Notes: a model not told the origin generated them from the sequence alone. Numbered from the stretch's first letter, positions 1 through 64,000 are shown. The stretch: DNA of 64,000 bases from Cryobacterium adonitolivorans (GCF_004402695.1 NZ_SOFL01000053.1:450-64449); one strand, 5' to 3'. Made by a program: numbers and translations.

Positions 1-75
1 CAGCGCTGAGGACAACTGGTTACAGAGGCCGAGCTCAGGCCACCGATATCAATTTGCCACGGCGACGGATCGGTT

Positions 76-336
76 TCACCTGCGGAATTCGCCAAGAATC
101 TGAATCTGTTCGCGGTATTGCTCGGACGTGAGCTCGCCCCGGGCGTATCGTTCGTCCAAAATCTGACGAGCACTGCTCAAACTCGTCGACATTTGCGTTG
201 AGCCGGAGTCATTGCCTTGGTTGCTACGCCCACTGAAGATGCGCACAGTCAGAATGACAAGCAGCACGATGCCGATAAGAACTACCAGGCCTAACAGCCA
301 GGACCAGCCCATGTCCCACCCGTATCCCCACATCAT
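76..336 (-). CDS. Small membrane protein with C-terminal SHOCT-like domain
   Basis: Predicted 86-residue protein. The N-terminus is rich in Met, Trp and Gly, followed by one transmembrane helix (about residues 13-33, WLLGLVVLIGIVLLVILTV). The C-terminus matches the SHOCT pattern: residues 58-85 read ILDERYARGELTSEQY followed by a final helix. SHOCT domains are short oligomerisation segments found at the ends of membrane and metal-stress proteins in actinobacteria. I chose the tandem ATG ATG at 331-336, because the longer frame upstream runs into low-quality sequence. It lies in a patch of metal-resistance remnants. Exact function is unknown. Confidence 0.7.
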   Translation of the reverse strand: MMWGYGWDMGWSWLLGLVVLIGIVLLVILTVRIFSGRSNQGNDSGSTQMSTSLSSARQILDERYARGELTSEQYREQIQILGEFRR

Positions 337-367
337 CGTGAACGCCTCACTCTCGCAGCGAATGCAG

Positions 368-922
368 CTAATGAGAGCCATGGTACCCCTGGCGGGTATC
401 GACGCATAGGGATCGGATGAATCCGAAGTCGGCCGGACCGCTTCGGTTAGGGGTAAAATTCCGCGTGGACTGCATGAGCAGGCGGCGGTGGAGTCCGAGT
501 CCGAGAGACTCGAGTGCTTGCGTGAGTTGCTCAGTGGTGGGGAGGCCTGCCAATCCCGAGGGCGTGAAGTAGATCCGGCAGGCAAGATCCGTCGTTCGGC
601 CGTCTGTGGCGAACAGGTCTTCTCCGTCAAGGGTGATTGTAGGGGAGCCAGCGAACGACACTTCGGCTGCCTCGTCGGGCGTCCGAAGTTGACGGTTGGC
701 GGTGGCCCGGGCGGATCGGATCATGGCTCCGGTTAGTGGGTCGCACCAGGCCAGTCGAGGCACGTGGTTGCGGACCAGGATTCGAGAGACGGTGCGGGCC
801 GGAACCCTGGTCGCGGCGGCGCGGTAGCTATTCACCCAGCGATGGGCGCACTGGCGGGAGATGCCGAGCTTTTTAGCGACGTGAGCGACAGGGCGACGAT
901 GATGCAGAACCCGAGTTATCAA
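368..922 (-). pseudogene. Chimeric remnant: IS481-type transposase N-terminus joined to a thioredoxin-like fragment
   Basis: An open frame of 184 codons from a TTG. Residues 1-38 carry the helix-turn-helix start of an IS481-family transposase (RPVAHVAKKLGISRQCAHRW). About 40 family residues are then missing, and the match resumes as VPARTVSRILVR...PRLAWCDPLTGAMIRSARATANR up to residue 77. The catalytic DDE core is absent. From residue 80 the frame changes identity to the C-terminal half of a small thioredoxin-like protein often found near mercury and arsenic genes (TPDEAAEVSFAGSPTITLDGEDLF ... CRIYFTPSGLAGLPTTEQL, given here with a gap). IS481-like sequence also continues upstream to about 960 without a proper ATG. 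I read this as an IS remnant fused by deletion, not as a working gene. Confidence 0.65.
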
Positions 923-1158
923 CAGGGTCCGGCCGTGGATATTGAGTCGCGCCTTAGCGCTGGTTCGAACGGCCGTAGTCGCGCACGTAGCGGCGCTGCG
1001 CCCCGCCCGGGTGGTTGCTCGCTACAGGTAGATCGACGATCGGCCGCAAAAGGCGAGGATGCCTGATTCCTCAACATGACCAAACCTCACAAACGGTCGC
1101 AACGAACCCTCTGAGACCAAAGGGGCCTGCCCGTTGGCCGATGACTAAGGAGAAAATC

Positions 1159-1854
1159 GTGAAACGACAATCAATGGGGATTCTCGGAGCTTCGACCGTG
1201 GCACTACTCGCCGCTGCACTCGGATCGGGGCCGGCGCAAGCGCATAGTTCTGAGTCCAAGGGCGCGGAGAAATCGGTGACGCTGTCCGCTGAACTCACAG
1301 AGCTGAACAATTCGGGGGCATCCGGAACAGCTTCCGCGGTAGTTCGCAACCAGAAAATTGAGCACATAGAGGTGCATGCGTCCGGGCTGACGCCAGACGC
1401 TCCGCACGCGCAACACATCCATTACGGGAATCAAGCGCTGAACGAGTGCCCCACCTTGGCACTGGACAGCAACGGTGACGGCCGCCTCAACACAGTGGAG
1501 GGTATTCCAGCATACGGACCAGTTGTCGTGTCGTTGAACACGGCTGGCGATACAACTCCGGCCAGCTTCCTGGACGTCTCCCGCTTCCCGGTTTCTGATG
1601 ACGGTAGCTACCACTACAGCCGCGACAACATCCACATCACCAAGGTGGCGGGCACCGGATACCCCGGCCCCAACGGAACCGGAACGGCCAAGGAGATCGC
1701 GGACTCCATCCGCGATGGTGAGGGCGTCGTCGTGATCCATGGCGTCGACTACAACGGCAACGGCTCCTACGACTTCGGTGCAGGGGAAAGCGAACTCGAC
1801 CCGACCTTGCCGGCAGAAGCGACAGACCCCGCCGCCTGCGGAGTCCTGCAGTAA
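1159..1854 (+). CDS. Exported CHRD-like protein with EF-hand-type motif
   Basis: 231 residues. The GTG at 1159 is preceded by a clear AAGGAG at 1147-1152, so the longer upstream frame is rejected. Residues 1-29 are a Sec signal peptide ending PAQA-H. The middle resembles CHRD-type secreted proteins (EHIEVHASGLTPDAPHAQHIH). A calcium-loop-like segment DSNGDGRLNTVEG follows (D-x-N-x-DG-x4-E), with a second partial one near the end (DYNGNGSYDFGAGESELD). The protein is probably secreted and may bind divalent metal through its His- and Asp-rich loops; that is inference. A strong hairpin follows 30 bases after the stop. Confidence 0.75.
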   Translation: MKRQSMGILGASTVALLAAALGSGPAQAHSSESKGAEKSVTLSAELTELNNSGASGTASAVVRNQKIEHIEVHASGLTPDAPHAQHIHYGNQALNECPTLALDSNGDGRLNTVEGIPAYGPVVVSLNTAGDTTPASFLDVSRFPVSDDGSYHYSRDNIHITKVAGTGYPGPNGTGTAKEIADSIRDGEGVVVIHGVDYNGNGSYDFGAGESELDPTLPAEATDPAACGVLQ

Positions 1855-1883
1855 AAAACACCTCACGCTTCACCTTCAACACG

Positions 1884-1917
1884 GCCGATGGCCCGTCCTC
1901 CTGGGCGGGCCATCGGC
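1884..1917 (+). terminator. Hairpin terminator after the CHRD-like gene
   Basis: A perfect 12-bp stem (GCCGATGGCCCG at 1884-1895 with CGGGCCATCGGC at 1906-1917) and a 10-base loop, 30 bases past the stop codon. The T-tract is weak, as is common in high-GC actinobacteria. Confidence 0.7.
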
Positions 1918-2084
1918 TTAGCACGCTGCGTCCCGCACTGTTGAGCGCCTCCGCTACAGACACCGATGGGAATTGGAGAGCACAATGGTGCGACGAAGAT
2001 CGAAATCCTGCACATGATGAGTGCTCGAACTGGATTGCGGCTGGCAGTGGAGCGGAGGCGTGACCCTGGACTCGGCCTGAGGGG

Positions 2085-2654
2085 CTACTGCAGGAGTGCT
2101 ACTGAGGCGAGATAACTCGGCTGGCTGACGTAGTAAGTGACACCTTCTCTATTGACCAGTGCAGGGTTGTCGTCGCCCCACCGCGCGCCCAGCATCGTAC
2201 CGGAGATCGGATCGTCCGACTCTGTATACGCAGCTGCCGTGAGTTGCGCTCGCTGTGCGCTCCAGGCGCTCTCGTCCATCGCGATCTGGCCGTACCAGAG
2301 GGGGACATCGCCGCCGGCGCTGGTCCAATAGCAGCTCAACCCGCCCTGTTCGGCCATCGAGGCCATGAGGGCGCTGGGACCTCCGGGCAGGTCGGTGTGA
2401 AGGATCCAGCCTGCGGATGCGATGTCAGCCAGAGCTGGTGCTGTCAACATAGTCTCGCAGGTCGGATCGACAATGGGGCCGGCGGCGGACGGTTCCACGG
2501 TCGGCGTGACCGTGGGCTGAACGGTCGGCGTTGAGCTGGCCGACTTGTCCGGCGTCGTTGAGGGTGCTGTTGTCGTTGGCTGCACGCCCGCGGCGCAACC
2601 ACTCAACATGAAGAGTCCGGCCAGAACCGCCGTTGATCCGCGAAACTTTAGCAT
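2085..2654 (-). CDS. Hypothetical lipoprotein
   Basis: 189 residues from the ATG at 2652-2654, with AAGGTGG upstream. The signal peptide ends in a lipobox, LFMLSGC (Cys about residue 19), so the mature protein should be lipid-anchored outside the membrane. A Thr/Pro/Ser-rich linker of about 40 residues follows. The globular domain contains CETMLTAPALADIASAGW and SCYWTSAGGDVPLWYGQIAMD, with paired cysteines that could form a disulfide. I do not recognise the family. It is downstream of the broken ars genes on the same strand, but separated by about 50 bases. Confidence 0.7.
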   Translation of the reverse strand: MLKFRGSTAVLAGLFMLSGCAAGVQPTTTAPSTTPDKSASSTPTVQPTVTPTVEPSAAGPIVDPTCETMLTAPALADIASAGWILHTDLPGGPSALMASMAEQGGLSCYWTSAGGDVPLWYGQIAMDESAWSAQRAQLTAAAYTESDDPISGTMLGARWGDDNPALVNREGVTYYVSQPSYLASVALLQ

Positions 2655-2705
2655 TTCCCCCACCTTGCTGTGAACACTGGACGTCGCCGTGGCCTCGGAC
2701 ACACA

Positions 2706-3464
2706 CTACTCCGACAGGCCGGTCAGGGCGGGGATGCCGATCAGTTCTACGGCCAGGAGCGGCACGATGGCCGTGTGGGCGTACCGGGTCCGGACCGCGT
2801 CGATCTCGGGGAGTTCGTTGGCGGCCCGGCGTCTCAGCAGTGCCGAGGTCGGTGCCGCCGCCGCGATCGAGTTGTTCACGACCCAGGCCCACGGTTCGAT
2901 GCCGGCACGACGCAGGTCTTCCTGCAACCCGGCGGGACGACGTGCATCGTGGTCCCCATCTGCCGGGCGACCTCCCGGTGGTAGGAGCCCGTCGAATCCC
3001 GCAGCAGCAGGGTGTGCCCGGTGGGGGCCGTAACGAGCACCACAAACTTGTTCTTGCCCCCCCGGCTCACCCTGGAGAAGGCCTGGAAGACGGCGATCTC
3101 TTCGGTGCCCGGTGACCGCAGGTCTTAGCGCAGCATGGCCAACCCCTGCCTGTCGAGGTGGGCGCCCTTGGTGGCCAGGACGTGCTCGCTGTAGCGCTCG
3201 ATCTCCACGGCCGGGTCGATGCGGGACACCTCGAGGTTGGCGAGTTCGCCGGCGAGCGTGTCGGTCAGGTGTGCGGCGGGGTTTGTCGTGGTGAGGTGCA
3301 CGGCAAAGTCGCGTTCGGCCAGGGCGACGGCGACGCCGGCGGCACCGAGATGCCCTACATCGGTCGAACTGTCCCGATGCGCGGGGGCAGCTGGTCCGGA
3401 CGTGGGCACCTCGGCGGCAGGCTCGGCGCTCGCAATGGTGTTGTCGCGGGGGAGCAGGCCGCGG
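2706..3464 (-). pseudogene. arsA: Decayed arsA (arsenite-efflux ATPase), second half only
   Basis: Only sequence matching the C-terminal half of ArsA is present, in at least three reading frames. Frame one runs AVALAERDFAVHLTTTNPAAHLTDTLAGELANLEVSRIDPAVE and stops at the TAA near 3125. Frame two (about 3122 to 2876) continues RSPGTEEIAVFQAFSR and STGSYHREVARQMGTTMHV. Frame three (2927-2706) gives EDLRRAGIEPWAWVVNNS and DAVRTRYA. The ArsA signature DTAPTGHT reads VTAPTGHT, so the conserved Asp is lost. The P-loop expected before AVALAER is unrecognisable (RDSSTDVGHLGAAG). The N-terminal ATPase half is missing. This cannot make a working ATPase. Confidence 0.75.
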
Positions 3465-3840
3465 GCCCCGCCACCGCAGCAGCCGTCAGCGGATTCGGCG
3501 GGCTGCGCGGCGCTGAGCAGCGACGGCCGGTCCTCGGCCGCGGGGGCGCCCAGGCCGGCCCACCTGGGGCGCGACGGGTCGCGGCCAGTGAGCACGGTGG
3601 CGCCGTCGACCATCGTGACGGGCAGACCTTCCTGGCCCACAGCGTGCAGGAAGCTGCACACGGTCTCGTTCTCCGCGAACGCCAGAGGCTCCTGGGCGAG
3701 GTTGAATCGGCGCACGCTGCCGCCGGCCGACGTGGCCCAGTCGATGTCGCCGAGACCGTCACGAGCTGCTGGTCGACGTCGACGCCACAAATGCCGGTGC
3801 CGCAGCACAGGCCGAGTTCGAAGATCTGGATGGTCGTCAT
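3465..3840 (-). pseudogene. arsD: Frameshifted arsD (arsenic metallochaperone)
   Basis: It starts at the ATG at 3838-3840 as MTTIQIFELGLCCGTGICGVDVDQQLVTVSA, which has the ArsD pattern with its CC...C arsenite-binding cysteines. After about 31 codons, near 3747, one base appears to be missing. The match then continues in another frame as DIDWATSAGGSVRRFNLAQEPLAF and ENETVCSFLHAVGQEGLPVTMVDGATVL, ending near a CCGGG cysteine pair. ArsD normally hands As(III) to ArsA. Both are broken here, while the downstream arsenate reductases are intact. A single sequencing error could mimic this shift, but the broken neighbour arsA argues for real decay. Confidence 0.7.
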
Positions 3841-4026
3841 GGGAGCCTCGGTATCCGCCGGACATGCGACACGGTGTCAAGCGCGTCCGGCCCTCGCATG
3901 ATATCGACGTCCATCGATTTATACGGTCACGGTCGCACCGCGGGTGGGTAAACGGGGCGTGAACGGCGAGTGTGCGGCCAGAGACAAAATCGTTCCCGGA
4001 TGCCGATCCCGGCGCGAATCGTCTAT

Positions 4027-4046
4027 ATTGACAGATATCGATCAAT
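4027..4046. promoter_or_regulatory. Candidate ArsR-type operator upstream of arsC
   Basis: ATTGA-CA-GATATC-GA-TCAAT is a 20-base palindrome with 16 paired positions, 20 bases before the arsC start. Its AT-rich dyad resembles ArsR/SmtB operators. A second ATCGA...TCGAT pair lies near 3902-3918 and could serve the divergent arsD promoter. No arsR gene is in the window, so the regulator would act from elsewhere or is lost. Confidence 0.4.
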
Positions 4047-4066
4047 CGCCATCCGAAGGAAGCCCC

Positions 4067-4498
4067 ATGCCTGACACTGCCGGTACGTCCGCGGCCAAGC
4101 CCACAGTCCTGTTCGTCTGCGTCCACAACGCGGGCCGATCCCAGATGGCTGCCGGCTACCTTACCGCGCTCTCCCACGGGCAGGTTGAGGTGCTCTCGGC
4201 TGGCTCAGAGCCGAAGGACCAGATCAACCCGGTCGCCATCGCGGCCATGGCCGAGGATGGCATCGACATCGCGCACAACGTGCCCAAGATCCTCACCACC
4301 GAGGCCGTCAAGGACTCCGACGTGGTCATTACCATGGGGTGCGGTGATGCTTGCCCAATCTTCCCCGGCAAGCGCTACGAGGATTGGGAGCTGGCCGACC
4401 CGGCCGGCCAGGGCATCGAATCGGTGCGCCCGATCCGCGACGACATCAAGGCTCGCATCGAGAAGCTGCTCGCCGAGATCCTCCCCGCCACCGTCTAG
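4067..4498 (+). CDS. arsC: Arsenate reductase, low-molecular-weight phosphatase fold (mycothiol type)
   Basis: 143 residues. It reduces arsenate As(V) to arsenite, probably using mycothiol as in actinobacterial ArsC1/C2. The P-loop CVHNAGRS lies at residues 18-25 (C-x5-R-S), with the nucleophilic Cys first. A second conserved block reads ITMGCGDACPIFPGKRYEDWELADP and includes the general-acid Asp. I chose the ATG at 4067 over the longer frame because AAGGA sits seven bases upstream and the longer extension has no homology. A related gene follows after 33 bases. The efflux genes next to it are broken, so any arsenite exporter must be elsewhere. Confidence 0.85.
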   Translation: MPDTAGTSAAKPTVLFVCVHNAGRSQMAAGYLTALSHGQVEVLSAGSEPKDQINPVAIAAMAEDGIDIAHNVPKILTTEAVKDSDVVITMGCGDACPIFPGKRYEDWELADPAGQGIESVRPIRDDIKARIEKLLAEILPATV

Positions 4499-4531
4499 CC
4501 ACCGACACCCGCACAGACAAGTCGTAGACAC

Positions 4532-5191
4532 ATGGATGTTTCGGACCGTCGCCCCCTGCCCGGGCTCGTCTACCCGGAGGCGTACCTTCACCGCCTCTCC
4601 GACGACCTGTCGCTCAAGTTCTCCGGCATCTTCGGCCTCGAAACCGTAGAGCGTTATGTCCTGGAGTCATACACCAGCCTGTTGCGCAGCTCGCGGGTGC
4701 GCGCTCACGTCGCCGCTCGCACGGTGCGGTTCGCCACTGACCGGCTCACCGCACTCGCCCTGGCGGAGGGAGCGATCGCGCGAGAGGTCCCCGAGGTGCT
4801 CTTCGTCTGCGAGCAGAACGCGGGTCGGTCTCAGATGGCCGCAGTACTCACCGCGCACCTCTCCGGTGGGCGGGTGCACGTGCGAAGCGCCGGCTCGATG
4901 CCGTCCGGCGAGATCCACTCCATAGTGCTCGAGGCCATGCGCGAGATCGGCCTGGACCTGGGCGAAGAGTTCCCCAAGCCGCTCACCGATGACGTGGTGC
5001 GGGCGGCCGACGTGGTCATCACGATGGGATGCGGCGACGCCTGCCCGGTCTACCCGGGCAAGCGCTACCAGGATTGGGATCTGGCTGACCCGGCCGGGCT
5101 GTCCCTGGAGTCGGTGCGGCGTATCCGTGACGAGATCAGCACCCACGTGGTGGCGCTGCTGGAGAGCCTCGGGGTCGAGGCGAAGGCCTAG
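4532..5191 (+). CDS. Arsenate reductase-like phosphatase with N-terminal three-helix domain
   Basis: 219 residues. Residues 1-88 form an all-helical N-terminal domain of the kind found ahead of actinobacterial ArsC-like phosphatases (YPEAYLHRLSDDLSLKF ... VLFVC junction). Residues 89-215 are a low-molecular-weight phosphatase domain with the P-loop CEQNAGRS and the block ITMGCGDACPVYPGKRYQDWDLADP. The C-terminal domain closely resembles the preceding ArsC, which suggests duplication of the catalytic part. The gene probably shares the arsC transcript. The role of the helical domain is not known to me; it may help dimerise or bind a redox partner. Confidence 0.8.
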   Translation: MDVSDRRPLPGLVYPEAYLHRLSDDLSLKFSGIFGLETVERYVLESYTSLLRSSRVRAHVAARTVRFATDRLTALALAEGAIAREVPEVLFVCEQNAGRSQMAAVLTAHLSGGRVHVRSAGSMPSGEIHSIVLEAMREIGLDLGEEFPKPLTDDVVRAADVVITMGCGDACPVYPGKRYQDWDLADPAGLSLESVRRIRDEISTHVVALLESLGVEAKA

Positions 5192-5241
5192 CTCAACCCG
5201 CCGGGAAGCGCAGCGGCCGGGACAAGGCGGCGGGCGGCCGG

Positions 5242-5619
5242 CTATTCGGCGTTCGGGTTCTCTTTGTGCTTGGTGAGTTCGGCTCGATCGTCGGCGGAGG
5301 ACTGGCGATCGCTCTTGGCGTGCGACCGGTCCAGTGCTGCTGCCCGGCGCTCTCCGTGGCCTGAATACGTCTCGCTGGTGTCCAGAAATGCCTCGAGGTC
5401 GGCGGCTTCCGCACGCTTGTCAGACTCGACATCGCGGATGTCGGCTTCATCATCCCGTCGGTGTGCGTCCACCAGGATCTTCTCGATCTTCTGATCCCGG
5501 GCCGATTGACGAGGAGTCTGGGCCTCGTCCGGCTCTTCCTCCGGCATCTGGGCTGATCCGGGTTCGGCCGAGTCGGCGCTGCTGTGCTGAGAGTCCGTTG
5601 GATTACCCACAGCCTCCAT
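5242..5619 (-). CDS. Hypothetical acidic, probably disordered protein
   Basis: 125 residues, very rich in Asp, Glu, Arg, Ser and Ala, with no hydrophobic segment. The middle (RQSARDQKIEKILVDAHRRDDEADIRDVESDKRAEAADLEAFLDT, gapped) is likely a charged helix or coiled coil, and the ends look disordered. No catalytic motif is seen. The start at 5617-5619 lacks a strong ribosome binding site. It is convergent with the arsC-like gene and is moderately likely to be a real gene. Function is unknown. Confidence 0.5.
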   Translation of the reverse strand: MEAVGNPTDSQHSSADSAEPGSAQMPEEEPDEAQTPRQSARDQKIEKILVDAHRRDDEADIRDVESDKRAEAADLEAFLDTSETYSGHGERRAAALDRSHAKSDRQSSADDRAELTKHKENPNAE

Positions 5620-5681
5620 CTAACACCAATGGGTCGAAAGGAGCATCAGTGTCGTCGACGAAAACAGCGTCACCACAAGAC

Positions 5682-5715
5682 AGAACGGCCCCGCACGAAG
5701 GTGCGGGGCCGTTCT
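5682..5715 (-). terminator. Intrinsic terminator downstream of adhE
   Basis: A perfect 15-bp stem (AGAACGGCCCCGCAC / GTGCGGGGCCGTTCT) with a 4-base loop, 41 bases beyond the adhE stop. Read on the minus strand it is followed by a T-rich stretch (GTCTTGTGG). Confidence 0.85.
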
Positions 5716-5756
5716 GGTGGTGCAGGTCGAACGGTTACTGCGGTGACACGTGGAGC

Positions 5757-8510
5757 CTACTTGCCGGCCTTGCGGGCCGGCTTCTTGGCGTCCCCGGCCG
5801 GGGCGACAACCTCTGCACCGGTCTCGAGCGCGGCGTCAACGACGGCTGCGCGTCCGGCGCGAACCTCGGCGAACGACGTGCCGTAGTACGCGGCTTCCAT
5901 GAGGGTCTTCATGTCGTCCAGCATCGGCATCCGCGGGTTGGCGGGTGCGCACTGGTCGCCGTAGGCGCCCATGGCGAGCGAGTCAAGGCGGCTGATGAAG
6001 TCTTCCTCCGGCACACCCTGTGCCTGGAAGGACGGCTTGATGCCGACCTGGTCGCGCAGTTTCTCGACGGCCTTGGCGTAGGACTCGACGCCCTCGGCCG
6101 GGGTCGATGCCGGGAGGCCGAGGTGCTTCGCGATTTCCTGGAAGCGCTCCGGGGCAATGTAGTGCTCGTACTTGGGCCAGCTGGTCAGCTTGGTCGGTAC
6201 GGTGCCGTTGTACCGGATCACGTGCGGCAGGTAGGTCGCGTTGACCCGGCCGTGGATCAGGTGCAGCTGCGCGCCGGTGACGTGAGCCATCGCGTGGACT
6301 ATGCCCAGGAACGCGTTACCGAATGCCATTCCTGAGATCGATGCGGCGTTGTGCATCTTCTCGCGGGCCTTGATGACGCTGTCATCGTTGCTGCCAATGG
6401 TGCCCTTGACGCTGGTTTCGATGTTCTCGAAGATCAGCTTGATGGCGTGCAGGCAGAGGCCGTCGGTGAAGTCGTTCGCGTATACCGAGACGTACGCCTC
6501 AGTGGCGTGGGTCAGGGCGTCGAAGCCGGAGTCGGCGGCGAGGAACGACGGCATCATGGCGGTGAGCACGGGGTCGATGATCGCGACGGACGGGATCAGC
6601 GCGTAGTCGGCCAGCGGGTACTTGACTCCGGTGACGTCGTCGGTGATGACGGCGAACGGGGTCATCTCGCTACCGGTGCCCGAGGTGGTCGGGATACAGA
6701 CCAGCTTGGCGAGTTCACCGAGGTCGGGGAACTTGAACGCGCGCTTGCGCACGTCGAAGAACTTTTCCTTCATGTCGGCGAATTCGATTTCGGGGTGTTC
6801 GTACAAGAGCCACATGACCTTCGCGGCATCCATCGGCGAACCGCCACCGAGGGCGATGATGGTGTCCGGCTTGAAGGCGCGCATTTCCTCTGCGCCCTTC
6901 TCAACGGCGGCAACGGTGGGCTCGGGGAGCACGTTGTCGATGATCTGCAGGGCAACGCGGCCCTCGCGGCGGTTGAGCACGTCGAGGATCTTGTCGACGA
7001 AGCCCAGGCGGGTCATGGTCGAGTCGGTGACGATGGTGACCCGGGTGACGTCGCGCATGTCGGCCAGGTAACGAACCGCGTTCGGCTCGAAGTAGGTCTT
7101 TGCGGGGATCTTGAACCACTGCAAGTTGTTGTTCCTCCGGCCAATGCGCTTGACGTTGATCAGGTTGATCGCTGACACGTTGTTCGAGACGGAGTTGTGT
7201 CCGTACGAACCACAGCCGAGCGTGAGAGAGGGGATGAACGCGTTGTAGATGTCACCGATGCCACCGAGCGAGCTGGGGGCGTTGGTGATGATGCGAACGG
7301 CCTTGACGCGCTTGCCGAATTCCTCGATGATCTCGGGGTTCTCGCTGTGGATCGAGCCGGAGTGGCCCAGTCCGTCGAATTCCACCATCTGCTCGGAGAG
7401 CGAGATGCCCTCTTCGGCGTCCTTGGCGTGCAGGACGGCGAGCACCGGTGCCAGCTTTTCGCGGGTCATCGGTTCGTGCGGTCCGACTCCGGAGACCTCG
7501 ACCAGGATGATCGACGTGTCTTCGGGAACGGTGAAGCCAGCCTGGGCGGCGATCCAGACCGGCGACTTGCCGACGACGGTCGGGTTGAGCTTGGCGCCGG
7601 CGCAGTTCTCCGAGTTGGCCTGCACGCCGAAGATGAACTCTTCGAGCATGGCCTTCTCGGCGGTGCTGGCTAGGTGGGTGTGCAGGATCTTGAACTCGGC
7701 CATGGCCTCTTTGTAGAGGGGCTCTTCAATGATGACGGCCTGCTCGGAAGCGCAGATCATGCCGTAGTCGAAGGACTTGGAGAGCACGACGTCGTTCACG
7801 GCACGCTTGAGCTTGGCGCTCTTCTCGATGAAGGCGGGCACGTTTCCGGCGCCGACACCCAGGGCGGGCTTGCCGCAGGAGTACGCGGCGCGGACCATGG
7901 CGTTTCCACCGGTCGCGAGGATGGTCGCGATGCCGGGGTGGTTCATCAGCAGGGTGGATGCCTCGAGCGAGGGGGTTTCGATCCACTGGATACAGTTCTC
8001 GGGGGCGCCGGCCTTGATGGCGGCGTCACGGACGACGCGGGCTGCGGCGACGGAGGACTGCTGGGCTCCCGGGTGGAATCCGAAGATGATGGGGTTGCGG
8101 GTCTTGAGAGCGATGAGGGACTTGAAGATCGCGGTCGAGGTGGGGTTGGTAACCGGGGTGATGCCGCAGATGACGCCGACGGGCTCTGCGATCTCGGTGA
8201 TGCCGGTAATTTCGTCGCGACTGATGATGCCGACGGTCTTGAGGTTCTGCATGGAGTTGGTGACGTGCTCGCACGCGAAGAGGTTCTTCACGGCCTTGTC
8301 TTCGAAGACGCCACGGCCGGTTTCTGCCACGGCGTGCACGGCCAGTTCGGCGTGCTTGGACAAGGCGGCGACGGAGGCCTTCTTGACGATGAAGTCAATC
8401 TGTTCCTGCGTGAAGTTTGAGTATTCCTTGAGCGCGACCAGGCCCGCGGAAACCATGGAGTCGATCTGCGCAGCTAATGGAGTGGCGACTGGATGGTCTG
8501 TGATCGTCAT
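5757..8510 (-). CDS. adhE: Bifunctional acetaldehyde-CoA/alcohol dehydrogenase AdhE
   Basis: 917 residues. It converts acetyl-CoA to acetaldehyde and then ethanol with two NADH, regenerating NAD+ during fermentation. The N-terminal aldehyde dehydrogenase domain (about 1-450) has its catalytic Cys253 in the context MICASEQ. The C-terminal iron-dependent alcohol dehydrogenase domain (about 460-890) carries GGGSPMDAAK, DSGFDALTHATEA and the metal-binding histidines around VHAMAHVTGAQLHLIHG. The protein ends in a Lys/Ala tail (KKPARKAGK). The ATG at 8508-8510 has AGGAGGA upstream; the longer open frame to 8897 overlaps the neighbouring gene antisense and is rejected. It appears monocistronic, with a strong terminator. 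The adjacency to NAD synthesis genes may be coincidental. Confidence 0.95.
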   Translation of the reverse strand: MTITDHPVATPLAAQIDSMVSAGLVALKEYSNFTQEQIDFIVKKASVAALSKHAELAVHAVAETGRGVFEDKAVKNLFACEHVTNSMQNLKTVGIISRDEITGITEIAEPVGVICGITPVTNPTSTAIFKSLIALKTRNPIIFGFHPGAQQSSVAAARVVRDAAIKAGAPENCIQWIETPSLEASTLLMNHPGIATILATGGNAMVRAAYSCGKPALGVGAGNVPAFIEKSAKLKRAVNDVVLSKSFDYGMICASEQAVIIEEPLYKEAMAEFKILHTHLASTAEKAMLEEFIFGVQANSENCAGAKLNPTVVGKSPVWIAAQAGFTVPEDTSIILVEVSGVGPHEPMTREKLAPVLAVLHAKDAEEGISLSEQMVEFDGLGHSGSIHSENPEIIEEFGKRVKAVRIITNAPSSLGGIGDIYNAFIPSLTLGCGSYGHNSVSNNVSAINLINVKRIGRRNNNLQWFKIPAKTYFEPNAVRYLADMRDVTRVTIVTDSTMTRLGFVDKILDVLNRREGRVALQIIDNVLPEPTVAAVEKGAEEMRAFKPDTIIALGGGSPMDAAKVMWLLYEHPEIEFADMKEKFFDVRKRAFKFPDLGELAKLVCIPTTSGTGSEMTPFAVITDDVTGVKYPLADYALIPSVAIIDPVLTAMMPSFLAADSGFDALTHATEAYVSVYANDFTDGLCLHAIKLIFENIETSVKGTIGSNDDSVIKAREKMHNAASISGMAFGNAFLGIVHAMAHVTGAQLHLIHGRVNATYLPHVIRYNGTVPTKLTSWPKYEHYIAPERFQEIAKHLGLPASTPAEGVESYAKAVEKLRDQVGIKPSFQAQGVPEEDFISRLDSLAMGAYGDQCAPANPRMPMLDDMKTLMEAAYYGTSFAEVRAGRAAVVDAALETGAEVVAPAGDAKKPARKAGK

Positions 8511-8625
8511 TAGTATTCCTCCTGGACAACCCGATCTGGGATCTTTGTCTCTGGTTCTAACATAAGCTGCCGCAACGTCCAGGTCACGGGCCAAAGGTCC
8601 CACAGCACCGCCATTCTGGAGCCGT

Positions 8626-9774
8626 TCAGCCTCCGTTTGCCAGGCCGCGGACCGTGGCCACGGCCTCGCGCACACGGGCGGCAGCCTCGACGAGCTCCCC
8701 GGCCGTCGTGGTCGCCGACAGCGTGAATCGCACGGCCGTTTGGGCGAGGTCGCCGGGGATGCCGAGGGCGGTGAGCACGTGCGAGGGCTCGTCGCTACCC
8801 GCGGCGCAGGCCGACCCGCTCGAGCACACGATGTCGTGCCGCTCCAGTTCGAGCAGCACGGCCTCCCCGCTGGTGCCGGCGAACGTGAACGAGGCATTGC
8901 CGGGCAGCCGGTGCAGCGGATGCCCGGTGAGCCCAGCGCCCGGAGTGCTCTCGAGCACCGCCGTCACGAAACCGTCTCGCAGCTCGGCCAGGGCGGGCGC
9001 GAGCTCCCGCCGTTCGGCCTCGGCCAGGTCGAGGGCGACGGCCAGCCCCACGGCCCCGGCCACGTTCTCGGTGCCGCTGCGCTTGCCGCGCTCCTGGCCG
9101 CCGCCGTGCAGCACCGGTTCGACCTGCAGCCGACCGCGCAGGTACAGCGCGCCGACACCCTGCGGCGCGCCGAGTTTGTGCCCGGAAATGCTCAACGCGT
9201 CGACGCCGAGGTCGGCGACATTCAGCTCCAGCCAGCCGGCGGCCTGCACGGCGTCGGTGTGGAACGACACTCCGGCCGCGCGGGCGATCGCGGCGAGTTC
9301 ACGGATCGGCTGCACGGTGCCGATCTCATTGTTGGCGTAGTGCACGGTGACGAGGGTGGAGTCCGGCCGGATGACCCCGGCGAGTTCGGCGGGATCGACG
9401 CGGCCGGAGGCATCCGTGGCCAGCAGGGTGATCTCGAAGCCGTGCAGGCGGTGCAGGTAGTCGCAGGAGTCGAGCACGGCCTCGTGTTCGAGGGCGGTGG
9501 TGATGATGTGCCGGCCGTGCGGGGCGCCCAGCGCAAGGCCCTTCACCGCGAGGTTGTCGGCTTCGGTGCCGCCGCCGGTGATGGTGACCTCGCCGGGCCG
9601 GCAGCCGAACACTCCGGCGATGCGGGCGCGCGCGGCCTTCAGCGTGGCGGCGGCGGCCTCACCCACCCGGTGGTGGCTGGACGGGTTGCCGAAGCCGCGG
9701 GTCATGACCGGCCAGATGGCTTCGGCGACCTCGCGGCGGAGCGGTCTCGTCGCGGCGTTGTCGAGGTAGATCAT
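8626..9774 (-). CDS. nadS: Cysteine desulfurase of the NAD operon
   Basis: 382 residues, a class V PLP-dependent desulfurase of the NifS/IscS family. It starts MIYLDNAATRPL, has the PLP lysine in SGHKLGAPQG, and the catalytic cysteine in CSSGSACAAG. It would supply sulfur for the [4Fe-4S] cluster of quinolinate synthase NadA, encoded three genes upstream; IscS-like genes linked to nadABC are known in actinobacteria and Bacillus. It follows nadC by 34 bases on the same strand and is the last gene of the operon. A general role in Fe-S or tRNA sulfur supply cannot be excluded. Confidence 0.9.
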   Translation of the reverse strand: MIYLDNAATRPLRREVAEAIWPVMTRGFGNPSSHHRVGEAAAATLKAARARIAGVFGCRPGEVTITGGGTEADNLAVKGLALGAPHGRHIITTALEHEAVLDSCDYLHRLHGFEITLLATDASGRVDPAELAGVIRPDSTLVTVHYANNEIGTVQPIRELAAIARAAGVSFHTDAVQAAGWLELNVADLGVDALSISGHKLGAPQGVGALYLRGRLQVEPVLHGGGQERGKRSGTENVAGAVGLAVALDLAEAERRELAPALAELRDGFVTAVLESTPGAGLTGHPLHRLPGNASFTFAGTSGEAVLLELERHDIVCSSGSACAAGSDEPSHVLTALGIPGDLAQTAVRFTLSATTTAGELVEAAARVREAVATVRGLANGG

Positions 9775-9808
9775 GACGGCTCCTGGGCATGGATGGTCGG
9801 ATGGATGC

Positions 9809-10684
9809 TCAGGCCTGGGGGAACTCGGCGTCCGGCAGGATCACCACGTCCAGGCCCAGGTCAAGGGAGCGAACGCTGTGGGTGAGGGCGCCCACCGAGA
9901 TGACGTCGACGCCGGATTCGGCGATGCGGCGCACGGTGTGGAGCGAGACCCCACCGCTGGCCTCCACGATAGCCCGGCCGGCGACCAGACGCACGCCCTC
10001 GCGGAGGCTGTCGGCGTCGAAGTTGTCGAGCATGATCGTGTCGATGCCGGCCGCGAGCACCGGTTCGATCTGCTCGAGGGTGTCCACCTCCACCTCGAAG
10101 TGGGTGGTGTGCGAGAGCCTGGCGCGCACGGCCAGCAAGGCCTCGGTGATACCGATGCCGCCGGCGCTCAGCACGGCGAGGTGGTTGTCCTTGGCCATCA
10201 CGGCGTCGGAGAGGCTGAACCGGTGGTTGTGGCCGCCACCGTCGCGCACGGCTTGGCGTTCGAACGCGCGCAGGCCCGGTGTGGTCTTGCGGGTGTCGAC
10301 GATGCGGGCAGCGGTGCCGGTGGTCTCGGTCACATACTGCGCGGTGAGGGCAGCGATTCCGCTCATCCGCTGCACGAAGTTCAGGCCGATCCGTTCGGCC
10401 TGCAGGATGCCGCGGGCCGGGCCTGACGCCTCGGCAAGCAGGTCACCGGCAGCGAAGGTGGCGCCGTCGGTGACGTGCAGGTGCACGGAGATGCGCGGGT
10501 CCACCAGACGGAACGCGGCCGCGAAGATGGCGCCGCCGCTGAAGACGCCGGCTTCCCTGGCGACCAGCTGGGCGGTGGCGACGGCGTCGGCGGGGATCAG
10601 CATCTCGCTGGTCAGGTCGCCCCACGGGGCGTCCTCGTCGAGGGCGGCCCGCACGACGGTGTCGATGGCGTGAGTGGTCAGCAT
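9809..10684 (-). CDS. nadC: Quinolinate phosphoribosyltransferase NadC
   Basis: 291 residues. It makes nicotinate mononucleotide from quinolinate and PRPP, the third step of de novo NAD synthesis. Family landmarks visible are DTRKTTPGLRAFERQAV, GGGHNHRFSLSDAVMAKDNH, EVEVDTLEQ, MLDNF and EASGGV. The ATG at 10682-10684 overlaps the nadB stop (ATGCTGA), indicating translational coupling. The longer open frame to 10924 runs antisense-like through nadB and is rejected. Confidence 0.95.
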   Translation of the reverse strand: MLTTHAIDTVVRAALDEDAPWGDLTSEMLIPADAVATAQLVAREAGVFSGGAIFAAAFRLVDPRISVHLHVTDGATFAAGDLLAEASGPARGILQAERIGLNFVQRMSGIAALTAQYVTETTGTAARIVDTRKTTPGLRAFERQAVRDGGGHNHRFSLSDAVMAKDNHLAVLSAGGIGITEALLAVRARLSHTTHFEVEVDTLEQIEPVLAAGIDTIMLDNFDADSLREGVRLVAGRAIVEASGGVSLHTVRRIAESGVDVISVGALTHSVRSLDLGLDVVILPDAEFPQA

Positions 10685-12309
10685 GCGATGGCCTCCGAAG
10701 GCTGCGATGGAACGGTGACAAGAGGGCGGGTCAGCGATGACGGCCGGCGGGTGAAGCGCGGCCGGGCCAGCTCCGGCCGGCTGTCGGGGAAGTCGGCGCG
10801 GTGATGGGCGCCGCGGGATTCCTCGCGCGCCAGGGCCGCGGTCACGATGAGGCGGCCGAGGTCGAGCAGGTTGCCCGTCTCGAGCTCGGCGACGGTGGCC
10901 TCCGCCCGGTCGACGGCCCGCCAACCGGCCAGGGTCACGGCGGCACGGGTCAGGCCTGAACCTGACCGGTGCACACCCGCGGCCTCCCAGAGCTGCTCCT
11001 GCAGGGTGCTGCGGTCGACGAGCGTGCCTGCGTCATCCGCAGCGTTGCCGAATTCGGCGAGGATGTCGGTTTCGATGTCGTCGAACAGCGGCGGTCGTTG
11101 CTCCGGTTCACCGAGCGCGCGCACGGCCCGGTCGGCGAAGACCGCGGCTTCGAGCAACGAGTTGGAGGCCAGCCGGTTGGCACCGTGCGCTCCGGTGCGG
11201 GCCACCTCGCCCACGGCGTAGAGGCCCGACAGCGAGGCGCGGCCCCAGCCGTCGGTGGCGACGCCGCCCATCCAGTAGTGCGCGGCGGGAGCGACCGGGA
11301 TCGGTACGAGAGCCCAGTCCAGCCCGGCGGCGCGGCAGGCGGCCGTAATAGTGGGGAACCGGCTTTCGAGCAGATCGCGGCCGAGCCCGGTAGCGTCCAA
11401 CAGCACCGGCGCCCCGCCCTGCTTCTTCATCTGGGCGGCGATGCTGCGCGCCACGATGTCACGGGGCGCGAGCTCGGCATCCGGGTGGATGGCCGGCATG
11501 AACCGTTCACCGGTGCTGGTGAGCAGCACGGCGCCCTCGCCCCGCACGGCCTCCGAGACCAGCGGGGTGCCGGGAACCGCGAGCGCGGTGGGGTGGAACT
11601 GGTAGAACTCGACGTCGGCGATCGCCGCGCCGGCCCGCCAAGCGGCGGCAACACCGTCTCCCGTGGCGATGGCCGGGTTGGTCGTGTGCCGGTACAGCGC
11701 CCCCGCGCCGCCGGTGGCGAGGATCACGGCGTCGGCGGAGACCGTGTGCTGGGCGCCGCCGGGGCCGAGCAGGATCGCGCCGGTCACGCGGGGGGAGCCG
11801 GGGGTGTCGGCGAGGACCAGGTCGACGAGCATGGTGTGTTCGTGGATGGTGATCTGGTCGCCGCCGAGCGCGTGGGCGCGCTTGGCGCGCTCCTGCACCG
11901 TGGCCACCAGCGCGGTTTCGATGGCGGCGCCGGTGGCGTCGCCGCCGGCGTGCAGCACGCGCGACCTGGAGTGTGCGGCCTCGAGCCCGCGGGTGATGCC
12001 GGATTCGTCGCGGTCGAAGTCGACGCCGAACCGGATCAGGTCCCGGACCCGCGCCGGGCCTTCCTCGCAGAGCACTCGCACGGCGGCGGGGTCGCAGAGT
12101 CCGGCGCCGGCGCGCAGGGTGTCGAGGATGTGCGCGTCGGTGGAGTCGTCGGGGAACAGCGCCGCGGCGATGCCGCCCTGGGCGTAACGGGTGTTGCTGT
12201 CGGAGAGGGCGGCCTTGGTCACCAGGGTCACCCGGTGCCCGGCATCCGTCGCTCGCACCGCGGCGACCAGCCCGGCGAGGCCGCTACCGACAACCAGCAC
12301 GCGGGTCAT
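10678..12309 (-). CDS. nadB: L-aspartate oxidase NadB
   Basis: 543 residues. This FAD enzyme oxidises L-aspartate to iminoaspartate, feeding NadA. The N-terminal Rossmann FAD motif is VLVVGSGLAGLVAA (residues 4-17). Further landmarks are GGIAAAL, ATGGAGALYRHTTNP, EFYQFHPTAL, VSEAVRGEGAVL and MGGVATD...GLYAVGEVA (gapped). The helical C-terminal domain is complete. The start ATG lies 2 bases after the nadA stop. The open frame to 13134 extends antisense-like into nadA and is not coding. Confidence 0.95.
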   Translation of the reverse strand: MTRVLVVGSGLAGLVAAVRATDAGHRVTLVTKAALSDSNTRYAQGGIAAALFPDDSTDAHILDTLRAGAGLCDPAAVRVLCEEGPARVRDLIRFGVDFDRDESGITRGLEAAHSRSRVLHAGGDATGAAIETALVATVQERAKRAHALGGDQITIHEHTMLVDLVLADTPGSPRVTGAILLGPGGAQHTVSADAVILATGGAGALYRHTTNPAIATGDGVAAAWRAGAAIADVEFYQFHPTALAVPGTPLVSEAVRGEGAVLLTSTGERFMPAIHPDAELAPRDIVARSIAAQMKKQGGAPVLLDATGLGRDLLESRFPTITAACRAAGLDWALVPIPVAPAAHYWMGGVATDGWGRASLSGLYAVGEVARTGAHGANRLASNSLLEAAVFADRAVRALGEPEQRPPLFDDIETDILAEFGNAADDAGTLVDRSTLQEQLWEAAGVHRSGSGLTRAAVTLAGWRAVDRAEATVAELETGNLLDLGRLIVTAALAREESRGAHHRADFPDSRPELARPRFTRRPSSLTRPLVTVPSQPSEAIAC

Positions 12310-12311
12310 GG

Positions 12312-13643
12312 TCAGGCCCCGGTCACGACGGGGACGACGGAGCCGGCCGCGGGCGGCTTGGCCGCGAGCATCCGTTCGAGCGCCACCCTGGCGTGCCCGG
12401 CGACGTCGTCGGCGACCGTGATGCGGTTGAGCACTTCGGCCGGCACTCCGTCGCCGCCCACGAGGGCTTCGAGCACCCAGGCCAGGTAGCCGGAGTGGAT
12501 GCGGTACATGGTGGAGCACGGGCAGACCACCGGGTCGAGGCAGAAGATGGTGTGCTGCGGGTACTGGGCGGCGAGGCGCTGCACGAGGTTGATCTCGGTG
12601 CCGATCGCGAACGTCGACGCGGCAGGTGCCGCCGCGATGGCCTTGGCGATGTAGTCGGTGGAGCCGTATTCGTCGGCCGCGTCCACGACCGCCATCGGGC
12701 ACTCGGGGTGCACGATCACTCGCACACCGGGGTGGTCGACGCGTGCGGTCTCGATCTGGTCGACGGTGAAGCGTCGGTGCACGCTGCAGAAGCCGTGCCA
12801 GAGGATCACCCGCGAGTCTTCGAGCTCGGTCTCGGTGTTGCCGCCGAGGGCCTTGCGCGGATTCCACATCGGCATCTGCTCGAGGGGCACGCCCATGGCC
12901 TTGGCGGTGTTGCGGCCCAGGTGCTGGTCGGGAAAGAACAGCACCCGCTGGCCGCGTTCGAAGGCCCACTCGAGCACGGTCTCGGCGTTCGAGGAGGTGC
13001 AGACGATGCCGCCGTGCTCGCCGCAGAAGCCCTTGAGCGCTGCCGAGGAGTTCATGTAGGTGACCGGGATGACGGGAACGCGGCCGTCGGCATCCGGTCC
13101 GGTGCCGTAGAGCTCTTCGAGCTGCTCCCAACACTCGGTGACGGAGTCAATGTCGGCCATGTCGGCCATCGAACAGCCGGCGGCGAGGTTGGGCAGGATC
13201 ACGGCCTGCTCGGGACGGGAGAGCAGGTCGGCGGTCTCGGCCATGAAGTGCACGCCGCAGAACACGATGGCTTCGGCATCCGGCCGGCTCTGGGTCGCGA
13301 CGGCGAGTTGGAAGGAGTCGCCGATGAAGTCGGCGTGCTGCAGCACCTCTTCGCGCTGGTAGAAGTGGCCGAGCACCACGACACGGTCGCCCAGGGTGGC
13401 CTTGGCGGCGCGAATCCAATCGCCGAGTTCGCCGTTCGACGCGGTGCGGTAGCGGGCGGGCAGCTCACCCTGGCGGGGGGAGCCGGTGGGAATGACATCG
13501 CCCATCGATGAGCCGGGCCCGTAGCCGGGGTCCTTGGCGTCGAAGTACCACGGGTCCACCGCGAGGTCCGGGGTGCAGGTGCTGCCGGCAGATTCGCCCG
13601 TGCTGATCAGGCGGATGGTGCGGTCGACCGATGCGGTGGTCAT
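12312..13643 (-). CDS. nadA: Quinolinate synthase NadA
   Basis: 443 residues. It condenses iminoaspartate with dihydroxyacetone phosphate to quinolinate and needs a [4Fe-4S] cluster. Visible motifs are LGHFYQREEV, the cluster cysteines in NLAAGCSMADM, MNSSAALKGFCGE, and VHPECP and CPCSTM further on. It has the longer N-terminal extension usual in actinobacteria. The start overlaps the nrtR stop by four bases (ATGA type). Confidence 0.95.
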   Translation of the reverse strand: MTTASVDRTIRLISTGESAGSTCTPDLAVDPWYFDAKDPGYGPGSSMGDVIPTGSPRQGELPARYRTASNGELGDWIRAAKATLGDRVVVLGHFYQREEVLQHADFIGDSFQLAVATQSRPDAEAIVFCGVHFMAETADLLSRPEQAVILPNLAAGCSMADMADIDSVTECWEQLEELYGTGPDADGRVPVIPVTYMNSSAALKGFCGEHGGIVCTSSNAETVLEWAFERGQRVLFFPDQHLGRNTAKAMGVPLEQMPMWNPRKALGGNTETELEDSRVILWHGFCSVHRRFTVDQIETARVDHPGVRVIVHPECPMAVVDAADEYGSTDYIAKAIAAAPAASTFAIGTEINLVQRLAAQYPQHTIFCLDPVVCPCSTMYRIHSGYLAWVLEALVGGDGVPAEVLNRITVADDVAGHARVALERMLAAKPPAAGSVVPVVTGA

Positions 13644-14383
13644 GTCGTGCTCCTCGGGTAGTGCAGGGTGGATTGAAGGGGAGTCTCTGGCCAGCCGACC
13701 GTGGAGCCCAGGGGGCCCTGTTCGGCAAGGGAGTGGGAATCGTTGTAGCGGTAGAGCCGTGGGGGCCGGTGCGGTACCCCGGCCAGGCGGAGCCCGGTGT
13801 CAACCACGGTTCCGGACGACTCGATCATGCGGCGGAAATTCGCCGGGTCTAGCGCTCGGCGCAGGACCGCCTCGTGCACGTCGCGCAGCTGGGCGAGGGT
13901 GAACGTCTCGCCCAGGAAAGCGTGCGCGATGCGGGAGTATTCCACCTTGGTACGCAGGCGCCAGAGCGCGTATTCGACGATGCGGTTGTGGTCGAACGCG
14001 AGCTCAGGGAGCCGGTCGGCCGGGAACCACTGCACATTCTCGTCGACGGCAGCAAGGTCGGCCTCGGTGGACTGCACCAGAGCCCAATACACGATCGAGA
14101 CGACGCGGCTGCCGGGGGAGCGGCTGAGGTCGCCGAAGGTGTACAGCTGCTCGAGGTACTTGGGGGAGAGGCCAGTGGTCTCGCGCAGGGTGCTGGCCGC
14201 GGCGGCGGAGAGCTCCTCCTCGGGCGGCAGCCAACCGCCCGGCAGCGCCCACAGGCCCAGGTACGGGTCCCGGGTGCGGCGAACCAGGGGAAGCCAGAGC
14301 GTCATGAAACCGGATTCGATGTCGGGCCGGAGAGCGAAAATGACCGTCGAAACCGCCAGCACGGGCGGGTGTGGATCGGTCAT
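13640..14383 (-). CDS. nrtR: NrtR-family NAD-responsive repressor (Nudix plus winged helix)
   Basis: 247 residues. The N-terminal Nudix-like domain (about 8-150) has a degenerate Nudix box, GGWLPPEEELSAAAASTLRETTGL: the REx2EE catalytic glutamates are replaced (RETTGL), as expected for a ligand sensor. The C-terminal winged-helix part (FTLAQLRDVHEAVLRRALDPANFRR, gapped) is typical of NrtR regulators that bind ADP-ribose. It is the first gene of the nadABC operon, so autoregulation of the operon in response to NAD-derived ADP-ribose is the likely role. The start has AAAGGGA upstream. Confidence 0.9.
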   Translation of the reverse strand: MTDPHPPVLAVSTVIFALRPDIESGFMTLWLPLVRRTRDPYLGLWALPGGWLPPEEELSAAAASTLRETTGLSPKYLEQLYTFGDLSRSPGSRVVSIVYWALVQSTEADLAAVDENVQWFPADRLPELAFDHNRIVEYALWRLRTKVEYSRIAHAFLGETFTLAQLRDVHEAVLRRALDPANFRRMIESSGTVVDTGLRLAGVPHRPPRLYRYNDSHSLAEQGPLGSTVGWPETPLQSTLHYPRSTT

Positions 14384-14404
14384 CGGGGCATCCCTTTAGT
14401 AAAG

Positions 14405-14415
14405 GTCAATGTGAC
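14405..14415. promoter_or_regulatory. Candidate NrtR operator upstream of the nad operon
   Basis: GTCA-ATG-TGAC, a perfect 4+4 dyad 22 bases upstream of the nrtR start, within an AT-richer stretch (TTAGTAAAGG...ACTCTAACG). Position fits an autoregulatory operator. The match to a known NrtR consensus is not established. Confidence 0.3.
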
Positions 14416-14511
14416 TCTAACGTGAGGTCCATCATATAGTCATCCTGACCAGAAGTAGCAACCCGTGGGTAAACGTGCAGGTTCACGTGTGCGGCCTTGG
14501 CCAGGTCTGCC

Positions 14512-15891
14512 TCAGTTGACGTGCCGTGGCAGCCGGATCTCGACCGCGAGTCCGCTGCCGGTGTTGCGCAGTATTACGGCGCCGTGGGCCCGCTCGACGA
14601 TGGCATGCACGATCGCCAGTCCGAGGCCTGATCCTCCGGAGCTGCTTGACCGGGAGTTGTCCGGCCGGGAGAACCTGTCGAAGGCCAGGGGGATGAACGA
14701 TTCGGGAAGACCGGGGCCGGTGTCGACGACGGTGATCAGCGCTCCGGAGCCTGAGCGGGTGAGCGAGACCGTGACGCCGCCGTGGCCCGACATCGCCGTG
14801 ATGGCATTCGAGATGAGGTTGTCGAGGAGCTGGCCCATGTTGGTGGTCGAGATGCCGTAGCGCCCCTCGGGATCGTCGCCGTCGATGCGGTAGACGACCT
14901 CGAGGTCATGGCCGTCCCTCACCACCCGAGCCCGGTCGACCGATGCCGTGACCTCGTCTACCAGGCCGGTCCAGTCGGTCTCGGGCGGCGACTGCTCGCT
15001 TTCCAGTTTGCTCAGCTCGAGCAGGTTGGTCGCCAGCCGGCTCAAGCGCCCGGCGGTCGCCGACGCTTCGCGGATGTCGCGCTCGAGGGCTGGAGCGTCG
15101 CCGGAGTCGAGATGGGCCAGTTCGAGCTGCGCCTGAAGCACCGCCAGCGGGGTGCGCAGTTCGTGGCTCGCGTCCGACACGATCTGTTTTTCGCGGTCAA
15201 CGCCGCGCCGGAGCCTTTCGATGAAGTCGTTGAGGGTGCGGGCGAGCTGGCTGACCTCGTCCTTGCCGGCCGGCACCCGCAGGTGGGCCGAGGATCCTGT
15301 CGTGCTCAGGGTCTCAGCTTCCTCACGCAGGCGGGTCACCGGGCGCAGCGCCGCGCCGGTGAGAAGCCAGGAGGCCAGTCCGAATCCGGCGGTGAGGATC
15401 AGGGTGCCCAACGTCAGGACCCCGGTGAGCTCGTCGAGAAGCAAGGTGGGGGCCTGCTGGCTGCGGGCGGCGATGATGATCCAGTCGCCGGATTCCGAGC
15501 TCACTGGCGTCGCCGAGACCAGGTAGGTGGCGGCGGGGGTGTTCACGGTCTGCGGCTCGCCGCCAATTTCGGTCAGGGCGTCGATCTGCCGATCCAGGCT
15601 GCGCGGCAGCGACGATTTACGCACGGTCCCGGTCGGGTCGACGATGGCGAGCAGCTGGCCCTCGCTCGGGCTCTGGATGGCCTCGGTGGGGTTCGTCGCG
15701 AGCTGGCTGAGCAGGGACTCGGCGTCATTGCGCAACATCGTCTCGTTGGTCTCCGTGAGAATCGACTGCACCTCGAGGCGGAAGAAGAACGCGGCGGTGC
15801 TGAACAGCAAGGTCGCGACGAGGAGGCTTCCCACGGTGATGCGCGCGCGGATCGACAGCGCAGGCAACCAGTGGCCACGCGGATGATTCAC
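14512..15891 (-). CDS. Sensor histidine kinase
   Basis: 459 residues. Two transmembrane helices (about 18-38 and 155-180) flank an extracytoplasmic sensor region of about 115 residues. HAMP follows, then the dimerisation box SDASHELRTPLAVLQ with the phospho-His near residue 238. The ATPase domain has an N box (LLDNLISNAITAM), G1 (DTGPGL) and G2 (GGSGLGLAIV). It starts 13 bases after the response regulator stop and is cotranscribed with it. The layout resembles MprB/TcrY-type envelope stress kinases, but the stimulus is unknown. Confidence 0.92.
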   Translation of the reverse strand: MNHPRGHWLPALSIRARITVGSLLVATLLFSTAAFFFRLEVQSILTETNETMLRNDAESLLSQLATNPTEAIQSPSEGQLLAIVDPTGTVRKSSLPRSLDRQIDALTEIGGEPQTVNTPAATYLVSATPVSSESGDWIIIAARSQQAPTLLLDELTGVLTLGTLILTAGFGLASWLLTGAALRPVTRLREEAETLSTTGSSAHLRVPAGKDEVSQLARTLNDFIERLRRGVDREKQIVSDASHELRTPLAVLQAQLELAHLDSGDAPALERDIREASATAGRLSRLATNLLELSKLESEQSPPETDWTGLVDEVTASVDRARVVRDGHDLEVVYRIDGDDPEGRYGISTTNMGQLLDNLISNAITAMSGHGGVTVSLTRSGSGALITVVDTGPGLPESFIPLAFDRFSRPDNSRSSSSGGSGLGLAIVHAIVERAHGAVILRNTGSGLAVEIRLPRHVN

Positions 15892-15904
15892 CGGGAGGGC
15901 CGCC

Positions 15905-16579
15905 TCATTCGGCGAGCTCCACGGCGTAGCCGGTGCCGCGCACGGTGACGATGCGCACGCCGGCGGCCTCGGTGTCGATCTTGCGGCGCAGGTAGCTGAT
16001 GTACTGGTCGACGATGTTGGGGTCGATGTGGTTGGTGCCGTTCCAGATCTCTTCGAGGATGGTGGTGCGGTCCACGGTGGTGCCGGCCCTGCTGCAAAGC
16101 AGTCGAAGCAGCGCCACCTCCTTGGGGCTCATCGACACCGCACGCCCGGCGACGGTCACCCGCAGGTCGCGTGAGTCCAGCACGATGTTGCCGATCTCCA
16201 CGGTCGCCGGGGCGCCCATCGATCGGCGGCGCAGCAGGGCCCGCACCCGCGCGGAGAGTTCGGCGAACGCAAACGGCTTGGTGAGGTAGTCATCGGCCCC
16301 GCTGTCCAGGCCGAAAACCCTGTCGTCGACGGTGTCGCGTGCGGTGAGCAGAAGCACGGGCATGGTGTTGCCCGACTCGCGGATGCGCCGGCAGATCTCG
16401 AAACCCGACATCTGCGGCAGCATCACATCAATGGCGGCGAGGCTGAAACCGTCCCCGGCGATGGCGATGAGCGCGTCGATGCCGGTGGAGACCCGTGCGG
16501 TCTCGTAGCCTTCGGCCTGCAGTCCGCGTTCGATGAGAGCGCCCATCTGGTCATCGTCCTCCACGACCAAGATCTTCAT
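15905..16579 (-). CDS. OmpR-family response regulator
   Basis: 224 residues. Receiver domain 1-115 with the acidic pair EDDD, phosphoacceptor Asp in AAIDVMLPQ and Lys in LTKPF. The C-terminal OmpR winged helix (about 128-222) has PKEVALLRLLCSRAG and YISYLRRKI...VRGTGYAVE (gapped). It is the first gene of the two-component operon and is divergent from the nitrilase-type gene, with about 100 bases between them. Confidence 0.93.
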   Translation of the reverse strand: MKILVVEDDDQMGALIERGLQAEGYETARVSTGIDALIAIAGDGFSLAAIDVMLPQMSGFEICRRIRESGNTMPVLLLTARDTVDDRVFGLDSGADDYLTKPFAFAELSARVRALLRRRSMGAPATVEIGNIVLDSRDLRVTVAGRAVSMSPKEVALLRLLCSRAGTTVDRTTILEEIWNGTNHIDPNIVDQYISYLRRKIDTEAAGVRIVTVRGTGYAVELAE

Positions 16580-16683
16580 CCGTCACCCTTCGCTCACATC
16601 AGGATCTCATGCTGACACGTTGCGGGACGCTTCGCTCGCGACCTGCCGCCGGCAGGCTGGGAAGCCGCCGCTAGGCTGGCGGC

Positions 16684-17505
16684 ATGGTGGATGCGCGCGC
16701 GCGAGACGAACTCGGGGTGGCCGTGGCGCAGTTCGCGCCCGGCGCCGATCAGGCGGCGAACCTGGCCGTGATGCGCTCGCTGGCCGGCACCGCCGTGGCG
16801 CGTGGTGCCGGCATCGTGGTGTTCCCCGAGTACTCGTCATTCTTCGAGACCCGGTTGGGCGACGCATCCATTGCCGCCGCCGAACCGCTCGACGGGCCGT
16901 TCGTGGCCGCGTTGGGGCGACTGGCCGCCGATCTGGATGTGCACCTCGTGGCCGGCATGCTCGAGCGCACCGCCGACCCGGATCGGGTGCAGAACACTCT
17001 CGTCGCCGTCGACCCCGCCGGGCAGATCGTGGCGCGTTACCGCAAGCTGCACCTCTACGACGCGTTCGGTTCACGAGAATCCGACCGGGTGCTCGCCGGT
17101 GTCATCGAAGCGCCGGAGACCTTCGACGTTGCCGGTCTCACCGTGGGCCTGCAGACCTGTTACGACATCAGATTCCCCGAGGTGACCCGCCGTCTGGTCG
17201 ATGCCGGCGCCGACCTCGTGCTGGTGCCCGCGGAGTGGGTGCGCGGACCGCTCAAGGAGCAGCACTGGCGCACCCTGGTCACGGCGCGGGCGCTCGAGAA
17301 CACCGTCTATGTCGCCGCCGCCGACCATGCGCCGCCAAGCGGCGTCGGTGCGAGCATGGTGGTCGACCCGATGGGGGTCGAACTGGTCACGATCGGTGAG
17401 ACCACGGATGTCGCCGTCGGCTGGATCTCGACCGCCAGGCTCGCCGAGGTGCGGAGGGTCAACCCCGGCCTTGCCCTGCGCCGCTTCGGCACGGTGCCCA
17501 TTTAA
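16684..17505 (+). CDS. Carbon-nitrogen hydrolase (nitrilase superfamily)
   Basis: 273 residues with the full catalytic triad: Glu in VFPEYSSF, Lys in YRKLHLYDAF and Cys in LQTCYDIRFPE. It would hydrolyse an amide or carbamoyl bond in a small molecule. The YRKLHLYDAFG and RFPE contexts resemble the Nit2/omega-amidase or deaminated-glutathione amidase branch. Substrate is not certain. It stands alone, divergent from the two-component system. Confidence 0.88.
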   Translation: MVDARARDELGVAVAQFAPGADQAANLAVMRSLAGTAVARGAGIVVFPEYSSFFETRLGDASIAAAEPLDGPFVAALGRLAADLDVHLVAGMLERTADPDRVQNTLVAVDPAGQIVARYRKLHLYDAFGSRESDRVLAGVIEAPETFDVAGLTVGLQTCYDIRFPEVTRRLVDAGADLVLVPAEWVRGPLKEQHWRTLVTARALENTVYVAAADHAPPSGVGASMVVDPMGVELVTIGETTDVAVGWISTARLAEVRRVNPGLALRRFGTVPI

Positions 17506-17542
17506 GCGCTGTGCCCATCGAAGCGCTGTGCCATTAATGCCC

Positions 17543-17929
17543 CTACTCGGGCGCGGCCACCGACAACTTCGGCATCGCGGAGGCCGATTTCACCGCGAAC
17601 GACGCATCCATGCCACCCGCGTGGCTGGATTCGATGCAGCGTTCTTCGCTCGTCGCGATGAGCCCCTGCGAGCTGTTGGCCGAACGAGTCAACTGCGCGA
17701 TCCACTCCGGGTTGAGAGTGGGCGTGTGGCCGCCGGTGAACTTGAAGTACAGCGGTATGGCCGGATTCATCCACGCCGAGCTGCGGCCATCGCCGACCTC
17801 TACGGCGTTGCGCCAAGAGAACAAGAAGCTCTCGCCTCGGCGGAGTTTTTGCACGATCACGACTTGCAGATGCGTCAGGATCCTGTCGTCAAATTCAACG
17901 ACGACCCGGTCATAGGACAGGGTGCCCAT
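17543..17929 (-). CDS. DUF7882-type small protein
   Basis: 128 residues. It begins MGTLSYDRVVVEFDDRILTHLQ, followed by KLRRGESFLFSW and GDGRSSAWMNPAIPLYFKFTGG. This pattern is a recurrent Microbacteriaceae small protein (sometimes mis-annotated as ATP-dependent DNA ligase). The C-terminal third is variable. Function is unknown. No ribosome binding site of note is seen. Confidence 0.75.
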   Translation of the reverse strand: MGTLSYDRVVVEFDDRILTHLQVVIVQKLRRGESFLFSWRNAVEVGDGRSSAWMNPAIPLYFKFTGGHTPTLNPEWIAQLTRSANSSQGLIATSEERCIESSHAGGMDASFAVKSASAMPKLSVAAPE

Positions 17930-18021
17930 GAGTATTCACGTTCACTTCCAGATTGCCACGCACGGTGCCGGGAACGGGTGAAAGCGATGATGGGACACTG
18001 ACAGAAGAACCGGAGAATTCC

Positions 18022-19026
18022 TCAACTCTCCTCTGACGCCCGGCAAAGCGCAAGGAATCCGGCCGAATGCAGAGCCGTGAGCGTGTCGACCGGCCGCTCG
18101 ACGTGGCCGAAGTGGCCGGTGCCGGTGAGTACCCTGACTTCGAGGTCGGCGACGACACCGGCCAGTCGCCGGTCATCGTCGACGGTGACGAAGACATCAC
18201 GGTCGCCGTGCACGGATCGCACCGGGCACTCGATGCGCGCCCAGGACGCGTCGGCGTCGTAGTGCCCGGCCCGGTTGGCAGCCAGAGCGAACGAGCGTGG
18301 CCGCGCTTCGGCAGCCAACGCCGCCACTACGCTTACGTCGACTCGGCGGACGGAGCTGAACAGCGGAGCCACTAAGGCACGCAGCAGGCCCAGCCGATGT
18401 AGACCGGCCGCCAGACCGCGGCCCGCGGCACCGAACACCGAGAGCACCCTCATCACGCCGAGCAGGGCCGTGAAGCCGGGCAGCACGGCGAACCGGGCCA
18501 CCGGATGCCGCACGCTGTCGATGACGCTGAACGTCGTGGCGGATACCAGGCCGACGTAGGTCGTCTGCCGGGGCGTGCTCGCCGCGAGTTCGAGGGCGAC
18601 GAATCCGCCCAGCGAGTGCCCGATCACCCGCCAGCGCCGATAGCCCAAGGCCCGCGCGATCTCCGCCACCGCAGCGGCCAACGATTCGATGGTCTCGGTG
18701 CTCTCGTCAAGCGGCAGGGGAGTATCGCCCCAGCCGGGCAGGTCGGGGATGATGAGGTCCGCGAGCGGGGCCGCAGCCGACCGGTCTGCCGCACTGATCA
18801 GCGGTGTCCAGGTGGTCCAGGATCCTGCCGCTCCGTGCAGCAGGATAGTCGCGGTGCCGGTGGCGCCCGTCGTTGTGCGCCGACCATGCCGCACCGTGAT
18901 CGGCCCGAGGGCAGTGTCGATCACGCTCGTGCCAAGGCCCAGCCGGCCGGAGTCCTTCGATAATCCAAACGGGCAGTAATCCAGGTCGGTGTCGAAGCCG
19001 GCCGGGACGTCGGTGGCGGTGCTCAT
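18022..19026 (-). CDS. Alpha/beta-fold hydrolase
   Basis: 334 residues. The oxyanion region LLHGAAGSW, the nucleophile elbow GHSLGGFVALE (Ser), an acid in VHGDRDVFV and the His in TGHFGHVERP complete a Ser-Asp-His triad. A helical cap lies between residues 190 and 265. The likely activity is an esterase or a related C-C or C-O hydrolase; the substrate is unknown. It is divergent from the ene-reductase gene. Confidence 0.88.
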   Translation of the reverse strand: MSTATDVPAGFDTDLDYCPFGLSKDSGRLGLGTSVIDTALGPITVRHGRRTTTGATGTATILLHGAAGSWTTWTPLISAADRSAAAPLADLIIPDLPGWGDTPLPLDESTETIESLAAAVAEIARALGYRRWRVIGHSLGGFVALELAASTPRQTTYVGLVSATTFSVIDSVRHPVARFAVLPGFTALLGVMRVLSVFGAAGRGLAAGLHRLGLLRALVAPLFSSVRRVDVSVVAALAAEARPRSFALAANRAGHYDADASWARIECPVRSVHGDRDVFVTVDDDRRLAGVVADLEVRVLTGTGHFGHVERPVDTLTALHSAGFLALCRASEES

Positions 19027-19214
19027 GACAGGGATTCGGTGCCGCCGGGCACCCGGATTGGTGGCCAGGCGAGTCTGAGTGCCGGCTGATCATCGGGCGG
19101 GTTCCGGAATACCTCGCCCGATCGCACAGTTTGCTGAACGGGACGCGTGTTCGACACCGGCGGCACAGCCGCGCATCCGCTGCGTCCACATCACACAGCT
19201 AGAAGGAGCACTAC

Positions 19215-20288
19215 TTGAGTCTTTTCACCCCGCTGAACCTCGGCGCCCTGGAACTGCCCAACCGAATGGTTATGGCACCGTTGACCCGGATGCGGTCAGG
19301 GGTTGACGGCGTTCCGGGTGTGCTCAACATCGAGCACTACCGTCAGCGGGCCACCCTCGGTCTGATCGTGTCTGAGGGCGTCTACCCCGACAAGACCGGC
19401 CAGGGCTTCCCCGGCCAGCCGGGCCTGGTCACCGCGGAACAGGTCGACGGCTGGGCCAAGGTTGCCGACGCCGTGCACGCCGCCGGTGGACGCATCGTGG
19501 CGCAGGTCATGCACGCCGGTCGGGTGTCCCATCCCGAGATCAACGGTGGCCTCCAGATCGTTGCCCCCAGCGCCATCGCCATCCAGGGCGAGAGCCACAC
19601 TTACAAGGGCAAGCTGCCCTACCCGGTGCCGCGCGCGCTTACTGTCGAGGACCTGCCCGGTATCGTCGACGGCTTCGTACAGGCCTCCCGCAACGCTGTC
19701 GCTGCCGGCCTCGATGGCGTCGAGCTCCACGCCGCCAACGGCTACCTGCTGCACGAATTCCTCTCTCCTGCCGCCAACCAGCGCGATGACGTCTACGGCG
19801 GCTCGGCCGGGAACCGGGCCCGTTTTGTGATCGAGGTGGCGACGGCTGTCGCCGCGGCGATCGGCGCCGACCGGGTGGGCATTCGCATCTCGCCCCAGCA
19901 CAACATCCAGGATGCCCTCGAGACCGACGATGCCGACGTTCTGGCCACCTACGGTGCGTTGGTCGACGGCCTGGCCCCGCTCGGGCTGGCCTACCTCAGC
20001 ATCTTGAACCGCGATCCTGCGGGCGAGCTGGTCCGTTCGCTGCGTACCCGGTTCGGCGGACCGCTGCTGGTCAACACCGGTTTCAGCGCGGTCACCACCC
20101 GCCAGGAGGCGATCGCCTTGCTCGACGACGGTCTCGGCGACGGCGTCGTCGTCGGTCGTGCCGTTATCGCCAACCCCGACCTCGTACGCCGCTGGCTGGA
20201 AAACCTGCCGCTCAACGAGCCCAACCCGGCCACGTTCTACGGCCCGGATGGCGTTGGGTACACCGACTACCCGGCCTACGCGAACTAG
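19215..20288 (+). CDS. Old-yellow-enzyme-type ene-reductase (NADH:flavin oxidoreductase)
   Basis: 357 residues. An FMN-binding TIM barrel of the OYE family, reducing alpha,beta-unsaturated carbonyls with NAD(P)H. It begins SLFTPLNLGALELPNRMVMAPLTRMRS and carries QVMHAGRVSHPEI, the active-site His/Asn region HAANGYLLHEFLSP, NQRDDVYGGS and VGRAVIANPDL. The start is a TTG at 19215 with a good AGAAGGAG eight bases upstream; no ATG gives the full N-terminus. It is probably monocistronic. Confidence 0.92.
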   Translation: MSLFTPLNLGALELPNRMVMAPLTRMRSGVDGVPGVLNIEHYRQRATLGLIVSEGVYPDKTGQGFPGQPGLVTAEQVDGWAKVADAVHAAGGRIVAQVMHAGRVSHPEINGGLQIVAPSAIAIQGESHTYKGKLPYPVPRALTVEDLPGIVDGFVQASRNAVAAGLDGVELHAANGYLLHEFLSPAANQRDDVYGGSAGNRARFVIEVATAVAAAIGADRVGIRISPQHNIQDALETDDADVLATYGALVDGLAPLGLAYLSILNRDPAGELVRSLRTRFGGPLLVNTGFSAVTTRQEAIALLDDGLGDGVVVGRAVIANPDLVRRWLENLPLNEPNPATFYGPDGVGYTDYPAYAN

Positions 20289-20317
20289 CAGGGGGCCGTT
20301 TCGTGCGCCGCGCCTGA

Positions 20318-21508
20318 TTACAGGCGGGCGAGGCGCGCGGCGGCGTCCTCGAGCACATCGACGCGCTTGCAGAACGCGAACCGTACGAGCGACGCGTACT
20401 GCGCCTTGTGCTCAGGCAGGCAGAACGCCGTGATCGGAATTCCGACCACTCCGGCCAGATCGGGCAGGGCGCGGCAGAACTCGACGGCGTCGGGATGGCC
20501 GAGCGCGGCGGCATCCGCCACGATGAAGTACGACCCCTGCGGCACCGTGAGGGTGAATCCCGCGGCGCTGAGCCCGCCGGCCAGCAGGTCGCGCTTGACC
20601 TGCAGGTCGGCCGCGATGCCGGCGTAGTAGCTGTCGGGCAGGTCGAGGCCGATCGCCGTGGCCGGCTGGAACGGGGCGCCGTTGACGTAGGTGAGGAACT
20701 GCTTGACGGCGAGGATCGCCGTGACGATGGCCGCCGGGGCGCTCAACCAGCCGATCTTCCATCCCGTTGTGCTGAACGTCTTGCCGGCGGATGAGATCGT
20801 GACGGTTCGCTCGCGGGCGCCCGGCAGGGTTGCGACCGGCATGTGGGTAACGCCGAAGGTGAGGTGTTCATAGACCTCGTCGGTCACGATGAGGGCGTCG
20901 TGCTTGTGCGCGAGCGCCACGATCAGTTCCAGGGTCTCGCGGGTGAAGACCGTGCCCGTGGGGTTGTGTGGGTTGTTGATCAGGATGATCCGGGTGCGGC
21001 CGGTCACGACAGCCGCGAGCTCATCGAGGTCGGGTTGGAAATCGGGGGTGTGCAGCCGCACCGTGCGGTGCACGCCGCCGGCCAGGGCGATCAGGCCGCC
21101 GTAAGCGTCGTAGAACGGCTCGAAGGTCACGACCTCGTCGCCCGGTTCGAGCAGCGCCAGCAGGGTGGCGGAGAGTGCCTCGGTGGCGCCGGCGGTGACG
21201 AGCACCTCGGTGCCGGGGTCGACGGTCAGCCCGTAGAAGTGCTGCTGGTGACGCGCAATCGCCTCGAGCAGCACCGGTGCACCCCGCCCGGGTGGGTACT
21301 GGTTGACGCCGTCGCTGATGGCTTGACGAGCGGCTTCGAGCACAACGGCAGGACCGTCCTCATCGGGGAAGCCCTGGCCCAGGTTGATGGCGCCGGTGCG
21401 CATGGCGAGGGCGCTCATTTCCGCGAAGATGCTGGCGGAGACGGTGCCGTCGGCGGCGAGGAGCCCGGCTCCTCGGGCGGTACGACGCCAGGCGCCGGTG
21501 ATCGTCAT
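20318..21508 (-). CDS. Class I/II pyridoxal-phosphate aminotransferase
   Basis: 396 residues. Fold-type I aminotransferase with NLGQGFPDEDGP near residue 42, NNPHNPTGTVF, DEVYEHLTF and the PLP lysine in SSAGKTFSTTGWKIGW. The sequence is closest in pattern to the kynurenine/glutamine transaminase and DapC-like group that acts on 2-oxo acids such as the methionine-salvage keto acid. The substrate cannot be fixed from sequence. It is convergent with the ene-reductase, with 29 bases between stops. Confidence 0.9.
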   Translation of the reverse strand: MTITGAWRRTARGAGLLAADGTVSASIFAEMSALAMRTGAINLGQGFPDEDGPAVVLEAARQAISDGVNQYPPGRGAPVLLEAIARHQQHFYGLTVDPGTEVLVTAGATEALSATLLALLEPGDEVVTFEPFYDAYGGLIALAGGVHRTVRLHTPDFQPDLDELAAVVTGRTRIILINNPHNPTGTVFTRETLELIVALAHKHDALIVTDEVYEHLTFGVTHMPVATLPGARERTVTISSAGKTFSTTGWKIGWLSAPAAIVTAILAVKQFLTYVNGAPFQPATAIGLDLPDSYYAGIAADLQVKRDLLAGGLSAAGFTLTVPQGSYFIVADAAALGHPDAVEFCRALPDLAGVVGIPITAFCLPEHKAQYASLVRFAFCKRVDVLEDAAARLARL

Positions 21509-21574
21509 GTGGTGACCTGCTGCATACCCCCAAATTTACGACATCCTGCCCTTCGCTTCTGTCGCTCCCGCCGC

Positions 21575-21689
21575 CCCCGGAATCCCGGCGGATGTGCGCA
21601 ACTCCTGCAATTTTCAAATCTGAGGCGCGTCGGCCCCGGAATCCCGGGGGTCTGTGCTGTGCGAGAGAAATCCAGCAGGAGTTGTGCAC
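21575..21689. repeat. Intergenic inverted-repeat element
   Basis: Within the 338-base gap between two divergent genes, GTGCGCAACTCCTGC (21594-21608) pairs with GCAGGAGTTGTGCAC (21675-21689), 14 of 15 positions. CCCCGGAATCCCGG occurs twice as a direct repeat (21575-21588 and 21634-21647). It may be a REP-like unit or a transcript structure. The rest of the gap shows no gene. Confidence 0.55.
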
Positions 21690-21846
21690 GGAATGGGGCG
21701 GATGGGGCTGTGGCAGGCCAACCCCGAGGACACTGCGCAGGATGCGCGACCCGCGAAGGATCACAGGAGCTACGTACGACAACCGCTGGGTTTGGGGCTG
21801 TGGATAACTTGCGCGTGGGGGTGGGGTGCTGCCCTACGGTGGCGGC

Positions 21847-22431
21847 ATGGGGATCGTGGGCGTTGGGCGACGAGGTGTCGGACGGATGGTTACCGCTGCC
21901 TGTGTGGGTGGTCTGCTGTTGGGTGCGGTGGGCTGCACGGCGGCGCCGAAGCCCGCGCCACCGTCGGCCACGCCCACGATCGCCCCCATCTTCGTTTCCG
22001 ACGAGGAGGCGCTCGCCGCGGCCACCGAGGCCTACGCGAATTACCTCAGCACATACGACGCAATTTGGACTGAGGGGGGACCGTCGGTGGATGACTATTT
22101 GGCACTCTCAACTGGTCCTGCGCACGAGGGCGAAGTGGCGGCAATGACGGCATGGCAGTCAAAAGGTTGGAAGGCTATTGGGCAATCGACCTTCGACTCC
22201 GTCCAACTCCAATCTGTTTGGGAGTCGGACTCGGGTCGCTGGCACATTCGAACCTATCTGTGCGCAGATGCAAGCGGTGGGGACGTGATCGACGCTTCAG
22301 GGCAGTCTGTCGCGAAGTCAGACCGGCCGCTGCGCTTGCCGTTGGAAGTCGAGTTCGTGACGGCCTCCGCAGCATCGTCTGATCTCAAAATCTCGGAGTC
22401 CAAAGTATGGTCCGGCTCAAACTTCTGTTAG
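21847..22431 (+). CDS. Hypothetical lipoprotein
   Basis: 194 residues from the ATG at 21847. The signal peptide has a lipobox, LGAVGC (Cys about 30). A Pro/Ala/Thr linker follows, then a helical stretch EEALAAATEAYANYLSTYDAIW, typical of small actinobacterial lipoproteins with a cystatin/NTF2-like fold. It overlaps the next gene by 25 bases, so the two are probably cotranscribed and translationally coupled. Function is unknown. Confidence 0.75.
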   Translation: MGIVGVGRRGVGRMVTAACVGGLLLGAVGCTAAPKPAPPSATPTIAPIFVSDEEALAAATEAYANYLSTYDAIWTEGGPSVDDYLALSTGPAHEGEVAAMTAWQSKGWKAIGQSTFDSVQLQSVWESDSGRWHIRTYLCADASGGDVIDASGQSVAKSDRPLRLPLEVEFVTASAASSDLKISESKVWSGSNFC

Positions 22432-23333
22432 TGGCCGTGGTCGCCATATTCGTCTGGACGGTACACGTCGATCCCGCCGTCGCGGCGCGGGTGTACTTCG
22501 CCGCTGGGGATTGCTCGGTAAATCAGTGGAGAGAAGGCGGCTGCGCAGGGGCGGGTGCGGCTGTCGGGAACGGCGGGGTGGACCTCAGCGCAGACCGGGA
22601 GGTTTACACGCCTGGACGGCAGGGCTCCGGTTCCGGCAACGGCGGGCGCGGCGGTAGCGGAGGCGGCTCGGGAGGCGGGGACTGGGACGGTTTGCCCGAC
22701 GGCGTCAGCCTGGTTCCCGGGGGAGTGCCCGTCGACCAGGGCGACGCATCCGCTGGGCCAGGGTTGGTGCCGAGGCGCGGTACGGCGGTGGCGCCGGCCG
22801 ACCCCGCGGTGCCGGTGTGCCAGCCTCAGACACCCTGCGACCCGGATCTGGTCGTGCGTGTGAGTGATCTGGTCAGCATCCGGGCCGACGCTCCCACACA
22901 GGGGATGGAACCAGACGGCTGGCTGGTGGTCGGCATTCCGACCAACTTCTTTGCCACGGCGTCTGCGCACGTCCGGTCCGGCCCACTCCTCGGCGATTCG
23001 GCCGAGGTGCGGTTCACCCCGGTGGGGTTCCGGTGGGACTACGGCGACGGAACGTCGCGCACGTCGGTTTCGGGCGGAGCGAGCTGGGCGGCCTTGAACC
23101 TTCCTGAGTTCTCAGAAACCGCGACCAGTCACGTGTTCGAGCAAACCGGAACGCTCTCAATCGGGCTCGTCGTGTCCTACTTGGCCGAGTATCGCTTCGC
23201 CGGTGCCGAATGGCGCGATGTGCAGGGTCTGGTGCTGGTGCCGACCAGCCCGATCACCGCGATCGCCGACCGTGCCGGCACGGTTCTCGTGGCCGAGTCG
23301 TGCTCCGGCAACCCCGGTGGTCCTGGCTGTTGA
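22407..23333 (+). CDS. Secreted protein with Gly-rich linker and PKD-like domain
   Basis: 308 residues. A signal peptide (1-27, ending AVAA) is followed by a Gly/Ser-rich low-complexity segment (about 68-95). A beta-rich C-terminal domain has the PKD-like pattern FRWDYGDGTSRT and TSHVFEQTG. Cysteine pairs occur near residues 36 and 46, around 138-143, and at the C-terminus. No anchor is visible, so it may be released or held by the lipoprotein encoded just before it (25-base overlap). Function is unknown. Confidence 0.75.
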   Translation: MVRLKLLLVAVVAIFVWTVHVDPAVAARVYFAAGDCSVNQWREGGCAGAGAAVGNGGVDLSADREVYTPGRQGSGSGNGGRGGSGGGSGGGDWDGLPDGVSLVPGGVPVDQGDASAGPGLVPRRGTAVAPADPAVPVCQPQTPCDPDLVVRVSDLVSIRADAPTQGMEPDGWLVVGIPTNFFATASAHVRSGPLLGDSAEVRFTPVGFRWDYGDGTSRTSVSGGASWAALNLPEFSETATSHVFEQTGTLSIGLVVSYLAEYRFAGAEWRDVQGLVLVPTSPITAIADRAGTVLVAESCSGNPGGPGC

Positions 23334-23472
23334 GCACCAGGCGTCCGTCGCCGGACCGCCGAGTTGCGCGAGCCGGGCAAGGTCACGGCTTCATCATTGA
23401 CTGCTCCCAGTCTGCGCATATCAAACGTTCAGCTTGAGGCGAGAAACTATCTTCGCTTGGAAGGAGCACACC

Positions 23473-25155
23473 ATGACTGACAGCACCCAGGACCCGGGCA
23501 CCACCCCCGACCAGCCTCAGGACAGCGCACCGATCGAGGTCAACTCGTCGGGCGCAGCCGTCGCGGGCCACCCCGACGTTCCAACGACCACCACCGACGC
23601 CCCGAACGCCACCGCTGCACAGCCCACCGCAGTGCAGCCCACCGTTCCCCGGCCCGCCGACAACCAGCCCACCGAGGTTCTCGGTTCTGAAGACGGCTCG
23701 GTCGCCGCCCAGGCCCCCGCAGCCCCGGCGCCCACTGCCGCCGAGCACCAGCAGCCGGTGCACCCCTACACCCACGCTCCGGCGCAGGCCGCGGCCTACC
23801 CCACGGATGCATTCGGCCGCCCCATTCCGGGCCCGGACGGCTCCACCCCGATTTACGCTCCCACCCCGGCCCAGCAGCAGGCCTACGCCAACGCGAACGG
23901 TTACCCCGCGCAGCCGTTCGTCGGAACGAAGGCGCCCAAGGACCCCAACCGCCGCAAGAGCAACGTCGCCTTCGTCGCCGCGCTGGCCATCGCCGCCCTG
24001 GTCGGCGGGGTCTCCTCAGCCGGTGTTTCCGCCATCGTCTACTCGAGCCAGAGCAACGGCACCCCGGCCAGTGAGGCTCAGGGCCCGAGTTCCGTCGTCG
24101 TGAACAACAGTGACAGCGTCAACGAGATCACCGCCGTCGCCGCCAAGGCGTCGCCCAGCGTCGTAACGATCGAGGTCGCCGCGGGTGACTCCGGCGGCTC
24201 CGGCTCCGGCGTCATCCTGAGCGAAGACGGTTACGTCCTGACCAACACCCACGTCGTCACGCTCGACGGCGCCGCGTCAGACGCGACAATCCAGGTGAAG
24301 GCCAGCGACGGCAAGCTGTACGAGGCCACCCTGGTCGGCACCGACCCGGTATCCGACCTCGCCGTGATCAAACTCACCGACGCGTCGGGCCTCACGCCCA
24401 TCAACTGGGCGGACTCGAGCGATCTCAACGTCGGCGACACCGCCATCGCGATCGGCGCGCCGCTCGGCCTGTCCGGCACCGTCACCAACGGCATCGTGAG
24501 CGCCCTCAACCGCAGCATCACCGTGGCCTCCTCTGCCGCACCCACCACGCCGGACGAGACCACGCCAGACGAGGGTGACGGCAACTTCTTCAACTACGAC
24601 CTGCCCAACCGGGACGGTTCGACCCCGGACACCCAGGCCACGCAGAGCAGCATCTCGCTCGCGGTTATCCAGACGGATGCCGCGATCAACCCCGGCAACT
24701 CCGGAGGCGCCCTGCTCAACAGCAAGGGCGAGCTGATCGGCATCAACGTCGCCATCGCCAACGCCGGTGGCAGCTCGACCGCCACCACCGCCGGAAGCAT
24801 CGGCGTCGGCTTCTCGATCCCGGCAAACCTGGCCAAGCGGGTCTCCGAGGAGATCATCGAAACCGGATCTGCCACGCACGGTCTGCTCGGCGCCAGCGTC
24901 ACCGGCGCCACCAGCACCGACAGCGACACCGTCGGCGCCCTGATCAGCGAGGTGTCGTCCGGCGGAGCCGCCCAGAAGGCAGGGCTGAAGGCCGGTGACG
25001 TCGTCACCAACTTCAACGGTGTTCCCATCACCGACGCGACCGACCTCACCGCCCAGGTGCGTACCCTTGCGGCCGGTGCCACCGCCGACCTCACCTACGT
25101 GCGTGAAGGCGAGTCGGTAACGGTGTCAGTCACCGTCGGTGAGCTCACCAGCTAG
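23473..25155 (+). CDS. HtrA/DegP-like trypsin-type serine protease with PDZ domain
   Basis: 560 residues. An Ala/Pro/Thr-rich cytoplasmic N-terminus (1-155) is followed by one transmembrane helix (about 160-185). An extracytoplasmic protease domain has His260 (TNTHVV), Asp295 (SDLAVIKL) and Ser410 (GNSGGAL). A Pro/Thr/Asp-rich insert (about 357-390) sits between beta strands. A PDZ domain (about 460-560) has SGGAAQKAGLKAGDVVTNFNG. It probably degrades or refolds misfolded envelope proteins. The ATG at 23473 has GAAGGAG upstream, so the 13-codon longer frame is rejected. A strong terminator follows. Confidence 0.93.
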   Translation: MTDSTQDPGTTPDQPQDSAPIEVNSSGAAVAGHPDVPTTTTDAPNATAAQPTAVQPTVPRPADNQPTEVLGSEDGSVAAQAPAAPAPTAAEHQQPVHPYTHAPAQAAAYPTDAFGRPIPGPDGSTPIYAPTPAQQQAYANANGYPAQPFVGTKAPKDPNRRKSNVAFVAALAIAALVGGVSSAGVSAIVYSSQSNGTPASEAQGPSSVVVNNSDSVNEITAVAAKASPSVVTIEVAAGDSGGSGSGVILSEDGYVLTNTHVVTLDGAASDATIQVKASDGKLYEATLVGTDPVSDLAVIKLTDASGLTPINWADSSDLNVGDTAIAIGAPLGLSGTVTNGIVSALNRSITVASSAAPTTPDETTPDEGDGNFFNYDLPNRDGSTPDTQATQSSISLAVIQTDAAINPGNSGGALLNSKGELIGINVAIANAGGSSTATTAGSIGVGFSIPANLAKRVSEEIIETGSATHGLLGASVTGATSTDSDTVGALISEVSSGGAAQKAGLKAGDVVTNFNGVPITDATDLTAQVRTLAAGATADLTYVREGESVTVSVTVGELTS

Positions 25156-25178
25156 CCCACATCAGCTCCTTCCTTCCT

Positions 25179-25211
25179 GCTGCGCCGCCGGTCCTGCACC
25201 GGCGGCGCAGC
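25179..25211 (+). terminator. Terminator after the HtrA-type gene
   Basis: A perfect 14-bp stem (GCTGCGCCGCCGGT / ACCGGCGGCGCAGC) with a 5-base loop, 23 bases past the stop, followed by TGTGT. Confidence 0.85.
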
Positions 25212-25304
25212 TGTGTCCCGGCGCGCGGCAGTCACCTCGAGGGGTGCACAGGCAACGCGGACCGAGTGAAAAGACTCGGCTGCTAGGCTCAGGCGATTGC
25301 CCGA

Positions 25305-26378
25305 ATGAGTGGAAAGATGGCCAGCACAGTGCAGGAAAGCGCAGACACAGTGCTGATCGGCGTCTCGTACATCATGCCCGTGCTCAACGAGGCCAGCCAT
25401 GTGCGAGCCGCGGTGCAGAGCCTGCTTGAGCAGGACTACGACGGCCCGTTCGAAGTCACCCTTGCCCTGGGGCCGAGCATCGACGGCACCACCGAACTCG
25501 TCGAGGAGATGGCCGCGGTGGATCCGCGCATCCGCGTCGTCGCCAACGAGGTCGGGTCGACTCCCGCGGGCCTCAACATCGCCATTCGCGCCTCCACCTT
25601 CCCGGTCGTGATCCGCGTCGACGCCCACTCGGTGCTGCCGCGCGACTACGCCCGCATCGCGGTCGACACCCTTCAGCGCACCGGCGCCGACAACGTCGGC
25701 GGCATCATGGATGCCCAGGGCACCGCCCCGTTCCAGAAGGCCGTCGCCCGCGCCTACAGCACCCGCATCGGCCTCGGCGGTACCCCGCTGCACGTGGGCG
25801 GCCCCGAGGGTGAAGCGGAGACCGTCTACCTCGGTTGCTTCCGCCGCGACAGCCTGCTGCGAGTGGGCATGTTCGACGAGGGCATCAAGCGCGGCCAGGA
25901 CTGGGAACTTAACCGCCGCCTGCGCGAGCACGGCGGCTCGGTCTGGTTCACCCCCGCGCTGAAAGTCATCTACCGGCCGCGGCCCAGCCTGTCGCGCCTG
26001 GCCCGCCAGATGGTCTCGACCGGGCTGTGGCGCGGCGAACTGGCCCGCCGGTTCCCCGAATCCAACGGTATGCGCTACTTCGCCCCGCCCGTGATGGTGC
26101 TCGGCGTCACCATCGGCATCCTGCTGGGCCTGGCCGGCCTGGTGCAGGTCCTGCTGGGCGGTCCGGGCTGGTTGTTGCTGGGCTTCCTCGCCCCGCTGGC
26201 CTACCTGCTCATCGTCGTGGCGGCCACGGCCCTGTCGACCCGGGCCGACGGCGTTCGTGTCGCGCTCTGGTTTCTCGTAGTCTTGCCGTGCATTCACTTC
26301 TGCTGGGGTATCGGCTTCCTGCTGGGTTACCTCAAGCTCACCAACAACATCTCGGCACACACGGGAAGACATCAATGA
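25305..26378 (+). CDS. Family 2 glycosyltransferase, membrane-anchored
   Basis: 357 residues. GT-A domain: SYIMPVLNEASHVRAAVQSLLEQDY, RVDAHS in the DxD position, then EGEAETVYLGCFRR and KRGQDWELNRRLRE (ED/Q-x-x-RW region). Two or three C-terminal transmembrane helices lie at about 262-330. It first gene of a glycopolymer cluster. The stop overlaps the next start (ATGA), indicating coupling. It likely adds a sugar to a lipid-linked surface polymer; donor and acceptor are unknown. Confidence 0.88.
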   Translation: MSGKMASTVQESADTVLIGVSYIMPVLNEASHVRAAVQSLLEQDYDGPFEVTLALGPSIDGTTELVEEMAAVDPRIRVVANEVGSTPAGLNIAIRASTFPVVIRVDAHSVLPRDYARIAVDTLQRTGADNVGGIMDAQGTAPFQKAVARAYSTRIGLGGTPLHVGGPEGEAETVYLGCFRRDSLLRVGMFDEGIKRGQDWELNRRLREHGGSVWFTPALKVIYRPRPSLSRLARQMVSTGLWRGELARRFPESNGMRYFAPPVMVLGVTIGILLGLAGLVQVLLGGPGWLLLGFLAPLAYLLIVVAATALSTRADGVRVALWFLVVLPCIHFCWGIGFLLGYLKLTNNISAHTGRHQ

Positions 26379-27187
26379 CGTCTGGTTCGCCCAACACGGC
26401 TCGGCCCTCTTCGATCGCCGAGCTTCGTGCCGTCGCGCAACCTCCCGAGGTGCGGATGCGCGCCAATGCCGAGCACTGGACGGCGTCGCTCTACCTGCGT
26501 GACCTGTCGCCGTACCTCACCTGGATGCTGCTGAAGACGCGCATCTCGGCCAACGGCGTCACCGGCCTGATGATCCTCGTCGGCTGGTCAACGGCCGCGG
26601 CCCTGCTCATTCCCGGCATCTGGGGTGCCCTGCTCGCCCTGGTACTCGGCCAGCTGCAGATGCTTGTGGACTGCTGCGACGGCGAGGTCGCCCGCTGGCG
26701 CAGAACGTCGTCGCCGGCCGGGGTGTTCCTCGACAAGGTCGGGCACTACTCCACCGAGGCCCTGATCCCCATAGCGCTGGGCATCCGCGCCGCGGCCTAC
26801 CCGTTCGAAGCGCCCGCCGACTTCCTGTTCACCACGCTCGGCCTGGCCCTCGCGCTACTGATCGTGCTCAACAAGGCCCTCAACGACATGGTGCACGTGG
26901 CCCGCGCCAACGCCGGCCTGACCAAGCTGGCCGACAATAAGGGCGAGAAGGTCCCACAGGCCGGCCTGATCGCCACCCTGCGCCGCCTGGCCCGATTCCT
27001 ACCGTTCCACCGCCTGTACCACTCGGTGGAAATGACGATGGTGATCTTCGTCGCCGCCGTCATCGGCCTCGTCGCCGGTCAGCCGATCACCGACCGGGTC
27101 TTCCTTGCTGTCCTTGTTCCCCTCGCGTTCCTCGCGCTGATCGGCCACTTCCTGGCGATCATGGCTTCGAAGCGGGTGCGCTCCTGA
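26375..27187 (+). CDS. CDP-alcohol phosphatidyltransferase family protein
   Basis: 270 residues, about six transmembrane helices. The signature D-x2-DG-x2-AR-x8-G-x3-D-x3-D is nearly complete (DCCDGEVAR, eight residues, then GVFLDKVGH), but the last Asp is His (about residue 120). Such enzymes move a phospho-alcohol from a CDP carrier onto an acceptor. Placed between glycosyltransferases and near a nucleotidyltransferase, it may decorate or prime a surface polymer. The ATG overlaps the previous stop. Confidence 0.85.
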   Translation: MTSGSPNTARPSSIAELRAVAQPPEVRMRANAEHWTASLYLRDLSPYLTWMLLKTRISANGVTGLMILVGWSTAAALLIPGIWGALLALVLGQLQMLVDCCDGEVARWRRTSSPAGVFLDKVGHYSTEALIPIALGIRAAAYPFEAPADFLFTTLGLALALLIVLNKALNDMVHVARANAGLTKLADNKGEKVPQAGLIATLRRLARFLPFHRLYHSVEMTMVIFVAAVIGLVAGQPITDRVFLAVLVPLAFLALIGHFLAIMASKRVRS

Positions 27188-27219
27188 GGTCAGGAGACAG
27201 CGTTCCCGTCACCGTCGGC

Positions 27220-28068
27220 GTGGTCGTGCTCACCCAGGGCCGCCGCCCCGATGACCTCGAGCGTGGCATCCGCAGCCTGCTCGCCCAGGAAGATGTGCAG
27301 CTGGACATCGTCTGCGTGGGCAACGGTTGGCAGCCCACCGGCCTGCCCGCGGGCGTCGCCGTGCTGGCCCTGCCGGAGAACCTGGGCATCCCCGCCGGCC
27401 GCAATCGCGGTGTCGACCATGTCGCCGGCGACTACCTCTTCTTCCTCGATGACGACGCCAGCCTGCCGGATCCCCGTTTCCTGATCGACGCCGTCGGGGT
27501 ACTGCGCACCGACCCCAGCATCGGCCTGCTGCAGCCGCAGGTGGTGGACCCGACCGGCCTGACCGCGCCGCGCCGTTGGATACCGCGCATCCGCAAGGGC
27601 GACGCCGCGCACTCCAGCGCCGTGTTCTCGGTGTGGGAGGGTGCCGTGCTGATGCCGCGGCCGGTTTTCATGGCCACGGGCGGCTGGGCCGAACCGTTCT
27701 TCTACGCCCATGAGGGCATCGAGCTGGCCTGGCGGGTCTGGGACCAGGGCCTGCGCAGCTGGTACGCAGGTGACCTGGTGGCGAACCACCCGGTGATCCT
27801 GCCCACCCGGCACGCTGATTTCTACAGGCTCAACGCCCGCAACCGTGTCTGGATCGCCCGACGTAACCTGCCGGTGCCGCTGATGCCGCTCTACGTGGGA
27901 TCCTGGACGGCGATCCAGGTGCTGCGTGGCGCCCGCAACCCGGCCGCACTGAAGGCCTGGTTCCGCGGCTGGTGGGAGGGCTGGACCACCGACCCCGGCG
28001 AACGTCGTCCGCTGTCGGCAGGCACCATCTGGCGGATGACCCGCGCGGGCCGGCCTCCCGTCATCTGA
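27220..28068 (+). CDS. Family 2 glycosyltransferase
   Basis: 282 residues. The open frame begins at GTG 27220, inside the first beta strand (VVVLTQGRRPDDLERGIRSLL). In-frame sequence upstream (SVPVTVG) looks coding but offers no ATG, GTG or TTG, so the true start may be non-canonical. GT-A motifs are PENLGIPAGRNRGV, LDDDASLPDP (DxD) and WAEPFFYAHEGIELAWRV. It follows the CDP-alcohol enzyme by 32 bases and belongs to the same cluster. The donor sugar is unknown. Confidence 0.82.
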   Translation: MVVLTQGRRPDDLERGIRSLLAQEDVQLDIVCVGNGWQPTGLPAGVAVLALPENLGIPAGRNRGVDHVAGDYLFFLDDDASLPDPRFLIDAVGVLRTDPSIGLLQPQVVDPTGLTAPRRWIPRIRKGDAAHSSAVFSVWEGAVLMPRPVFMATGGWAEPFFYAHEGIELAWRVWDQGLRSWYAGDLVANHPVILPTRHADFYRLNARNRVWIARRNLPVPLMPLYVGSWTAIQVLRGARNPAALKAWFRGWWEGWTTDPGERRPLSAGTIWRMTRAGRPPVI

Positions 28069-28155
28069 CCGGGATGCCTTACGATTGGCCACCTGTGCAC
28101 CTCTTCCGGGGGGTCAGCGGGCCTTAGGTCCCGGCCCGGTGGGTAGGCTGGAACA

Positions 28156-29439
28156 GTGGTAAGCAGGAAAGACGTCAGACTCGCAGCAAAGCTGGTGAAG
28201 GATGTGCTCGGTTCTCGCAAGGCCCAGCGCCTGCTCACCGAGCGCCTCGCCGTACGCGGCCCGCTGCCCGCCCATAGCTTCAAGATCGCCGTGTACTTCG
28301 CGGATGGTCCGGTGAACCTCTACCAGATGCGCCAGTGGTACAAACCGCTCGCGAAGCTGGCCGAGACCTGGCCCGTGGTCCTCCTGAGCCGCACCGCCGG
28401 CGGCACGCTGAAGCTACTCGAAGAGAGCCCGCTGCCGGTGGCCTACGTGCGCAAGGTCTCCGACCTCGAACAGGTGGTCGCCGAGCAGGACATCCGCATC
28501 GTCCTGTACGTCAACCAGAACTCCCGCAACTTTCAGATGATGCGCTACGGGCGCCGCTGGCACGTTTTCATCAACCACGGTGAGAGCGACAAGATGTACA
28601 TGACCACCAACCAGTTCAAGGCATACGACTACTCGTTCGTGGCCGGCCAGGCCGCCGTCGACAGGCTCGGCAAGGTGCTCTGGGACTACGACTTCGACAA
28701 GCGGGCGATCACGATCGGTCGTCCCCAGGCCGACCACTATTCGGGTCTGCTGCCGTTCACGCCCGATGAGCGCACCGTCGTGCTCTACGCACCTACCTGG
28801 GAGGGCGACCGCGCCGCCGCAGCGTACGGCTCCATCGCCACGCACGGTGTCGCCCTCGTCACGGCACTGCTGCGAAGCCCCAGGCACCGGCTGGTGTACC
28901 GCCCGCATCCGCGCTCCGGCGTCGTAGACCACGAATACGGTCTGGCGAACAAGCAGATCATGGCCGCGATCACCGCCGCGAACAGCCGCGATGCGAGTGC
29001 CCAGCACATCATCGACACAGGCGCGGAGCTCGGCTGGCAGCTCTCCGCCGCCGATGTCGCGATCGTCGACATCTCGGCGATGGTCTACGACCGCCTTGCG
29101 TCGGGCAAACCGCTCATGGTGACGCGTCCACTGAACCCGCTCGCCGCCATCGACACCAGCGGGTACCTGTCCGACTGCGAATGGCTCGGCGCGAGCGACA
29201 CCGCCGACATCGCCCTGACCCTCGACGAACTCGTGAACGACGACGGCGCCGAGCAGCGCCTGCGCGTCTGGGTCGAGCAGTACTTCGGCGATCCCACGCC
29301 CGGTGCGCCCACGGCGCGGTTCCGTGCCGCGATCGAACACTTAATGACCGAGTGGGACCGATTCGCCGAGGTACACGCCGACGATGACGATGGCCTCGCC
29401 GAGTTCGTCGATGACGTCAGCGAGACCGAAGACGTCTGA
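28156..29439 (+). CDS. CDP-glycerol glycerophosphotransferase-like protein
   Basis: 427 residues. The C-terminal half follows the TagB/TagF glycerophosphotransferase pattern: INHGESDK, YDYSFVAGQAAVDRL, VVLYAPTWEGDR, YRPHPRSGVVD and VDISAMVYDRLASGKPLM. These enzymes polymerise or add glycerol phosphate onto teichoic-type polymers using CDP-glycerol. The GTG start lacks a strong ribosome binding site. The acidic C-terminal tail (EVHADDDDGLAEFVDDVSETEDV, gapped) is unusual. Together with the ABC exporter on the opposite strand it points to a wall glycopolymer pathway. Confidence 0.82.
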   Translation: MVSRKDVRLAAKLVKDVLGSRKAQRLLTERLAVRGPLPAHSFKIAVYFADGPVNLYQMRQWYKPLAKLAETWPVVLLSRTAGGTLKLLEESPLPVAYVRKVSDLEQVVAEQDIRIVLYVNQNSRNFQMMRYGRRWHVFINHGESDKMYMTTNQFKAYDYSFVAGQAAVDRLGKVLWDYDFDKRAITIGRPQADHYSGLLPFTPDERTVVLYAPTWEGDRAAAAYGSIATHGVALVTALLRSPRHRLVYRPHPRSGVVDHEYGLANKQIMAAITAANSRDASAQHIIDTGAELGWQLSAADVAIVDISAMVYDRLASGKPLMVTRPLNPLAAIDTSGYLSDCEWLGASDTADIALTLDELVNDDGAEQRLRVWVEQYFGDPTPGAPTARFRAAIEHLMTEWDRFAEVHADDDDGLAEFVDDVSETEDV

Positions 29440-29494
29440 TCGGCCCGGTCCTGCCAGCCCGATCTGACGGCCCGGTCTGCCAGCCCTGTCCTGC

Positions 29495-30394
29495 CTAGAC
29501 GGGCTCCGCCGGTGCGGCTGCGTCCGGCTTGACCTGGTCCGCGGCCGTCGGACGACGGCGCAGCGGCCGGGGGAGTGCTCGGAGCGCGCCGTGGCCCAGC
29601 TGGGTGAGCCGGTTGCCGGGAATCACGGCCCCATCTCGCAGCGTGATGGTGTGCACCCGCGGTTCGAGCTCCGGGCGTAACCCGGCGGGGGCCTGGCCGA
29701 AAGCGAGCCTGGACGATCCGATGACCCGCTTGCCGAGGATGTGGTTGCCCATCCCGCCGATCACTGCGCCAATGCCGAACGGCACGGCCTTGCCGATCAG
29801 GCTTGCCCCGCCCTTGGCGGCGAACTGCTTGATGAATGTTCGCTTGAGGCGGTCCGTCAGCGGCCCCATGATGGCGCGGGGCAGGCTCGTCGTCACCAGT
29901 TCGCCCCAGTACGCGGTGCGGGCCACGCCACCACCGGTGGCTTGGCCGGCGAGCTGGCGCACCAGGTCCGAACCTTCGTGGCCGAGCATCATCGTCATCA
30001 CGAGGGCCCTGGCACGTTCTGGGTCGCTCACCGTGATCCCGTGCACCTCGCTGACGGACTGTGAGAAGAGCGCGGTCGCCTCGAGAAAACCGGCCGTCTC
30101 GACGCCGGACAGAGCCAGGGTGATGCCGGTGCCGACGCCCGGGATCACGGCCGTGGCACCGACCGCGGCACCGCCGCTGGTGACCGCGGCGAGATATCGT
30201 CGCTCCAGGATGCGCACGAGCTGTTCCGGTGTGGCCTCGGGGTGCCGGTGACGGATGCTCCGAATGTGCGCGAGGACGGCAGGGCGATGAATCGCCATGA
30301 CCCTGTCGAATCCGGTGACGACACCGGTCGGGAGCTGGCCACCCTGCGGCAGCCCGCCGGTGGGCGACAGCAGGGGTGTGGGCTTCTTAGCCAT
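29495..30394 (-). CDS. Hypothetical protein, EcsC-like
   Basis: 299 residues. It contains Gly/Ala-rich amphipathic or membrane-associated helices: GGAAVGATAVIPGVGTGITLAL and KAVPFGIGAVIGGMGN. The first half (PEQLVRILERRYLAAVTSG ... AGFLEATALFSQSV) resembles the EcsC-like proteins of actinobacteria. Both ends are Pro-rich. Function is unknown. It is convergent with the glycerophosphotransferase gene. Confidence 0.7.
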   Translation of the reverse strand: MAKKPTPLLSPTGGLPQGGQLPTGVVTGFDRVMAIHRPAVLAHIRSIRHRHPEATPEQLVRILERRYLAAVTSGGAAVGATAVIPGVGTGITLALSGVETAGFLEATALFSQSVSEVHGITVSDPERARALVMTMMLGHEGSDLVRQLAGQATGGGVARTAYWGELVTTSLPRAIMGPLTDRLKRTFIKQFAAKGGASLIGKAVPFGIGAVIGGMGNHILGKRVIGSSRLAFGQAPAGLRPELEPRVHTITLRDGAVIPGNRLTQLGHGALRALPRPLRRRPTAADQVKPDAAAPAEPV

Positions 30395-30487
30395 GGTGCG
30401 GTCCTCCTCGATGCGGTGGGACGAGTTTACGGGCCGAAACTGGGCATCCGTCGATGCAACTCCCAGACAACGCGCCAGCCACGCCGA

Positions 30488-31234
30488 TCAGGCCTTTTTG
30501 AAGCCGTACTCCGCGTTGTACCGGTCGAGGACCTCGTTGATCGGGGCGTCGAGAACCAGCTCGCCCTTGTCGAGGTACAGGCCTCTGGCGCAGAACCGGC
30601 GCAGGTCGCGTTCGTTGTGCGACACGAAGAACAGGGTGCGTCCGCCGGCCAGCAGTTCTTCGATGCGGCGGTAGCACTTCTCGCGGAACGCCTTGTCGCC
30701 GACCGCCAGGACCTCGTCGACGAGGATGATCGGCTCCTCGAGCCTGGAGATCACGGCGAACGCGATGCGCACCTTCATGCCGCTGGACAGGTGCTTGTAC
30801 GGGGTGTCGATGAAGTCGTCGATCTCGGCGAACTCGATGATGTCGTCGAACCTGGAATCGATCTGCTTGCGGGTCATGCCGTGCAGGCCCGCCGTGAGGT
30901 AGACGTTGTCGCGCACGGTGAGGTCGTCGACGAAGCCGCCGGTGATCTCAATAAGCGGTGCGACGCCCTCGATGACGTCCACGGTGCCCTCGTCGGGCAG
31001 TACGACGCCCGTGACGAGCTTGAGCAGGGTGGACTTGCCCTGGCCGTTCCGGCCGACCACGCCGATCGCTTCGCCGCGTTGCACGGTGAACGACACGTTC
31101 TGCAGCGCCCAGAACTCGCCGGGCCTGGTGCGGCGGCGGGTGCTGGCGAACAGGTCTTTGAAACTGCGGCGGCTGCGCCGGTTGCGGCGGAACCTGATGC
31201 CGACGTCGTCCAGGGAGATGACGGTTTCGCTCAT
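30488..31234 (-). CDS. ABC exporter ATPase for surface polysaccharide or teichoic acid
   Basis: 248 residues with Walker A GRNGQGKSTLL, signature LSSGMKVRIAF and Walker B PIILVDEVLAVGD. The tight ATPase with GVAPLIEITGGFVDDLTVRDN is typical of TagH/Wzt-like exporters. It overlaps the permease gene by one base, so the two form one transporter that exports a lipid-linked polymer across the membrane. It lacks the C-terminal carbohydrate-binding domain of long Wzt proteins. Confidence 0.92.
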   Translation of the reverse strand: MSETVISLDDVGIRFRRNRRSRRSFKDLFASTRRRTRPGEFWALQNVSFTVQRGEAIGVVGRNGQGKSTLLKLVTGVVLPDEGTVDVIEGVAPLIEITGGFVDDLTVRDNVYLTAGLHGMTRKQIDSRFDDIIEFAEIDDFIDTPYKHLSSGMKVRIAFAVISRLEEPIILVDEVLAVGDKAFREKCYRRIEELLAGGRTLFFVSHNERDLRRFCARGLYLDKGELVLDAPINEVLDRYNAEYGFKKA

Positions 31235-32034
31235 CAGATCTCCTTCAACACGGCGCGCTCGGTGCGGGAGAAGACCAGGAGGCCGATTCCGAGGAACGCC
31301 ACCGACATGACCGCGCTGACGGCCACGACGAACCAGTCCAGTTCACCGGGGAAGAACGCGGCGCGGTAGAGGCTGAAGATGCCGCTGAGCGGGTTGAACG
31401 CCGCCCAGAAGTGCAGCTCCTCCGGTAGGTCGCTGGTGCCGTAGATGATCGGCGACGCGTAGAACAGAAAACGCAGGATGAGCTTGACGGCCCGCTCGAG
31501 GTCACGGAAGAACACGACCAGGGGAGCCACGATGAGGCCGACGCCGGCCGTGAGCACGGCCTGGATGAGGATGGCGAGCGGGAAGAAGACCGCATCGATG
31601 GTGATCTCGGCACCGGAGAAGACCGCGAAAATGATCAGCACCGGAATCGCGGCGATGAACTCGATGCCCTTGGAGAGCACCAGGCGGTTCACCCAGATGG
31701 TGCGGGGGATCCTGGTGGAGCGGATGAGCTTGGCTTCGCGGAGGAAGGCTCTGGTGCAGTCGGAGATGGCCCCGTTGAACCACATCCAGGGCAGCAGCGC
31801 GGAGAGCAGGAACACGATGTACGGTTCGTTGCCGACGGTGCGCTGGAAGACCTGCGTGAAGACGAACCAGTAAATGCCGGCCATGACCAGCGGGTCGAGG
31901 ATCGACCAGAAGTAGCCGAGCACGGACGTGGAGTACCGAACCCGCAGGTCCCGCTGGGTCAACAGCCAGAGGGAATGACGGTACCGCGCAAACGGGGCGC
32001 GCTGTTCAGGACGCACCTGAGCGTAACTACTCAC
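31234..32034 (-). CDS. ABC exporter permease (TagG/Wzm type)
   Basis: 266 residues, six predicted transmembrane helices, ABC-2 family. It begins with a cytoplasmic segment (RHSLWLLTQRDLRVRYSTSVLGYFWSILDPL) diagnostic of polysaccharide exporters. I chose the GTG at 32034; the longer frame upstream has a low-quality N-terminus (RPRRWRGAP). It partners the ATPase that follows with a one-base overlap. Confidence 0.9.
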   Translation of the reverse strand: MSSYAQVRPEQRAPFARYRHSLWLLTQRDLRVRYSTSVLGYFWSILDPLVMAGIYWFVFTQVFQRTVGNEPYIVFLLSALLPWMWFNGAISDCTRAFLREAKLIRSTRIPRTIWVNRLVLSKGIEFIAAIPVLIIFAVFSGAEITIDAVFFPLAILIQAVLTAGVGLIVAPLVVFFRDLERAVKLILRFLFYASPIIYGTSDLPEELHFWAAFNPLSGIFSLYRAAFFPGELDWFVVAVSAVMSVAFLGIGLLVFSRTERAVLKEI

Positions 32035-32104
32035 GCGCTCTATCGTATGGGAGTGGATTGGGGCGCCGCGCCATCGACGCGGTCGCCCCACGGCTCCAGG
32101 CTGA

Positions 32105-32797
32105 TCAGACGAACAGGTTGGCGCGCTCGAGGTCTTCGGCGAAGTCGACCTCGACAGCGTAGAAGTCCGAGATGTCGACGGGCTCGACGAGCATGCGGTT
32201 CTTCTCGATCGCGAGCTCGATGCCGCGTTCGAAGTAGTCCTGGTCGCCGACCTTGCTGAGGTGGTGGATGAGCATGGTCTTGTCTGCGGCGGACACGTAG
32301 TTGATGCCGACGGCCTCGCCGAGCCCGTTCTTCACGGTCTTCGACAGCTCCTTGATGTAGCCCTCGGCGCTCGTCGTGTACTTGACTTCCTCGTCGGACA
32401 CCTTGGACGTGTTGACAGTGACGAATGACTGGTCGCGCTTCATCATCGCCGCGGCGCGATCGAGGATGGCGGGATCGAACACAACGTCACCGTTCATCCA
32501 CAACACACCACCGCTGGCGGACGCGCGGAGGGCGCGAAGCAGGCTCTTCGACGTGTTCGTCACGTCGTACTGCTCGTTGTAGACGAACGATGCCTGCGGG
32601 AAAGCCTCGATGATGTGCTCGAGCTTGTAGCCGACGACGATGGTGACCTTGGTCTTCTTGCCGAAGGCGTGCTCGATGTTGTCGAACTGCTGCTGCATGA
32701 TTGTGCGGCCGTCGTTGAGTTCGGTCAGCGGTTTAGGAAGGGAGCGGCCGAGGCGGCTCCCCATTCCTGCTGCAAGTATTACAACCTGGGTGGTCAC
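32105..32797 (-). CDS. Sugar or choline-type nucleotidyltransferase
   Basis: 230 residues. The N-terminal NTP-transferase motif is VVILAAGMGSRLGRSLPKPL (residues 5-24), followed by VVGYKLEHI, a metal-binding D in WMNGDVVFD, and EPVDISDFYAVEVDFAEDLERA at the end. The short length and the C-terminal EVD...EDL block resemble LicC-type phosphocholine cytidylyltransferases and related CDP-alcohol formers. It could supply the CDP-alcohol used by the nearby CDP-alcohol transferase or glycerophosphotransferase. It is 70 bases upstream of the exporter permease on the same strand. Confidence 0.82.
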   Translation of the reverse strand: MTTQVVILAAGMGSRLGRSLPKPLTELNDGRTIMQQQFDNIEHAFGKKTKVTIVVGYKLEHIIEAFPQASFVYNEQYDVTNTSKSLLRALRASASGGVLWMNGDVVFDPAILDRAAAMMKRDQSFVTVNTSKVSDEEVKYTTSAEGYIKELSKTVKNGLGEAVGINYVSAADKTMLIHHLSKVGDQDYFERGIELAIEKNRMLVEPVDISDFYAVEVDFAEDLERANLFV

Positions 32798-33088
32798 GAA
32801 TATCTCCTAAGAAAGATCTGGGTGGCCCCGCAGCAGCCGGACGTTTTCGCCGAGTTTGCCTGCGGTTCACCCCTAAGTTCACGTATAGACACACCGTTAT
32901 GCCACCTTCAGACTACCTGACGACCCCGTTCTGGGGGAAGGGACGGCCGGATGCGTGTCCGGATCGTGACGATTCGCGCGACCCTGTGACCTGCGATTCC
33001 GTCGCGAGTTTTGTTGGGAATCCGCCTGTGGCCGCCCTAGGCCCCAGCGAGGTCAGACGGTCCTTGGTAAGTTAGCGAGGTGACTCCA

Positions 33089-35398
33089 GTGCCTCCGAAC
33101 TCCGAGCCTGACGAGCGGACTCCGGTCTTGCCCGTTCCCGATACGGAGCTGGAACGCGAGGGTAGTGCCATCGTGCACGACACCCCTGCGAACCGCCCCC
33201 CTGAGCCCGACCGCCTCTCTACGACCGCGCCGAAAACCGCCGCGGTGCCAGCCCGCAAGGCCCCGGTGCGTCGCGCGCCCCGGACCGCCACGCCCAAGGC
33301 CGGTGCGGCGTCGAGCGCACCCGGTGCCGGCACGTCGGTTTCGGCCGACGCTGCGACCCCCGATGATTCAGCCACGCCGGTGGCGCCCGCGCGGAGCACG
33401 ACCCGCGCACCGCGCACCCCTGCCAGTCCGCGGGCCACGTCGACCCCTCGCGCTCCGGCCAGGAAGAAGCCGGTGGCAGCCGCGCTGTCGGAGGATGTTG
33501 CTGTACCGACCACGACTCCATTGACCCCCGGCGCCGGCACCACGGTCGTTGGCAACACCCCGCCGGTATCGGTGACGCGTACCCCCGCTGCCCGCAAGGC
33601 GCCGGTGAAGCCCGCGGCGTCGAAGGCGAACAGGCTGCCGGCCACCACGACGTCCACGGCGGATACCGCTGCCGCCGTAGAGGCTGCCGCGGTTGCCGCG
33701 GCCCCCGGCCAGGACCTCCCCGGCGGCTCCGCGGAGGTCGACCCCGAAAAGCCCAAGTCCGCTGCCGCCCGCTCGAGCAGCGCCCGGACCGCGGCGGCGA
33801 AGGCCGCCGCCGCCAAGGCCGCCGCGGCCAAGACCGAGTCGGCCACCAAGGCCGGCGCGGCGCGCGCTGCCGCGACCAAGGCCGCCGCGGCGAAGTCTGC
33901 AGCCGCCAGGACTGCCGCCATCGCTTCGGCACGCGCCGCCACAACAGCCGCTGCGGCCGCCGCTGCGGCGCGATTTGCAGCAGTGGACGACGCTGCAGTG
34001 GACGACGCTGCCGTCGCTGGGAAGCCTGCTGCAGCAGCTGAGCCCGCCGTCGCTGAACCCACCTCCGTAGGGCTCGATGCTACCGAACTCACACCCGAGC
34101 TCGCCGTCGACGCCACGATGGTTTTGCCAGTCGCCGCGCCCGCGCCTGCGCCCGCGCCGTCGGGCGATGACGAGACCATGGTCCTGACGATGCCGGCGAC
34201 GCCGGACACGGACGACACTGTTGTGCTGGCCACGGCGCCGGCAGAGACCACCCCCGCCGTTGAGCCGGCCCAGCCGTCGAGGCGACCGTTCTGGCGGCTG
34301 CCCAGACTGGCTCCGAAGCAGACCGAGGTCGTGGCCCCGGCCGAACCCAGCTCTGCCGAGCCCAGCACTGCCGGCTCCAGCACTGCCGGCTCCAGCACTG
34401 CCGACTCCAGCACCGCCGAGCGCGGCGATGCCGTAACAGCCGCGGCGCCCGCGATCCCCATGGCCGCAGGTGCACCCGCCAACGCAACCGCGCCCGTCGT
34501 CATGGCCTCGGACACCGCCAGCCATGCCACCGCGGTTCCGGAACCCGTCATCGGCGCCACGGCACAGCGCATCCCGCCGGTCGTGCGCAAGCCGCAGGCC
34601 CCGCGCACCGGCGCATCCGCCGTCATCGCTGGGCTCGCCCCCGTGGAGATCGCGGTGAGCGGGCTGAACAAGCGCTTCGGCCAGAACGTCGCCGTCGCCG
34701 ACGTCAACCTCGAGGTTCGGGCCGGATCGTTCTACGGCATCGTCGGTCCCAACGGCGCAGGCAAGACCACCACACTGTCGATGATCACCGGGCTGCTGCG
34801 GCCGGACTCCGGTTCGATCCAGGTACACGGCATCGACGTGTGGGCCGACCCGATCGCCGCCAAGCGCACCATTGGAGTCCTTCCGGACCGCCTGCGGCTG
34901 TTCGACCGGCTCACCGGTGCGCAACTTCTGTACTACTCCGGCGTCCTGCGCGGGCTCGAGAGCGAAACCGTGCGGGCCCGCTCCGCCGACCTTGCCGCGG
35001 CCTTCGGGCTCGAGGATGCCCTCAACCGCCTGGTCGCCGACTACTCGGCAGGCATGACCAAGAAGATCGCCCTGGCCTGCGCGATGATCCATTCGCCGCG
35101 CGTGCTGGTGCTCGACGAACCGTTCGAATCGGTCGACCCGGTGTCGGCCGTGAACGTCACCGAGATCCTGCAGCGCTACGTCGCCGCCGGCGGAACGGTG
35201 ATTCTGTCCAGCCACGGCATGGACCTCATCCAGCGGGTCTGCGACCACGTGGCGATTATCGTGCAGGGCTCCGTGCTGGCCGCGGGAACAATCGACGAGG
35301 TGCGCGGCAACGTGTCACTCGAAGAACGTTTCGTCGACCTGGCCGGCGGACGAAAGGTTGCGGAGGGCCTGGAGTGGTTGCACAATTTCTCGGACTGA
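33089..35398 (+). CDS. ABC transporter ATPase with very long Ala/Pro/Lys-rich N-terminal extension
   Basis: 769 residues from GTG 33089; GAGGTGA at 33077-33083 gives ideal spacing (a GTG at 33080 is the alternative). Residues 1 to about 518 are low-complexity: Pro/Ala/Thr/Arg-rich first, then a histone-H1-like Lys/Ala run (33,790-33,960: KAAAAKAAAAK, KAGAARAAATK), acidic segments, and a short repeat of SSTAG/SSTAD at 34,370-34,420. The last 250 residues are a normal ABC ATPase: Walker A GPNGAGKTTT, signature YSAGMTKK, Walker B VLVLDEPFESVD. It overlaps the membrane partner gene by 25 bases. The extension could be a regulatory or scaffolding tail; its function is unknown. Confidence 0.85.
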   Translation: MPPNSEPDERTPVLPVPDTELEREGSAIVHDTPANRPPEPDRLSTTAPKTAAVPARKAPVRRAPRTATPKAGAASSAPGAGTSVSADAATPDDSATPVAPARSTTRAPRTPASPRATSTPRAPARKKPVAAALSEDVAVPTTTPLTPGAGTTVVGNTPPVSVTRTPAARKAPVKPAASKANRLPATTTSTADTAAAVEAAAVAAAPGQDLPGGSAEVDPEKPKSAAARSSSARTAAAKAAAAKAAAAKTESATKAGAARAAATKAAAAKSAAARTAAIASARAATTAAAAAAAARFAAVDDAAVDDAAVAGKPAAAAEPAVAEPTSVGLDATELTPELAVDATMVLPVAAPAPAPAPSGDDETMVLTMPATPDTDDTVVLATAPAETTPAVEPAQPSRRPFWRLPRLAPKQTEVVAPAEPSSAEPSTAGSSTAGSSTADSSTAERGDAVTAAAPAIPMAAGAPANATAPVVMASDTASHATAVPEPVIGATAQRIPPVVRKPQAPRTGASAVIAGLAPVEIAVSGLNKRFGQNVAVADVNLEVRAGSFYGIVGPNGAGKTTTLSMITGLLRPDSGSIQVHGIDVWADPIAAKRTIGVLPDRLRLFDRLTGAQLLYYSGVLRGLESETVRARSADLAAAFGLEDALNRLVADYSAGMTKKIALACAMIHSPRVLVLDEPFESVDPVSAVNVTEILQRYVAAGGTVILSSHGMDLIQRVCDHVAIIVQGSVLAAGTIDEVRGNVSLEERFVDLAGGRKVAEGLEWLHNFSD

Positions 35399-36948
35399 AG
35401 CTGAGGCTTCTCGCCAATCTGTTCCGGCGTAGACCCTGGCAGGTCGTGGGAGTGCTGCTCGGACTGCTGTACGGGTTGCTCGTCGCCGCCGCGCTGATGT
35501 CCATGCTCATCGCGTTCCGTTACGTCGACGACGTCGGCACCATCCGGGACGGCATCATCGTGGCCGGCTCGCTGGTGGTGCTCGGCTTCTTCCTTGTACC
35601 GCTCGTCTTCGGCGTGGACGACAGCATGGATCCGCGCAAGTTCTCCACCATGGGCATCCCGAACAAACAGCTGTCGTTCGGCCTTGCCGTGTCCGCACTG
35701 GTCGGGGTTCCGGCGACGACTCTGGCGCTGGTGCTGCTGGGCACCATCGTGACCTGGTCCAGGGGTGTGGGGGAGACCCTGTTCGCCATCGTGGCGGCCG
35801 CCCTTCTGCTGGCGACCTGCATGCTCGCCTCCAGGGTGAGCACGTCCATCTCTGCCTTCCTGCTCTCCACCCGCCGGGCCCGCGAGTTCACCGGCATCAT
35901 CGGCATCCTGCTGATCGTCATGATCACCCCCGTGGTGATCCTGCTGGTCAACGTGGATTGGAGCCTGTACGGACTGGACCTGCTCGGCGGTTTCGCAGGC
36001 ATCCTCGGCTGGACGCCGCTGGGCGCGGCGTGGGCCGTGCCGGGCGACGCGGCTGCCGGTGACTGGGGGATGTCCTTCCTCAGGCTCCTCATCGCCGCGG
36101 CGACCGTATACCTGTTATGGCTCGCATGGCAGGGTCTGGTGGCCCGGATGCTCGTCACGCCGGGTCGCGAGGCGCAGGCCAGGGCCTACGGCGGCCTGGG
36201 TTGGTTCGACCGGATGCCGCACAACCCGATCGGTGCGATCGCCGCCCGCAGCATCACCTACTGGGGCCGCGACCCGAGGTACTGGGTCTCATTGATCATG
36301 ATCCCGATCGTGCCGGTCCTCGTGATCCTGCCTCTCGTCTTTGCCGGGATGCCGTTCGAGTACCTTGTTCTCATTCCCGTGCCGCTCATGTGCGTCTTCC
36401 TCGGCTGGACGCTGCACAACGACGTCGCGTATGACCACACCGCCATCTGGCTGCACGTGGTCTCCGGACCGCGCGGGGTGGCCGACCGCGTCGGCCGGCT
36501 CGTTCCGGCGCTCTTCGTGGGCATCCCGCTGATCGGGCTCGGCTCGGCCGTCAGCGTCAGCGTGCACGGCGACTGGGCGGTGCTTCCCGGGGTGCTCGGC
36601 GTAAGCACCTGCATCCTGCTCGCCGGGTTGGGTTTCTCCAGCTTCACGTCGGCCCGGTTCCCCTACCCGGCGACGAAGCCCGGCGACAGCCCGTTCGCGC
36701 AGCCTCAGTCGTCGGATACCGCCGCCGCGATTATCCAGTCGTTCACCTTCGTGGGGTCGATCGTCGTGGCGCTGCCGGCCATCGTGTGCGCCGTGCTGGG
36801 TGTTTTCGTGGATCCGCTGTGGAACCTACCGGCACTGTACTGGGGGCTCGGCATCGGCTTCGTCATGCTGATCGGTGGGGTGTGGCTGGGTTCGCGGACC
36901 TTCGAACGCCGTGGTCCGGAAATGCTCTCCTCCGCAATGCGCGCGTAG
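35374..36948 (+). CDS. ABC transporter membrane protein
   Basis: 524 residues with about 12-14 transmembrane helices. It begins VAQFLGLKLRLLANLFRRRPWQ, typical of actinobacterial ABC-2-like transporter subunits that pair with a single ATPase. I chose the GTG at 35374, preceded by GGAGGG and overlapping the ATPase stop by 25 bases. The open frame further upstream is the ATPase region in another frame. The substrate is unknown; export of a lipid, peptide or toxin is possible. Confidence 0.85.
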   Translation: MVAQFLGLKLRLLANLFRRRPWQVVGVLLGLLYGLLVAAALMSMLIAFRYVDDVGTIRDGIIVAGSLVVLGFFLVPLVFGVDDSMDPRKFSTMGIPNKQLSFGLAVSALVGVPATTLALVLLGTIVTWSRGVGETLFAIVAAALLLATCMLASRVSTSISAFLLSTRRAREFTGIIGILLIVMITPVVILLVNVDWSLYGLDLLGGFAGILGWTPLGAAWAVPGDAAAGDWGMSFLRLLIAAATVYLLWLAWQGLVARMLVTPGREAQARAYGGLGWFDRMPHNPIGAIAARSITYWGRDPRYWVSLIMIPIVPVLVILPLVFAGMPFEYLVLIPVPLMCVFLGWTLHNDVAYDHTAIWLHVVSGPRGVADRVGRLVPALFVGIPLIGLGSAVSVSVHGDWAVLPGVLGVSTCILLAGLGFSSFTSARFPYPATKPGDSPFAQPQSSDTAAAIIQSFTFVGSIVVALPAIVCAVLGVFVDPLWNLPALYWGLGIGFVMLIGGVWLGSRTFERRGPEMLSSAMRA

Positions 36949-36966
36949 CTGCATACACTTGGTTTC

Positions 36967-37263
36967 ATGACACACGACATTCGCGCGAGCATCGCAGAGC
37001 CCGGCCGCGGCCCAGGAACCGGTGGCGGAACATCCACCCTCGATCGTGAACTCGAGGAACTGCTCAACCAGGAGCAGATCGAGCCCGGTGACCACGAACG
37101 CTTTTCGCACTACGTGCCGAAGGACAAGATCCTCGAGTCCGCGATGACCGGCAAACCGGTCAAGGCGCTGTGCGGAAAGAAATGGCTGCCGGGCCGCGAC
37201 CCGGAGAAGTTCCCAGTCTGCCCGACCTGCAAGTCCATCTACGAAAAGATGAAGCAGGACTAA
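36967..37263 (+). CDS. DUF3039 family protein
   Basis: 98 residues. The C-terminal half matches the DUF3039 pattern conserved in actinobacteria: HERFSHYVPKDKILESAMTGKPVKALCGKKW and FPVCPTCKSIYE. The cysteines C-G and CPTC could bind zinc. The N-terminal 40 residues are variable. It is 18 bases downstream of the ABC membrane gene. Function is unknown. Confidence 0.88.
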   Translation: MTHDIRASIAEPGRGPGTGGGTSTLDRELEELLNQEQIEPGDHERFSHYVPKDKILESAMTGKPVKALCGKKWLPGRDPEKFPVCPTCKSIYEKMKQD

Positions 37264-37277
37264 ACCGGTCGCTGATC

Positions 37278-38612
37278 CTAGCGGTACACCGTCGGGATGA
37301 CGGTGTCGCCGCGGCCGAGCCTGAACGCGTCGATCGGCAGCTCGCGCATCGCCGCGGCGTTCTGTTCGCGGGCCAGCCGGGTCCCGGCTGCGCCCAGGTA
37401 GCGTTCGTCGAGAACTCCGGCCTCCATGAGCGGCACCAGCAGCGACCGCTCCGTGGCACCGGAGACACTCGGTTCATGGGCGGCCGGCGCCGGCGCCGGG
37501 CCGTCGGTCGCCACCATCACAATCTCTTCGCGGGCCGTGCCAGACGCATCCAGCAGGCGCAGGGCGCTCTTGCGTCCGCCGACCGAGGCCTTGGAGGCTG
37601 CGGTCTTCGCTACCGACACCCACTCGTCTGCCGCGTTCTTGTGCGCCACCAGCTTGTAGACCATGCCGGCAGCCGGAGCGCCGGACCCGGTCACGAGTGA
37701 GGTGCCCACCCCGAACGCATCCACCGGTGACGCCGACAGCGCCGCGATCGAGTACTCGTCCAGGTCGCTGGTGACGGTGATCTGCGTGTTCACGGCGCCG
37801 AGCGAATCCAGCTGGGCACGGGCGGCGGCTGCGACGGTGGGCAGGTCGCCGGAGTCGATGCGGATCGAACCCAGGCCGGTGCCGGCGACGGAGACGGCCA
37901 GTTCGATGCCGCGCTCGATGTTGTAGGTGTCCACGAGCAGCGTGGTCGACGCGCCGAACGCGTCCACCTGGGCGCGGAAGGCGTCCTCCTCGGTGTCGTG
38001 CAACAGCGTGAAAGAGTGCGCGGCGGTGCCCATGGTGGGGATTCCCCAGCTGCGGCCGGCTTCAAGGTTGCTGGTAGAGGCGAAACCGGCAATGTAGGCG
38101 GCCCGGGCCGCGGCGACGGCGGAGTGTTCGCCTGTGCGGCGGGACCCCATCTCGGCCAGCGGCCGGCCCAGGCTCACGGACACCATGCGGGCGGCGGCAC
38201 TGGCAACGGCGCTGTCGTAGTTGAGGACGCTGAGGATCAGGGTCTCGAGCACGACGCACTCGGCGAAGGTGCCGTCGACCTGGATCAGTGGGGAGCCCGG
38301 GAAATACGCGTCCCCTTCCCGGTAGCCCCAAATGTTGCCGCTGAAGGAGTAGTCAGCCAGCCAGTCGAGGGTGGGCGGGCGCACCACGTTGTTGTCGCGC
38401 AGCCAGTCGAGCTCGGCGTCGCCGAACCTGAAATCGCGGATCAAGTCGAGCAGCCGGCCGGTGCCGGCCACAATCCCGTACCGCCGGCCGGCTGGCAGCC
38501 GCCGGGCGAAGGCCTCGAACATGCACTCGCGGTTCGCGGTGCCGCTCTGGATCGCGGCATCCACCATGGTGAGTTCATAGCGGTCGGTTCGAAAGGCAGA
38601 AGTCTCGGTCAC
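37278..38612 (-). CDS. pncB: Nicotinate phosphoribosyltransferase PncB
   Basis: 444 residues. It salvages nicotinate to nicotinate mononucleotide with PRPP and ATP. Landmarks are RTDRYELTM at the start, GSPLIQVDG, the catalytic-region His in TAAHSFTLLHD, TYNIERGIELA, RIDSGDL and FGVGTSLVTG. With the nadABC operon the cell has both de novo and salvage routes to NAD. It is convergent with the DUF3039 gene. Confidence 0.93.
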   Translation of the reverse strand: MTETSAFRTDRYELTMVDAAIQSGTANRECMFEAFARRLPAGRRYGIVAGTGRLLDLIRDFRFGDAELDWLRDNNVVRPPTLDWLADYSFSGNIWGYREGDAYFPGSPLIQVDGTFAECVVLETLILSVLNYDSAVASAAARMVSVSLGRPLAEMGSRRTGEHSAVAAARAAYIAGFASTSNLEAGRSWGIPTMGTAAHSFTLLHDTEEDAFRAQVDAFGASTTLLVDTYNIERGIELAVSVAGTGLGSIRIDSGDLPTVAAAARAQLDSLGAVNTQITVTSDLDEYSIAALSASPVDAFGVGTSLVTGSGAPAAGMVYKLVAHKNAADEWVSVAKTAASKASVGGRKSALRLLDASGTAREEIVMVATDGPAPAPAAHEPSVSGATERSLLVPLMEAGVLDERYLGAAGTRLAREQNAAAMRELPIDAFRLGRGDTVIPTVYR

Positions 38613-38665
38613 GCGAGAAGCCTAGCTGCCCCGCCGCGGTCCGGGCTGTGCACACTCTCCCGTCG

Positions 38666-38724
38666 CCGAGATGCCGCGAAAGCCCCGTTTCAGCCATCTC
38701 AAATGGCACTTTGCGTCAAGTCGG
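38666..38724. repeat. Intergenic palindrome family, copy 1
   Basis: A 59-base imperfect palindrome with arms CCGAGATGCCGCGAAAGCC and GGCACTTTGCGTCAAGTCGG. It shares arms, length and layout with the copies at 38,739-38,797 and 62,787-62,845. Confidence 0.65.
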
Positions 38725-38738
38725 CAGAGCCGTTTTCG

Positions 38739-38797
38739 CCGAGATTTGCCAAACGGACCCTTCAGATGCTCTGAACGGGCCGTTGCCGCAACTCGCG
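38739..38797. repeat. Intergenic palindrome family, copy 2
   Basis: Same family, 15 bases after copy 1. The arms are CCGAGATTTGCCAAACGG and CCGTTGCCGCAACTCG around a TTCAGATGCTCTGAA centre. The pair lies in the 199-base gap between pncB and the ketosynthase gene. Confidence 0.65.
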
Positions 38798-38811
38798 GAT
38801 CCCGGTAGGGC

Positions 38812-40044
38812 CTACAGGGCGCCGAAGGCGACGATGCAGTTCTGGCCGCCGAAGCCGAAGGCGTTCACCAGCGCATGCTTGATGGGCTGGATGCGCGCGG
38901 TGAGCGGCGTGTAGTCGAGGGTGCAGTCCGGGTCTGGAGTGCGCAGGTTGATCGTGGGCGGAACGATGCCGTTCTTGATCGACAGGGCCCCGACCAGGGC
39001 GGACAAGGCTCCGGCAGCACCGATCATGTGCCCGGTCATCGACTTCGGCGCGGTGATCGAGATCTTGTCGGCGAAGTGGCGCAGCGAGTTGCGGATGGCG
39101 AGGGTCTCGGCCTTGTCGTTGGCCTGGGTGGAGGTGCCGTGGGCGACGATCATGTCGATGTCGGCCGGGTTGAGCCTGCTCTTGTCCAGGGCGCGGGTGA
39201 TGGCCTGGCTGGCGTAGGTGCCCGACGGGTCGGGAGCCACGATGCTGAAGCCGTCGCTGGTGAGAGCGCCACCGAGCACCTCGGCGTAGACGCGGGCGCC
39301 GCGGGCGCGGGCGTGGGAGAGCAGCTCCATGACGAACACCACGGCCCCCTCGCCGAAGACCAGGCCATTGCGGTTGGCGTCGAACGGGCGGCTGGCCTCG
39401 GTGGGTTCGTCGTTGTGGGTGGACGCGGCGTGCATGGCGTTCAGCCCGGCGAACATCACCGGGGTGATGGCGGCCTCGACGCCGCCGGCGATCACGACGT
39501 CGGCGTCACCGGTGACGAGCATGGTGCGGGCCTCGAGGAGGGCGTAAGCGCCGCTCGCGCAGGCAAGGGCGCTGGCGTTCACCGGGCCGTGCACGCCCAG
39601 GTCGATGGCGATCTCGCAGGCGGCCATGTTCATCAGCGACTGCGGAACGAAGCGGGGGGAGATGCGGCGGGGGCTGCCGGCGTTGACGTGCTCGGTGGCA
39701 TCCTGGATCTCGGCGTAGCCGGACACGGCGCTGTTCACGATGACCGCGGTGTGGATGCCCTCCATCGACGGGCCGAAGCCGGCATCGGCGACGGCCTCAC
39801 GAGCGGCGGCGATGGCCATCTGCGACGCACGGGAGGCGCGCTTGACCTGCTTGATCGACATCCGGGTGGCGGGGTCGAAGCCCTTTACCTCGCCGGCGAT
39901 CTGGGTCGGCAGGTCTGTAGCGTCGAACTGCGTGATGCGGGCGACGCCGCTGCGACCATTGGTCAGAGCATCCCAGGTTTCGGTCCACGAATTGCCGAGC
40001 GGTGTTAGGGCTCCCAGTCCGGTGATTACGACTCGATCATTCAT
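38812..40044 (-). CDS. Beta-ketoacyl-ACP synthase, FabF-like
   Basis: 410 residues. Thiolase-fold condensing enzyme. It has the Cys nucleophile in ALACASGAYA, the first His in VAHGTSTQAND, the Lys in TAPKSMTGHM and the second His in the same block (TGHMIGAAGA), giving a complete Cys-His-His set. It would condense malonyl-ACP with an acyl primer. The ATG at 40042-40044 has GAGGAG nine bases upstream. No fabD, fabH or acpP gene is adjacent, so it stands apart from a normal fatty-acid operon. Confidence 0.88.
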   Translation of the reverse strand: MNDRVVITGLGALTPLGNSWTETWDALTNGRSGVARITQFDATDLPTQIAGEVKGFDPATRMSIKQVKRASRASQMAIAAAREAVADAGFGPSMEGIHTAVIVNSAVSGYAEIQDATEHVNAGSPRRISPRFVPQSLMNMAACEIAIDLGVHGPVNASALACASGAYALLEARTMLVTGDADVVIAGGVEAAITPVMFAGLNAMHAASTHNDEPTEASRPFDANRNGLVFGEGAVVFVMELLSHARARGARVYAEVLGGALTSDGFSIVAPDPSGTYASQAITRALDKSRLNPADIDMIVAHGTSTQANDKAETLAIRNSLRHFADKISITAPKSMTGHMIGAAGALSALVGALSIKNGIVPPTINLRTPDPDCTLDYTPLTARIQPIKHALVNAFGFGGQNCIVAFGAL

Positions 40045-40222
40045 GACGATCATCTCCTCAGACGGCGCGGGGGACGTCTCCGGTGCGGGCTCTGCCTGGT
40101 TGGCCTGGCCCATATGCCGAGTGTAGTTACGGCTATATTCCGCCCCACGTACGTTGGGCCGTTATGGGCATATGGCGGTGTCACGCGTGCCCGAATGCCG
40201 AACCCGGCTAGGCTTGATCGAC

Positions 40223-41110
40223 GTGGATGATGCACCGATTGGGATTTTCGACTCCGGGGTCGGCGGACTAACCGTCGCCCGGGCCATCAAGGACCAACTG
40301 CCCAATGAGTCGATCCTCTATATAGGCGACACCGCTCATTCGCCCTATGGGCCGAAAAAGATCGCCGACGTGCGCGAATACGCGCTCGAGGTTCTCGACG
40401 ACCTGGTGTCCCAGGATGTGAAGTTGCTGGTAATCGCCTGCAACACCGCTTCGGCCGCCGTGTTGCGCGATGCCAGGGAACGATACAGCGTTCCGGTGAT
40501 CGAGGTGATCCAGCCGGCGGTGCGCCGTGCGGTGGGCACCACACGAAACAAGAGGGTCGGCGTTGTCGGCACAGCGGGCACCGTGAACTCGCGTGCCTAC
40601 AACGACGCGTTCGCCGCTGCCACCGACATCCAGCTGTTCTCGCAGGCCTGCCCGCGGTTCGTGGAGTTCGTCGAGTCCGGCGTCACCACCGGCGCAGAGG
40701 TGCTGCGGGTCGCCGAGGAATACCTCGCTCCGCTCAAGGCCGCCGACGTGGACACCCTCGTGCTCGGCTGCACCCACTATCCGTTCCTGCGTGGCGTGAT
40801 CTCTTACGTCATGGGTGACGCGGTGACGCTGGTCTCCAGCCACACCGAGACCGCCAACGACGTCTACAGGGTGCTGGTGAGCCAGGGCCTCGAACGGGTG
40901 GGTACCGCCCCGCCCAGCTACCGCTACGAGGCCACCGGCGAGAGCGCCGACGACTTCCTCCGCCTCGCCCATCGCCTGCTCGGCCCGGAGATCTCCCACG
41001 TGGACCTCGTCGCGACCGGAACCATCAGCCTGAGCGAGGTGGCCAGAGTGGCCGCCTCGACCGCCCCACCCCGCCTTTTCAGCCCCCGTCTTTCCAAGGA
41101 GAACCCGTGA
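40223..41110 (+). CDS. murI: Glutamate racemase MurI
   Basis: 295 residues. It interconverts L- and D-glutamate for peptidoglycan. [14 protein letters not shown] at the N-terminus, the first catalytic Cys in [11 protein letters not shown] and the second in [12 protein letters not shown] 40223 is taken as start because the family begins just before [11 protein letters not shown]. The stop overlaps the rph start (GTGA), forming a murI-rph-rdgB operon common in actinobacteria. Confidence 0.93.
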
Positions 41111-41841
41111 CCGACATCCTGCGCGCCGATGGCCGCACCAACGACCAGCTGCGCCCCGTCACCATCGAACGCGGCTGGAGCGACCAGGCTGAGGGATCCG
41201 CGCTGATCTCCTTTGGCCGCACCAAGGTGCTCGCCACGGCGTCGTTCACCAACGGAGTGCCGCGCTGGATGGCAGGCAAGGGCAAGGGCTGGGTCACCGC
41301 GGAGTACTCGATGCTGCCGCGCTCGACGAATTCCCGCATGGACCGTGAGTCGGTCAAGGGCCGCATCGGCGGCCGTACCCACGAGATCAGCCGGTTGATC
41401 GGCCGGAGCCTGCGCGCCGTCGTCGACATGAAGGCCCTGGGCGAGAACACCATCGTCATCGACTGTGATGTGCTACAGGCCGACGGCGGCACCCGCACCG
41501 CTGCCATCACCGGGGCATACGTGGCCTTGGCCGACGCCCTCGAATGGGGTCGCGAGAAGAAGTTCATCGCCCAGAAGGCTCAGCCGCTCACCGACAGCGT
41601 CGCCGCCGTCTCCGTGGGCATCATCGCCGGCGTCCCGATGCTCGACCTCGCCTACACCGAAGACGTTCGAGCCGAGACCGACATGAATGTCGTCGTCACC
41701 GGCCGCGGCAAGTTCATCGAGGTTCAGGGCACGGCCGAGGGTGCCCCCTTCGACCGCAGCGAGCTGGACTCCCTGCTCGACCTGGCCCTCGGCGGCGCGA
41801 TCACGCTCACCGAACTGCAGAAGACCACGCTGGGCCGCTGA
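41107..41841 (+). CDS. rph: Ribonuclease PH
   Basis: 244 residues, a complete phosphorolytic exoribonuclease that trims tRNA 3' ends. It contains [26 protein letters not shown]-like residues ([13 protein letters not shown]), [38 protein letters not shown] and [22 protein letters not shown]. It overlaps murI by four bases and ends one base before rdgB. Confidence 0.95.
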
Positions 41842-41842
41842 C

Positions 41843-42439
41843 ATGCGCGTCGTTCTCGCCACCCACAACGCCCACAAGGTCGAGGAGCTGCGCCGCATCC
41901 TCGCGCCGATGCTGCCGGGCCTGGAGGTGCTGGCCTACGACGGTCCGGAGCCGGTGGAGAACGGTGCGACGTTCACCGAGAACGCGCTGATCAAGGCGCG
42001 CGCCGCCGCCGCGCACACCGGCCTTCCCGCCATCGCGGATGACTCCGGCGTCTGCGTCGACGTGCTCGGCGGCGCCCCCGGTATCTTCTCCGCCCGGTGG
42101 GGCGGACCGGCGCGGGATTCGGAGGAGAACCTGCGCCTGCTGCTCTGGCAGCTCAGCGACATGACCGACGAACACCGGGCCGGGCACTTCACCTGCGTGG
42201 CCGCGCTGGCGCTGCCGAATGGTGTGGAGCGGGCGGTCACGGGAGAGTGGTCGGGCCGGATCCTGCGGGAACCGGCCGGCGCCGGCGGCTTCGGCTACGA
42301 CCCGATCTTCCAACCGGATGGGCACGACGTGTCGGCCGCCGAACTGCCCGCAGACGTGAAGAACGCCGAGAGCCACCGGGCCGTCGCGTTCGCGGCCCTC
42401 GGACCGGTGCTCACCGAGCTTCTAGCGAACAGCTACTAG
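41843..42439 (+). CDS. rdgB: Non-canonical purine NTP pyrophosphatase (RdgB/HAM1)
   Basis: 198 residues. It hydrolyses ITP, XTP and dITP to protect nucleic acids from deaminated purines. Visible are VLATHNAHKVEEL, ENGATFTENALIKA, DDSGVCVDVLGGAPGIFSARW and GGFGYDPIFQPDG. The ATG at 41843 follows the rph stop by one base. Confidence 0.95.
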   Translation: MRVVLATHNAHKVEELRRILAPMLPGLEVLAYDGPEPVENGATFTENALIKARAAAAHTGLPAIADDSGVCVDVLGGAPGIFSARWGGPARDSEENLRLLLWQLSDMTDEHRAGHFTCVAALALPNGVERAVTGEWSGRILREPAGAGGFGYDPIFQPDGHDVSAAELPADVKNAESHRAVAFAALGPVLTELLANSY

Positions 42440-42514
42440 CGACCTGAGAACGGCACTCATTCCCAACTAGCCGCCGGGCTGGCTTTCGCCTGGGCAGGCT
42501 CGTAGCGTTGAGGC

Positions 42515-43435
42515 ATGGGCCACGATCACGCATCCGCTTCGACGAGCAATCGCTCGCGCCTGTCGATCGTCATCGGACTGGTCGCGGCGGTGCTGGTCGT
42601 CGAAATTGTCGGCGCTTGGTTCACCGGCTCGCTGGCGCTGCTCGCCGACGCCGGCCACATGTTCTCCGACCTGGCCGGTCTTATCATCGCTCTCACGGCT
42701 ACCGTCGTCGCGGCCCGACCCGCCACCGACCGGCAGACCTTCGGCTACCAGCGGGCCGAGGTGTTCGGTGCGCTGCTCAACGGCCTGATCCTGCTCGTGG
42801 TGGCGGGCTTCGTGGTCGTCGGCGCTATCAGCCGTCTGACCTCCGGCGACCCGGCGGAGGTGCTGGCCGCCCCCATGCTGATCGTGGCCCTCGTCGGCCT
42901 CCTCGCCAACATCGTCGGGATCTTGCTGCTGCGTCCGGCGGCGGCCGGGTCGATCAACATGCGCGGCGCCTACCTCGAGGTCCTCGGCGACGCGTTGGGA
43001 TCGGTGGCCGTGATCGTGGCCGCTGTCGTCATCCTCCTGACGGGCTTCGCGCAGGCCGACGCCATCGCCTCACTGGTGATCGCCGCGATGATCATTCCAC
43101 GGGCCTTCGGGCTGCTGCGCGACGTCGTGCGGGTGTTCAGCGAATCGGCTCCCGCGGATACCGACGTGCGGGCGATCCGGGAGCACCTCGAGGGCACCGC
43201 CGGCGTCGTGGCCGTGCACGACGTGCACGTGTGGGCGATCACGTCGGGGTCGCATGTGTTCAGCGCCCACATCGTGGTTGAACCGGAACTGCTGGCGGCC
43301 GGGAAGTCTGGCGAATTGCTCCGCGAGCTCTCCGGATGCCTCTCCGAGCACTTCGACGTCGAGCACTCCACGTTCCAGCTCGAGCCGGCGGATCACGCGG
43401 CGGATGCCGAACACGAGCACCACTCGCACCGCTGA
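42515..43435 (+). CDS. Cation diffusion facilitator (zinc/cobalt efflux, CzcD-like)
   Basis: 306 residues. Six transmembrane helices with the metal-site residues in LLADAGHMFSD (helix II) and YLEVLGDALGS (helix V), the H-x3-D and E/D-x3-D pairs of CDF exporters. It has a cytoplasmic C-terminal domain (VHDVHVWAITSG) and His-rich ends (MGHDH, EHEHHSHR). It probably exports Zn2+ or related divalent ions by proton exchange. It follows the murI operon after 75 bases. Confidence 0.92.
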   Translation: MGHDHASASTSNRSRLSIVIGLVAAVLVVEIVGAWFTGSLALLADAGHMFSDLAGLIIALTATVVAARPATDRQTFGYQRAEVFGALLNGLILLVVAGFVVVGAISRLTSGDPAEVLAAPMLIVALVGLLANIVGILLLRPAAAGSINMRGAYLEVLGDALGSVAVIVAAVVILLTGFAQADAIASLVIAAMIIPRAFGLLRDVVRVFSESAPADTDVRAIREHLEGTAGVVAVHDVHVWAITSGSHVFSAHIVVEPELLAAGKSGELLRELSGCLSEHFDVEHSTFQLEPADHAADAEHEHHSHR

Positions 43436-43467
43436 AGCCCAGTGCGCTGACGAACTGAGGATTGGCG

Positions 43468-44202
43468 TCAGGCTTCGTGCTTGCCGTCGTTGTCGGTGTT
43501 GAAGGTCTCGGGGTCGAGCACGAGCTTCTTCGGGTCCACGGTCACGCCGGCGCGGGCCTGGCGGCGGGCCTTCACGGTCGACTGCACGTAGTGGTAGATC
43601 GTGGGGAGCAGCGTGAGCACCACGGCGCCCAGCAGGATCAGGTCGATGTAATCACGCACGAAGTCGGCCAGCGGCGGGATGTAGCCCAGGAAGTAGCCGA
43701 AGAAGGTGAGGCCAGCACCCCAGATCATGGCGCCGATGAAGTTGTACAGGCTGTACTTGCGGTAGTCCATGTGCCCGACGCCCGCAGCGACCGGGGCAAA
43801 GGTTCGCACGATCGGCACGAAACGGGCAGCGATCACGGCGAAGCCGCCGAAGCGCACGAAGAAGGCGTTGGTGCGTTGCACGTTCTTCACGCTGAACAGG
43901 CCGGATTCCTTGCGTTCGAACACCCGCGGGCCGAGCCGGTGGCCGATCAGGTAGCCGACCTCGCCGCCGATGAATGCGGCGCCGCCGATGGCCAGGGCCA
44001 CCCACCAGATGTCGATGGTGATGATGTCGAAGAAGACGAACAGGCCGGTGATCACGAGCAGGGTGTCGCCGGGGAGCAGGAAACCGATCAGGAGGCCGGT
44101 CTCAGCGAAGACGATCGCGCACACGCCAAGCAGCGCCCAGGGCCCGAATCCGTTGATGAGGATCTCAGGGTCGAGCCAGGGGATGAGTGCTGTGTTAATC
44201 AC
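43468..44202 (-). CDS. DedA family membrane protein
   Basis: 244 residues. VTT/DedA domain with GLLIGFLLPGDTLLVI, RFVPIVRTFAPVAAGVGHMDYRKYSLYNFIGAMIWG (gapped) and four or five transmembrane helices. DedA proteins are flippases or scramblases for undecaprenyl phosphate and phospholipids. The next upstream gene on the same strand is a second DedA protein. A charged C-terminal tail follows residue 205. Confidence 0.9.
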   Translation of the reverse strand: MINTALIPWLDPEILINGFGPWALLGVCAIVFAETGLLIGFLLPGDTLLVITGLFVFFDIITIDIWWVALAIGGAAFIGGEVGYLIGHRLGPRVFERKESGLFSVKNVQRTNAFFVRFGGFAVIAARFVPIVRTFAPVAAGVGHMDYRKYSLYNFIGAMIWGAGLTFFGYFLGYIPPLADFVRDYIDLILLGAVVLTLLPTIYHYVQSTVKARRQARAGVTVDPKKLVLDPETFNTDNDGKHEA

Positions 44203-44309
44203 GAAGAAAACTCCAGTCGTCGGCGGCTAGATCGGCCAGTCGGCGGTGATCGCTTGCGTCGCTACAGGTTAGCGCGTTCCAGCACCTGAAGGCCTGATGA
44301 ACGGGTGGG

Positions 44310-44987
44310 CTAACCCCCCAATGTGTTGTGAGAACCGGTGGCAGTGCGGGCATCGAGGCGGAGCTGGGCGCGGTCCGCGAACCAGGTGCGCAGGCCGAAC
44401 ACGATGGACGCCGTGATGAAGAAGCCGGCGATAACGTAGGCGGCGCTCTTCACCCCGGGGATCGCCGCGGCGTAGTAACCCGTCAGGGTGATTCCCACAC
44501 CCCAGGCCAGCGCTCCGACGATGTTGCTGGAGAGGAACTTGTAGTAATTCATGCGGCCGACTCCGGCCACGACGGGAACGAACACCCGCGCCCAGGGCAT
44601 GAAGCGGGCCACGACCACGGCCCACCAGCCGTACTTGAGGTAGAAGGACTCGGTCTTCACAATCGCAAGCTGCGTGCGCCGGCCGCCGCGTTTGTCGAGG
44701 TAGCCGCGACCGTATCGTCGTCCGATCAGGAAACCCACCTGGTCGCCGAGGAACGCGGCGATACCGACGCCGACGGCGAGCACCACGATGTTCAGGCTCG
44801 TCGTGGAGGCGGCCACCAGACCGGCGCCGAACAGGAGCGAGTCACCCGTGATGAACGGGATGAACACCCCCAGGAACAGGGCGGTGCCGGCGAACACGAG
44901 TGCCCAGACGAGCAGGTAGAACACCACGACACCCGCGCTCGAGAGGAAGTCGCTGAGTTGGCCGTCCAGGGCTGCGGCGCGCACCAT
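44310..44987 (-). CDS. DedA family membrane protein (second copy)
   Basis: 225 residues. Same VTT fold, with LFLGVFIPFITGDSLL and ARFMPWARVFVPVVAGVGRMNYYKFLSSNIVGALAWG (gapped). It is clearly diverged from its neighbour, so this is not a recent duplication. It starts three bases after the heme oxygenase stop and is probably cotranscribed with it. Confidence 0.9.
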   Translation of the reverse strand: MVRAAALDGQLSDFLSSAGVVVFYLLVWALVFAGTALFLGVFIPFITGDSLLFGAGLVAASTTSLNIVVLAVGVGIAAFLGDQVGFLIGRRYGRGYLDKRGGRRTQLAIVKTESFYLKYGWWAVVVARFMPWARVFVPVVAGVGRMNYYKFLSSNIVGALAWGVGITLTGYYAAAIPGVKSAAYVIAGFFITASIVFGLRTWFADRAQLRLDARTATGSHNTLGG

Positions 44988-44990
44988 CGG

Positions 44991-45671
44991 CTAGCGCGCC
45001 AACCCGTCGAAGACGGCACCGTTGTAGGTGAAGGCGGCATCGACCTCGGCGACGAGGGCGTCCACCTCGGCCGGCGCGAGTGACATGGCGTTCAGCCGAT
45101 CGCGGTAGGAGCGCTTGTATTGCACGATGTTGTTGATCGCGTCGAACCTGTAGAAGCCCAGCTGTTCAGGCACTGCGCCGTAGTACCGGGCCACGAGAGC
45201 CGCAATGGCCTGGCCGCCCGAGAGGTCACCGAGGTAGCGGGTGTAGTGGTGGGCCAGGCAGCGCACCCTGTCGGCACTGGTGAGTGACTGCAAGTGGGCG
45301 ATGTACTCGGTGGTGGCGGGCAGCGGCGGATGCTCCCGGCGCCAGTCGTTGACGCCGAGCGCGGCGAGGTCGCTTTCGATGGCGGGCAGCCGATCGAGGG
45401 CGGGGTCGAAGACGTCGATGCGGTCGACCTGGGAGACCCGGTCGATGAGCTGTTCGAGGGCCTCGTAGACCCACGCGTACTGCCCGATGTACCGGGTGTA
45501 GTCCGCGAGCGAGAGTGCGCCGCTCATCAGCTCGGTAATGAAGGACCGGGTTTCGGTATCACGATGTTGGTTGCTCGAGCTGGTGCGAAGGTAGTCGGCC
45601 AGGCTCTGCTGCTGGTCCAGGGGGTGCTGCTGGTCCAGGGGGTGCTGCGGTGAGATGGGGGTCGCGGTCAT
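44991..45671 (-). CDS. Heme oxygenase, biliverdin-producing (HmuO type)
   Basis: 226 residues. It opens heme to biliverdin, CO and Fe2+, usually for iron acquisition. The proximal heme His is in NQHRDTE (about residue 37). The distal helix has YLGDLSGGQ and the end has FYRFD and YRDRLNAM. The N-terminus carries a tandem duplication of HPLDQQ (two 18-base repeats at about 45,612-45,647). The ATG at 45669-45671 is chosen; the longer frame crosses the tRNA gene. No heme-uptake genes are adjacent. Confidence 0.92.
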   Translation of the reverse strand: MTATPISPQHPLDQQHPLDQQQSLADYLRTSSSNQHRDTETRSFITELMSGALSLADYTRYIGQYAWVYEALEQLIDRVSQVDRIDVFDPALDRLPAIESDLAALGVNDWRREHPPLPATTEYIAHLQSLTSADRVRCLAHHYTRYLGDLSGGQAIAALVARYYGAVPEQLGFYRFDAINNIVQYKRSYRDRLNAMSLAPAEVDALVAEVDAAFTYNGAVFDGLAR

Positions 45672-45803
45672 GAGAACCGATCTGCTGGGAGTCGAGTAAG
45701 GCAATCCTAACCAGAGCGAATTCAGGGTGGCCAGAATTGAAGAGAATTCTCGGTTGCAGCGGAGCCGGACGGCAACTGAGTGCCGACAGCCGGCACCCGT
45801 CGG

Positions 45804-45885
45804 TGCGGGAGAAGGGACTTGAACCCTCACGCTCGAAAGCACAGGTACCTAAAACCTGCGTGTATACCAATTTCACCACTCCCGC
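45804..45885 (-). tRNA. tRNA-Leu (anticodon UAG)
   Basis: An 82-base cloverleaf on the minus strand. The acceptor GCGGGAG pairs with CTCCCGC. The anticodon stem CAGGT/ACCTG has loop TTTAGGT, anticodon TAG. A class II variable arm (GTGCTTTCGAGC-like) is followed by T-loop GGTTCAAGTCC. Discriminator A; CCA is not encoded. The 313-base gap between the heme oxygenase and tadA holds only this gene. Confidence 0.93.
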
Positions 45886-45984
45886 AGTGCCGCTCCAGTC
45901 TAGAGTGTGCCCCGGTTGCGCGGCGGAGTGTCGGGGCGGTCACCCGGCGCGGGCTGTGGATAACTTGCACGCGCGGGTCCGGTT

Positions 45985-47235
45985 GTGCAGCAGGATTCCC
46001 TCATGACTGAGGCCGTGCGCATCATCACCGAGCAGGTGCGGCTGCGCGTGCGCCGCGACGGCGTCGACCTGGCCGCCGACGACGCGCTCGCCGACCAATA
46101 CGTGCGCGACGAGGTGCGCCGCTACAGCGAGCGGGCCCTTGGCGGGTCGCTGCCGTTGCTTACCGACGAGTTCCAGGCTGCCAGGGAGGTGGTCGCCGCG
46201 CTCACCGGGTTCGGCGCCCTGCAACCCTTCCTCGACGACCCCGACATCGAGGAGATCTGGATCAACTCACCCAGCCGGGTGTTCGTCGCCCGAGACGGTG
46301 TGCCCGAACTGACCCCGATGGTGCTCAACGAGCGCGAGGTGCGCGACCTGGTCGAGCGGATGCTGCAAGCGTCCGGGCGCCGGGTCGACCTGTCCTCCCC
46401 GTTCGTGGATGCGTCCCTGCCCGACGGGTCCAGGCTACACGTCGTAATTCCGGACATCACCCAGCGGTACTGGTCGGTAAACATCCGCAAGTTCACCCGG
46501 CGCATCCGGGATCTTACCCAGCTCGTAGCACTGGGCGCGCTCACCCAGCCGGCGGCGGAGTTTCTGCGCGTGTGCGTGCGCGGCGGTCAGAACATCCTCG
46601 TCTCCGGCGCCACCCAGACCGGCAAGACCACCATGCTCAACGCCCTTCTGTCGGCCACGCGCCGCACCGAACGCATCATCACGGTGGAGGAGACCTTCGA
46701 ACTGAGCGTAGGCGCACGCGATGTCGTGGCCATGCAGTGCCGGCAGCCCAGCCTGGAGGGCGCGGGGGAGATCACCCTGCGGCGGCTGATCAAGGAATCA
46801 CTGCGAATGCGGCCAGACAGGCTCGTCGTGGGCGAGGTGCGGGAAGCGGAGAGCCTCGACCTGCTGATTGCGCTCAACAGCGGACTGCCCGGCATGTGCT
46901 CGATTCACGCCAACAGTGCCCGTGACGCACTCGCCAAGCTGTCGACCCTGCCGCTCCTGGCCGGGCGCAACATCGACTCCTCGTTCGTGCTGCCCACGGT
47001 GGCCGGCTGCATCGACATCGTGGTGCACTGCGAGATGGACCGGCATGGGCGCCGACGTGTGACCGAGATCATCGCGCCGAGCGGTCAGCTCACCGGCTCC
47101 ACCATCGAGGCCAGCCCGCTCTTCCTCATGAAAAACGGGGTGTTGGAGCACACCGGTGGGTTCCCCACCAAGCTCGCCAAGTTCCGGGCCGCCGGGCTGG
47201 ACCCGGCCGAGGTGTTGCGGAGGGGAGCGGCATGA
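45985..47235 (+). CDS. tadA: Tad/Flp pilus secretion ATPase TadA (CpaF)
   Basis: 416 residues. The type II/IV secretion ATPase that powers Flp pilus assembly. N-terminal domain with DDPDIEEIWINSPSRVFVARDG; Walker A SGATQTGKTTM (about residues 206-216); Asp box ITVEETFEL; Walker B RPDRLVVGEVR; His box SIHANSARDAL. GTG 45985 is used; ATG 46003 is an alternative start. The usual upstream CpaE/Ssd-like ATPase is absent; a tRNA gene lies there instead. The stop overlaps tadB by four bases. Confidence 0.92.
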   Translation: MQQDSLMTEAVRIITEQVRLRVRRDGVDLAADDALADQYVRDEVRRYSERALGGSLPLLTDEFQAAREVVAALTGFGALQPFLDDPDIEEIWINSPSRVFVARDGVPELTPMVLNEREVRDLVERMLQASGRRVDLSSPFVDASLPDGSRLHVVIPDITQRYWSVNIRKFTRRIRDLTQLVALGALTQPAAEFLRVCVRGGQNILVSGATQTGKTTMLNALLSATRRTERIITVEETFELSVGARDVVAMQCRQPSLEGAGEITLRRLIKESLRMRPDRLVVGEVREAESLDLLIALNSGLPGMCSIHANSARDALAKLSTLPLLAGRNIDSSFVLPTVAGCIDIVVHCEMDRHGRRRVTEIIAPSGQLTGSTIEASPLFLMKNGVLEHTGGFPTKLAKFRAAGLDPAEVLRRGAA

Positions 47236-48092
47236 CCCTGGTGCTGGGCAGCCTGCTCGGTGCCGGGCTGGTGCTGCTGAGCGCACCGTTACTGTGGCCG
47301 GCCACCCCTGGTGCGTCCCGCGGCGGCCGACTGGTGTCGGGCTGGCGAGCCCGGCTCGCGCAGGCCGGCTTCGGGTCGGTGCCGGTGTCGGTGTTCGCCA
47401 CGCTGTCTGCGGTGCTCGCGGTGGCCGCAGCCGCGCTCGCCGAGGCGGTGCTCGGCGTGCGAGCGCTCACCCTGGTTGTCGGTATGGTCTGGCTGGTGCT
47501 GCCCACCCTCGTCGTGCTGTGGCGGGCCAGGGCAAGGCGGCGGCTGAACCGTACGGTCTGGCCCGATGTGGTCGACCACCTGGTCTCCGCCGTGCGGTCG
47601 GGGCTGGCGCTGCCCGATGCCGTGAGCAGCCTGGCGCAGGCCGGGCCGGTGGTCGCCCGTACGGCGTTCGCCGAGTTCGAGCGGGAGTACCGCGCCACCG
47701 GCAACTTCGGCTACAGCGCCGACAGGCTCAAAGCCTCCCTCGCCGACCCGTTCGCGGACCGGTTGATCGAGACGCTGCGGATGGCACGGGACGTGGGCGG
47801 CAGCGACCTCACCCTGGTGCTGCGCAGCCTGTCGAGCTGGTTGCGGCAGGATGCCGCGGTGCGGGCCGAGGTCGAGGCCAAGCAGTCCTGGGTGGTGAAC
47901 GCCGCCCGACTGGGCGTGGCGGCGCCGTGGATTGTGCTGGTGCTGATTAGCAGCCGGCCGGAGGCGGCACAGGCGTTCAACACTCCGGCCGGCACCGTCG
48001 TCATCCTGGGCGGTCTCACCGTCTCGGTGCTGGCCTATCGCGTGATGCTCATCGTGGGTCGTCTACCGGAGGAACGACGGTGGTTTCAGTGA
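47232..48092 (+). CDS. tadB: Tad pilus inner-membrane platform protein TadB
   Basis: 286 residues with a T2SSF-type domain. Hydrophobic helices lie at about 1-15, 55-100, 225-245 and 255-275. The core has DVVDHLVSAVRSGLALPDAVSSLA and RMARDVGGSDLTLVLRSLSSWLRQD, with ADPFADRLIETLR between. Works with TadC as the assembly platform. ATGA overlap with tadA and overlap with tadC indicate one operon. Confidence 0.9.
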   Translation: MTLVLGSLLGAGLVLLSAPLLWPATPGASRGGRLVSGWRARLAQAGFGSVPVSVFATLSAVLAVAAAALAEAVLGVRALTLVVGMVWLVLPTLVVLWRARARRRLNRTVWPDVVDHLVSAVRSGLALPDAVSSLAQAGPVVARTAFAEFEREYRATGNFGYSADRLKASLADPFADRLIETLRMARDVGGSDLTLVLRSLSSWLRQDAAVRAEVEAKQSWVVNAARLGVAAPWIVLVLISSRPEAAQAFNTPAGTVVILGGLTVSVLAYRVMLIVGRLPEERRWFQ

Positions 48093-48997
48093 CGGCGGTC
48101 GCCTGGGGTGCCTTCTTCGGGTCGGTGCTGGGTATCGGACTCTGGTCGCTGGTGAGCCTCACCCCACGGCTGAGCCGACCCCGGCTCGCGAACCGGTTGG
48201 CGCCGTACCTACTCGACGTGTCGGCCGAGGCCCGGGTCTTCGTGGGCCGCCGCTCGGTCGACCCGATCCCGGTCCTGGGCACTCTGTTCTCGCCGGTGTT
48301 CGAGGCCCTCGCACAGGCCCTGGCCAGTGCGCTCGGTGGCGCGGACGTCATCGAGCGTCGCCTCCGGCAATCGGGCTCCTCCCTCACCGTCGACGCCTTC
48401 CGCTCCGAGCAACTGGTCTGGGCGTTGATCGGCGCCGCCGGCGCGCTACTGTTCGCGCTTGGCACGCCGCTGGGCCGAAGCTGGCCGCTGATCGTGCAGG
48501 TCGCGGTGCCCGCTGTGGCGGCGGGGGCGGGGGTGTTGTTGCGGGACACCCAGTTGAAACGGGCGGCGACTGCACGCCTGGCTCGTATTGAAAGTGAGTT
48601 GCCCACCATCCTGGAATTCCTCACCCTGTCCCTCGCGGCCGGCGAGGGAATCCTCGATGCCCTGCGCCGCGTTTCCCGCAGCACCTCGGGGGAGTTGTCC
48701 CGCGAGTTCGCCGGGGTGATCGGCGACGTTCACGCCGGGGTGTCGCTCAGCACGGCGCTCACCGAACTATCCACCCGGATGAGCCTCATGTCGCTGACCC
48801 GGTTCGTGGACCAGGTCGTCGGGGCGATCGACCGCGGCTCCCCGCTCGCTGAAGTGCTGCGGGCCCAGGCCCAGGACGGACGGGAGGAAGCCAAACGGCA
48901 CCTGCTCGAGGCCGCGGGCAAGAAAGAGGTGGCCATGATGGTGCCGCTGGTGTTTCTGATCCTGCCGATGACCATTCTCTTGCTCACACGTCGCTAA
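48080..48997 (+). pseudogene. tadC: tadC, 3' end displaced by an integrated element
   Basis: 305 codons from GTG 48080 (GGAGG seven bases upstream). T2SSF domain with ARIESELPTILEFLTLSLAAGEG and FVDQVVGAIDRGSPLAEVLRAQAQ. Intact TadC proteins end in a last membrane segment of the type ILPxTxLFAxFPGLFVLQ. Here the frame reads ILPMTIL and then LLTRR-stop. The true end, FAIFPRLFVLQAGF-stop, lies at 58,940-58,984. Joining at TT gives a 314-codon gene. The present product lacks 14 residues of the last helix region; it might still be made, but assembly of the platform is probably impaired. Confidence 0.88.
48967..48997. other. attL: left junction of the integrative element
   Basis: tadC sequence ends at ...ACCATTCTC, the TT core is at 48980-48981, then element sequence begins with GCTC-ACACGT-CGC-TAA. 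The element's TAA also supplies the new tadC stop (48995-48997). Confidence 0.85.
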
Positions 48998-49007
48998 CCT
49001 GTACTTT

Positions 49008-50408
49008 GTGAAGCCTCCCATTGCTGCTGCTGCCTACGCCAGAATCTCCTCCGACCCCACAGGCCAGGGCCTTGGCGTTCAGCGGCAGTTGGAGGACTGC
49101 CGGAAACTGGCCGAATCTCGCGGTTGGTCAATAGCTGAGGAGTACGTCGACAACGACGTATCCGCGTTTGGACCCAAATCGCGTCCCGCCTACGTTCGTA
49201 TGTTGGATGACCTAGCGCGCGGTTTGCGCGACGGTGTGGTGGTGTACAACCTCGACAGGCTGCACCGTCAGCCACGTGAGCTTGAGGACTTCAATGCAAT
49301 CTGCAAGCGCGCGGGCGTAAGGCATGTCATCACCGTCACTGTGGACGTTGACCTGGGAAACGATGACGGCCTCTTCATGGCGCGAGTTATTGCAGCATTC
49401 GCCGCGAAGGAGAGCGGTCGGAAGTCGGCCCGTATCAAAAGGCAGGCACTCCAGCGCGCAGAGCAAGGAAGGCCCAGCCCGTCATTTAGGCGTCCTTTCG
49501 GGTACACGCAGGATCAGATGTTCGTTGTGGAATCCGAAGCCGCGGTCATCAAGGATCTAGTGGCCCGCTATATCGCGGGAGAGTCGATCAGTTCGTTGAC
49601 TGCCTGGCTCTCACGCGAAGAAGTGCCAACGGTTTCTGGCGCGGCATGGTCTCCAACAAGCGTGCGAAGCGTCATTCGCTCCCCACGAATCGCTGGGTTG
49701 CGTACTCACAATTCCGTAGTCATAGCTAAGGCTCTATGGCCTGCGATCATCTCTGAGGCAGAGCACGACCAAGTGATTGCCATGTCGAAGACGAAGCAGA
49801 TGCAGAACCGACGGGCACCACGTCGATATCTCCTGTCGGGCCTGCTCAGGTGCGGTCGGTGCGGGAGCAGGATGGCGTCGTCGTCCAAACACGGAAAGCG
49901 ATGGTACATCTGCCCACAGTCCCAAGGGCTCGCATCCTGTGGTCGGCTGTCGCTCGCGGCGGAATCAGCTGAACTCTGGATCGCGGAGGGTGTCCTAGCT
50001 CGGCTGGATTCGCCTGCGATGACGGCAACGTTAGCTGGCGGATCTGCGAACAATTACGTTCAGCCAGCCCTGGCCAAGGAACTTGAAGCCGACAGGGAGC
50101 AGCTTGTTGACCTTGGCCGAATGTTTGGCAACCGAGAAATTGGGGCGGAGGTTTGGAAAGCGGCAAGGGAGCCTATCGAATCACGTGTGCGGGTTGCAGA
50201 GCGGCGGCTAGCTGCTTCGTCACGAAATGATGCCCTGGGTGGGCTACCTCTTGGTTCTCCTGAACTGAGAAATAAGTGGACACAGCTCAATCTGACGCGA
50301 CAGGCGGCGATTATCGGCGCAGTCATTGATCACTTAGTTGTGGCTCCCGGCATTCCATGGGCGCGCGCCTTCGACCCTGACAGGCTTTCGCCAGTGTGGC
50401 GGCTGTAG
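49008..50408 (+). CDS. Serine recombinase (site-specific integrase)
   Basis: 466 residues, GTG start. The resolvase domain (1-150) has the catalytic Ser in AYARISSD (about residue 14), then YNLDRLHRQPRELEDF and AFAAKESGRKSARIKR. The recombinase domain (about 170-270) has RPFGYTQD and the helix VVIAKALWPAIISEAEHDQ. A zinc ribbon follows with CGRCGSRM and, further on, C-P-Q and C-G. A C-terminal coiled coil lies at about 355-400. It is on the short side for a large serine integrase. Position 26 bp inside attL is typical, and it should catalyse insertion of attP into the tadC attB. No excision-factor gene is recognised with certainty. Confidence 0.93.
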   Translation: MKPPIAAAAYARISSDPTGQGLGVQRQLEDCRKLAESRGWSIAEEYVDNDVSAFGPKSRPAYVRMLDDLARGLRDGVVVYNLDRLHRQPRELEDFNAICKRAGVRHVITVTVDVDLGNDDGLFMARVIAAFAAKESGRKSARIKRQALQRAEQGRPSPSFRRPFGYTQDQMFVVESEAAVIKDLVARYIAGESISSLTAWLSREEVPTVSGAAWSPTSVRSVIRSPRIAGLRTHNSVVIAKALWPAIISEAEHDQVIAMSKTKQMQNRRAPRRYLLSGLLRCGRCGSRMASSSKHGKRWYICPQSQGLASCGRLSLAAESAELWIAEGVLARLDSPAMTATLAGGSANNYVQPALAKELEADREQLVDLGRMFGNREIGAEVWKAAREPIESRVRVAERRLAASSRNDALGGLPLGSPELRNKWTQLNLTRQAAIIGAVIDHLVVAPGIPWARAFDPDRLSPVWRL

Positions 50409-50428
50409 GAGCCTAAGCAGGCTCGGGC

Positions 50429-50596
50429 TCAAGCAGCGTTCGCCAATGGCGGGCCGTGTGTCGCGCCTAGAAGCACGGCGACGGTCTGGATGGTGCGAGA
50501 GTCCGCTATGGACAGCGGGACGTTCTGAGCCTCGCACGACGCCTGGAGCCAAGCCATCAGCTGTTCTCGGTCGGGCGCATAAGTTATCTGCCCCAT
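50429..50596 (-). CDS. Small hypothetical protein of the element
   Basis: 55 residues from the ATG at 50594-50596. Sequence MGQITYAPDREQLMAWLQAS, then CEAQNVPLSIADSRTIQTVAVLLGA, looks like a compact helical protein rather than a shadow frame. It overlaps the end of the Rep gene by 13 bases on the same strand, so it may be coupled to it. A role as an excision or copy-control factor is possible but unproven. The ribosome binding site is weak. Confidence 0.45.
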   Translation of the reverse strand: MGQITYAPDREQLMAWLQASCEAQNVPLSIADSRTIQTVAVLLGATHGPPLANAA

Positions 50597-51396
50597 TGTG
50601 CCCACACGACCGGAGGTCCTTCCCATGTCGGCTCGGAGCGCGAAAGCCATTCAGTGGCGGGATACGACCCCATTGCTGAAGATGCCTGGTTAATGACGTC
50701 CTGGGCACTCTTCCCGACGAGTGCAACAGCCTTGGGCTGGAAACCTTGCGCCACGTCATACCGATGCATTCCTAGAACGCTCTGTGCACCCAGGAAGGTT
50801 TTCGAAACGTATTTGGCTAAGTACGACGCTGCGATGCGTGATTCGGAAAGTGAACCCGAGCCAACGGGAAGGTCTCCGATGAGCTTTATGTGTACGAATC
50901 CGTGGCCCCATGCTTTGTCAATGAGCTGTCGTTTTACGAACTGACCAACAGCGAAATGCGCGTGCAGGCCGTGTCCACCTGGGTGCCATTCGGGAACCCA
51001 GGCATAGGGGAGCGGGCCAACCTCAGCGCGAAGATTGCGGAAGAACTGTCCCAGGTCTTCTCTGACTTGATTTGGGTCATGGCACCCCTCACCTCGATAA
51101 GTCAAAGTTCCCAAGCGGTTCAGACGATTTGCGGCACAATATCTGCGCAACTTGGAGCGAGCGCGGCGTCCAGCCTCTTCCAACGACCGTTCAGGATTGG
51201 TTGCTTTTCCAGCTGGCACAAACGAAGATGCGCGTCGAACGGAGCCGCGAAAGCTACCCCCACCTTCACCGGCGGCTGGATACAGGGAGAACTGCCACCC
51301 CGAATCGGGCCGAGCGAGACTGCTCAGTGAAAGTCCGCTTGCGGTAGAGGTGCTCAGCGTCCTTCCTGAAGGAGCAGAGTCGCTAATTGTGGTCAT
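50584..51396 (-). CDS. HUH-type rolling-circle replication initiator
   Basis: 270 residues from the ATG at 51394-51396 (GGAAG upstream). It has a strand-rich core with motif 1-like LGTLTYRG (residues 95-102), the HUH motif variant H145-A-H147 in GLHAHFAVG, and motif 3 YLAKYVSK with candidate catalytic Tyr192 and Tyr196. This is the layout of Rep proteins of actinobacterial plasmids and filamentous-phage-like elements. It would nick a double-strand origin and start rolling-circle replication of the excised circle. The longer open frame to 51675 has a basic, compositionally odd N-terminus and is rejected. Confidence 0.8.
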   Translation of the reverse strand: MTTISDSAPSGRTLSTSTASGLSLSSLARPDSGWQFSLYPAAGEGGGSFRGSVRRASSFVPAGKATNPERSLEEAGRRARSKLRRYCAANRLNRLGTLTYRGEGCHDPNQVREDLGQFFRNLRAEVGPLPYAWVPEWHPGGHGLHAHFAVGQFVKRQLIDKAWGHGFVHIKLIGDLPVGSGSLSESRIAASYLAKYVSKTFLGAQSVLGMHRYDVAQGFQPKAVALVGKSAQDVINQASSAMGSYPATEWLSRSEPTWEGPPVVWAQWGR

Positions 51397-51634
51397 GGGG
51401 TTTTTCTTCCGAGTTACGTTGCTAATACAAGAAAAGGAGGAGACAGGTTTCCACGTGCGAACGTGGCCCATCGGTTGTTGTGCTGTTCTCCGGAGGCAGC
51501 GCCATCCGGACTGCGTCGGCACTCGGCGCTCCGTACTTCGTCGTTCTTCGCCCCTGGCGGGGCTACGCACTCCTCGCACATCGGCGCTCGGCCTCCTTGC
51601 CGGATGGCGCTCTCGGCGAGTGCTCCGGCATGAG

Positions 51635-51668
51635 CCAAGGGAGCGCGCAAACTCGCGCACTCCCTTGG
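51635..51668 (-). terminator. Strong hairpin between two element genes, possible origin structure
   Basis: CCAAGGGAG-C-GCGC ... GCGC-A-CTCCCTTGG, 13 paired positions with a short A-rich loop. It lies directly after the 190-residue gene and 240 bases upstream of rep. It fits a terminator, but the position near rep also allows a rolling-circle single- or double-strand origin. No T-tract follows on the minus strand. Confidence 0.55.
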
Positions 51669-51674
51669 GTGCCA

Positions 51675-52247
51675 CTATCTGACGCGCGCCCCGGGGTCGA
51701 CGCGCGCTTCAAGTTCAGCTGCCTTGGAAATCGCGCTGGAAAGCATGTCCCCAGCCACTTCGAAATCGGCAGCTATCTCTCGCACTCGAATCACGGATTC
51801 TGTCATCAGTCGCCGCTCAGTCGGGTGCCATCTGAATGGAGGCTCCCTCTTTGACGAATCATTGAGCGATTCCACGGCTGCCCTGTACTGCACTTCGAAA
51901 TTCCAGAGGGAATCGACCATCCCTGCAATTCGTTTGATGCCGTTTACACCACCCGCGTACCGTTTGACAGGTTGGAGCAGCTGACGCAGGGACTCAGTGA
52001 CGCGAATGAATCCCGGCCCGTTGTCGGGCACGAACACGAGCTCCAGCAGGTCGAGCTTCCTAGCCGTTACCGGCCCCCGACATGAGCTGGTCATGCGGAA
52101 CGCCGGGCCATCGATGATTTCCTTGTGAAGAGCTTTGATTGCTCCGCCGTAGTGAACCTCGAATCCCCGCAGCACGGACACGACTGCAAGCGCGCAATCG
52201 GCGTCGTAGGTCTCCGGACGGAGCGGAGGAACTTCCGGCTCACGCAC
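51675..52247 (-). CDS. Hypothetical protein of the element
   Basis: 190 residues, mostly helical, with a segment ALAVVSVLRGFEVHYGGAIKALHKEI near the N-terminus and VKRYAGGVNGIKRIAGMVDSLWNFEVQYRAAVESL in the middle (gapped). No transmembrane helix or catalytic motif. It overlaps the Pra-like gene by eight bases and precedes rep on the same strand, so a role in replication or its control is plausible. I do not recognise the family. Confidence 0.65.
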   Translation of the reverse strand: MREPEVPPLRPETYDADCALAVVSVLRGFEVHYGGAIKALHKEIIDGPAFRMTSSCRGPVTARKLDLLELVFVPDNGPGFIRVTESLRQLLQPVKRYAGGVNGIKRIAGMVDSLWNFEVQYRAAVESLNDSSKREPPFRWHPTERRLMTESVIRVREIAADFEVAGDMLSSAISKAAELEARVDPGARVR

Positions 52248-52563
52248 GGGCGCTGACCAACGAGATGCCCTCGGCTGCCCAGTAGAAGACGGCGTTGGTT
52301 CCGGAAACGTATGCCCCTGCTTCCAACCCGTGAAACTGGATTGGGACTCCGGGGTTGACGGTGGGCGGCTGCTCCGATGGGACAGTCACCTTCACCGAAA
52401 CCTGTCGGGCGACGATGAAAGCCACGACGGTCCACAACAGGCGCTTTCCATCCTTAGTGCGCTTCTGCTCCCTCGTTGTGAAATCCACCTTCGGCTCCAC
52501 CGACAGACCGAGCACGGGACCGATGTCGCCGACTGGAACAGTTGATGCGTTGTTGTTGCTCAT
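52240..52563 (-). CDS. Pra-like small protein (replication/integration/excision activator type)
   Basis: 107 residues from the ATG at 52561-52563 with AAGAGA upstream. Pattern: VEPKVDFTTREQKRTKDGKRLLWTVVAF, then VSVKVTVPSEQPPTVNPGVPIQFHGLEAGAYV and a final VFYWAAEGISLV (gapped). This matches, by recollection of the family, small proteins near replication genes in actinobacterial integrative elements, annotated as activators of replication, integration and excision. A single-strand DNA-binding role is an alternative. It lies 73 bases downstream of the tandem repeats and precedes the hypothetical gene and rep. Confidence 0.6.
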   Translation of the reverse strand: MSNNNASTVPVGDIGPVLGLSVEPKVDFTTREQKRTKDGKRLLWTVVAFIVARQVSVKVTVPSEQPPTVNPGVPIQFHGLEAGAYVSGTNAVFYWAAEGISLVSARA

Positions 52564-52635
52564 GATTTCTCTTTTCTTTAGGTGTTGGGGAACTACGGGT
52601 GTATTCCTCCTCCAGCTCCACCTGGCTTCTTGCTT

Positions 52636-52872
52636 CATGCGCGGCAGCTGACGTTTCCTGTGAGGGTTGGTCGTTTTGTGCTGCCGGTGTTTACATGCGC
52701 GGCAGCTGACGTTTCCTGTGAGGGTTGGTCGTTTTGTGCTGCCGGTGTTTACATGCGCGGCAGCTGACGTTTCCTGTGAGGGTTGGGTTGGTCGTTTTGT
52801 GCTGCCGGTGTATGCATGCGCGGCAGCTGACGTTTCCAGTGAAGGATGCACGTTCGGTCCTGCCGGTCGTGG
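52636..52872. repeat. 58-bp tandem repeats (three good units plus a degenerate fourth)
   Basis: Units start at 52636, 52694, 52752 (63 bp, with an extra GGTTG-type insertion) and 52815 (degenerate). Units 1 and 2 are identical or nearly so. Each unit has the inverted 7-mers CGGCAGC and GCTGCCG about 30 bases apart, so each can form a hairpin. They fill the divergent gap between the Pra-like gene and the HNH nuclease gene. There are no unique spacers. The rest of the 573-base gap (52,873-53,136) shows fading repeat similarity and no gene. Confidence 0.85.
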
Positions 52873-53136
52873 CACGCTCGGCAGAAAAAGGCGTCCCCAG
52901 TGGGAGACCCTGGCGTCACCAACGCGGACAGTCCGAACTCGCTGGGGCGGACCGGGCGGCGAGTCGAGGTCGACCCGCCTACGAGCTGCCGCAGTTATCC
53001 TTCGGATAACTTTTGCCACGAATGCCGAACGGCTGGCTTGTATTGAACGTCGCGACCCAGCGCGGGGGAAGCTGTTGCTTCGTTGTGATCGGAGTGGTGT
53101 TGTCGAGTCTTAAACTGCGTACAAATCGAGGGGGAC

Positions 53137-54210
53137 ATGATGCCAGAGGACTACCACCATCAATTCTTGAGGGAGCGCTCGCAGGAGTTCGGCGAAGACC
53201 GTTGCTTCATCTGCGGTCGCCACATACCGCTCGGTGATCCCTTTCGCACCGAGGAGCATGTGTTTCCGAAGTGGCTGCAGCGCGAACTGGATCTCTGGGA
53301 CGGCACGGTTCATCAGCTGAACGACGAACGCCTGGCATATCGTCGGCTTACCGTGCCATGTTGCAGCCCGTGCAACGGGGGAGACCTCAAGGCCGTAGAG
53401 GATCGAGTGAAGGCCGCGTTCCTAGAAGGGCTAGAGCCCTTCAAGAGATTGGATCGTCGCGACCTGTTTATCTGGTTCGGGAAGATCTATTACGGCATCG
53501 TCTACAAGGAAAGCCTCCGTCCGATGCTCGCCAGGGACCAAGACGGGCAGCGGCTTGTCCCAGAGTCACATCTCAAGACTGTGGCCTTCCATCACTTCTT
53601 GCTGCAATCGGCAGGAGGACACGTCAGTTGGCATCCTGAGCAGCCAGGACCCGCCAGCTTTCATTTCTTTGAATGTCTGGACTCCGACACTTCGACACGC
53701 CGGTTCGACTACCTGGATGATCTCTTCGTCCCGGTCCTCGGCCTTCGACTCGGGAAGATCGGTGTCGTGTGCGTTCTTCAAGACTGGGGGCGGTCCGAAA
53801 ACGTTCAACAGCTCCAGCTCAACGCAGCTCGTGAAATGCAGTTGCATCCAACGCAGTTCCGAGAGGCCTACGCGAGATTGAACTACATGACAAAGGTGTC
53901 TTGGAGCGACAAGAAGCACATGATCATCGGGGGAGACGGCTCGGCAGTCGTCATGGCGGGTGATCCGGGAGAGTTCACTGGAACATTCGTGGTCGAGGAC
54001 TACGCACAAATCTTGTCGTCGGTCTGGGAAGTGCCGCTTTCCTCTATATACCGGGACGGCTCCACCTTCTCAACAATCTGTGACCCGCTCGGACGTCCAA
54101 CGCCTGCCAAGAGTCATGACGTGCTGTTCTGCGCCCCACTGGGTAGTACAGGACTTTGGCCGGGGCATCTGGTGGATACGAGCAGCCACGAACATGAGGC
54201 GCTTCCCTAG
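53137..54210 (+). CDS. HNH-type nuclease, candidate restriction enzyme
   Basis: 357 residues. N-terminal HNH-like zinc site: C23-x2-C26, E40-H41-VFPKW, then CCSPCN with C76-x2-C79-N80. This EHVFPKW variant occurs in predicted HNH endonucleases. Residues 100-357 have no family I recognise; DLFIWFGKIYYGIVY suggests a helical region, and the rest is mixed alpha/beta. It is convergent with the DNA methyltransferase (stops one base apart), so the pair may be a restriction-modification unit. Its start is tandem ATG ATG. Confidence 0.7.
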   Translation: MMPEDYHHQFLRERSQEFGEDRCFICGRHIPLGDPFRTEEHVFPKWLQRELDLWDGTVHQLNDERLAYRRLTVPCCSPCNGGDLKAVEDRVKAAFLEGLEPFKRLDRRDLFIWFGKIYYGIVYKESLRPMLARDQDGQRLVPESHLKTVAFHHFLLQSAGGHVSWHPEQPGPASFHFFECLDSDTSTRRFDYLDDLFVPVLGLRLGKIGVVCVLQDWGRSENVQQLQLNAAREMQLHPTQFREAYARLNYMTKVSWSDKKHMIIGGDGSAVVMAGDPGEFTGTFVVEDYAQILSSVWEVPLSSIYRDGSTFSTICDPLGRPTPAKSHDVLFCAPLGSTGLWPGHLVDTSSHEHEALP

Positions 54211-54211
54211 C

Positions 54212-55327
54212 TCAGGCTTCCCATGCCAAGTCGAGACGACGAAAACGCGCACGAGCTAACTCAACGTATGAGCTTTCGAGATCAACGGAAACAACCCGAC
54301 CGCCAGCCCTGACGACCGCTTCTGCAACTGCTCCACTCCCACAAAACGGGTCAAGCCAAGTTGTCCCGTGTTTGACCCCCACGAGTGTACAAAGCCATTC
54401 AAGTAGGGCCTGGCTCTTCACCGTGGGGGCGCTTACTCCGTTCACTCGAGGTCGCTCAGACAGTGGCGCACGGGGCGCATATTTCAATGAAGAGAAGAAC
54501 CGGCTTGGTCGGTCCTTCCCATCGGCGTACTTGGTTCTGCCCTGTTCATCAATCGCCCGGAGCCCGCAGTCCTCAGAACATGCGGACGCGACGCACCCTC
54601 TAGCGTGTTCAAACAGGATGTTGGTGGGGTGCCGACCATCCGGCGCTGGTGTTGACCTAATCGCAGGTCGGGACACCGACCAAGCAGCAGACGGCGTTAC
54701 ACGTCCAGGGGTTCTTGCTCGACCCAGGTCGTCTGTCGGGATTCGAAGCGCTGCAGTGTGGAATCCGCCTGTGCCGCCGTTAGCGATCGCTCCAACGAGG
54801 GACTCATTCCGTTGCAAATTACGGGCGAGGGTAATCGGTTCGTACGCGGGCTTCAGATGTGACGTGTATCCCGTGTAGTCCGACGACAGGTCTTCAAAGC
54901 CAGTGCGATTTAGCTCGGTATCGATGCCGCGATTCCCTGGATTGAACCCATGGCTCTTCACATGGGCGACGGAATCGACGATCCGCCATCCTCCGTCTTC
55001 TATAGCGGTGGCCTGACGATGGCCGGTTCGACTGTGGCCGAAGGAAGCAAGGTTGCCGCCAGGCCTGACCACTTGCCTTAGCGCGGACCAGAAGGATGGG
55101 TCGAAAGCGATTCCGCTGGTGTCCCAATGCGAGCCTGAGCGACGGTCAGCAGTGATGCCAAGACCGTAAGGGGCATCGGAAATCACGCCGTCGAACTCCC
55201 CGGTATGCCCGGTAGACAGATAGTCGCGAATGTCGGCATTGATAAGTGTCGCTGCATCGCTCGGCATTCCCATAGGCCCAACGATACGAGACGGTGGTTC
55301 GGCCAGCTCCCTCGGACTCAACGGCAC
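54212..55327 (-). CDS. DNA methyltransferase (beta-class order, N4/N6 type)
   Basis: 371 residues, GTG start. Catalytic motif IV SDAPYG (D51-A-P-Y54) is near the N-terminus and the AdoMet-binding motif DPFCGSG (326-332) near the C-terminus. This order is that of beta-class adenine-N6/cytosine-N4 methyltransferases. The middle region (about 130-260) likely reads the target site. It is convergent with the HNH gene and divergent from the fused nuclease/methylase, with 74 bases between starts. The DAPY form deviates from canonical DPPY but is known among phage and plasmid enzymes. ATG 55271 is an alternative start. Confidence 0.83.
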   Translation of the reverse strand: MPLSPRELAEPPSRIVGPMGMPSDAATLINADIRDYLSTGHTGEFDGVISDAPYGLGITADRRSGSHWDTSGIAFDPSFWSALRQVVRPGGNLASFGHSRTGHRQATAIEDGGWRIVDSVAHVKSHGFNPGNRGIDTELNRTGFEDLSSDYTGYTSHLKPAYEPITLARNLQRNESLVGAIANGGTGGFHTAALRIPTDDLGRARTPGRVTPSAAWSVSRPAIRSTPAPDGRHPTNILFEHARGCVASACSEDCGLRAIDEQGRTKYADGKDRPSRFFSSLKYAPRAPLSERPRVNGVSAPTVKSQALLEWLCTLVGVKHGTTWLDPFCGSGAVAEAVVRAGGRVVSVDLESSYVELARARFRRLDLAWEA

Positions 55328-55401
55328 GCAGTCGATTGCCGACTCCAGGGTTGCGTCGTGCGCCGTCCTTCGCCACTGAGAGTTAACGGTTAGATGGGGG
55401 A

Positions 55402-58400
55402 ATGCCGACCAGTGCTGCCGATGATTACGTCTCGGTCCTCCGTGATATCCAGCTTTCGCCTCATGCCGTCGAACCGGAGGCCCAGCTGACCAGGCCAGTC
55501 GCGGATCTGTTTGAAGGCCTCAGCCGGGAAGCAGGCATTGGCGTACTCTTCCTGCAGCGGGAGGCTCAGCTTGAAGGAGTGCGACCTGATTTCGCAGCAT
55601 CGATAGATGGACGGCCTTGTGGATGGGTAGAGCTCAAGCGGCCAGGCCACTCCCTCGAAGGATCAGAGTGGATGGGACGCGAAATAGCGCAATGGGCTTC
55701 GCTGGCCCAACTCGACTCCCTTCTGGTCTGCAACGGGGAAGCAGTTCGCCTTTACCGCGCGGGTGAGCAGATTGGCGAAGAAGCTATCCTGCCATCTGAC
55801 GACGGCACATGGGACGGGGCGCCCCTAGTCGCGTTATTGCAACTTTTCGCGACGATGAGACCGCCAGTGATTCGTGGTGTTCACCAGCTGGCAGTGGTCC
55901 TAGCCCCTATGGCGCGGCTATTGCGGGAACGAGTAGCCGCCGGTCTGACCGATGAGACGCCAAGGCCCGTCATCGCACAAGCGAAGGCGGTGTGGGCGGC
56001 AAACGTTCACGAGAAAGTAACCGACTCTCAATTTGCGTCCGACTTGGCACAGGTGATTGCCTACAGCCTCGCCATCGCAGCGTTGAGCGGCGGCGGAGAT
56101 TCGAACGACGACGGCTTTGTGTCCTTGTCAGAGGCCCGACAAACCCTCCGGATCAGCAATGCAGTTCTTGCCGCCGCCCTTGGTCCGGTACTCGATATCC
56201 CTGGGCTTTCGGAAGAACTAGCCGTTGAGATTGGTGCCATCGAACGCTTGGTGTCAGTCGTTGACAGCCGAGCGATTGGGGCGGCCAAGGACAACCGAGG
56301 TGAACCGTGGTTGTGGTTCTACGAGGATTTCCTCTATGCGTACGATCCAATCGCGCGGGAGAAGGCCGGCGTGTATTACACGCCAGTCGATGTTGTGCAG
56401 TCTCAGGTTCAGCACGTCGACTTCATTCTCAGGAAGCTATTTTCGAAGAAGCTCAGCTTCGCTGATGCTTCGGTTGTCACGTTGGACCCCGCAGCAGGAT
56501 CGGGCACGTACCCCCTGGCTGTGATCGACCAGGCGCAGAAAGTCGCAATAGAGGTGCGTGGCGCGGCGGGGCCCAAGCAGGTTGTGAAACAACTAGCGGC
56601 CAACGTGATCGCCTTTGAGATACTGCCGGGGCCTTACGCAGTGGCCCAGCTGCGGATTGGCCGTCGGCTCGCCGACATGGACAACTCGTTGTTCCCGCCC
56701 GGGAACGTCAGGGTCTACTTGACAGACACTCTTGAAGATCCGAATGTGATTCCTGTTGCACTGCCCCTTTGGGGAGATGTCCAAGTGTTGGCCGAGGAGA
56801 GGGAACGTGCACGCGGGGTAAAGCACGACCAGCCCGTCACGGTAATCCTCGGCAACCCACCTTACGAACGAGGAGTAAAGGCAGACGGTAAGTGGGTTGT
56901 CAACCCGTCTAGCGGACGGTCGTTGTTTGACGATGTGATCGAGCCTGCGAAGACGGCTGGCATCATCTTCAGCGCCCAAGCAAGCCTTTACAACCACTAC
57001 GTCTACTTCTGGAGATGGGCACTCTGGAAAGCGTTTGAACAAGAACCCGACAGTCCAGCTGTTGTCAGCTTCATCACGGCATCCTCGTGGCTGAGCAATC
57101 CAGTCTTCGTGGGCCTGAGAGGTATTGCCCTTGAACATGCCGACGAAATTTGGGTGACGGACTTGGGCGGTGAGGGGCGGGGCAACAACGCTGAAGACAA
57201 CGTATTTGCGATTCAGACGCCCGTCGCTATCGTGACGGTATTCCGACGGGGGAAGGGCCAGAAGACGCCCGCCACGGTTTATTACCGGCGGGTCTCCGGT
57301 AAGAGGGCGGACAAGCTCCACGAGCTTCGGACGTTGTCGAATCCGCACGAGTCACCAAGTGACTGGACGGAACTTGCGGGCAACGCCACGCTCGGCTTTG
57401 TTCCAATTCCGGCCCGTACTCAATGGGAGACGTTTCCCAACCTCGTAGACATTTTTCCCTGGCAGCAGCCAGGCGTGAAGGTCAACCGGGCGTGGCCCTA
57501 CGCCACTCAACGAGAGGTCTTGCGGAAGCGTTGGGACTCCTTGCTCGCAACGCCGAACGCAGTCGCACGCGCAGAGAAGTTCGTCACTCCGTCGTCCGGC
57601 CGCAACATATTCACTCAGGTCTCTGGGATGCAGAAGATTTCGGAACTCCTCCCGGGAGCCAGCCCTCGTTCCATAGTCAGATACGCCGCCCGCCCGTTCG
57701 ATCAGCAATGGATTCTCAATGATCCCCGCTTGATAAATCTCGAACGACCGGCGCTCTGGGCATCGCTGTCCCACCAACAACTATTTATGTGTTCGATGAA
57801 CACGAGTCCCTTGGGCCATGGCCCGGCCATCACCGTAGCCGTAGCCCCGCCCGACTTGCACTATTTCAGAGGGAGCTTCGGAGGAAAGGATGTGATTCCG
57901 CTCTATCGGGACGCCACCGGAACTCCGAACCTACCGGCAGGACTAACGGCGCTCCTCGCCGTGACCTATGGCTATGCCGTCGCACCGGAGGACGTCGCGG
58001 CATACGCTTTCGGCATCCTCGCCCAGCCAGGCTTTCGTGAACTGTTCAAGTCCGAGTTGGAGGTTCCGGGGGCGAGAGTGCCATTTACCAAGGACCCGAT
58101 CCTGTTTGCGCGCACACGCGACGTTGGAGCTGACCTCATCTACGCGCAAACATTCGGTTCCCGCCTAACAAGTCGCGCGTCTAAGGACGACTTTTCACAA
58201 CTATTCGGACTCACTTGGCTCAAACCCGTTACTCGCCTTCACGACGATTCTGAAATTTCGTATGACGCACCAACGAGGACGTTGACTGTGGCCGACGGCG
58301 AACTGACTGGCGTATCCCCGGACGTGTGGGAGTTCTCTGTGAGTGGATGGCCGGTGGTACAACGGTGGCTGCAGAACAGGAGCGCCCTCGGGCGGGGCCA

Positions 58401-58620
58401 TATCCGGACGAAGCCGAAACCGCTCGACAAGATCCGTCCCACTCAGTGGATAGACGAGTGGAACGATGAACTGCTCGACCTCCTCAAGGCACTCACTCGG
58501 ACAGTCAACCTAAAGGCCGAACAAGAGCTCTTGCTTCAGGAAGTGCTCCAATCGGACCTTTTCGACGTCGCAGAGTTCCCTATTCCCACGGACGCGGAGC
58601 GAGCAGAACCGAGCCACTAG
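55402..58620 (+). CDS. Fused restriction nuclease/adenine methylase (type IIG-like)
   Basis: 1,072 residues. The N-terminal PD-(D/E)xK nuclease reads RPDF (D63) then VELK (E77, K79). A helical linker is followed by an N6-adenine methylase core with WLWFYEDFLYAYD, motif I LDPAAGSGT (D362) and motif IV NPPY (485-488). The C-terminal part (about 640-1,000) resembles the specificity region of type IIG/type ISP enzymes, but there is no helicase between nuclease and methylase. A single protein would both cut and modify. The separate methyltransferase next to it may protect the second strand. Confidence 0.82.
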   Translation: MPTSAADDYVSVLRDIQLSPHAVEPEAQLTRPVADLFEGLSREAGIGVLFLQREAQLEGVRPDFAASIDGRPCGWVELKRPGHSLEGSEWMGREIAQWASLAQLDSLLVCNGEAVRLYRAGEQIGEEAILPSDDGTWDGAPLVALLQLFATMRPPVIRGVHQLAVVLAPMARLLRERVAAGLTDETPRPVIAQAKAVWAANVHEKVTDSQFASDLAQVIAYSLAIAALSGGGDSNDDGFVSLSEARQTLRISNAVLAAALGPVLDIPGLSEELAVEIGAIERLVSVVDSRAIGAAKDNRGEPWLWFYEDFLYAYDPIAREKAGVYYTPVDVVQSQVQHVDFILRKLFSKKLSFADASVVTLDPAAGSGTYPLAVIDQAQKVAIEVRGAAGPKQVVKQLAANVIAFEILPGPYAVAQLRIGRRLADMDNSLFPPGNVRVYLTDTLEDPNVIPVALPLWGDVQVLAEERERARGVKHDQPVTVILGNPPYERGVKADGKWVVNPSSGRSLFDDVIEPAKTAGIIFSAQASLYNHYVYFWRWALWKAFEQEPDSPAVVSFITASSWLSNPVFVGLRGIALEHADEIWVTDLGGEGRGNNAEDNVFAIQTPVAIVTVFRRGKGQKTPATVYYRRVSGKRADKLHELRTLSNPHESPSDWTELAGNATLGFVPIPARTQWETFPNLVDIFPWQQPGVKVNRAWPYATQREVLRKRWDSLLATPNAVARAEKFVTPSSGRNIFTQVSGMQKISELLPGASPRSIVRYAARPFDQQWILNDPRLINLERPALWASLSHQQLFMCSMNTSPLGHGPAITVAVAPPDLHYFRGSFGGKDVIPLYRDATGTPNLPAGLTALLAVTYGYAVAPEDVAAYAFGILAQPGFRELFKSELEVPGARVPFTKDPILFARTRDVGADLIYAQTFGSRLTSRASKDDFSQLFGLTWLKPVTRLHDDSEISYDAPTRTLTVADGELTGVSPDVWEFSVSGWPVVQRWLQNRSALGRGHIRTKPKPLDKIRPTQWIDEWNDELLDLLKALTRTVNLKAEQELLLQEVLQSDLFDVAEFPIPTDAERAEPSH

Positions 58621-58644
58621 GAACCTACGGGGCGACGCGAGTCG

Positions 58645-58727
58645 GGGCGGAGTCGAACCGATTGCCGCGCGGTAGTGAATCAGCGACCCGTCGACTCCTC
58701 TACAGAGGTGCGCCAACCGCCCCCATG
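58645..58727 (-). other. tRNA-like palindromic sequence near the right end of the element
   Basis: On the minus strand GGGGCGG pairs with CCGCCCC over 7 bp, and GGTTCGA sits where a T-loop would be. The T-stem is only three pairs, the D-arm lacks GG, and no good anticodon stem forms. It may be a decayed tRNA or a terminator after the nuclease/methylase gene. The 439-base gap (58,621-59,059) otherwise holds attR and no gene. Confidence 0.3.
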
Positions 58728-58923
58728 TTCCCGTCGAGGTGCGGCAGGTTGGCCTGCATAGACGCCGATCTTGGACTGTCTTTTCGTCACCACTAGTCTT
58801 CGGGCGGCTGCGGGCACACTTGGCGACCCGTTGGATCTCTGACGCGTCTACGTCCTCAACGGGCCGTAGGGCCTGGGGGTGTTTGCAGTACCCATTTTTC
58901 AAGGCAATTCCAGAAAAGATGCA

Positions 58924-58984
58924 TTAAGAACGTGTCGGGTTTGCGATTTTCCCCAGGCTGTTCGTGCTGCAGGCCGGCTTCTAG
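58924..58984 (+). other. tadC: attR and displaced 3' end of tadC
   Basis: Element sequence TTA-AGA-ACGTGT-CGGG ends at the TT core (58940-58941). From 58940 the frame reads TTT GCG ATT TTC CCC ... GGC TTC TAG, encoding FAIFPRLFVLQAGF, the expected TadC C-terminus, ending at 58,984. Confidence 0.88.
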
Positions 58985-59059
58985 ACATCCCCGACCAGAA
59001 CCGATCCAGCCGAACCGCCCCGCTTCATCCGTGCCCCACCCGAGAGAAAGCAGGACACC

Positions 59060-59245
59060 GTGAGCGTTACCACCCAGCTTCAGGACCGTATCCGCAGAGG
59101 GCTGCACGACGAGAGCGGTGACGTGCCGGGCTGGGTGTTGATCACCCTGATGACGGCTGGGCTCGTCATGATCATCTGGGGTCTGGCCGGCCCCGCCCTC
59201 AGCGGCATCTTCGAGCAAGCCATCGATCGGGTCAGTGGCATCTAG
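59060..59245 (+). CDS. Flp/Tad pilin-like small protein
   Basis: 61 residues, GTG start. A short cytoplasmic leader with ESGD before the hydrophobic helix (VPGWVLITLMTAGLVMIIWGLAGPAL) is like Flp-type prepilins, where cleavage by a prepilin peptidase occurs just before the helix. AGAAAGCAGGA lies upstream. In an undisturbed locus it would follow tadC by about 75 bases. Here it is cut off from tadABC by the element. Confidence 0.75.
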   Translation: MSVTTQLQDRIRRGLHDESGDVPGWVLITLMTAGLVMIIWGLAGPALSGIFEQAIDRVSGI

Positions 59246-59264
59246 CGGATGCCCTGATACCGAA

Positions 59265-59675
59265 ATGATCCGCAGGTGGCGGTGTGCGCCGGGCGCCGCC
59301 GAGCGTGGCACGGCGGTGGCCGAATTCGTGATGGTGGCGGCGCTACTCACCGCGCTCACGCTGGCCGTGCTGCAGCTCGCGCTCGCCCTGCACATCCGCA
59401 ACACGGTGCTGGACGCGGCAGCGGAAGGCGCCCGGTACGCCGCGCTGGCCGACAGCGGCCTTGCGCAAGGCGCCGCACGCAGCCGTGACCTGATCACAGC
59501 GGCACTGGGACCGGCCTACGCCGCCGATGTCACCGCCAGCTACGCCGATGTCGCCGGACAGGCCGGCGTGCAGGTGCGGGTGGTGGCCCCGCTGCCGATG
59601 TTCGGACTGCTGGGCATGGACCGTGGCCTGGAGGTGAGGGGACATGCGGCCGTGGAGGGGCTGGAAACCGGGTGA
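59265..59675 (+). CDS. TadE-like pseudopilin
   Basis: 136 residues from ATG 59265. N-terminal ERGTAVAEFVMVAALLTALTLAVLQLAL is the TadE helix with its conserved Glu, followed by LHIRNTVLDAAAEGARYAALAD. Minor pilin of the Tad system, secreted across the membrane. The last 32 bases overlap the next gene, indicating coupling. A GTG at 59235 is an alternative start. Confidence 0.85.
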   Translation: MIRRWRCAPGAAERGTAVAEFVMVAALLTALTLAVLQLALALHIRNTVLDAAAEGARYAALADSGLAQGAARSRDLITAALGPAYAADVTASYADVAGQAGVQVRVVAPLPMFGLLGMDRGLEVRGHAAVEGLETG

Positions 59676-60120
59676 CCGATGGTGGCTGCCGACCGGAGAC
59701 CGCGGGTCGGCCTCTCTCGAGTTCATCACCGCCGGCCTGATCCTGTTGGTGCCGCTGGTCTACCTGGTGCTGACGATGTCGGTGGTGCAGGGGGGTGCAT
59801 TCGCCGTGGAGGGTGCGGCCCGGCAGGCGGCCCGGGTCTACGTCCAGGCGCCCACCCACGGCGACGCTGAGGCCCGCGCCGAGCGTGCCGTACTGGTGGG
59901 GCTGGCCGACTACGGAATAGATGCGGCCGACGCCGAGGTGAGCATCACATGCCAGGGGTCCGCCGTGTGCCTGTCCCGCCGCAGCGTGGTGACCGTGACA
60001 GTGCGGGTTGTCGTCGACCTGCCCTTCGTGCCCGCCGTCATCACCCAATCTCACGGTGGCAGCATCCCGCTGCAGGCTTCGGCCACCCAAACGGTGTCCA
60101 GATTCTGGCACGAGGGGTGA
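59644..60120 (+). CDS. TadE/TadF-like pseudopilin
   Basis: 158 residues. DRGSASLEFITAGLILLVPLVYLVLTMSVVQ has the Glu-bearing pilin helix, then AFAVEGAARQAARVYV. Two cysteines (TCQGSAVCL) may form a disulfide outside the cell. The stop overlaps or abuts the next gene. It is part of the pilin block downstream of the element. Confidence 0.85.
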   Translation: MRPWRGWKPGDRWWLPTGDRGSASLEFITAGLILLVPLVYLVLTMSVVQGGAFAVEGAARQAARVYVQAPTHGDAEARAERAVLVGLADYGIDAADAEVSITCQGSAVCLSRRSVVTVTVRVVVDLPFVPAVITQSHGGSIPLQASATQTVSRFWHEG

Positions 60121-60125
60121 CCCCG

Positions 60126-60587
60126 ATGGCGCACAGGACCGACAGCGGCGTCGGCCGCGGCGACCGGAGCGAGGACGGTTCGACCCTGTTGCTCACGATC
60201 TTCTACGGCTTTTTGGCTCTCCTGGTGGTGCTGATTGTGGTGGCTGCCACGAGCCTCTACCTCGAGCGCAAGAAGCTCTTCACGCTGGCGGATGGTGCGG
60301 CGCTCGCCGCGGCCGAATCGTTCACCCTCGACTCGGTCGAGATCGAGGACGGTGAACTGCATGCGGCCCTGACGACCGGCGAGATCCGCGCCGCCGCGAC
60401 CGCGTACCTGGCCGCGGCGCCGCATCCGGGCATCGACAATCTGGTGCTGGCCCGCGCCGACACGGCGGACGGCCAAAGCGCAACGATCACCCTGCGAGCC
60501 TGGTGGCGTCCACCCGTGGTCACTCTGTTCGTGCCTGACGGCCTGCCCGTGGAGGTGACGGCGGTGGCCCGGTCGGTGTTCCACTGA
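60126..60587 (+). CDS. TadG-like pilus-assembly protein
   Basis: 153 residues from ATG 60126, with GAGGGGTGA upstream. It has SEDGSTLLLTIFYGFLALLVVLIVVAATSLYLERKKLFTLADGAALAAAES (gapped), the single N-terminal helix and Ala-rich follow-up of small TadG-like proteins (they lack the VWA domain of full TadG). It closes the Tad locus. No prepilin peptidase gene is in the window. Confidence 0.82.
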   Translation: MAHRTDSGVGRGDRSEDGSTLLLTIFYGFLALLVVLIVVAATSLYLERKKLFTLADGAALAAAESFTLDSVEIEDGELHAALTTGEIRAAATAYLAAAPHPGIDNLVLARADTADGQSATITLRAWWRPPVVTLFVPDGLPVEVTAVARSVFH

Positions 60588-60724
60588 TCTGAGCCGAGGG
60601 CTCCCTGCTGTTCACCGGGGTACACCGCGGCTCTGCGCGGCCCGGTTACCGTCGTCGTGTTAGTCCGGGTCCAGCGTCAACTTACACACCAAGTTCGAGG
60701 GGAAACACCCTGTACCGGGCGTCC

Positions 60725-61442
60725 ATGTCATCCATCTGACGGCCCGGGCGCAGCGCGCTCATGGTCGCAGCCACCGGCCTCATCGCCGGCGCCAGCATCC
60801 TTGCTCCTGCAGGTCGAAGGCGCCAGCATAGACAAGCGCGACCACGCCGCGGATGCCTGCGGCCAGGTCGGCGAGACCGTCGACCTCGATGAGGCCGTGC
60901 AGTCTGCCCTCGCCTTCGCCAAGGCCGACGGCAACACCCTCTCGTAGTGCTCCTCCGCTGCGGCCGACCCGCTGGGCGTGGCCGACGTGATCGATGGCCA
61001 GGCCGTGTTCACCGGCACGGCGCCGACCGTCCCCGGGTAGTACACGGTCACCCTCACCGGTGTCCAGACCGGCGTCTCGGTGTCGACCACGCTGACCGAT
61101 GCCGCGGCGGGTTCGACCCCGGCGCCGACGGCTGCGCCGGCCGGGACGGTCTCAGGCACCGGCCGCACGAACACCGTGGCGGCACGAGTAGCAGCGGCCG
61201 TCGGCGGCGTCCTCGCGTCCACCGGCGCGCAGGTCGCTCCGCTGGTCGGCGCAGCCGCGCTGCTGCTGGCTGCGGGCGGGGTGCTCATCGCGGTTCGTCG
61301 TCTCCGTCACCGCCTCATCTGGCCCAACCTCGTTCGGGCCGGTCGCCTGGAAACCCAGCGCAGGCCGTTCCTGTCGGTGCGGCCCTCGTCGGGGGCAGGC
61401 CCAGGAATCGGCGCGCCAGGCTCGGTGGAGTTCCAAGGATGA
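60725..61442 (+). pseudogene. Decayed surface-anchored alkaline phosphatase (PhoA type)
   Basis: Signal-peptide-like start MSSI[28 protein letters not shown] at 60,725-60,815 has a TGA. A frame change and a large deletion then lead directly to the PhoA C-terminal motif [32 protein letters not shown], which is interrupted by TAG at 60,945-60,947. The same frame continues through an Ig-like part with TAG at 61,038-61,040 (VFTGTAPTVPG-stop-YTVTLTGVQTG). It ends with a wall-sorting-like motif LASTG, a hydrophobic helix and RRLRH. Most of the catalytic domain is missing. It is clearly non-functional. Confidence 0.8.
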
Positions 61443-61762
61443 AACGCATCGACCACTACGGTAGATGCTTCACCGTCTCGGACCGGTTCGCGGATGGGCT
61501 CGTGAGCTACCTCAACGACGCCGTGACCGCGGGCAAGCCGCTGAGGGAGTTCTTCCCGGTGCGCTGCTACACCACCGACCCGGCCCGGACCCTTGGCGTC
61601 ACCGTCCAGGTGTCCGGCGTGCCGATGCTGGTGTACCCGGCCGATGCGGTCTTCGGCGGCGTCGCCGAGATCGAGGATGACCCGGCTGCCCTGGAACGTT
61701 TGGGCAAACGGCGCGGCTGCCCCAACGCAACGCGCTACGAGCCGTCGGTGGATGGCCGGTAG
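61439..61762 (+). CDS. Hypothetical protein
   Basis: 107 residues from ATG 61439, with GGAG seven bases upstream. Contains LVSYLNDAVTAGKPLREFFPVRCYTTDPARTLGVTVQVSGVPMLVYPADAVF (gapped). No membrane helix and no motif known to me. It lies between the phosphatase pseudogene and the EamA permease; it may be cotranscribed with the latter (39-base gap). Confidence 0.6.
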   Translation: MKRIDHYGRCFTVSDRFADGLVSYLNDAVTAGKPLREFFPVRCYTTDPARTLGVTVQVSGVPMLVYPADAVFGGVAEIEDDPAALERLGKRRGCPNATRYEPSVDGR

Positions 61763-61801
61763 TGTCGTCGGAGTGCCGCAACCGGTCGGCGGGGGAGAAC
61801 A

Positions 61802-62686
61802 GTGACAGCCAAGCGTGACCGCCTCACCGGCGCCGGAGCCCAACTCGTCACCGAGGTGACCATTAACTACGGCTCGTCGTTGGCCGGGCTGCTCATCCCT
61901 GTGGTCGGCTCGCCCGTGGTCGTGGCGATGCGCCAGCTGGTGATGGCGATCACCGTGCTGCCGTTCTACCGGCCCAAGTTCGTCACCTTCACCTGGGCCC
62001 GGCTGTGGCCCGCGCTGCTGCTGGGCGTGGTGCTCGCGGTGATGAACCTCACCTTCTACGAGTCGGTGGACCGGCTCGGCCTCGGCGTGGCCGCGACCAT
62101 CGAGTTCCTCGGCCCGTTCGCCGTGGCCCTGGCCGCCTCCCGCCGCTTCCTCGACTTCGTCTGCGCGGCCGCGGCCGCAGGCGGGGTGTTCCTGCTCACC
62201 TGGTCGGATGGCACGCTCGACCCGTTCGGCATCGCCCTCGCGCTCACCGCGGCGGCGGCCTGGGCCGGCTACATCCTGCTGACCCGCCGGGTGGCCACCC
62301 AGCTGCCGGGTCTGGAAGGCATCACCATCGCCAGCCTGGTCAGTCTGGTGTTGCTCGTTCCGCTGGCGCTGGTCACGGTGGACTACTCGAAGCTTAACTG
62401 GGGCGTGATCGGCCTGCTCGTCGTCGTGGGCGTGCTGTCGTCGGCGTTCCCATACACGCTGGACACGTTCATCCTGCGCCGGATCACCCCGCGGCTCTAC
62501 GCGATCATCACGAGCTTCGGCCCGGTGGTCGCGGCGGTCTTCGGCGTGCTGGTGCTCGGCGAGACCCTGCTGCTGCAGCAGCAGATCGCCATCGTCGTTG
62601 TGTGCACTGCCGCAGGCGCGGCGATCGCTACCCAACGCGAACTACCGGTGTCCGATCTCGAGCGCACCGCCCGCGCCATCCCGTAG
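61802..62686 (+). CDS. EamA-family transporter (DMT superfamily)
   Basis: 294 residues, GTG start. Ten predicted helices as two EamA repeats; the first has LLIPVVGSPVVVAMRQLVMAITVLPF and the second PFGIALALTAAAAWAGYILLTRR. The pattern YESVDRLGLGVAATIEFLGPFAVAL is close to RhtA-type threonine/homoserine exporters. The substrate is unknown. Confidence 0.88.
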   Translation: MTAKRDRLTGAGAQLVTEVTINYGSSLAGLLIPVVGSPVVVAMRQLVMAITVLPFYRPKFVTFTWARLWPALLLGVVLAVMNLTFYESVDRLGLGVAATIEFLGPFAVALAASRRFLDFVCAAAAAGGVFLLTWSDGTLDPFGIALALTAAAAWAGYILLTRRVATQLPGLEGITIASLVSLVLLVPLALVTVDYSKLNWGVIGLLVVVGVLSSAFPYTLDTFILRRITPRLYAIITSFGPVVAAVFGVLVLGETLLLQQQIAIVVVCTAAGAAIATQRELPVSDLERTARAIP

Positions 62687-62786
62687 ACGCCCCCGGCGCC
62701 ATCCGCAAGCGACGATTTTTAGCGACACCGCAGCGCCGACTTGCCGCAGAATCCCTCAGCACAGGCTGACACAGAGGGACCTCACC

Positions 62787-62845
62787 TCGACTTGCCGCAA
62801 ACGGCCCTTTCGACGGCTCCAAACGGGCATGTCGCGGCAACTCGG
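62787..62845. repeat. Intergenic palindrome family, copy 3
   Basis: A 59-base imperfect palindrome: TCGACTTGCCGCAAACGGCCC at the left and GGGCATGTCGCGGCAACTCGG at the right, given with a short centre. A degenerate fourth copy (CCGACTTGCCGCAGAATCCC...GAGGGAC) lies at about 62,733-62,790 just before it. The 223-base gap between the EamA and rmuC genes holds only these. Confidence 0.65.
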
Positions 62846-62909
62846 CGGGGCGCATTGCTCGGCGGGGTGTGCCGCGGCGTGCCGAATGTTGCCGGGGGAG
62901 TTGAGCAGT

Positions 62910-64000
62910 TCAGTCCCGGGTGGGGATCGCTTCCAGGGCGTCGGTTTCCAGCGCGGCCACGAACTCGTAGGCCACCAGCTCGCGCGGGGACTCCTCGATG
63001 CCCACCAGCGGGGCCAGCACCTTCGACTCGTCGAGGGCGTTGAGCTTGCGGGCGGTGGGCAGCACCTGGCGTTCCATCGAGCCGACGAAGCCGTTGTAGT
63101 CCTTCACGGTGCGTTCGATCGCGCGGCCGAGCTTCTCGATGTGGGTGGCCGTGGTGGACAGGCGGGAGTACAGCTCGCGGCTGAGGTCGAAAAGCACCTG
63201 GGCGTCGTGGGTGAGCACGTCCTGCTGCCAGCTGAACGCGACGGTCTTCAGCACAGACCACAGGGTGACGGGGGAGGCCAGCGCGACGCGCTTGCTGAAC
63301 GCGAACTCCATCAGTGACGGGTCGGCCTCCAGCGCCGACGACACCAGTGATTCGCTGGGGATGAAAGCGATCACGAGTTCGGGGGAGGCCTCCAGGCCCT
63401 GCCAGTAAGCCTTGCTGCCGAGCGCCGTGACGTGGTCCCGCACGGCCTTGACGTGCGCCTTCATGAATACAGCGCGCTGGGCGCCATCCGCACCCGTCGC
63501 CGTCGCCGGGATCTGACTGGCCTCGAGGAAGGCGGTGAAGGGCACCTTGGCGTCCACGGCGATGTTCTTGCCGCCCGGCAGGTGCACGACCATGTCTGGC
63601 CGGCCAGCCCCGGCGTCGCTGGTGATGCTGGACTGCACGTCGAAGTCGACCCGTTCGATGAGCCCGGCGGCCTCGACCACGCTGCGCAGCTGGGTCTCGC
63701 CCCAGACACCGCGGGTGTTGTTGGCGCGCAGGGCGGAGGCAAGGGACTCGGCGGTGCTGCGCAGGCGTTCCTCGGACTCGGTGGCCGAGCGCAGCTGTTC
63801 AGTGAGCTCACCGTGCTGCAGGCTGCGCTGCTGCTCAAGCTCGGCGACCTTCTGCTGCATGTTAACCAGGCTGTCTTTCACAGGGGCCAGGGCCTGCAGC
63901 ACCTGGCTCTCCTGCCGGTCCCGTTCGGTGCGCGCGGCCTGGTCGTCGCGCTGCCGGTCGACGATCTCCCGGTACTGGCGTCGCTGGTCGGCGATCTGGT
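62910..64000 (-). CDS. rmuC: DNA recombination protein RmuC (5' end outside the window)
   Basis: At least 363 codons. Coiled-coil N-terminal part (EQQRSLQHGELTEQLRSATESEERLRS, gapped), then the RmuC nuclease-like domain with NNTRGVWGETQL, GRPDMVVHLPGGKNIAVDAKVPF and ELVIAFIPSESLV. The frame runs without a stop to the window edge, so the true start lies beyond 64,000. RmuC limits inversion at short repeats and is related to PD-(D/E)xK nucleases; DxK appears as VDAKVP. Confidence 0.9.
   Translation of the reverse strand, partial: QIADQRRQYREIVDRQRDDQAARTERDRQESQVLQALAPVKDSLVNMQQKVAELEQQRSLQHGELTEQLRSATESEERLRSTAESLASALRANNTRGVWGETQLRSVVEAAGLIERVDFDVQSSITSDAGAGRPDMVVHLPGGKNIAVDAKVPFTAFLEASQIPATATGADGAQRAVFMKAHVKAVRDHVTALGSKAYWQGLEASPELVIAFIPSESLVSSALEADPSLMEFAFSKRVALASPVTLWSVLKTVAFSWQQDVLTHDAQVLFDLSRELYSRLSTTATHIEKLGRAIERTVKDYNGFVGSMERQVLPTARKLNALDESKVLAPLVGIEESPRELVAYEFVAALETDALEAIPTRD

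Follow-up and report, generated by a model that had tools for sequence, protein, structure and literature searches.

A TaqIII/TspGWI-family restriction enzyme, an orphan phage-type methyltransferase and an HNH-like nuclease as probable independent cargo of a small integrative element in Cryobacterium adonitolivorans

TaqIII, TaqII and TspGWI of Thermus (type IIC/IIL) are standalone restriction-modification (R-M) enzymes borne on plasmids or MGEs, in which a single chain of about 1100 aa holds the order R-Mh-M-TRD, the motifs PD-X13-E-X-K, DPAxG(S/T)G and NPPY, and a Type ISP-like TRD (PMC5587805, PMC3384240). The orphan methylases of mycobacteriophages and other actinophages, including Nerujay gp61 and Quico gp82 (PHROG 67), are beta-class enzymes of permuted order with LKPxxEPI, RFF and TVK motifs. 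AICEs (PMC3218068; loci L077 and L079 in our set) place a serine recombinase beside a replication initiator. The locus described here shares the features listed for each of these.

We analysed a stretch of 64,000 nucleotides from Cryobacterium adonitolivorans (GCF_004402695.1 NZ_SOFL01000053.1:450-64449), hereafter the window, in which three neighbouring genes were read as follows:

53137-54210, plus strand: gene for an HNH-like nuclease, 357 aa
54212-55327, minus strand: methyltransferase gene, 371 aa
55402-58620, plus strand: fused restriction-methylase (IIG) gene, 1072 aa

The first two genes are convergent, with a single base (54211) between their facing stops, and the methyltransferase and IIG genes are divergent across a gap of 74 bp; the one-base spacing and the divergent arrangement had been stated in a preliminary description of this DNA. 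We regard the three ORFs as real genes because homologues align across most of each protein. Their GC3 is 58-68%, against 81-93% in the host genes on either side, and GC falls from about 68% to 59% within 50-58 kb of the window, indicating that the three genes are foreign DNA. A small integrative element probably carries them as independent passengers, and their shared presence in it explains why they lie so close together. The preliminary description was partly supported: its reading of the sequence was right, but its grouping of the genes is unsupported and nothing that we found points to a new defence system of three parts.

Judged from its sequence, the 1072-aa protein is a single-chain R-M enzyme of type IIG/IIC/IIL in the TaqIII/TspGWI family. 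The PADLOC model REase_MTase_IIG (PDLC03631) covers residues 10-1070 at 2e-250, and Pfam Type_ISP_C, a name which refers to the TRD only, covers residues 683-1027 at 1e-62. The nuclease motif (P62-D63 and E77-L78-K79) is invariant in the homologue alignment and has a spacing of exactly 13, as in the PD-X13-E-X-K given for the TspGWI subfamily (PMC3384240); DPAAGSG (362-368), NPPY (485-488) and the TRD follow in gamma-class order. The preliminary identification of a fused PD-ExK nuclease/methylase of type IIG-like character held. Full-length identity is 52-54% to 'Type ISP restriction/modification enzymes' from Citricoccus and further actinobacteria (L044, L062) and about 38% to a 1101-aa protein of an 11-kb plasmid of T. 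aquaticus YT-1 (L045), which we took as TaqIII because its length, its plasmid location and its residues P737, Y777, R820 and S822 match those published (PMC5587805). As one chain that combines a nuclease, a methylase and a recognition domain, the enzyme by its anatomy needs no partner, and a scan of viral contigs gave no match to it.

Type ISP (LlaGI-like) R-M enzymes carry a helicase-type ATPase domain between nuclease and methylase and are about 1600 aa long. This identity was rejected for the window's protein, which has 1072 aa, shows no helicase domain in the Pfam search and is matched by LlaBIII and LlaGI at residues 279-647 only.

The recognition site was predicted by mapping published TRD contacts from three characterised homologues. 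The window enzyme keeps H817, R820, S822, G586 and N594 of TaqIII: H at 817 maps to C at position 3, R820/S822 together with a TaqIII-type extra residue to C at position 4 (where the contact motif of L062 differs, being CNR), and G586/N594 to an absence of specificity at position 6, with m6A at position 5 and positions 0 and 1 given as N. It differs from TaqIII in having N for K688 and P for S683, which predicts T rather than C at position 2, as N at 688 specifies T in LlaGI (published TRD contacts); it also has other residues at 737, 776 and 777 and a mesophilic actinobacterial host. The predicted site is 5'-(N)(N)TCCA-3' with the final A methylated. The expected target of the enzyme is an asymmetric site of about 6 bp with TCCA at its end, of which it would methylate the final A on one strand; by homology to TaqIII, it would cleave unmodified DNA downstream of the site, at a fixed distance of about 11/9 nt. 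The analysis thus makes a definite prediction, namely m6A in a site that ends TCCA.

The methyltransferase appears from its motifs to belong to the beta-class (circularly permuted) N6/N4 DNA methylases of the phage orphan type. It matches Pfam N6_N4_Mtase (1.7e-10) and PHROG 67 (2.8e-23), and its order is permuted, with motif IV near the N-terminus and the SAM motif, DPFCGSG, near residues 326-332 close to the C-terminus. Motif IV reads D51-A52-P53-Y54, confirming the DAPY in place of DPPY that had been pointed out earlier. Its relatives are DNA methylases encoded by phages, mycobacteriophages among them (399 records), and by plasmids, of which several are phage-like, and they sit in replication regions of phages, in mycobacteriophages and on phage-like plasmids; the closest are about 35% identical. 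The window's gene differs from the Nerujay gp61/Quico gp82 type at this level of identity, having DAPY for DPPY and APTVKS for HPTVKP and lying in a chromosomal integrative element rather than a phage replication module. It also lies one base from the HNH gene, while nine relatives were without an HNH or IIG homologue nearby.

A literature search for DAPY methyltransferases found nothing relevant. In our alignment D51, P53 and Y54 are invariant and the first P of motif IV varies, being A here and F (DFPY) in a relative from a C. difficile plasmid, so that DAPY is a variant at a tolerant position and, on this alignment, a minor variant and not a new catalytic type. Several conserved places do depart from the family, and DAPY and APTVKS could then mark an inactive, decaying copy; we consider this unlikely, as the frame is intact, motif IV retains its D, second P and Y, motif I retains its glycines, and the first P is variable as seen in DFPY. 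Departures such as APTVKS for HPTVKP may possibly lower activity. As a probable orphan enzyme of phage type, the methyltransferase most likely modifies element or host DNA, which would shield it from restriction.

The IIG enzyme is of an ordinary, well-classified kind, the methylase is of phage type, and the HNH-like nuclease is uncharacterised. From its conserved residues, the 357-aa protein appears to belong to an unnamed full-length family of HNH-like nucleases. The HNH-type residues C23, C26, E40-H41, C75-C76 and C79-N80 are invariant (in 8 and 6 aligned homologues), placing the HNH region at about residues 23-80, and a set of C-terminal residues is also invariant. Pfam PF14279 (HNH_5) scored 11.3 bits, far under its cut-off of 27.5. 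The family search gave no match to the C-terminal region, which had been called of unknown type, and no curated family covers the protein. In VIA-align its predicted structure (pLDDT 74.6) weakly matched T4 endonuclease VII (Z 2.8) and an HNH nickase from Geobacter (Z 2.5), and it gave no match at E<=0.001 in Foldseek against PDB and BFVD. Other VIA-align rows were mostly helical look-alikes. That no structure matched the C-terminal region is no evidence of a new fold; modelled alone, the region was of low confidence (pLDDT 44.9).

Relatives of the HNH protein, 23-57% identical, occur in Actinomycetota, Bacillota, Alphaproteobacteria and prophages, and on plasmids as well; the closest is L004 (57%), with L003 at about 33%. 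The gene is sparse, being found in 2 of the 296 genomes of actinobacteria, this one counted, and the relatives stand alone or by unrelated genes, for example DUF6932 in L004 and NOV_C/DUF3883 in L040. Several are single prophage genes, placed in L054 between terminase and portal, in L053 between structural genes and a serine recombinase and in L055 among replication genes, as would be expected if the protein were a free-standing homing-type nuclease, a selfish passenger instead of a defence gene. However, relatives also lie on conjugative plasmids, away from phage genes, some adjoin NOV_C/DUF3883 or DUF6932 genes which match PADLOC candidates, and no intron or intein is present; we judge the homing explanation quite improbable. 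We favour a free-standing DNA nuclease whose gene most likely serves separately in defence or in competition between elements.

To examine the independence of the three genes, every protein of the window was compared by tblastn with the DNA around the relatives, in neighbourhoods of 6 to 20 kb that usually took in between a few kb and 10 kb per side. A homologue of either other gene was found in none of 8 IIG, 9 methyltransferase and 10 HNH neighbourhoods (0/27). It should be noted that these relatives are distant (at closest 57% for HNH and about 35% for the methyltransferase) and sampling near the locus is sparse, so that a local pairing of HNH and methyltransferase could go unseen. A motif scan for any methyltransferase near the HNH relatives gave 1 in 10, a separate ParB-like/MTase prophage gene. 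Relatives of the genes therefore occur separately, the outcome that the preliminary description had itself named as speaking against its grouping, and a coincidental gene neighbourhood can here be told apart from a system.

That description had offered either one composite system or two overlapping R-M systems. A composite restriction system of all three genes would draw on their adjacency within one element only; the IIG protein itself has nuclease, methylase and recognition domains, a second gene of the set is absent from 27 of 27 neighbourhoods, and we consider this option extremely unlikely. As to two systems, the IIG enzyme is by its anatomy a complete R-M system, and the HNH gene and methyltransferase as a second one found no support from the relatives. 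HNH nucleases are found among known type II enzymes. The HNH protein and the convergent methyltransferase could form a conventional type II R-M system of two genes next to an IIG enzyme unrelated to it, with the methylase shielding the HNH site; convergent neighbours one base apart would suit a co-acquired pair, and both genes have low GC3. Yet none of the 10 HNH relatives has a homologous methyltransferase near it and none of the 9 methyltransferase relatives a homologous HNH gene (relatives 23-57% identical), and the methyltransferase family is orphan and phage-borne. Such a pair is unlikely, and we keep to three independent passengers.

The element which carries them was delimited as follows:

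about 48980-58941: whole integrated element, about 9.96 kb, from flank alignment to empty-site relatives
49008-50408, plus strand: large serine integrase (Pfam Resolvase/Recombinase/Zn_ribbon_recom; PHROG 95 integrase, 1.8e-89)
50584-51675, minus strand: rolling-circle-type replication initiator, REP_ORF2-G2P (Pfam PF23343, 3.6e-15; PHROG 3419)
51675-52247, minus strand: 190-aa ORF adjoining rep, without Pfam or PADLOC match
52606-52884: imperfect tandem repeats (repeat family D1), four copies of about 58 bp each, upstream of the rep group

The element sits inside a tad cluster, where it truncates a tadC-like gene (48080-48997) at its 3' end. In empty-site relatives of the same genus (L007-L012) the left flank aligns to about 48981 and the right from about 58935-58939, and both flanks adjoin each other. 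When the window's flanks are joined at TT, the tadC-like reading frame ends ...MTILFAIFPRLFVLQAGF; the C-terminus in the empty-site relatives is MTI(L/V)FAIFPGLFVLQAGF, and with the element inserted the gene ends MTILLLTRR*. The adjoining flanks and the restored C-terminus show the element's boundaries. The crossover dinucleotide is probably TT, at 48980-48981 (attL) and 58940-58941 (attR), of which we infer the exact base. The serine integrase would have inserted the element here. Near 58640-58725 the minus strand has a tRNA-like stretch, which was dropped as ARAGORN and Rfam gave no match.

The G2P-like Rep presumably copies the excised form, and the tandem repeats are possibly an origin or iterons. 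The conserved part of Rep is about residues 105-363, so its true start may be internal. Neither tblastn of phage and plasmid collections nor the scan of viral contigs gave a match to Rep. Whereas the AICE-type loci L077 and L079 have an FtsK-like transfer gene, no FtsK/SpoIIIE-like gene was present among the element ORFs read, of which those of 190 aa and 259 aa have no Pfam family match; the G2P-like Rep also sets the element apart from these loci. On serine-integrase/G2P-Rep elements, the literature search returned nothing relevant except the AICE survey (PMC3218068).

The same Rep and integrase pair was found side by side in seven other genomes, with integrases 38-53% and Reps 62-67% identical to those of the window. 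The cargo, called by position, was unlike in each of the seven:

L059: PIN_8
L060: RelA/SpoT (PADLOC PDC-S33)
L061: Hypoth_Ymh (PADLOC Aga_HEPN and PD-Lambda-3_B, weak)
L087: AIPR/AbiU
L088: TIR
L058 and L086: two proteins without convincing match

The three genes of the window likewise lie between rep and the distal att site, and their earlier designation as restriction/defence cargo is upheld, as they lie in an integrated element whose relatives bear defence-type genes. The carrier element family is more interesting than the three-gene set: defence-type genes (R-M, AIPR/AbiU, TIR, RelA/SpoT, PIN and HEPN-like) recur in a small element family of these actinobacteria, which makes the cargo position a place to seek new antiphage genes. 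Candidates there are the unnamed HNH family and unassigned cargo proteins of 412 aa and 426 aa. As a tentative suggestion, these minimal serine-integrase/G2P-Rep elements may be dedicated carriers of exchangeable antiphage genes that sit within conserved codons of a host gene (tadC in the window, DUF222-HNH in several related elements), with a cargo that includes an undescribed cross-phylum HNH defence family.

Rep was present in 4 of the 56 other genomes searched in the genus, and a sample of 119 others from the family had it in 4. Two of these Rep genes were split into two frames, and one of these genomes (G725) is left out of the count of seven. In 3 of the 7 related elements (L058, L059 and L061) a DUF222-HNH gene at the element edge stops inside its own HNH codons, which points to the insertion site.

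Seven related elements (L058-L061 and L086-L088) have integrases 38–53% identical and Rep proteins 62–67% identical to those of the window element. Their cargo differs from that in the window and is mostly of defence type, including PIN_8, RelA/SpoT, Ymh/HEPN-like, AIPR/AbiU and TIR proteins, the remainder being two proteins (412 and 426 aa) without a family assignment. Three of these relatives have a DUF222-HNH (13E12-type) host gene at the far element edge:

L058, 11543-12928: DUF222-HNH (13E12-type) host gene
L059, 6073-7476: DUF222-HNH (13E12-type) host gene
L061, 6738-8378: DUF222-HNH (13E12-type) host gene

Each of these genes breaks off within its conserved HNH codons, which suggests that the attB of these elements is located in that motif. 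Three more genomes of the same genus (L006, L017 and L019) have other serine integrases, only 24–30% similar, next to tadE, and insertion may therefore recur at the 3' end of tadC. On a Gordonia plasmid (L078, 9001-10414), a related integrase is broken into two frames, in a region without an annotated gene.

Two further sequence features were found inside the window element:

52606-52884: four imperfect tandem repeats of approximately 58 bp each, in the stretch separating the rep group from the cargo
58640-58725, minus strand: degenerate tRNA-like stretch close to the element's right end

The repeats may represent a replication origin or iterons. A doubtful 259-aa ORF overlaps them with its 5' portion. 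The second stretch resembles a tRNA in having a 7-bp stem (GGGGCGG/CCGCCCC) and a TTCGA loop, and gave no match with ARAGORN or Rfam.

A relative of the HNH cargo protein is encoded in a prophage (L054, 2594-3619), with the gene for the terminase large subunit on one side and the portal gene on the other, an interval which is a typical spot for inserted nuclease genes.
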